Shown: positions 1 to 20,072 of the stretch, piece after piece
Layout: each line of letters begins with the position of its first letter
Numbering within the stretch: position 1 is the stretch's first letter
Source: a virus
IMG/VR virus record: IMGVR_UViG_3300031974_002305
Location: 1-20,072 of that record
DNA: 20,072 bases
Strand: one strand, 5' to 3'
Notes under the pieces: model-generated
Told to the model about the DNA's origin: nothing
The model's input: the letters and a program-made list of their open reading frames with translations, nothing else
The model's database searches: none
Position numbers and translations under genes: made by a program

Positions 1-287
1 AAACCAATACAGTAGACAAGGCAAATAAATGCGAGTGGCGCTGGGAAAGCAGTATTTTATTAGACGTATTTACCAGGCGTTTAAGGTCCGGGAACCCTGG
101 AAGTAGAGTTTTAGTAGATGATGTTTTAGACGAGGTAAGAAATAGAATAAACTCTTTAGCTTTAGACGGTGGATCTGGGCTAACTATTGTTAGGCAAACT
201 CAAAGTTTTCCCAATGATATAACCGATAGTACAGAAAACGAAATAGTACATAGGAAGTTTTTACGCTTAGAATTAAGCATAAATTAA
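1..287 (+). CDS. Tail completion/terminator-like protein, 5' end missing
   Basis: The open frame enters from the left edge (codons begin at position 3) and runs 94 residues to a TAA at 285-287; its start lies outside the window. The visible part ends in a charged, beta-prone tail (KFLRLELSIN). I do not recognise the sequence itself. The call rests on position: in siphophages the last head-tail joining gene before the major tail protein is usually the tail terminator, which caps the tail tube, and its size is compatible. It could instead be another neck protein. Certain as a coding frame, modest as to function. Confidence 0.6.
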   Translation, partial: TNTVDKANKCEWRWESSILLDVFTRRLRSGNPGSRVLVDDVLDEVRNRINSLALDGGSGLTIVRQTQSFPNDITDSTENEIVHRKFLRLELSIN

Positions 288-294
288 TATTTAC

Positions 295-302
295 TATCTT
301 TG
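295..302 (+). promoter_or_regulatory. Candidate -7 promoter box before major tail gene
   Basis: TATCTTTG matches the Bacteroidota -7 consensus TAnnTTTG exactly. It sits in the short gap after the preceding stop and about 35 nt before the major tail protein start, where extra transcription of a highly expressed structural gene would make sense. I see no clear TTTG at the -33 distance, so this is a half-site only. Confidence 0.4.
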
Positions 303-336
303 AGATACATTATTTTTTAACTTAAAAAAAGGAAGC

Positions 337-771
337 ATGGCAACTATTAAAGGGGATGCACTTGTTTTGTATATCCATGATGGAGCTACTACCTACGAGC
401 CGGTAGTATGTTTAACAAGTAATTCATTAACGAACACGGTTAACGTGATCGAAAGTCAAACAAAATGCGACCCAGGAGAGATAAAAAGAGGGGCTGGCTC
501 AGCGTCTTATGAAATTTCTTTTGAAGGGGAGTATATCGAAAATGAAAGCGGTAAAATTACCCACGACGGGTTATTAGCTTTTATTAACACTAACAGCGGA
601 GTAGAGAAAACTTGGCGTATGGACACTGGCCAAACTGGAACGCCTTATTACTACGGTACAGCTATTCTAAGCAACTTAGAATTAACTGCGCCAGCTGGGG
701 ACGAGTACGCAACGTTTAGCGGTACTTTAACCGGGAGCGGTTTAGTATTAACTACTGATCCAATACCATAG
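337..771 (+). CDS. Major tail tube protein
   Basis: This 144-residue protein probably polymerises into the tail tube. Support comes from location (directly before two tail chaperone frames and the tape measure) and from clear paralogy with the gene at 5068-5586: both share CLT(S/T)N near residue 25, SF(E/D)G at exactly 61-64, Trp93 and Asp96, and a C-terminal DEYxxFSGxxTGxG block (about 120-135). That last block resembles the end of the TP901-1-type major tail protein/tube fold. The ATG follows an A/G-rich leader (aaaaaaaggaagc). A promoter-like TATCTTTG lies upstream. Of the two paralogues this one is the better candidate for the bulk tube subunit because of the conserved gene order. Confidence 0.85.
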   Translation: MATIKGDALVLYIHDGATTYEPVVCLTSNSLTNTVNVIESQTKCDPGEIKRGAGSASYEISFEGEYIENESGKITHDGLLAFINTNSGVEKTWRMDTGQTGTPYYYGTAILSNLELTAPAGDEYATFSGTLTGSGLVLTTDPIP

Positions 772-776
772 GAAAC

Positions 777-1163
777 ATGAAAAATTTAAAATTAACAATT
801 AATAGCCGAGAGTTAGAATTTACTTTTGGTTTAGGTTTCTTAGGAGAGGTTTTAGAGTTTTTAGATATGTCAATGTCAGAACTTGGCGAAAAGGTTACTA
901 AAAACCCTTATAAATATATTCCTATTTTGGTTTATCATTCTGCAAAGTACGCTTTAGATTTAGAAGGCAAAGAGGCCGACTTTACGCAAAAAGATGTTAT
1001 AGAGTGGATCGAAAAAGACGGCGGTATTAATTTCGGTAACAAATTTTACATGAGGTTCCAGGAGAAGTTTATAGAAAGTTTGACGAAGGACATACCAAAA
1101 AATGAAGAAGAAGAAACCGGGAACGCTGAACCCGTAGAAGCCCCGGAAAGTGAAAAAAAGTAG
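777..1163 (+). CDS. Tail assembly chaperone, short form (gpG-like)
   Basis: A 128-residue acidic protein placed between the major tail protein and the tape measure, the position of lambda G and its many analogues. These chaperones coat the tape measure during tail assembly and are absent from the virion. The N-terminal half is alpha/beta (LTINSRELEFTFGLGFLGEV), the C-terminus is a Glu/Lys-rich tail ending SEKK. The last codons contain the slippery heptamer A AAA AAG directly before the TAG stop, and the -1 frame is open through 1489, so a longer fusion form is expected. The function is inferred from order and from the frameshift architecture rather than from sequence similarity. Confidence 0.8.
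   Translation: MKNLKLTINSRELEFTFGLGFLGEVLEFLDMSMSELGEKVTKNPYKYIPILVYHSAKYALDLEGKEADFTQKDVIEWIEKDGGINFGNKFYMRFQEKFIESLTKDIPKNEEEETGNAEPVEAPESEKK
1154..1160 (+). other. Programmed -1 ribosomal frameshift site
   Basis: The heptamer A AAA AAG is in the correct phase (0-frame GAA AAA AAG TAG) one codon before the stop of the gpG-like gene. After a -1 slip, both tRNAs re-pair on AAA and translation continues GTA GAC TGG GCA into an open frame ending at 1489. The fusion would be 237 residues: 128 from the first frame plus 109. A AAA AAG is a known strong bacterial slip site (it is used in Escherichia coli dnaX), and a G/GT-type frameshift is conserved in long-tailed phages. I could not identify a convincing downstream stimulatory hairpin. 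Confidence 0.8.
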
Positions 1164-1489
1164 ACTGGGCAGCTGATGTTATAAGCGTTGCTTTAGGAGA
1201 ATTAAAATGCCCGAGTTTAGACTATGTTTATAGAATGACTTGGGCAGAATTTAAAATACGTCTTTTTGCTTATAATAGACTAGAATTGAAGGACTGGCGG
1301 AAGGTAAGAGAAATAGCCTATAATAGCTTAATAAGTTTTAACGTAGATCCTAAAAGCCTACCAAAAAGCATAAATCATTTTATGCCACTGGACAAAGTTA
1401 GCAGCACTGCCCGAGAAAAAAGAAGAGCAAGAATAGCGCAAGTCCAAAAGGAATACGCTGAAAAAATAAAACAAGCTAATGGCGGATGA
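1160..1489 (+). CDS. Tail assembly chaperone extension (T-like part of GT fusion)
   Basis: The -1 frame is open from the slippery site and carries 109 residues. The first in-frame ATG is only at 1235 (84 residues, MTWAEFKIRL), but the 25 codons before it read as ordinary protein (VDWAADVISVALGELKCP), so the natural product is the frameshift fusion with the upstream chaperone rather than a separate protein. In lambda the T part of gpGT binds tail tube subunits and brings them to the tape measure. The C-terminus is Lys/Arg/Glu-rich and probably helical. The end overlaps the tape measure start by 11 nt. Internal initiation at 1235 remains possible. Confidence 0.75.
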   Translation, partial: VDWAADVISVALGELKCPSLDYVYRMTWAEFKIRLFAYNRLELKDWRKVREIAYNSLISFNVDPKSLPKSINHFMPLDKVSSTAREKRRARIAQVQKEYAEKIKQANGG

Positions 1490-3191
1490 TTTACACGTAG
1501 GCATAGGGGCCGACACGGGCGGCCTAGAGAAAGGACTAGATAAAAGCAAAAAAAGTATTAAGGACTTTGGCGAAGCTATTAAAGACAGCGCTAAAGATAC
1601 CGATAAACTAAGCTCTAGCGCTAGGTCCGGAGTAGATGCAGCAAAACAACTCGGTAACGCCTTTAGTTCAGCCCAGGCCTCAGCTACAGATACAGCCGGC
1701 GCAATTATAGACGCTGGAGAAGCAATAGGGGCGGCTTCCAAAGAAATGAAAAATGCAAAAGGGGCTACTATGGCCCTTTCTGCTGCTACGACTACTGGGT
1801 TAATTACTGCCCTGGGAACCGTTTTAATTATCCTGGGTAAATATTCTTTTTCTTTAAGTGATGCAGCTAAGCAAGCTAAAGCGCTTAGAGACGCTACAAA
1901 AAAGGCTATAGGTAGCGCCCAGGTACAAATAACTACTTATAATCAATTATTAGGCATAGCCAGAGACGTTACAAGAAGCGACGAAGAAAGGCAAGAAGCA
2001 TTAGACCGAGTAAATAAAGCGTCCGGTAAATATGTAGGTAACTTAAAGCTCGAAGGTATAAACACCGACGACGCAATTAAGAAAACTAATAAGTACACAG
2101 CCGCATTAATTAGACAAGCTAAAATAAAAGGCTTAGAAGGACGTTTAGCCGATTTATACGCTAAGCAGTACGAAATATCTAGTAGGACTATAGAAGAGGG
2201 TACAGATTCGTACGAAAAATGGGGAGCTGCTATAATAAGCGGAACCGTTGGGGCTGGGGTTTTTAACAGTACTTTATTTACTGCTAACACAGCACTAGGC
2301 AGACAGGCTAAAGAACTTAAAAACGTCGACAGTGAAATAAAAAACTTAACTGGTTCATTATTAAAACTAAACGACTTAGAAAATAAAATAGCTTCTGGTT
2401 CTGGTGGTGGTGGTGGAGCTTCTAGCGGCAAAAGAAGCCCTTTAACAAGCGTTTTTGCATTTGATCCAGCAAAAGTTACCTCAGAAGGTTTAAAAGGCTT
2501 TAGACAGGCTGAAAAAGCGTTACGAAATAGAATAGGACCAGTACTAAACGGTTTTAATAGCCAGATAATTATAGGTCCAAATGATGAGGCACGTATAAAA
2601 TCTGCTGAGGCTTGGCAGAAACAAAATGAAGCAGACGCAGCGGCATTTAGACAGAAAGAGGCACAATTAGATCAATTTAACCAAAATATTAGTAGTATTA
2701 TAAGCCAGGGAACGGCTAGCGCCTTTGCTGGTATTGGAGAAGCTATCGGCGGGGCTATAACTTCTGGCGGGGACGTTCTAGGAGCTTTAGGGGCCTCGTT
2801 GTTAGGTTCTTTAGGTGGAATTTTAGTAGAGCTTGGAAAAATGGCAATAGCTGTAGGTGTAGGATTGCAAGCTATAAAAGCCTCATTGGAAAGTTTAAAC
2901 CCGGTAGCGGCTATAGCTGCTGGTATTGCTTTAGTGGCTTTAGGATCTATTTTTAAGTCCGGGGCAGCTTCATTATCTGAAAGGTTTGAAGGCGGCGGCG
3001 GTTCTGGTGGTGTATCTGGTAGTGGTACAAGTACAGGCGGGCCAACGACTAGAAGCGTTACAGCTACAGGCGGCGGTTTTAGTGGTGGAACTGTAGTTTT
3101 TGAAATAGCCGGTACAAAATTAGTAGGAGTATTAAATAAGACGCTCCAAAGAAACACAGCTTTAGGCGGTACTTTAACAATAGGTGGATAA
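1479..3191 (+). CDS. Tail tape measure protein
   Basis: A 570-residue protein that probably sets tail length and is ejected with DNA. The N-terminus (IGADTGGLEKGLDKSKKSIK) is typical of phage tape measure/minor tail proteins and is followed by Ala/Ser/Lys/Asp-rich helix up to about residue 95. Hydrophobic stretches lie near 97-125 and about 415-495 (Gly/Ala-rich). Glycine-rich linkers occur around 306-315 and 500-535. No lytic or peptidase domain is evident. If the usual rule of about 0.15 nm tail per residue holds, the tail would be near 85 nm; this is inference. The gene overlaps the chaperone frame upstream and abuts the next gene with no gap. Confidence 0.88.
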   Translation: MADDLHVGIGADTGGLEKGLDKSKKSIKDFGEAIKDSAKDTDKLSSSARSGVDAAKQLGNAFSSAQASATDTAGAIIDAGEAIGAASKEMKNAKGATMALSAATTTGLITALGTVLIILGKYSFSLSDAAKQAKALRDATKKAIGSAQVQITTYNQLLGIARDVTRSDEERQEALDRVNKASGKYVGNLKLEGINTDDAIKKTNKYTAALIRQAKIKGLEGRLADLYAKQYEISSRTIEEGTDSYEKWGAAIISGTVGAGVFNSTLFTANTALGRQAKELKNVDSEIKNLTGSLLKLNDLENKIASGSGGGGGASSGKRSPLTSVFAFDPAKVTSEGLKGFRQAEKALRNRIGPVLNGFNSQIIIGPNDEARIKSAEAWQKQNEADAAAFRQKEAQLDQFNQNISSIISQGTASAFAGIGEAIGGAITSGGDVLGALGASLLGSLGGILVELGKMAIAVGVGLQAIKASLESLNPVAAIAAGIALVALGSIFKSGAASLSERFEGGGGSGGVSGSGTSTGGPTTRSVTATGGGFSGGTVVFEIAGTKLVGVLNKTLQRNTALGGTLTIGG

Positions 3192-5045
3192 ATGGCAGTT
3201 AAATATTTATTAGAATATAAAGACACTGATAACGCAGCGCACAAGCTCGAAATATACGACGACAACTATACAGACGATCCAATAAACATACAAGGGGTTA
3301 TTTTCTTAGATTATGGCCAGGTAGAAAAGAGTTTAGAAGCGATCCGGGGAAATGGTTTAAGAGTAGAGCTAGAGGCTTCGCCAGACAGGAAATTTACCGA
3401 GCTTTTTACAAGTGGGGAAAGGTCCTATTCTGTAATTTACTATAGAGCTAATGTAGTTTTGTTTAGAGGCTGGGTAAATCCAGAAGGCTACTACGAGGAC
3501 TTTGTAGCCGATAAATGGATAGTTTCGTTAGACTGTATAGACGGGCTAGGCTTCTTAGAAAACCTTTCTTATGTAGATAGTAACGGGCTTATTTTCACAG
3601 GAAAACAGAACCAGTTAGAAATAATTGTAAACTGTTTAAAAAGAACAGGCATAGCAGCTAATATAAATACTAATATAGATATTTATTACGATGGGCTTTC
3701 TACTTCTGTAGACGTTTTAGCTAATGTTTACGCTAATACTGAGCGTTTTGTAAAAGATGATGGAGATACTATCATGAGCTGCGAAGAGGTTTTAAGAGAC
3801 ACTTTAGACGGTTACGCAGCCTGTATTACTATGCACTTAGGGGAGTGGTATATTTATAAGCCTAACCAGTTATTTAAAGATACTGAGGCGACTTTTTTTA
3901 GATATGACAGCGACGGCGTAGCACTAAGCCCAACAACGCAAACATTTGACACGGCCCAGGCATTAGGAAGCCAAATAGATAATTTTTACCCTCATCATGC
4001 CGGCGGGAACCAAAGTTTAAGCCTGGAAAAAGCAATAGGGGCCTACAGAATTGTTTATGAGTACGGTTTTGTTAAAGGGCTTTTAGATAATATCTATTTA
4101 CAGAATATAGCGGGCGTTATAGACGACTGGACTATAGGCGGCTCAGCGGATCTAACGTTACCGGCTTCTGGGGAATACGGGGTTTATTTGCCTTATAGGT
4201 ATGTAGATAACGATAATACATTAGTAGAAATGTACTCAGACAATATCACTGTAGGCAGCGGCGATATTATTGTAGTTAGGTTTGACGTTACACCAGATCC
4301 AGCACAGGAGTATTTAACGTTTTTTACTTACCGATTAAAAGTAGTAAACGGCGGCACGGTTTATTATTTCAATGATACTACAGGGGCCTGGCAGTTATCT
4401 ACGCCTCATCCTTGCGGTGTAGACATTGGTTTAGAGGCTGTACAATTTAGTTTAACAGCTCCAGGATCGCCCCAGGCTGGAAATTTAGTAGTAGAAGTTA
4501 TAAAGCCTGTAGCGTCTAATAGTTTACAGACAGCAACCGATAGAAGTTTATTTTTAACTAAAGTAGCTGTAGAACCTAACACTGATGAAAATGTACAAGG
4601 GGAAACACATACTTTTCAAAGGACCGATGATCCAAGCTCAAAAATAGAAGATAACAAAGAAGTTTACACAGGAGATAACCCGACTGAAATTTACGTAGGG
4701 GCTTTATTTGAAAACGACGAGACTACGCCTACAGAAAACTGGACCAGGAAAGGAGAAGGAGAAAGCAAAGGTATTATTCAAATCATGGGCGAAGAAACTA
4801 TGAGAATGAACGGGGATAACATGACGTTGTTTACTGGAGATATTTACGGCTATTTGCCTTATTTGGGAGTTTATACGATCAATAATGTACCAGGTTTATT
4901 TATGTTTATTAAATACTCCTATAATACAGCGACAAACACTATACAGGCTGAGTTTAGGCAAATATTAGGCGACGAGCTAACCGATATAGATTATAGAAAG
5001 ACTTTAAATTACGGTAATGTAGTCGAGCCTACGATTAAAAGTTAA
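3192..5045 (+). CDS. Putative tail tip / baseplate hub protein
   Basis: A 617-residue protein beginning at the ATG that immediately follows the tape measure stop (TAA ATG). I do not recognise a named family. The first 150 residues are beta-rich with many aromatic residues (GWVNPEGYYEDFVADKW), compatible with a Dit/hub-like fold; the middle holds beta-sandwich-like segments rich in Tyr, Val and Asp; the C-terminus contains a compact YLPYLGVYTINNVPGLFMF block. There is no signal peptide or membrane segment. Position after the tape measure and before fibres is where siphophages place the distal tail and hub proteins, so a structural tip role is likely; it may combine the roles usually divided between Dit and Tal. 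Confidence 0.7.
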   Translation: MAVKYLLEYKDTDNAAHKLEIYDDNYTDDPINIQGVIFLDYGQVEKSLEAIRGNGLRVELEASPDRKFTELFTSGERSYSVIYYRANVVLFRGWVNPEGYYEDFVADKWIVSLDCIDGLGFLENLSYVDSNGLIFTGKQNQLEIIVNCLKRTGIAANINTNIDIYYDGLSTSVDVLANVYANTERFVKDDGDTIMSCEEVLRDTLDGYAACITMHLGEWYIYKPNQLFKDTEATFFRYDSDGVALSPTTQTFDTAQALGSQIDNFYPHHAGGNQSLSLEKAIGAYRIVYEYGFVKGLLDNIYLQNIAGVIDDWTIGGSADLTLPASGEYGVYLPYRYVDNDNTLVEMYSDNITVGSGDIIVVRFDVTPDPAQEYLTFFTYRLKVVNGGTVYYFNDTTGAWQLSTPHPCGVDIGLEAVQFSLTAPGSPQAGNLVVEVIKPVASNSLQTATDRSLFLTKVAVEPNTDENVQGETHTFQRTDDPSSKIEDNKEVYTGDNPTEIYVGALFENDETTPTENWTRKGEGESKGIIQIMGEETMRMNGDNMTLFTGDIYGYLPYLGVYTINNVPGLFMFIKYSYNTATNTIQAEFRQILGDELTDIDYRKTLNYGNVVEPTIKS

Positions 5046-5067
5046 AAATTAATAGTAATTTTATGCT

Positions 5068-5586
5068 ATGGCATTTATTAACGGAAAAGACAAGATACTA
5101 TATTTAGACACTGGAAGGGGTTTTTTCCCTATTGGTTGTTTAACTACTAACGGCATGGACGAGAGCGTAGAAATGCTAGATACAACAACGAGAGATAATA
5201 CTAACGGCTGGTCAACTGGTAGACCTACAAGGCAAAATTATAATGTTTCTTTTGATGGTTTAATAACCCAGGAAGTAAGCTCTACTACTTTGGTAACTTA
5301 TGTAGAACTAAGGCAAGCTAAAAGAGACAGGCAATTAATAAGCTGGAAGATAGACGACGGAGCCGGCCAAGTAGACCAGGGACAGGGTTACATAGTTAAT
5401 TTAAGTGATAGCGCCGCTATAGATGAGTACGTTAGTTTTTCTGGCTCTATTACTGGTTACGGCAAGCCTACAGACACAATAAGCACCATTTACGACGACT
5501 ATGAGACGAGATCAATTTTAGGCGGTGGTTTAATGACTTCTGAGAGCTGCCAAAAAACATTTATTTTAAACATTACAGCGGAATGA
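5068..5586 (+). CDS. Second tail tube-like protein (paralogue of major tail protein)
   Basis: This 172-residue protein is a diverged copy of the tube protein at 337-771. Anchors fall at nearly the same residue numbers: CLTTN 24-28, SFDG 61-64, WKID 93-96 and DEYVSFSGSITGYG 119-132. It adds about 40 residues at the C-terminus (from about 133) that the major tail protein lacks. Its early TTTRDNTNGW segment is also like TP901-1-type major tail proteins. It lies after the tail tip gene and its stop overlaps the first fibre gene (ATGA at 5583), which suggests co-translation with fibres. A terminal tube ring or fibre-bearing collar is a reasonable guess. An alternative start at 5063 is out of frame. 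Confidence 0.75.
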   Translation: MAFINGKDKILYLDTGRGFFPIGCLTTNGMDESVEMLDTTTRDNTNGWSTGRPTRQNYNVSFDGLITQEVSSTTLVTYVELRQAKRDRQLISWKIDDGAGQVDQGQGYIVNLSDSAAIDEYVSFSGSITGYGKPTDTISTIYDDYETRSILGGGLMTSESCQKTFILNITAE

Positions 5587-7187
5587 GTTTATACGATAAA
5601 ATGATTATTGGTTTTGGTCCTGGTTTTTCAGCTGGGAAAGGGAAACTATTTTGTTTAAAGCCTACAGACGGGACCGGAGATATTGACGTAACAAGAGCTG
5701 GGGACGATGCTACAGAATTGGTTTCTAATGGGGATTTTGCCTCAGATACTATTTGGTCAAAAGGGGACGGCTGGTCTATTGGTTCTGGAGTTGCAACAAC
5801 TACCGGGGCCGCTGGTGCAATTACTCAAACGCTTTCAATTACAGAAAATGAAGAGTACTACATAGAAGTAACTACTTCTGGCGCTTATAACTATGGCGGC
5901 TTAAAAGTTCGCTTGGGAAGCTCAGAAGATGTAGCAACTATAACAGCCGATGGAACGTATTTATTTAGAGTTACAGCCGGGGCGTTAACTACTTTTGGTT
6001 TTTATGTAGAAGCTAACAGCGCTTTTATAGGAACGATTGACGATGTAAGCGTTAAAAGTGTATCTTTTAAATATAACGCTACTAGAATAAATGCTGATGG
6101 TTTTATAGAAGGTGTACCGCCTAATATGCCTAGATCAAGTTATCCTATAGGTGGCTCAGCTAACGGCTGCCCTTCTTTATTAATTGAAGATAGCGAAGTA
6201 AACTTAATAACTTATTCAGAAGAATTTGAAGATGCAAGCTGGGCAAAAACAGACAGCACAATAACAGCAAACGATATTATTTCGCCAGATGGGACCAAAA
6301 ACGCTGATAGATTAACAGGAAACACTACAAACACTACAGATAGAGTTAGCCGGGCTTATACTTATGCGACTTCTAAAAATTATATTATAAGTTGTTTCGC
6401 AAAGAAAGGAACTACAGATAAATTTAGAATACAAGCCTATGACAATATAGGATTTAACCAGGCTAGCGTATCTTTTGATTTAACCGATGGATCGTCTGTT
6501 ATTTCTACTGGTATTTCGGCCACTGCTACAGATTATGGTAACGGCTGGTGGCGATGTTCTGTAAAGTTTCAAACTACGCCAGTTTTAGGGACAGGGAGTT
6601 ATTCTTTTTATAATGAAAGCACCACAATAGGCGAATATTTGTATTTATGGGGAGCTTCTTTAGAGTTGGCAGACGAAATTACTAGCTATATTCCTACGGG
6701 ATCGACTACAGAAACCAGAAACGTAGCTACAGTTTTTGAAGGCGGAACGAGTGATTTAATAAACACTAAAGAAGGTGTTATTTTTTACGAGTTGAGTTTA
6801 TTACATGAGCCTACTACTAATATGCACCTGGAGATAAACGACGGAACTACGAGTAATAGAATTTATATTTATTTTGGTTCTGGATCTAGTATAAGGGCTG
6901 CCGGTTTTGATGGTGGAGTATTGCAGTTTAATTTTACCGGGACCACGTACACCGATCCGACGACTAAAAAGAAAATAGCGGTACGTTATAAAGCTAACGA
7001 TTTTAGTTTATGGGTTGACGGCGTAGAAGTAGACACCGATGTAAGCGGCACTTTACCAGCTGCAGGAACTTTTGATAATATAGAAATAGTAAAACCGGCT
7101 AATGAATTTGTAGGGAATATTTATAGCATGATGTATTTTGCAGAATATTTAAGCGACGAAGAATTAACGACATTAACTACATTATGA
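5583..7187 (+). CDS. Tail fibre/adhesin, copy 1
   Basis: A 534-residue probable receptor-binding protein. Visible parts: N-terminal attachment segment (1-45, IGFGPGFSAGKGK); a first beta-sandwich resembling carbohydrate-binding modules (about 46-158, opening ELVSNGDFASD and closing IDDVSVKS); a linker ATRINADGFIEG...YPIGGSANGCP (about 165-200); a second beta-sandwich like the head-spike-fibre domain of other phages (NLITYSEEFEDASW onward, about 206-380); and a C-terminal LamG/concanavalin-like domain (about 390-534, with VRYKANDFSLWVDGVEVDTD). It ends YLSDEELTTLTTL. No chaperone or enzyme motif is seen. It overlaps the genes on both sides by 4 nt (ATGA). Confidence 0.82.
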   Translation: MSLYDKMIIGFGPGFSAGKGKLFCLKPTDGTGDIDVTRAGDDATELVSNGDFASDTIWSKGDGWSIGSGVATTTGAAGAITQTLSITENEEYYIEVTTSGAYNYGGLKVRLGSSEDVATITADGTYLFRVTAGALTTFGFYVEANSAFIGTIDDVSVKSVSFKYNATRINADGFIEGVPPNMPRSSYPIGGSANGCPSLLIEDSEVNLITYSEEFEDASWAKTDSTITANDIISPDGTKNADRLTGNTTNTTDRVSRAYTYATSKNYIISCFAKKGTTDKFRIQAYDNIGFNQASVSFDLTDGSSVISTGISATATDYGNGWWRCSVKFQTTPVLGTGSYSFYNESTTIGEYLYLWGASLELADEITSYIPTGSTTETRNVATVFEGGTSDLINTKEGVIFYELSLLHEPTTNMHLEINDGTTSNRIYIYFGSGSSIRAAGFDGGVLQFNFTGTTYTDPTTKKKIAVRYKANDFSLWVDGVEVDTDVSGTLPAAGTFDNIEIVKPANEFVGNIYSMMYFAEYLSDEELTTLTTL

Positions 7188-8806
7188 GTTTATACAGTAA
7201 AGTAAGTATAGGTTTTGGCCCTGGTTTTGGAGTAGGGGAAGATGTTTTATTTAACGATAAACCTAATACTAGTGCGGGAGATTTTAAAGTAATTAGAAGC
7301 GACACTACTACAGCTCCAGAACTTGTTACAAATGGAAGTTTTGCAACCGATAGCGACTGGGTTAAAGACGCTTGCTGGTCAATAGCTGGCGGCGTGGCCG
7401 TTAGTGATGGCACAGGCGGAGATATAAGCCAAGCGCTGAGCCTTACAGAAGGCTACGACTATTTTGTTAAGGTAACTACTTCTGGCGGTTTTTACGCTAA
7501 TAACGGGCTTCAAATACAATTAGGGAATAATACATACCAGGCTAAGATAACAGCCGATGGATCATACATTTTTAGGCTAACTGCTGGGGCTTCGTCTAAC
7601 TTGGTATTTCATGCTGAAACCTCAGCATTCATAGGAAACATTGACAATGTAAGCGTTAAGAGCGCCGATTTTAATTACTCAGCTACACGTATAGACGCTA
7701 ACGGATTTATAAAAGGAGAAAGGCCAAACGTACCTAGGGCTACTTATCCAATAGGCGGGAGCGATAACGGCTGCCCTTATTTGATTTTAGAGCCAGCGGT
7801 AAGAAATATAGCTTTACAAAGCGAGGCTTTAAATACAAGCCCATGGAGCCAAAGAAGTTTAACCGTAACAGAAAATTACGACTATGCGCCCAGCGGGTTA
7901 TTAACTGCTAGTTTGTTGGTTCCTACGGGTTCTGGTATTCATAACATAAACCAGGGTTATAGCGGAGCCGCTTCTAACTGGATTTATAGTTTTTTTGCTA
8001 AGATACCTACAGGAAGCACAATAAAATATGTAACTGTTTATCCTGGGGCCGCAGATGCGGACGCTAATTTTGACATAGAAACAGGAGCTATTACCACTGA
8101 TACAAATGTAGTAAGCGCCTGGACCGAAGATTACAGCGGCGGATGGCTACGATGTTTTGTTAAATATGATAATGCTATAACTACCGATAGAATGAGGCTT
8201 TACGCAAGTAGCGGCCCTTTAGGAGCTAGTATCACTACAGAAACAAGCGGCGACGGTATATTAATTTGGGGTTGTAGTGTAGTAGAAAGCACCTCAGAAG
8301 GTTTTTACGTCCCTACAATGGCTGGGCTTCAACAAAAAGAAGTTGATTTAGTAAACAATGCTGGAGAAGCTGCCGACTTTAATACTACAGAAGGCGTTTT
8401 ATACGCTAATATTGCAGCGTTACAAAATGATTTAACTACCAGGGCTATAAGTGTTTCTAGCGGGGCGTCTACCGATGCAATAACAATAAAATATAACACG
8501 GTTTCTAACCAGATCCAGGCTGAGGTATTTTCTAGCCTTTCTTTACAAGCTCAGTTAACCTATGATGCTACAGATATTAAAGATTTTCACAAAGTAGCTA
8601 TAAGATACAAAGCAAACGCCTTTAGTTTGTGGGTTAATGGCGTAGAGGTTGCAACCGATACCAGCGGCAATACACCCGCTTCATTAATAGAAATGAGTTT
8701 TGATAGTGGCGGCGGATCCGATGTTTTTATAGGAAAATGTAAAGAACTTTTATATTTTAGTGAATACCTAAGCGACGTAGAATTAACAACATTAACAACG
8801 TTATAA
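7184..8806 (+). CDS. Tail fibre/adhesin, copy 2
   Basis: A 540-residue paralogue of the preceding gene, starting at the ATGA overlap. The two proteins have the same domain order and the same ends: MSLY.K..IGFGPGF at the N-terminus and EYLSD.ELTTLTTL at the C-terminus. The first beta-sandwich, the ATRI(N/D)..GFI...PN.PR..YPIGGS linker and the LamG core (VAIRYKANAFSLWVNGVEVATD) are well conserved, whereas the second beta-sandwich (about 205-390) has diverged strongly, as expected if it contacts the receptor. Two copies may give the virion two specificities or form a hetero-oligomeric fibre; this is inference. Confidence 0.82.
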   Translation: MSLYSKVSIGFGPGFGVGEDVLFNDKPNTSAGDFKVIRSDTTTAPELVTNGSFATDSDWVKDACWSIAGGVAVSDGTGGDISQALSLTEGYDYFVKVTTSGGFYANNGLQIQLGNNTYQAKITADGSYIFRLTAGASSNLVFHAETSAFIGNIDNVSVKSADFNYSATRIDANGFIKGERPNVPRATYPIGGSDNGCPYLILEPAVRNIALQSEALNTSPWSQRSLTVTENYDYAPSGLLTASLLVPTGSGIHNINQGYSGAASNWIYSFFAKIPTGSTIKYVTVYPGAADADANFDIETGAITTDTNVVSAWTEDYSGGWLRCFVKYDNAITTDRMRLYASSGPLGASITTETSGDGILIWGCSVVESTSEGFYVPTMAGLQQKEVDLVNNAGEAADFNTTEGVLYANIAALQNDLTTRAISVSSGASTDAITIKYNTVSNQIQAEVFSSLSLQAQLTYDATDIKDFHKVAIRYKANAFSLWVNGVEVATDTSGNTPASLIEMSFDSGGGSDVFIGKCKELLYFSEYLSDVELTTLTTL

Positions 8807-8807
8807 C

Positions 8808-9047
8808 ATGAACAAATTATTATTATTACTGATTTTTCCTTTTCTGGTTATTCATTGCGACGATGATACGGAAATAGAATGTTTTGAGTGCGACTTATAC
8901 TATTATGAGTTAAACGAAAACGAAGAGTTTGAACTAAAACAAATCTTATTCGATCAATGTAGAGCAGATCAAATAGGAATTATTAGGTATAGTTCAGATG
9001 GAAATAAAAGAGCTGATTATACAGGCCGTGAGGTAAATTGTGAATAG
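8808..9047 (+). CDS. Small putative surface lipoprotein
   Basis: A 79-residue protein with a short basic start, a Leu/Ile/Phe-rich core and Cys17 (LVIHC), followed directly by DDDTE. The hydrophobic core and Cys fit a signal peptide II, although His at -1 is unusual for a lipobox. Acidic residues just after the Cys resemble the lipoprotein export signal that sends flavobacterial lipoproteins to the cell surface. Further Cys residues (CFEC, and two later) could form disulfides. It follows the fibre genes by one base. A role in blocking the receptor after infection, as for T5 Llp, would fit but is not shown. It could also be a secreted peptide. Confidence 0.6.
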   Translation: MNKLLLLLIFPFLVIHCDDDTEIECFECDLYYYELNENEEFELKQILFDQCRADQIGIIRYSSDGNKRADYTGREVNCE

Positions 9048-9049
9048 TT

Positions 9050-9652
9050 ATGATTTATTTAAAATGGGCTTTAGTGATGTTAGTAAATTTATTGGGGTTT
9101 ATTACAGCGCCGATTATTTACCCTTTGCTTTACCCACTTAGAAATACATTTTTACGCCGTTTAAAGCCGTTTTGGTTCTATTTTGATGATGAGGACGGGG
9201 ACCTAGGTACAGACTGGTTTATAGAAGCTAAAGGCTATCATTTAAAAACTGCCTGGAACCGTTTTAGGTGCGCTTATCATTGGAGCGCTATACGTAACCC
9301 AGCCTGGAACTTACAAGCGAGTTTAAAGCCTCGAAAAGGCATGATGTACATAATTAAATCGAAGGGCCGATTAATTAAAGATTATAAGCCTGTAGCACTT
9401 ACAGAAATGGCCGTTTTAAAATATGTAGACGCCGAAGGGAATTATAAAGATAATGTAGGAGAGTTTTTAAGCTACAAATATTCAATATTAGGGAAGGCGT
9501 TTTTAATTTTTGCTATAGGAGAAAGTAAATATTTTAGATACTCATACGCTAATAAATGGTTATTTGGTTTGTGGTATGAGCTACAGATAGGAGTTACCGA
9601 TAAAAGATATACTTTTAGATTGAAAATAAAAAAAACTAAGGTTAAAGAATAA
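9050..9652 (+). CDS. Membrane-anchored conserved phage protein
   Basis: A 200-residue protein with an N-terminal hydrophobic segment (about 5-28) that may form a hairpin or single span, then a basic stretch and a DDEDGDLGTDWF segment. A WSAIRNPAWN motif (about 79-88) is like that of uncharacterised membrane-anchored phage proteins often found near tail fibre or lysis genes. The C-terminus ends in a Lys-rich tail. It lies two bases after the lipoprotein gene and before the lysis cassette. I cannot assign a reaction; a structural or entry-related membrane role is possible. Confidence 0.65.
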   Translation: MIYLKWALVMLVNLLGFITAPIIYPLLYPLRNTFLRRLKPFWFYFDDEDGDLGTDWFIEAKGYHLKTAWNRFRCAYHWSAIRNPAWNLQASLKPRKGMMYIIKSKGRLIKDYKPVALTEMAVLKYVDAEGNYKDNVGEFLSYKYSILGKAFLIFAIGESKYFRYSYANKWLFGLWYELQIGVTDKRYTFRLKIKKTKVKE

Positions 9653-9703
9653 TTAAGTAGGGATAATTAATATTTATTAACTAAAAGGGTGTACGTACAA
9701 GAT

Positions 9704-9967
9704 ATGCAAGAAATAATTATAGCTAAGGCGGCAAAATTGCTTTTGTCTTGGGTTTGTTATGGTGGTACTAGCATGGTTATTGTTAACCAAACGCTAGATA
9801 ATACGCTAGTAGAGCTATTAAAAGTTCATCCTAAATTACAAAATGTAGTAGTGATATTATTAATTATTTTCTGGCTTATAAAAATATGTTGGTATGTTTT
9901 TGATAAGCGTTTAGAGTGGTTAGAGCGTAAACAAAAGATGAGACACGAAGAAGATGAGCATAAATAA
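9704..9967 (+). CDS. Holin-like membrane protein
   Basis: An 87-residue protein from the ATG at 9704; an in-frame GTG at 9689 would add five residues (MYVQD), and I prefer the ATG. There are two hydrophobic segments, a weaker one at about 8-24 and a strong one near 45-65 (VVVILLIIFWLIKICWYVF), then a highly charged, His/Glu-rich tail. This layout and its place as the first gene of an overlapping set leading to an amidase suggest a holin that lets the endolysin cross the inner membrane. It overlaps the next gene by 14 nt. A gap of about 50 nt separates it from the gene before. Confidence 0.65.
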   Translation: MQEIIIAKAAKLLLSWVCYGGTSMVIVNQTLDNTLVELLKVHPKLQNVVVILLIIFWLIKICWYVFDKRLEWLERKQKMRHEEDEHK

Positions 9968-10226
9968 AGACATAGACCAAACACAAGTAAAAATGACTGC
10001 TGCAAAGTGGTTAAAATGGTCCTGGGGCTTAGGCGTCTTTTTAGTCCTGGCTACTAATACGGTTAATTACTGGATTTTTTCTGTAAGTAAAAACACCGAA
10101 CAAATAGAGTATAACGAAGGAGCTAGCAAAAGGAGAATAAACCACGCTATAGAAAAGCTAGAATATCAATTAGAAATAAAAAGTTTAAATAAACAGCTAA
10201 AAGATTGCTATGCGAACAATAAATAA
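9954..10226 (+). CDS. Rz-like/i-spanin candidate
   Basis: A 90-residue protein with one membrane span (about 20-42) followed by a charged helical region with heptad-like pattern (IEKLEYQLEIKSLNKQLK) and a single Cys near the C-terminus. A signal-anchor plus coiled coil is the usual look of an inner-membrane spanin, which joins with an outer-membrane partner to disrupt the outer membrane at lysis. No outer-membrane lipoprotein partner is nested in it, so the partner may be elsewhere or absent. It overlaps the holin-like gene before it and the amidase after it (17 nt), implying translational coupling. A second holin is an alternative. Confidence 0.55.
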   Translation: MSINKDIDQTQVKMTAAKWLKWSWGLGVFLVLATNTVNYWIFSVSKNTEQIEYNEGASKRRINHAIEKLEYQLEIKSLNKQLKDCYANNK

Positions 10227-10626
10227 AATTGTGATCCACTGCGCCGATACTCCAGAAGGCAAAGAATTTGATAGTTTAGATATTAAAAGCTGGCATTTAG
10301 AAAGGGGATTTAATGATATAGGCTACCATTATGTAATTTTACTAGATGGGACTATAGAACTAGGAAGAGCTTTAAAAACTCCAGGGGCGCACGCTAAGGG
10401 CGTTAATCGAACCTCAATAGGTATTTGCTACATAGGCGGGAAAACTAAAGATATGAATCTCGCTAAGGACACTAGGACCGATGAACAGAAGGAAAGTTTA
10501 GAGCTACTTTTAAAAACCCTTAAAAAAATGTTTGCTTCTGCTAAAATATTGGGCCACTACCAGGCGGTAAATACTAAAAAACAATGCCCGAGCTTTGACG
10601 CTTGCGAAGAGTACAAAGATATTTAG
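10210..10626 (+). CDS. N-acetylmuramoyl-L-alanine amidase (endolysin)
   Basis: A 138-residue single-domain enzyme of the Amidase_2/T7 lysozyme class, which cuts the bond between N-acetylmuramic acid and the peptide stem. Zinc ligands are visible: His10 in IVIHCADT, His116 in LGHYQ, and Cys126 in KKQCPSFDA. Tyr39 (GYHYVI) matches the catalytic Tyr46 of T7 lysozyme and Lys124 lies two residues before the Cys ligand as in T7. There is no signal peptide or cell-wall-binding domain, so export depends on a holin. The length is close to that of T7 lysozyme (151). It closes the overlapping lysis cassette and is followed by a terminator. Confidence 0.93.
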   Translation: MRTINKIVIHCADTPEGKEFDSLDIKSWHLERGFNDIGYHYVILLDGTIELGRALKTPGAHAKGVNRTSIGICYIGGKTKDMNLAKDTRTDEQKESLELLLKTLKKMFASAKILGHYQAVNTKKQCPSFDACEEYKDI

Positions 10627-10701
10627 GATTTAAAAGATATTTTTTTTACATTTATATTTTCATTTGTAGGGGAATGAATTAATATTGGATTTATGGTTTA
10701 A

Positions 10702-10733
10702 AAGGCGCAGTATCTTTATTGCGTCTTTTTTTT
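10702..10733 (+). terminator. Rho-independent terminator after lysis cassette
   Basis: An 8-bp stem AAGGCGCA / TGCGTCTT with one G-U pair encloses a 10-nt loop and runs into eight T residues. It lies 76 nt after the amidase stop and probably ends the tail-lysis transcript. TACCTTTA at 10735-10742, one mismatch from TAnnTTTG, may restart transcription for the next two genes; I see no well-placed -33 element. Confidence 0.75.
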
Positions 10734-10769
10734 GTACCTTTATTTAACTTTAACTTTAAAATTAAAATT

Positions 10770-10943
10770 ATGAAAGGTTGGAAAACGATAGCTTATAACG
10801 TTATCATGGCAGTTATTTTAGTTGCTGAAAATCAAGGAGCTGGTTTCGGTTTAAGTGCTGAAACTATAGGCTACATTACTTTAATTGGTAACTTCGTGTT
10901 ACGTTTCTTTACTACTACTCCAGTATTTAATAGGGCTAAGTAA
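10770..10943 (+). CDS. Small holin-like membrane protein
   Basis: A 57-residue protein starting at MKGWKTIAYN; an in-frame TTG upstream would add residues encoded by terminator and leader DNA, so I reject it. Two hydrophobic stretches (about 6-20 and 31-46) are separated by a Gly-rich turn, ending in FVLRFFTTTPV. Small proteins with this K-T-I-A-N start and LRFxTTTPV end are common in phages next to lysis genes, generally of unknown role. It has its own leader after the terminator and is followed at TAATG by its partner. It may be a second holin or a holin regulator. Confidence 0.7.
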   Translation: MKGWKTIAYNVIMAVILVAENQGAGFGLSAETIGYITLIGNFVLRFFTTTPVFNRAK

Positions 10944-11155
10944 TGGGTAATGTTTTACCACTATTAACAGGCCTTTTAGAGCTTATCAAACCAAACCCAG
11001 AAGCAAACGAGCGTAAAAATTTACGCCTTGCCTGGAGATTTTATAAGCGTATTAAAAAAGAGTTTAAAAAAGGCGGGTTAGACGAGTTCGAGAAAGCTAA
11101 ACTTAAAGAGTTAAAAGAGGCTTTAGTAGAAAAAGCTCTACAGCTGGGAATGTAA
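10943..11155 (+). CDS. Small charged helical protein
   Basis: A 70-residue, Lys/Glu-rich protein, coupled by a one-base TAATG overlap to the holin-like gene. The N-terminus (MGNVLPLLTGLLELIKP) is hydrophobic or amphipathic and the remainder is predicted to be helical (KNLRLAWRFYKRIKKEFKK). I do not recognise the family. The coupling suggests that it works with the small membrane protein, perhaps at the inner face of the membrane. Confidence 0.65.
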   Translation: MGNVLPLLTGLLELIKPNPEANERKNLRLAWRFYKRIKKEFKKGGLDEFEKAKLKELKEALVEKALQLGM

Positions 11156-11202
11156 TGTCAATAACATTTTTAGAAAAACAGTAGGGAAAAGAAATAAAAA
11201 CT

Positions 11203-11210
11203 TATATTTG
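11203..11210 (+). promoter_or_regulatory. Candidate -7 promoter box for a small RNA
   Basis: TATATTTG fits TAnnTTTG exactly. It lies in a 197-nt gene-free gap, 48 nt after the previous stop, with transcription expected to begin near 11214. No convincing TTTG is seen at the -33 distance. Only a short non-coding stretch separates it from the terminator at 11260-11288. Confidence 0.4.
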
Positions 11211-11213
11211 TTA

Positions 11214-11288
11214 TGGCCTTATACTTCAAATGGGCCATGTATTTGTTTTAAAGATTAGGGCGCTAGTTTAATTATTAGCGCTTTTTTT
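11214..11288 (+). ncRNA. Possible small structured RNA
   Basis: If transcription starts just after TATATTTG (11203-11210), a transcript of about 75 nt would end at the terminator. It would begin with a hairpin (TGGCC at 11214-11218 pairing with GGCCA at 11233-11237; with one more base on each side ATGGCC/GGCCAT, 14-nt loop), then an unpaired U/A-rich segment, then the terminator hairpin. It contains no plausible reading frame. The alternative is that this is just the 3' untranslated region of the preceding operon with a chance promoter match. Confidence 0.35.
11260..11288 (+). terminator. Rho-independent terminator before early region
   Basis: A perfect 6-bp GC-rich stem GCGCTA / TAGCGC with a 10-nt loop is followed by seven T residues. 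It separates the lysis-side genes from the early-region promoter just downstream. Confidence 0.78.
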
Positions 11289-11297
11289 GTGGAAAAA

Positions 11298-11329
11298 TTT
11301 GTCTATAAGTGTTTTTTTTCTTACCTTCG
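11298..11329 (+). promoter_or_regulatory. Early-region promoter (Bacteroidota type)
   Basis: TTTG at 11298-11301 and TACCTTCG at 11322-11329 are 20 nt apart, matching the TTTG-N19-21-TAnnTTTG pattern with one mismatch in the downstream box. It follows a terminator directly and lies 23 nt before the first gene of the regulator/replication cluster, with transcription expected near 11333. This is the most complete promoter in the window. Confidence 0.65.
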
Positions 11330-11339
11330 GGGTAAATTA

Positions 11340-11352
11340 AAACAAATACATT
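11340..11352 (+). promoter_or_regulatory. A-rich translation leader box
   Basis: AAACAAATACATT stands directly before the ATG at 11353 and occurs identically before the ATG at 14327 (14314-14326). Close variants precede the starts at 12045, 13258, 17006 and 19054. There is no Shine-Dalgarno sequence at these genes. In Bacteroidota, A-rich leaders take that role, so this is probably the ribosome-binding region of this phage's early genes. Confidence 0.5.
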
Positions 11353-11550
11353 ATGAAAACAGTAAGTTTACCTATCGAAAACATAAAGGCTTTTAAAAAA
11401 TCTTGCGAGGCATTAGAAGGCCTTAACTTTATTAGTTATGATGAAAATTCTAAAATGGCTGAAATTAGCTACATGAAGGGTTTTAACCTATTCTTTTTAG
11501 GCGTTCATTATAACTGCCAGGATCAATTAATGAAAATAAAAACTAAATAA
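11353..11550 (+). CDS. Hypothetical small early protein
   Basis: A 65-residue protein and the first gene after the early promoter, with a strong A-rich leader. I do not recognise it. It has a mixed alpha/beta look (KTVSLPIENIKAFKKSCEAL, then beta-prone ISYMKGFNLFFLGVHY) and no membrane span or zinc motif. As the first early gene it may act on host functions, but that is only positional inference. Confidence 0.65.
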   Translation: MKTVSLPIENIKAFKKSCEALEGLNFISYDENSKMAEISYMKGFNLFFLGVHYNCQDQLMKIKTK

Positions 11551-11552
11551 CA

Positions 11553-11786
11553 ATGGCAAAAAAAGTTACAATTAACATCGACAGAGCAATTAAGTATCAT
11601 AACGAAAATAACGAGCTTCGTTTAACCCGTGAGGGCTTATTTAAAATGATACGTAGACCGATGAATAAACAGCGTTTAAGCCACTGGAAACAGGGTATAG
11701 TTCCAGACGCTTTTAGAGTGGTTTACGAAGTAGCCGAAATTACAGGCCTGGACGTTAACGAAATAATTACCGTTACCGATGAATAA
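11553..11786 (+). CDS. HTH (XRE-like) DNA-binding protein
   Basis: A 77-residue protein whose central part reads like a Cro/C1-type helix-turn-helix: LTREGLFKMIRRPMNKQRLS followed by a helix ending AEITGLDVNEII, the usual final helix of this fold. The short length is typical of Cro-like or early phage regulators. It is the second gene of the early operon, two bases after the first, and overlaps the third. It may control the nearby promoter at 11298-11329. No divergent repressor gene is present. Confidence 0.65.
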   Translation: MAKKVTINIDRAIKYHNENNELRLTREGLFKMIRRPMNKQRLSHWKQGIVPDAFRVVYEVAEITGLDVNEIITVTDE

Positions 11787-11994
11787 GTTATCTAATTATA
11801 TCTGGGTAAAAAAAGTTATTGAGAGCTGTACAACTTTAGATCATGTTAGAACTACCAGGCGTTTGATTTGGATTTTTGACAGGATGCACCACGATATTTT
11901 ATTGCTAGAAAATTTATTATTAACCCTACGACTTAAAATCTACAAAATTGAAAACAACAACCTACGAACAAAAACAGATCCAGCGGCTAGTTAA
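11779..11994 (+). CDS. Hypothetical helical protein
   Basis: A 71-residue protein that overlaps the HTH gene by 8 nt (the ATG lies within GATGAATAA). It looks largely helical, with a Leu-rich stretch (DILLLENLLLTLRLKIYKIE) that could be a coiled coil. The family is unknown. The C-terminal 16 codons overlap another possible small frame (11948-12076). Confidence 0.6.
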   Translation: MNKLSNYIWVKKVIESCTTLDHVRTTRRLIWIFDRMHHDILLLENLLLTLRLKIYKIENNNLRTKTDPAAS

Positions 11995-12076
11995 TGAGCT
12001 TCTGGTAAAAGACAAATGGAGTTTAACATTTAAAACAAATAACAATGAACAGGGAAAAACTGGCAGATTTTTATAA
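11948..12076 (+). CDS. Possible short overlapping ORF with TTG start
   Basis: From the TTG at 11948 a 42-codon frame reads LKTTTYEQKQIQRLVNELLV and onward to the TAA at 12074-12076. Its composition looks protein-like, and it fills the 50-nt gap between the neighbouring genes, overlapping both. It may be a real small gene, a decayed fragment of a longer one, or chance. There is no ATG in frame. Confidence 0.3.
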   Translation: MKTTTYEQKQIQRLVNELLVKDKWSLTFKTNNNEQGKTGRFL

Positions 12077-12458
12077 AATCTACGAATTAGACAAAGACGA
12101 CTTTTACACTAAAACAAGTAAGAAGGATGGCAAAAAACAGTACACTATTATAACTAGGTCCGGTATAGAAAAAATCCAGGCTATCGAAGATATACAAGTT
12201 TCTTTCGAGGTTATAGAATGTACACCAAATTTTGCAGCCGTTAAAGCTACTCATAGCAAAGGCGAAAAAAAGATAGAAACTTACGGGAGCGCATTTAAAG
12301 GGGCTACTTGGAAGGACGGAAATACAGAAAGCTGGTACGTGCTGGAGCTGGCCGAAAAAAGAGCTTTAGCTAGAGTTATTTTAAAAGCGGTAGATTTATA
12401 CAAACATGGATTTTTTGCAGAAGATGAAAGCGAAGAGTTTAAAAAGAAAGACGCATAA
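12045..12458 (+). CDS. Conserved phage protein, possible ssDNA annealing/recombination factor
   Basis: A 137-residue protein starting after an AAAACAAATAACA leader. It has an ITRSGIEKIQAIEDIQVSFE block (about 36-55) and a SWYVLELAEKRALARVILKA block (about 101-120), then DLYKHGFFAEDESEEF. Proteins combining a beta core with an AEKRA...R..LK helix occur in early regions of Bacteroidota phages beside replication genes, and the pattern recalls Erf/Rad52-like annealing proteins, which are organised similarly. I am not certain of the family. It overlaps the next gene by 53 nt in the +1 frame, unusually long for this genome. Confidence 0.6.
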   Translation: MNREKLADFYKIYELDKDDFYTKTSKKDGKKQYTIITRSGIEKIQAIEDIQVSFEVIECTPNFAAVKATHSKGEKKIETYGSAFKGATWKDGNTESWYVLELAEKRALARVILKAVDLYKHGFFAEDESEEFKKKDA

Positions 12459-12720
12459 AAAGCGGGGCGTTACAGATAAGGACCCGATAATAGTAGAAGC
12501 GTCTTTATCGCAACTAACTTTTATTGGGACCTTATTAGATAGCTCTATACTTTCAGTTGAAAAGACTAAAGAAATAGAGGACCTACTAGACACGAAATTA
12601 AGCGAAGGCCAGGCCACTGAATTAATAGAGTTTCTAAACGAAAACCAAAGAGACAATATTAACGGCGGCTGGAACTACACACAAGGGGATATACAAAGAA
12701 AATTAAGCGAATTAAAATGA
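12406..12720 (+). CDS. Hypothetical protein partnered with the recombination-like gene
   Basis: A 104-residue protein with a basic start (KAKSLKRKTHKKRG) and then a helical domain: EASLSQLTFIGTLLDSSILS, EATELIEFLNENQ-like turn, and GGWNYTQGDIQRKL. This QLxFIxxLL...LIxxLxxNQ...DIxxKL layout is one I associate with small proteins downstream of phage annealing genes; its activity is unknown. The ATG is inside the preceding gene, 53 nt before its end, so the true start or a frameshift link is uncertain. It ends in an ATGA overlap. Confidence 0.6.
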   Translation: MDFLQKMKAKSLKRKTHKKRGVTDKDPIIVEASLSQLTFIGTLLDSSILSVEKTKEIEDLLDTKLSEGQATELIEFLNENQRDNINGGWNYTQGDIQRKLSELK

Positions 12721-13058
12721 ATGATCTTTTAAAACAAATTACCGATACTATTACGACTTACCGCTCCTTACATGAGGCCGTAGATTTTAACGCTGGGTTA
12801 ACCCTTAACGACTTAATGAGGGAGTTAAGTTCTGATCTTTTTTTCCTGGCTAAATACCAGGACCAAGAGCGGGTTAATTACTACGCTACAATTTACCGAT
12901 TAATGCACGGCGAAGAGCAACTTTCTGCAACCAAGGCCGAAAAGATAGCTAAGCATTTACACCCTCAGAAAAGACAGCTAGACAATTTTATAGCTTATGG
13001 TTATCGAGTTTTAGACGCTATGAGATCAAATCAAAGTTACCTAAAACAAGAAAAATAA
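12717..13058 (+). CDS. Hypothetical protein
   Basis: A 113-residue, probably all-helical protein joined by ATGA to the gene before and by TAATG to the gene after. Sequence such as YYATIYRLMHGEEQLSATKAEKIA and HPQKRQLDNFIAYGYRVLDA has alternating charge typical of helical bundles. No known motif is seen. The strict coupling on both sides places it in the early DNA-metabolism operon. Confidence 0.7.
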   Translation: MNDLLKQITDTITTYRSLHEAVDFNAGLTLNDLMRELSSDLFFLAKYQDQERVNYYATIYRLMHGEEQLSATKAEKIAKHLHPQKRQLDNFIAYGYRVLDAMRSNQSYLKQEK

Positions 13059-13270
13059 TGAAGCTGATAAAAAACGCATACTGTAACCGATGCTTTGCCA
13101 AAATAGATAACCCTATAAACGGCTATTGTTCTTTAGGTTACGGAACGAAAACAATACTAAGGAAGGGCGAAAAAATAAGAGTTTGTCAAAGCTCATGCCC
13201 GAGGCCTTTAACGAAAAAAAATTTAGTAGAAGCATTAATATTTAAAACCAATACACAATGGAAACATTAA
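13058..13270 (+). CDS. Small zinc-binding protein
   Basis: A 70-residue basic protein with Cys9-x2-Cys12, Cys24, and Cys43-x3-Cys47 followed by Pro: five Cys residues that can build a zinc ribbon. The layout C..C...GYCSLGYG...VCQSSCPRP recurs in small early proteins of Bacteroidota phages as I recall them; role unknown, nucleic acid or protein binding is likely. It overlaps the next gene by 13 nt. Confidence 0.65.
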   Translation: MKLIKNAYCNRCFAKIDNPINGYCSLGYGTKTILRKGEKIRVCQSSCPRPLTKKNLVEALIFKTNTQWKH

Positions 13271-13728
13271 AAGACGCAAAAGACAAATTAATTTTAGGCT
13301 GGGAAAAAGGGACCGACTGCCCTTGCTGCGGCCAGTTCGTAAAACTTTATAAAAGGTTATTTGATAGCGGCCTAGCCAGGTTTATGATAGCCTTATACAA
13401 ACTTTCAGACGGTAAACCAGGCGTTTACATAGATAAAGACGCTATAAGGTTTGAAGCGGGCTTAGATACGCTTAAAGCGACTAATTACGGAATAATTAAA
13501 CATTGGCAAGTAGCCCACACGTTTAGAGGGGATAATACAGCGAAAAGGACGTCCGGCCAATGGTCACTAACCGAATACGGTAAAAAGCTCGTAGAAGGCT
13601 CCGTAAGTATTCCTAAATACGCTTTTACGTATAACAAAGAGGTTTATAAATTCAGCAAAGAGCGAATTACTATAAAAGGCGCTTTAGGAAAGCATTTTAA
13701 CTATGCTAAGCTAATGGAGATTTATTAA
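13258..13728 (+). CDS. Conserved phage protein with CPCCG zinc motif
   Basis: A 156-residue protein with CPCCGQFVKLYKR at residues 21-33, then a compact alpha/beta region that resembles a winged helix (GIIKHWQVAH ... SGQWSLTEYGKKLVEG) and an IPKYAFTYNKEVYKFSKERI tail. The WxLTxxGxxLVxG part is like the wing and last helix of transcription-factor or replication-protein wHTH domains. I know this arrangement from phage proteins of unknown function. DNA binding in replication or late-gene control is a fair inference. It begins after an AAAACCAATACACA leader. Confidence 0.65.
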   Translation: METLKDAKDKLILGWEKGTDCPCCGQFVKLYKRLFDSGLARFMIALYKLSDGKPGVYIDKDAIRFEAGLDTLKATNYGIIKHWQVAHTFRGDNTAKRTSGQWSLTEYGKKLVEGSVSIPKYAFTYNKEVYKFSKERITIKGALGKHFNYAKLMEIY

Positions 13729-13746
13729 CATTTAATTTTAAAAAAA

Positions 13747-14301
13747 ATGATTACACCGAAAATTATTAAACAAACTGTAGAGGCTTTTTCTGATATTCAC
13801 GACTTAGCCGAAAAAAATAGAACCAGGTTCGTAGTGGACCATAGATTTTTATATTACAAACTTTGTAAAATGTTTATTCCTAATATTTCCCTGGAGCGAA
13901 TAGGAAAAGCAGTAAACCGCAACCACGCTACTGTTATAAACGGTTTAGAGCAATTCGAGAGCCTTTTTAATACGCATGATTTTGCAGCTAATAGAACATT
14001 TAATTTATGCGTAGATAGTCTAAGAAAAAACACCGATGAAAAGACCTTAGAAGAGCTTTATTCTGTTTATGAGGTTAAGCAGCATTTTAAATTTAAACAT
14101 AAAAAGTTAGTTGAAAAATCCCATAGAGTTATTAACAAAATGAGGCGGAAACTAGATCTTTTGTCGTCTCATAGATTTGTTAAAAAGGTCCTGGAGTTAT
14201 CCGATGAAGAGCTAGACGAGCTAGAATTTAGGTTTAATAATTACTTCCTGGTAAAGGAACAAATGCGAAAAAATAAGGAAAAAGTAAAAATAAATACTTA
14301 G
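13747..14301 (+). CDS. DnaA domain IV-like origin-binding protein
   Basis: A 184-residue protein. Residues about 33-70 read YYKLCKMFIPNISLERIGKA then VNRNHATVINGLEQF, closely matching DnaA domain IV (the signature near GRDHTTVLHA), which binds DnaA boxes in double-stranded DNA. The ATPase domain of DnaA is absent. The rest is a Lys/Glu-rich helical region. Such stand-alone domains are found in phages as origin-binding or regulatory proteins. It sits just before the replication protein at 14327, supporting a role in initiation. It could act as a decoy or regulator of host DnaA boxes instead. Confidence 0.75.
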   Translation: MITPKIIKQTVEAFSDIHDLAEKNRTRFVVDHRFLYYKLCKMFIPNISLERIGKAVNRNHATVINGLEQFESLFNTHDFAANRTFNLCVDSLRKNTDEKTLEELYSVYEVKQHFKFKHKKLVEKSHRVINKMRRKLDLLSSHRFVKKVLELSDEELDELEFRFNNYFLVKEQMRKNKEKVKINT

Positions 14302-14326
14302 TTTTATTCTCTTAAACAAATACATT

Positions 14327-15016
14327 ATGAAGCCCACTAAAAGAAAACAATTTAGTTTTTTAAGAAGTTATTTCGACGTCTTAAATAAAATACCGGACGA
14401 TAAAAATAAGCTAGATTTTTTATTAGCTATAATCAATAAACAGTTTTTAGATCAAGACCCAGAAAACCTAGATTTTATTTCTGAGTTTGCTTATGAGAGC
14501 CAAAGGCACGCAATAGAAGAAAGTGTAAAAGGCTGGAAACGAGCGACTAAGACAGATTTACAAGGGAACCCCCAGACCCCCCCAGGGACCCCCCTACCGA
14601 CCCCCCTACCGACCCCCCTACAGGAAGAAGAAGAGAAAGAGAAAGAGAAAGAGAAAGAAGAAGAGAAAGAAGAAGAAGAAGAGAAAATATCTATAGTCGA
14701 AAATGAATTTTCTGAAATTTCTGTTTATCCCGATTTTAATGATTTTTGGGATTTATACGAAAAGAAAGTAGGTAAAAAAGAAAAGATTAAAAAAAAGTGG
14801 GATAAATTGCCGCAAGCGACAAAAGAAGAAATTATAAATTATCTTCCAGCCTATAAAGAAGCTCAACCGGATAAAAGATTTAGAAAAAATCCAGAAACTT
14901 TTTTAAATAACGAAAGTTGGAAAGATGAAATAATTAAACCTGGAGATATTAAAAACCCGAATAAACCAAAAATGTTAAGCGACGTTATGAGAGAGCGTTA
15001 CGGGTTAAATAACTAA
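14327..15016 (+). CDS. Replication initiation-like protein
   Basis: A 229-residue protein in two parts. The N-terminal part (about 10-70: RSYFDVLNKIPDDKNKLDFL ... ESQRHAIEESVKGW) matches the DUF6291 type common at the start of Gram-positive and Bacteroidota phage replication proteins. A low-complexity linker follows (PPGTPLPTPLPTPL, then about 22 Glu/Lys residues, to about 120). The C-terminal part (about 136-205: FWDLYEKKVGKKEKIKKKW ... RKNPETFLNNESWKDEI) is the widespread end of replisome organiser/primosome proteins. It probably recruits the helicase. Its leader is AAACAAATACATT. The linker DNA carries unusual C-tracts and a polypurine run. Confidence 0.78.
   Translation: MKPTKRKQFSFLRSYFDVLNKIPDDKNKLDFLLAIINKQFLDQDPENLDFISEFAYESQRHAIEESVKGWKRATKTDLQGNPQTPPGTPLPTPLPTPLQEEEEKEKEKEKEEEKEEEEEKISIVENEFSEISVYPDFNDFWDLYEKKVGKKEKIKKKWDKLPQATKEEIINYLPAYKEAQPDKRFRKNPETFLNNESWKDEIIKPGDIKNPNKPKMLSDVMRERYGLNN
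14569..14618 (-). repeat. G-quadruplex motif / iteron-like C-tract repeats
   Basis: Five C runs of 5, 7, 6, 6 and 6 (14569-14573, 14577-14583, 14589-14594, 14601-14606, 14613-14618) are separated by 3, 5, 6 and 6 nt. The minus strand therefore satisfies G3+N1-7 five times over, and the plus strand could form an i-motif. The last runs also form 12-bp direct repeats (CCCCCCTACCGA). It is conspicuous in an AT-rich genome and lies inside the replication gene. Confidence 0.8.
14622..14687 (+). repeat. 66-nt polypurine tract
   Basis: Sixty-six consecutive purines made of GAA, GAG and AAA units, starting four bases after the last C run. It encodes the Glu/Lys linker of the replication protein. Such tracts can adopt triplex (H-DNA) structure or unwind with help, so it may have a DNA-level role as well. 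Confidence 0.8.
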
Positions 15017-15059
15017 AAAAAAGAAAAAAAAGGCTGCGGCCAAAAAAAAGAAACAATGA
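15009..15059 (+). other. Lysine/alanine-rich out-of-frame coding remnant
   Basis: After the replication gene stop (15014-15016), the +1 frame reads a tail of six Lys, three Ala, four Lys and Gln, then TGA in an ATGA overlap with the next gene's start at 15056. All three runs of A are exactly eight long and followed by G. There is no start codon for this frame, and stops close it upstream at 15006-15008. It looks like the displaced C-terminus of the preceding gene or the target of a +1 shift at AAC TAA. Confidence 0.35.
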
Positions 15060-15688
15060 GCAACAAATTAGCAAAACTAGAAAGTAACTTACCGTTAAGA
15101 GCTTTCCCGGAAAAAAACTTAGACGAGGTTTTAAACACTGTTTTTAAACTATGGTTGGCGGATCTATTGTCAATTAGCGGCGAAAATGAAAACAAAATGA
15201 ATTTAGCTATAGGAGCTATAAAAGATCTTTTTTGGTCCCTTGGTTTATCGGAGATTAAAAATGCCTTTGAACTTTACGCCCAGGGCCGTTTAGGCATAGT
15301 TCCTAAATCAAACTACATAGATATAATTTTAGTTGGCCAGGTTTTCAAGGCTTACAAAGACTTCACAAAATCAAAAGTAAAAGCACCGATGGACAAAGAA
15401 CAAAAAGAAAAAGAAATGAAAAAAGAACAGGACGATTTAAGCGTAATTTTATGCTTTGACGCCTTCGTACAGGACCGAAGAGTTAACCCTAACAATTTTT
15501 GGATTTATACATACCTGGAGAAGGCTATAGGAGCAACCGATAAGCAAAAGAAATTTTATTATAAATTAGGCATAGATCAAAAAATGCCTCATGCCGAAGC
15601 TGTACAAATGGCTAAAGTTAAACTCTTAGTTATGTTTTTTGAAAAAATCGAGGCTAAAGGCGAACACGTAAAAAAATATTTACAATGA
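15056..15688 (+). CDS. Conserved early phage protein, unknown function
   Basis: A 210-residue protein following the replication gene. The first half is largely helical (LDEVLNTVFKLWLADLL, then AIKDLFWSLGLSEIKNAFEL and GRLGIVPKSNYIDIILVGQV), the middle has a Lys/Glu-rich linker (about 115-130), and the C-terminal half is helical again. The order N-terminal helical bundle plus a KxYxxFTKSK segment occurs in early phage proteins next to replication initiators, and a helicase-loader role would fit its place, but I cannot show it. It ends in an ATGA overlap with the PP-loop gene. Confidence 0.68.
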   Translation: MSNKLAKLESNLPLRAFPEKNLDEVLNTVFKLWLADLLSISGENENKMNLAIGAIKDLFWSLGLSEIKNAFELYAQGRLGIVPKSNYIDIILVGQVFKAYKDFTKSKVKAPMDKEQKEKEMKKEQDDLSVILCFDAFVQDRRVNPNNFWIYTYLEKAIGATDKQKKFYYKLGIDQKMPHAEAVQMAKVKLLVMFFEKIEAKGEHVKKYLQ

Positions 15689-16548
15689 TTATTTGTTGGT
15701 GGTCCGGCGGAATTACAAGCGCCGCAGCGTGTTATTTATCTATAGAACTATTTGGTTTAGAAAAATGTAGATTTGTTTTTATAGACACCGGGAACGAAGA
15801 TAAAGACACCTATAGATTTAAAAAAGACTGCGAAAAATGGTATAAAAAAGAAATAGAAACTATTACTGGGTTGTCAAAAAAATTTCCAAATATTCAAAGT
15901 GTTTGGAAGCATTACAAGTCTTTAAATGTTGCTAACGGCGCTATCTGTTCTTCTACGTTAAAAAGAGAAGTTCGCTTAAAATGGGAGCAAAAAAATAATT
16001 TTAAATACCAAGTGTTTGGTTTTGATATAAACGAAGCTAATAGGGCTAAATCTATGACGTTAAACTATCCTAAAGCTAAGCCGGTTTACCCTTTGCTTTT
16101 TCATGGGTTGAGTAAAAAAGATTGTATTAAAATATTAGAAAATGAAAACATAGAAGCGCCAAGGGCTTATAAAATGGGCTTCCATAACAATAACTGTTTT
16201 AAAACCATGTGCATACAGGGCGGTATAGGTTACTGGCAAAAAGTACAAAGGGACTTTCCTAAAAAATTCGAGGCTATGGCAAAAATGGAACATGAGTTGA
16301 CAGACTTAAAAGGCGCTCCGGTTACTATGATAACCGACCAAGCGAAAAAACAAAAAGGAGTTAAAAGGCCGCCAGTATTTTTAAAACCTCATCCAGATTA
16401 TCCAGAAGCTAAAGACATTTCAAAAATGAAAGGACGAGAGCCAAAGCCGTTAATGGACTGTAACGGGTTCGGGTGCGCTGTAAATGATTTGATGCCGGAA
16501 AACCCAACTGTACACGAAATTAACTACCAACTAGATTTATTTAATTAA
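15685..16548 (+). CDS. PP-loop ATPase, PAPS reductase-like
   Basis: A 287-residue protein of the adenine nucleotide alpha-hydrolase/PAPS reductase class. The PP-loop SGGITS is at residues 7-12, after a short hydrophobic beta strand, and FIDTGNEDKDTY (32-43) is the usual second strand. Cys88 (AICSSTLKRE), Cys171-x4-Cys176 and Cys259-x4-Cys264 could bind a zinc ion or iron-sulfur cluster; GFDINEANRA (112-121) is another conserved-looking block. These enzymes activate substrates with ATP and are related to DndC and sulfur-transfer enzymes. The substrate in phages is not known; nucleic-acid thiolation or nucleotide metabolism is possible. It is coupled upstream by ATGA and is followed four bases later by an HNH gene. 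Confidence 0.8.
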   Translation: MIICWWSGGITSAAACYLSIELFGLEKCRFVFIDTGNEDKDTYRFKKDCEKWYKKEIETITGLSKKFPNIQSVWKHYKSLNVANGAICSSTLKREVRLKWEQKNNFKYQVFGFDINEANRAKSMTLNYPKAKPVYPLLFHGLSKKDCIKILENENIEAPRAYKMGFHNNNCFKTMCIQGGIGYWQKVQRDFPKKFEAMAKMEHELTDLKGAPVTMITDQAKKQKGVKRPPVFLKPHPDYPEAKDISKMKGREPKPLMDCNGFGCAVNDLMPENPTVHEINYQLDLFN

Positions 16549-16552
16549 AATT

Positions 16553-16960
16553 ATGAAAATTAGATCAAAAAAAGGAATAGACAAAAAATTAGATGATGCT
16601 TGGTCCAGGTTAGTTAAACTTAGGGCTGGGATGAAATGCGAAATTCCTAACTGCCATAAAAAGGTTTTAAATTCTCATCATATCTACAGCCGATCAAAAA
16701 AAAGCACCCGTTGGGACGTTTTAAACGGCATTTGTTTATGCGTTGGACATCATACGTTCTCTTCTACGTTTTCAGCTCATAAAACACCCCTGGAGTTTAT
16801 AGAGTGGCTTACAGAATACAAAGGCCAGGACTTCATAGACCGATTAAGATTAAAAGCTAACTCAATTAGCAAACTTCATGCGTTTGAAAAGGAAATTTTA
16901 TTACAAGAGCTTCAAAAAGAAATAAAAGAATATGAAGAAAAGTTAGAAAAACCTTGCTAG
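16553..16960 (+). CDS. HNH endonuclease, NinG/Rap-like
   Basis: A 135-residue protein with a complete HNH look: Cys29-x4-Cys34 zinc pair, His42-His43 (NSHHIYSRSKK), Asn58 (LNGICLC), and Cys61/Cys63 with His66-His67. The N-terminal LDDAWSRLVKLRAG and the ISRxxxxxRWxxxNxxxLC pattern resemble lambda NinG/Rap-type recombination nucleases, which process branched DNA, more than a homing endonuclease. The C-terminal third is a Lys/Glu coiled coil. Its place at the end of the replication-recombination set fits. A restriction-like HNH nuclease is the main alternative. Confidence 0.8.
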   Translation: MKIRSKKGIDKKLDDAWSRLVKLRAGMKCEIPNCHKKVLNSHHIYSRSKKSTRWDVLNGICLCVGHHTFSSTFSAHKTPLEFIEWLTEYKGQDFIDRLRLKANSISKLHAFEKEILLQELQKEIKEYEEKLEKPC

Positions 16961-17005
16961 TTTGAAAATAAAGCCGTAATATTACAGTACAAAACAAATA
17001 CAAAA

Positions 17006-17380
17006 ATGGATAAAAACACGATTAAGACTTTACTACTGCTCATCTTTAAGAATGAGTTTAACATTGATAACCACGTAGATATTTACAGCGTCGAGAGGCA
17101 AGAGTTTATGTATTCTGCTGGGTTTGAGTTTCAGTCGGCCAATGATGCCGATAAAACTAAAGTTTACATGGATATAGAAGGCGAAATTATAAAAGACCTG
17201 GAGCCGATTAAATACCATAACCCGATAGGCGACGGTAGGTTAGGCGAAGCCCAGGAAGGTGGAATTTTTATACAGGACTGGAGTATAACCGAAGTAACGG
17301 TTTATGTAGACGGCGAAATAATCGAAGGTTTAATAACTGTAACGGATCTAGCCGAAGCCGATAAAATTACTTTAGGATAA
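17006..17380 (+). CDS. Hypothetical acidic protein
   Basis: A 124-residue acidic protein preceded by an ACAAAACAAATACAAAA leader. It is mostly beta-prone after residue 35 (VYMDIEGEIIKDLEPIKY, then ITEVTVYVDGEIIEGLITVT) and has no Cys. I recognise no family. An acidic, mainly beta fold might suggest a DNA mimic or a chaperone, but nothing in the sequence proves it. The stop overlaps a tiny membrane peptide gene by one base. Confidence 0.65.
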   Translation: MDKNTIKTLLLLIFKNEFNIDNHVDIYSVERQEFMYSAGFEFQSANDADKTKVYMDIEGEIIKDLEPIKYHNPIGDGRLGEAQEGGIFIQDWSITEVTVYVDGEIIEGLITVTDLAEADKITLG

Positions 17381-17469
17381 TGAGAAAGGAAAAAATATAC
17401 TTGCTATTTGGCTTATTTGTAGGCTTCATTACTGGCCTGGGAGTAGCAGTAGTAATAATGACAATTTAA
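17380..17469 (+). CDS. Tiny single-span membrane peptide
   Basis: A 29-residue frame starting at TAATG in the previous stop: a charged head (MRKEKIY) followed by one membrane span (LLFGLFVGFITGLGVAVVI). The small size and Gly-rich helix recall toxic or regulatory TM peptides, but function is unknown. Strict coupling to the previous gene and a gap of only 12 nt to the next membrane gene support it as real. Confidence 0.5.
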   Translation: MRKEKIYLLFGLFVGFITGLGVAVVIMTI

Positions 17470-17481
17470 CCCCAAATCGAA

Positions 17482-17664
17482 ATGAATTTTAGGTTTATTT
17501 TAATTATTTTGGTAGCCCTTGCGGGGATATTTTACGGTAAAACCGTGGGGCTGCTTTTTTATTCCTTCTTATTCTTTTTAGATCATATCGTAGAAAGCGT
17601 AATAACTTTAATAGTAATACTTTTTATAATCAAAAAAAATGAAAATAATAACAAAACAATTTAA
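17482..17664 (+). CDS. Small two-span membrane protein
   Basis: A 60-residue protein with two hydrophobic helices (about 3-17 and 27-50, the latter with IVILFIIKK) and a Lys/Asn-rich end. It follows the tiny TM peptide by 12 nt and overlaps the next gene by 26 nt. No family is recognised. The pair of TM proteins in an otherwise non-structural region suggests an envelope-related host takeover or exclusion role, inferred only from context. Confidence 0.55.
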   Translation: MNFRFILIILVALAGIFYGKTVGLLFYSFLFFLDHIVESVITLIVILFIIKKNENNNKTI

Positions 17665-18022
17665 GAACTACAAAAACGACGTTTCCTTAGCAGCTGGGTT
17701 AAAATTATTTGGCTTAGGGTTTGTTATAGACCTGGACCCGCCGACGGCAAAACATAAAAAGACTTTTGCTATAAGAATGGATCTTTTATTAGTTCGTTTC
17801 TTCTGGTCCTACTACCATAAAAGAAGGCCGATAGGAACTATAAATCTAAAAAAAGGGCAAAAAATCTGGCAGTATAACATACTAACAAAAGAACTAAAAG
17901 AAGCCTCATTTAAAAGAGGCAGAAACAACAAGAGAGGCGCTTTAATAATGGAAAAAAATTGTGTTTATGAAGTAGCAATAAACAAAAAGAACGCCGTTAA
18001 AAAGATGCTTAAACGCTTTTAA
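17639..18022 (+). CDS. Hypothetical basic protein
   Basis: A 127-residue, very Lys/Arg-rich protein whose ATG lies 26 nt inside the preceding gene. A middle block (FFWSYYHKRRPIGTINLKKG) is aromatic and basic, and the C-terminus (NKKNAVKKMLKRF) is strongly basic, suggesting nucleic-acid or membrane binding. I do not recognise the family. It is followed 11 nt later by a secreted protein gene. Confidence 0.6.
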   Translation: MKIITKQFKNYKNDVSLAAGLKLFGLGFVIDLDPPTAKHKKTFAIRMDLLLVRFFWSYYHKRRPIGTINLKKGQKIWQYNILTKELKEASFKRGRNNKRGALIMEKNCVYEVAINKKNAVKKMLKRF

Positions 18023-18033
18023 AATTTAAAACC

Positions 18034-18516
18034 ATGAAAAAACTAATATTAATTTTATTACTCAGTACAGTAAGTTATTCCCAGGAGTATATTAGCTTCC
18101 AATTTGACGTTAATAATCTTCTGGAGCTTAGAGATAACCCACGGATGGAAAAAGAGGTTAACGGCCTGGACTGGGACCTAGAGCTAGGAGCAATAGCCCA
18201 CAATATAGGCGTAGGGATATTTTACGGGGAGTTTAAGAACGCTTCTTATCAAAACTATGGCGTAGCATTAGATTATTATTTCGAGCCGTTAGAAGGCTTT
18301 AAAATGAGTTTAGGAAATAAATACCAGGCCGTAATTAGGTCCGGCAAATGGAAACATTTAGGGACTACAGGAAGTTATTTAAACCCTAGAGGAAAAATCC
18401 AGTACGATTTATCGTTTCTAATAATTGAATTTATAGCGGAATTTACCCAGCGGAATGACATAGATAAGCGGATATTTGAGGGTAAAGTAGGGCTTAAATA
18501 TAATTTTAAACAGTAG
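18034..18516 (+). CDS. Secreted beta-rich outer-membrane-like protein
   Basis: A 160-residue protein with a classic signal peptide (MKKLILILLLSTVSYSQ, cleavage near the Ser-Gln, common in Bacteroidota). The mature part alternates polar and hydrophobic residues in beta strands with many aromatic residues (FQFDVNNLLEL, GVALDYYFEPL, GKVGLKYNFKQ at the end), as in small beta-barrel outer membrane proteins. Length fits an 8-strand barrel. A phage-encoded envelope protein could mask or modify the receptor during infection; this is inference. It has a short A-rich leader and is followed two bases after by an HTH gene. Confidence 0.65.
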   Translation: MKKLILILLLSTVSYSQEYISFQFDVNNLLELRDNPRMEKEVNGLDWDLELGAIAHNIGVGIFYGEFKNASYQNYGVALDYYFEPLEGFKMSLGNKYQAVIRSGKWKHLGTTGSYLNPRGKIQYDLSFLIIEFIAEFTQRNDIDKRIFEGKVGLKYNFKQ

Positions 18517-18518
18517 TT

Positions 18519-18725
18519 ATGACCTTAAACCACGAAAAATTACACCTAGACATAGTAAGAAAGTTAAACCGGATCAATAGACCGCAAAAATACCTTTCTA
18601 AAAAATTAGGCGTCTCTAGAAGTACACTCTGGCGGATAAATAATAAAAAAGAAATTAAGTTAACTACCTTCTTGAAGCTGGTTAAATGGTTAGAAAAAGA
18701 TATAAAACTTTACATTAAAAATTAA
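18519..18725 (+). CDS. HTH (XRE-like) regulator, small
   Basis: A 68-residue basic protein. Residues about 20-45 read PQKYLSKKLGVSRSTLWRIN, a clear helix-turn-helix with KLGVSRSTL as turn and recognition helix, followed by a helix (TFLKLVKWLEKDIKLYI) typical of the XRE class. It is the second small HTH in the window and lies in the accessory operon rather than near a promoter. It may regulate this accessory cluster. Confidence 0.75.
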   Translation: MTLNHEKLHLDIVRKLNRINRPQKYLSKKLGVSRSTLWRINNKKEIKLTTFLKLVKWLEKDIKLYIKN

Positions 18726-18730
18726 CAATT

Positions 18731-19036
18731 ATGTTTTACACGATTAACATTAAAACCGACTGGTTTACAATAGAAGAGTTTAACAAAGGTAACGGATTTT
18801 ACAAGGTTATAGGGCCGGTACGCAGCGACATTCATTATTTTAATAACGGGTACTGGGTTACACTAGAAGCGATGAACATAATACCGAAAGAGTTTTTAGA
18901 ATTTTGGGACCAGGAAGAGCCAGGAAAAACAGAAGAGCCAGGAAAACTAACCGTAACGGAAGATTTCTTTTTAAAAACAATAGCTATAAGTAAAGCTAAT
19001 ACGCAAAACATCAAAATAACCGATATAATTAAGTAA
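18731..19036 (+). CDS. Hypothetical protein with EEPGK repeats
   Basis: A 101-residue protein of unknown family. It begins with a beta-prone segment (MFYTINIKTDWFTIEEFN) and contains EEPGKTEEPGKLT near residues 62-74, encoded by an 18-bp tandem repeat (GAAGAGCCAGGAAAA at 18914-18928 and 18932-18946). The C-terminal part is helical. The repeat suggests a flexible linker that changes length by slippage. It starts five bases after the HTH stop. Confidence 0.6.
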   Translation: MFYTINIKTDWFTIEEFNKGNGFYKVIGPVRSDIHYFNNGYWVTLEAMNIIPKEFLEFWDQEEPGKTEEPGKLTVTEDFFLKTIAISKANTQNIKITDIIK

Positions 19037-19053
19037 TTTAAAACAAAAACACA

Positions 19054-19257
19054 ATGAAAAAATTACTAGTATTATTAGCATTAGCACTAACCTTTACAGG
19101 GTGCGAAAAAAAAGACGACGAATGTTTATGTAAAGGAGCTTTCCTTCTGCAAAATACCGATAGGCCATTTTTTGCCGTTGTTGACTGCGAAACTGGAGCG
19201 CCTACGATAAACAATTACGCTAACTTTGAAATAGAGTATCTAGGATGCGTAGATTAA
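19054..19257 (+). CDS. Small surface-type lipoprotein
   Basis: A 67-residue protein with a clear lipoprotein signal: MKKLLVLLALALTFTGC with the Cys at 17, followed directly by EKKDDE. This Cys-x-Lys-acid arrangement matches the export signal that carries flavobacterial lipoproteins to the outer face of the outer membrane. The mature part is only about 50 residues with four more Cys that may pair. A superinfection exclusion role, like other small phage lipoproteins, is plausible but unproven. Its leader is TTTAAAACAAAAACACA before the ATG. Confidence 0.75.
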   Translation: MKKLLVLLALALTFTGCEKKDDECLCKGAFLLQNTDRPFFAVVDCETGAPTINNYANFEIEYLGCVD

Positions 19258-19263
19258 TAGGTT

Positions 19264-19320
19264 ATGAGTAAAGCAAACGAAATTTATAACAATGACAAAC
19301 GATCAATTAAACCAAGGTAA
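19264..19320 (+). CDS. Very short ORF, possible gene remnant
   Basis: An 18-residue frame (MSKANEIYNNDKRSIKPR) begins with the same ATGAGTAAAGCAAA as the gene at 19564, exactly 300 nt downstream. It may be the beginning of a lost copy of that gene or a leader peptide. It overlaps the start of the 19292 gene. Low evidence for a functional product. Confidence 0.3.
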   Translation: MSKANEIYNNDKRSIKPR

Positions 19321-19561
19321 CGAGCTATCGAGCCGAATTAGCCAAAAAAGAAATACAATATCTTCACAATTAAAAGCATTAAAAGAGCTGGAGCTAACGG
19401 AAGATGAATTTTCTATATTTGATAAAACCACAACTAAATTAAAATTAAAAAGTACCGAATGTCACATAAATACAAAACGGTTAACAGAATTTCTGCAAAA
19501 AGAAGTGGAAATAAATAGAGAAGAACGACGAGAACTAAAACAACAATTTGAAGAGCTGTAG
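19292..19561 (+). CDS. Coiled-coil hypothetical protein
   Basis: An 89-residue protein, rich in Glu, Lys, Gln and Leu, with long amphipathic helices (SSQLKALKELELTEDEF and EFLQKEVEINREERRELKQQ). It is probably a coiled coil; no family or catalytic motif is seen. It sits between the two ATGAGTAAAGCAAA copies and ends three bases before the next gene. Function unknown. Confidence 0.6.
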   Translation: MTNDQLNQGNELSSRISQKRNTISSQLKALKELELTEDEFSIFDKTTTKLKLKSTECHINTKRLTEFLQKEVEINREERRELKQQFEEL

Positions 19562-19563
19562 CT

Positions 19564-19818
19564 ATGAGTAAAGCAAAAGAAAAAGCTAACGAGTTAGTAA
19601 ATAAGTTTGATATAAGTTGGGTTGAGTTTTTCTCATGGGAAGAAGATGGTTTTATAAATGAAAAAAACATTTATAAAGAACTATCACTGCAACAAAAAAA
19701 GCAATGCGCCTTTATTTGTGTAGAAGAAATATTAAATAATGGATTGGTTTCAATCCTTTCAGACGAAAGGGGTGCATTAGATTGGCAAGAAGTAAAACAA
19801 GAAATAGAAAAAATATGA
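19564..19818 (+). CDS. Conserved small phage protein (MSKAKE type)
   Basis: An 84-residue protein starting MSKAKEKANELVNKF and containing KKQCAFICVEEILNNG and WQEVKQEIEKI. Small proteins with this start, a C-A-x-I-C-V-E-E-I-L helix and a W..VK.EIE end are frequent in Bacteroidota phages; role unknown. The ATG is reached by two overlapping candidates, and the one used gives the conserved start. It is followed by a structured intergenic element and a methyltransferase-like gene. Confidence 0.65.
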   Translation: MSKAKEKANELVNKFDISWVEFFSWEEDGFINEKNIYKELSLQQKKQCAFICVEEILNNGLVSILSDERGALDWQEVKQEIEKI

Positions 19819-19820
19819 AA

Positions 19821-19891
19821 GCTAACGTTGAGTATAACAGGTCGTTTTAATGCCTGCTATACAGTGTTGTGCACTGTATGGCGGGATATTA
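19821..19891. other. Structured intergenic element
   Basis: In the 92-nt gap after the small phage protein gene, CCTGCTATACAGTG (19853-19866) pairs with CACTGTATGGCGGG (19872-19885): a 14-bp stem (8-bp perfect inner part, two G-T pairs) around a TTGTG loop. There is no following T tract, so it is not a standard terminator. It is preceded by GCTAACGTTGAGTATAACAG, which looks to me like the opening of structured repeats seen between genes in Bacteroidota genomes; this last point is memory and not verified. Confidence 0.5.
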
Positions 19892-19910
19892 ACCACAAAA
19901 CTAAATTAGA

Positions 19911-20072
19911 ATGAAAGTATTAATAGCTTGTGAATATAGCGGAACAGTTCGAGAGGCATTTTCCAAATTAGGACACGATGCCTGGAGCTGCGATTTATTA
20001 GAAACCGAAATACCAGGCAACCATTACAAAGGTAATGTTAAGGACATTCTTTGCGATGGTTGGGATTTGATG
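19911..20072 (+). CDS. DNA methyltransferase-like protein, 3' end missing
   Basis: Only the first 54 residues are in the window. The start MKVLIACEYSGTVREAFSKL with the following GHDAWSCDL resembles the SAM-binding motif I region of DNA cytosine-type methyltransferases in phages, where G..V..AF...GH...SCDL is typical. Such phage enzymes protect DNA from host restriction. The catalytic motifs lie outside. The gene starts 19 nt or so after the structured element. Confidence 0.6.
   Translation, partial: MKVLIACEYSGTVREAFSKLGHDAWSCDLLETEIPGNHYKGNVKDILCDGWDLM

Follow-up and report, generated by a model that had tools for sequence, protein, structure and literature searches.

The window analysed here, a stretch of DNA that is a 20,072-base IMG/VR virus record, raises the question of why a phage tail module encodes two tail tube proteins, one on either side of the tape measure, and what place in the tail the second one takes. 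The gene order runs from the end of an upstream tail gene through the first tube gene (TTP1), a probable chaperone, an 84-aa gene, the tape measure, a hub gene (HUB), the second tube gene (TTP2) and two adhesins to further genes; because of the length of the record, the head genes lie outside it. The features discussed below are the following.

1-286: end of an upstream tail gene, perhaps for tail completion, judged by position alone
337..771, plus strand: TTP1, major tail tube protein, 144 aa; PF06199 and phrog_1407, at the usual position ahead of chaperone and tape measure, within the TTP1 group of the tree
777..1163, plus strand: probable tail assembly chaperone (TAC), 128 aa; position, a weak sub-threshold match to PF12363 Phage_TAC_12 (E 0.13), syntenic in relatives
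1235..1489, plus strand: small conserved tail gene (S84), 84 aa, overlapping the tape measure start; phrog_16333 (E 1.7e-4), syntenic in relatives
1479..3191, plus strand: tape measure protein (TMP), 570 aa; phrog_25337 tail length tape measure protein (E 6.3e-14)
3192..5045, plus strand: HUB, gp27/gp44/Tal-like baseplate hub by AlphaFold2 model, 617 aa, interrupted at about residues 294-463 by a CBM4-like domain
5068..5586, plus strand: TTP2, second tail-tube paralogue with C-terminal extension, 172 aa; PF06199, model, tree and synteny
5482..5583, plus strand: variable C-terminal tail of TTP2, about residues 139-172, the putative adhesin-docking part; its similarity tracks the family of the next gene
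5583..7187, plus strand: fibre/adhesin 1, 534 aa; phrog_5939 tail protein (E 3.3e-50), weak LamG_3 match (E 0.0017), ATGA overlap with TTP2
7184..8806, plus strand: fibre/adhesin 2, 540 aa; full-length paralogue of adhesin 1 by alignment, phrog_34853 (E 1.4e-17)

Both tube genes are real open reading frames, and their products are true paralogues of the PF06199/phrog_1407 tail-tube family: pairwise comparison, profiles and tree all agree with the sequence-only reading, which had proposed the pair. BLASTP of the two proteins gave E = 2e-11 with 26% identity over 140 columns, which rules out a chance likeness. Each independently scores above the curated cut-off of the Pfam family PF06199 'Phage tail tube protein' (23.8 bits; TTP1 36.6 bits, E 5.5e-9; TTP2 37.6 bits, E 2.8e-9) and matches phrog_1407 'major tail protein' in PHROGs (E 1.5e-27 and E 2.6e-24, respectively), so that their similarity reflects family membership. 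The anchors S61-F62-x-G64, W93 and D96 carry identical residue numbers in the two proteins, as had been noticed; the DEYxxFSGxxTGxG block, listed with them, is present in both but with a three-residue offset (122-135 in TTP1, 119-132 in TTP2). In a tube-protein tree of 100 rows, 41 of them TTP1 and 56 TTP2, a supported branch sets each copy apart from the rest (96/86 for TTP1, 98/85 for TTP2). Because each copy forms its own supported group, the tree points to a single old duplication that was retained, and one such event before the radiation of the group would explain it. A recent tandem duplication private to the window phage is ruled out by the same tree.

The double arrangement, which the sequence-only reading had suggested looking for in related phages, was found in dozens of IMG/VR contigs and in two cultured phages, Flavobacterium phage 11b and Cellulophaga phage phi10:1. 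Scanning IMG/VR with a TTP2 alignment recovered 48 loci carrying TTP2 (a single TTP2 sequence as query gave no matches there), and a scan with HUB alone recovered 24 loci chosen regardless of their tube proteins. Among the HUB-selected loci with room, TTP2 begins no more than 600 nt after HUB in 22/22 and TTP1 lies upstream in 18/18. Across relatives the order TTP1-TAC-S84-TMP-HUB-TTP2 is constant, and adhesins follow. The cultured phages have the same tube pair (gp36/gp44 in 11b, gp84/gp89 in phi10:1) in the same order, with the hub between tape measure and TTP2, and differ from the window in the TTP2 tail and in the adhesin genes. Their records name the products 'major tail protein', 'phage tail protein' or 'hypothetical' and do not note the pair. 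The tube pair has been conserved throughout this group of flavobacterial phages, whose cultured members are annotated piecemeal. The literature searched contained no text on the pair; we claim no priority, since the primary papers on 11b (2007) and on the Cellulophaga phages (2013) lie outside that search.

Scans of bacterial genomes gave a sole match, an 11 kb contig of a Lacinutrix metagenome-assembled genome that carries TTP1, HUB and TTP2 (L082) and is probably a phage contig binned with it; beyond that genome, 395 sampled genomes from the phylum yielded no match. Cellulophaga phi12:1 and Bacteroides Bacuni_F1, more distant relatives whose hub is related, each have a single annotated tube protein and none annotated after the hub, and a profile search detected no second tube gene in the phi12:1 locus. 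Given these two phages, a tail tip built without TTP2 is possible.

The tube genes do flank the tape measure, on the evidence of sequence, profiles, tree and gene order, but they do not flank it alone: HUB separates the tape measure from TTP2. This gene went unmentioned in the sequence-only reading and is decisive for interpretation. The AlphaFold2 model of HUB (pLDDT 82.8, pTM 0.79) has Mu gp44 as its best Foldseek match (1wru, E 9.8e-8). VIA-align scores it at Z 15-19 against Milano, Mu, T4 gp27, VgrG and contractile-injection-system hubs, and at Z 12-14 against the siphophage 80alpha and monocin hubs; the gp27-like domain set is thus recognised at Z 12-19, mostly over about 250-330 residues. 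By its modelled fold, HUB is a trimer hub of the gp27/gp44/Tal type. Its homologue gp088 in phi10:1 is recorded as detected in virions by MS/MS. Residues 294-463 of HUB form a separate CBM4/CBM16-like jelly roll (Z 12-13), apparently inserted in the gp27-like hub, and this modelled domain may be a second carbohydrate-binding site at the tail tip. The hub open reading frame of 11b and loci like it (L003, L009-L013 and others) has about 120 more residues at its N-terminus (about 740 aa, compared with 617 in the window and 636 in phi10:1), which is either a real extension or a wrong start.

Structure prediction had been suggested as a check on both tube proteins, and for TTP2 it returned a tail-tube fold. 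The model (pLDDT 77.6) is closest to tail-tube proteins, first monocin MttP (8qhs, E 6.7e-9), then the GTA tube (6toa) and lambda V; VIA Z against the monocin, GTA and lambda tubes is 12.7-14.5 over 128-137 residues, all within residues 1-142. Its BFVD matches are 'TP901-1 major tail proteins', the phi12:1 protein among them. The tail-tube beta-sandwich is thus seen in the TTP2 model and, for TTP1, by profile only. A tube-like ring domain of the kind found in Dit proteins is present in TTP2, but it is common to tube proteins and so not specific. No known Dit family was matched by TTP2 in the Pfam and PHROGs scans, which returned only tube families and a sub-cut-off DUF5424.

The rings of tube, Dit and tube initiator share fold and ancestry, a kinship usually visible in structures only; in contractile tails the tube initiators include T4 gp48/gp54 and Afp5. 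In siphophages a Dit hexamer separates the last tube ring from the Tal trimer and bears the receptor-binding proteins, and the usual gene order is tmp-dit-tal (PMC7291167). The distal protein of T1 folds like a TTP and rests its hairpins on the threefold hub (PMC11945409), that of JBD30 helps to form the fibre attachment site (PMC11445458), and in contractile systems a second tube-fold ring links the tube to a gp27-like hub (PMC8894135, PMC11915804).

Against this background, we propose that TTP2 is an old tube duplicate turned distal ring, which joins the tube to HUB and holds the fibres by its C-terminal tail, a reading to which we assign a probability of roughly 0.6. Between tape measure and adhesins the window encodes HUB and TTP2 alone. 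No separate Dit candidate is available because no other gene lies in that interval, and the role of distal ring and fibre holder is proposed for TTP2 because it is the sole tube-fold protein found for that place in the group. Hexamer, virion position, copy number, tube initiation and adhesin contact would be as follows. Six TTP2 copies would stack on a HUB trimer, which would convert threefold into sixfold symmetry through the two tube-like domains of each subunit, and the resulting ring would start or cap the TTP1 tube, taking the Dit place of other siphophages or the tube-initiator place of contractile tails. Projecting from this ring, the C-terminal tail would dock the adhesins encoded directly downstream at their N-terminal module. 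The terminal ring or fibre-bearing collar that the sequence-only reading had offered as a guess thereby gains three indirect supports, namely a modelled hub encoded before TTP2, the lack of any other gene between tape measure and fibres that could provide such a ring, and a tail that is swapped together with the adhesin family. The order tape measure - HUB - TTP2 speaks against a distal ring, as Dit normally precedes Tal.

TTP2 resembles the Dit proteins (SPP1 gp19.1, 80alpha, p2, T5 pb9, lambda gpM, T1 gp37) in its tube-like fold, its expected place between tube and hub and its putative carrying of adhesins (PMC7291167, PMC11945409). Unlike them, it matches the tube family PF06199 and no Dit family in sequence, it is encoded after the hub in the window and in all relatives rather than between tape measure and Tal, and it has a short tail where Dit has a galectin or OB domain. 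We do not class TTP2 as a Dit, since it lacks a Dit-family match and its gene follows the hub. The second tube-fold hexamers that connect the tube to a trimeric gp27-like hub in contractile tails, such as Alg5/Alg7 of AlgoCIS and Mu gp43 (PMC8894135, PMC11915804), are a further likeness, here at the level of fold only: the modelled folds of TTP2 and HUB fit the comparison, and assembly of a hexamer is a prediction. Unlike in contractile tails, no sheath gene was recognised in the window, and the tube paralogy is visible in sequence.

TTP2 could instead be a minor subunit along the tube. SPP1 has two tube subunits, gp17.1 and gp17.1*, that are a C-terminal extension apart and come from one gene by a frameshift; TTP1 and TTP2 also differ by a C-terminal extension, with two genes here. 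A TTP2 of this kind would decorate the shaft and perhaps bear adhesins there, and the ordinary tail-tube fold that it retains, closest to tube proteins, would suit it. However, no other segment is as strongly conserved among TTP2 proteins, or as unlike TTP1, as the inter-ring hairpin 39-50 (helix 78-86 comes next), and the TTP2 gene sits in the hub-adhesin block of every relative, not beside TTP1. A shaft subunit is therefore improbable. For the distal ring, the hairpin corresponds to those of the T1 distal protein that contact the hub, and its divergence, expected if TTP2 faces a different partner than TTP1 does, is weak evidence for such a partner. In the phi10:1 records, neither tube protein is marked as detected by MS/MS. 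As even the undoubted tube subunit escaped detection, this absence carries no information; suitable tryptic peptides number only 2 in gp84 (TTP1-type) and only 3 in gp89.

The place of TTP2 immediately upstream of the fibre genes is confirmed by the sequence, in which an ATGA overlap at 5583-5586 joins its end to the start of the first fibre gene; translational coupling of the two is plausible from this overlap. Adhesins 1 and 2 are tandem paralogues with a common N-terminal module, diverged middle regions and weak LamG-like matches. Adhesin-like genes stand downstream of TTP2 in several loci: phrog_5939 tail proteins follow TTP2 in the window and in L056, and a tail fibre of GDSL-esterase type follows it in L059, while in other loci the next gene has no named family. 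The L059 adhesin (11341-12918) carries a C-terminal GDSL-esterase-like domain that falls just below the curated cut-off of PF13472 (E 1.3e-7).

The last 34 or so residues of TTP2 occur in unrelated versions among the phages, and these versions track the adhesins. When the first 50 residues encoded by the next gene were used to label the phages, which gave six families, TTP2 tails from pairs with 40-60% core identity scored 58-65 within a family and 21-23 between families, against a shuffled mean of 20.1. For core identities of 50-60% the 99 same-family pairs scored 64.6 and the 196 pairs from different families 22.9, a value near the shuffled mean. These pairs are not independent, as each adhesin family corresponds to about one TTP2 clade, and the result rests on about five switches. 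The same comparison showed no effect for the C-termini of TTP1 (core identity 50-60%, 89.2 within and 90.3 between families) or of HUB (core identity 40-50%, 92.8 and 97.5). L057 is an exception, with a window-like TTP2 tail and a different next gene.

The tail may be a docking peptide for adhesins or a passenger at a recombination border. Block recombination with its left border in the TTP2 C-terminus would give an equal pattern with no physical contact and no docking role, and it draws strength from the near-identity of each family with one clade and from the few independent switches. The tail is, however, conserved within a type across cores of only 50-60% identity (65 compared with 20 when shuffled), which argues that it is under constraint rather than junction junk. 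Within-family conservation favours docking, and we regard the recombination account as unlikely, though to be taken seriously; it concerns the tail only and is compatible with a distal ring. Docking also has against it that the C-terminal 30 or so residues of TTP2 were modelled at low confidence (pLDDT 50-63). A pattern search for docking motifs of the TTP2 tails found no recurrence in other proteins of the loci.

A tail that tracks the adhesin family, together with the ATGA overlap and a TAnnTTTG box just before TTP2 in some relatives, would also suit a protein belonging to the adhesin module, a fibre adaptor with its tube fold outside the DNA channel that forms a collar around the hub or the last tube ring. 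The TTP2 core, however, shows the conservation of a tube ring, and with TTP2 outside the channel the hub would have to meet TTP1 directly, so that we consider such an adaptor quite unlikely. In one relative (L063, 3822-5080) two tandem TTP2 genes with long branches in the tree follow the hub, preceded by a short open reading frame that resembles one FN3-type domain; immediately 3' of the two copies, no adhesin gene was recognised. This duplication fits a distal ring and a fibre adaptor alike.

If the distal-ring reading holds, this lineage preserves in sequence a step otherwise read from structures, with a tube gene and its duplicate on either side of tape measure and hub. More broadly, the distal ring of these flavobacterial siphophages might be a sequence-recognisable tube duplicate that serves as a universal adapter, whose C-terminal peptide is exchanged with the host-binding module so that various adhesin sets fit one tail, a generalisation that we offer tentatively and hold at somewhat less than even odds. 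An exchangeable tail that is a docking site would explain how adhesins change without the tail being rebuilt, and would name a short peptide and a short fibre N-terminus as a directly testable binding pair.

The TAnnTTTG box, which we take to be the flavobacterial -7 promoter element, occurs upstream of TTP1 in 15/43 cases (2.7 expected) and upstream of TTP2 in 27/55 (5.2 expected). Being above expectation before both genes, the boxes do not tell which subunit is major and which is minor. In related loci (e.g. L017, L024, L012 and L056) the box stands 12-13 nt before the TTP2 start, so near the ATG that a transcript from it would be nearly leaderless. In the window, TATCTTTG is found at position 295, 42 nt before TTP1.
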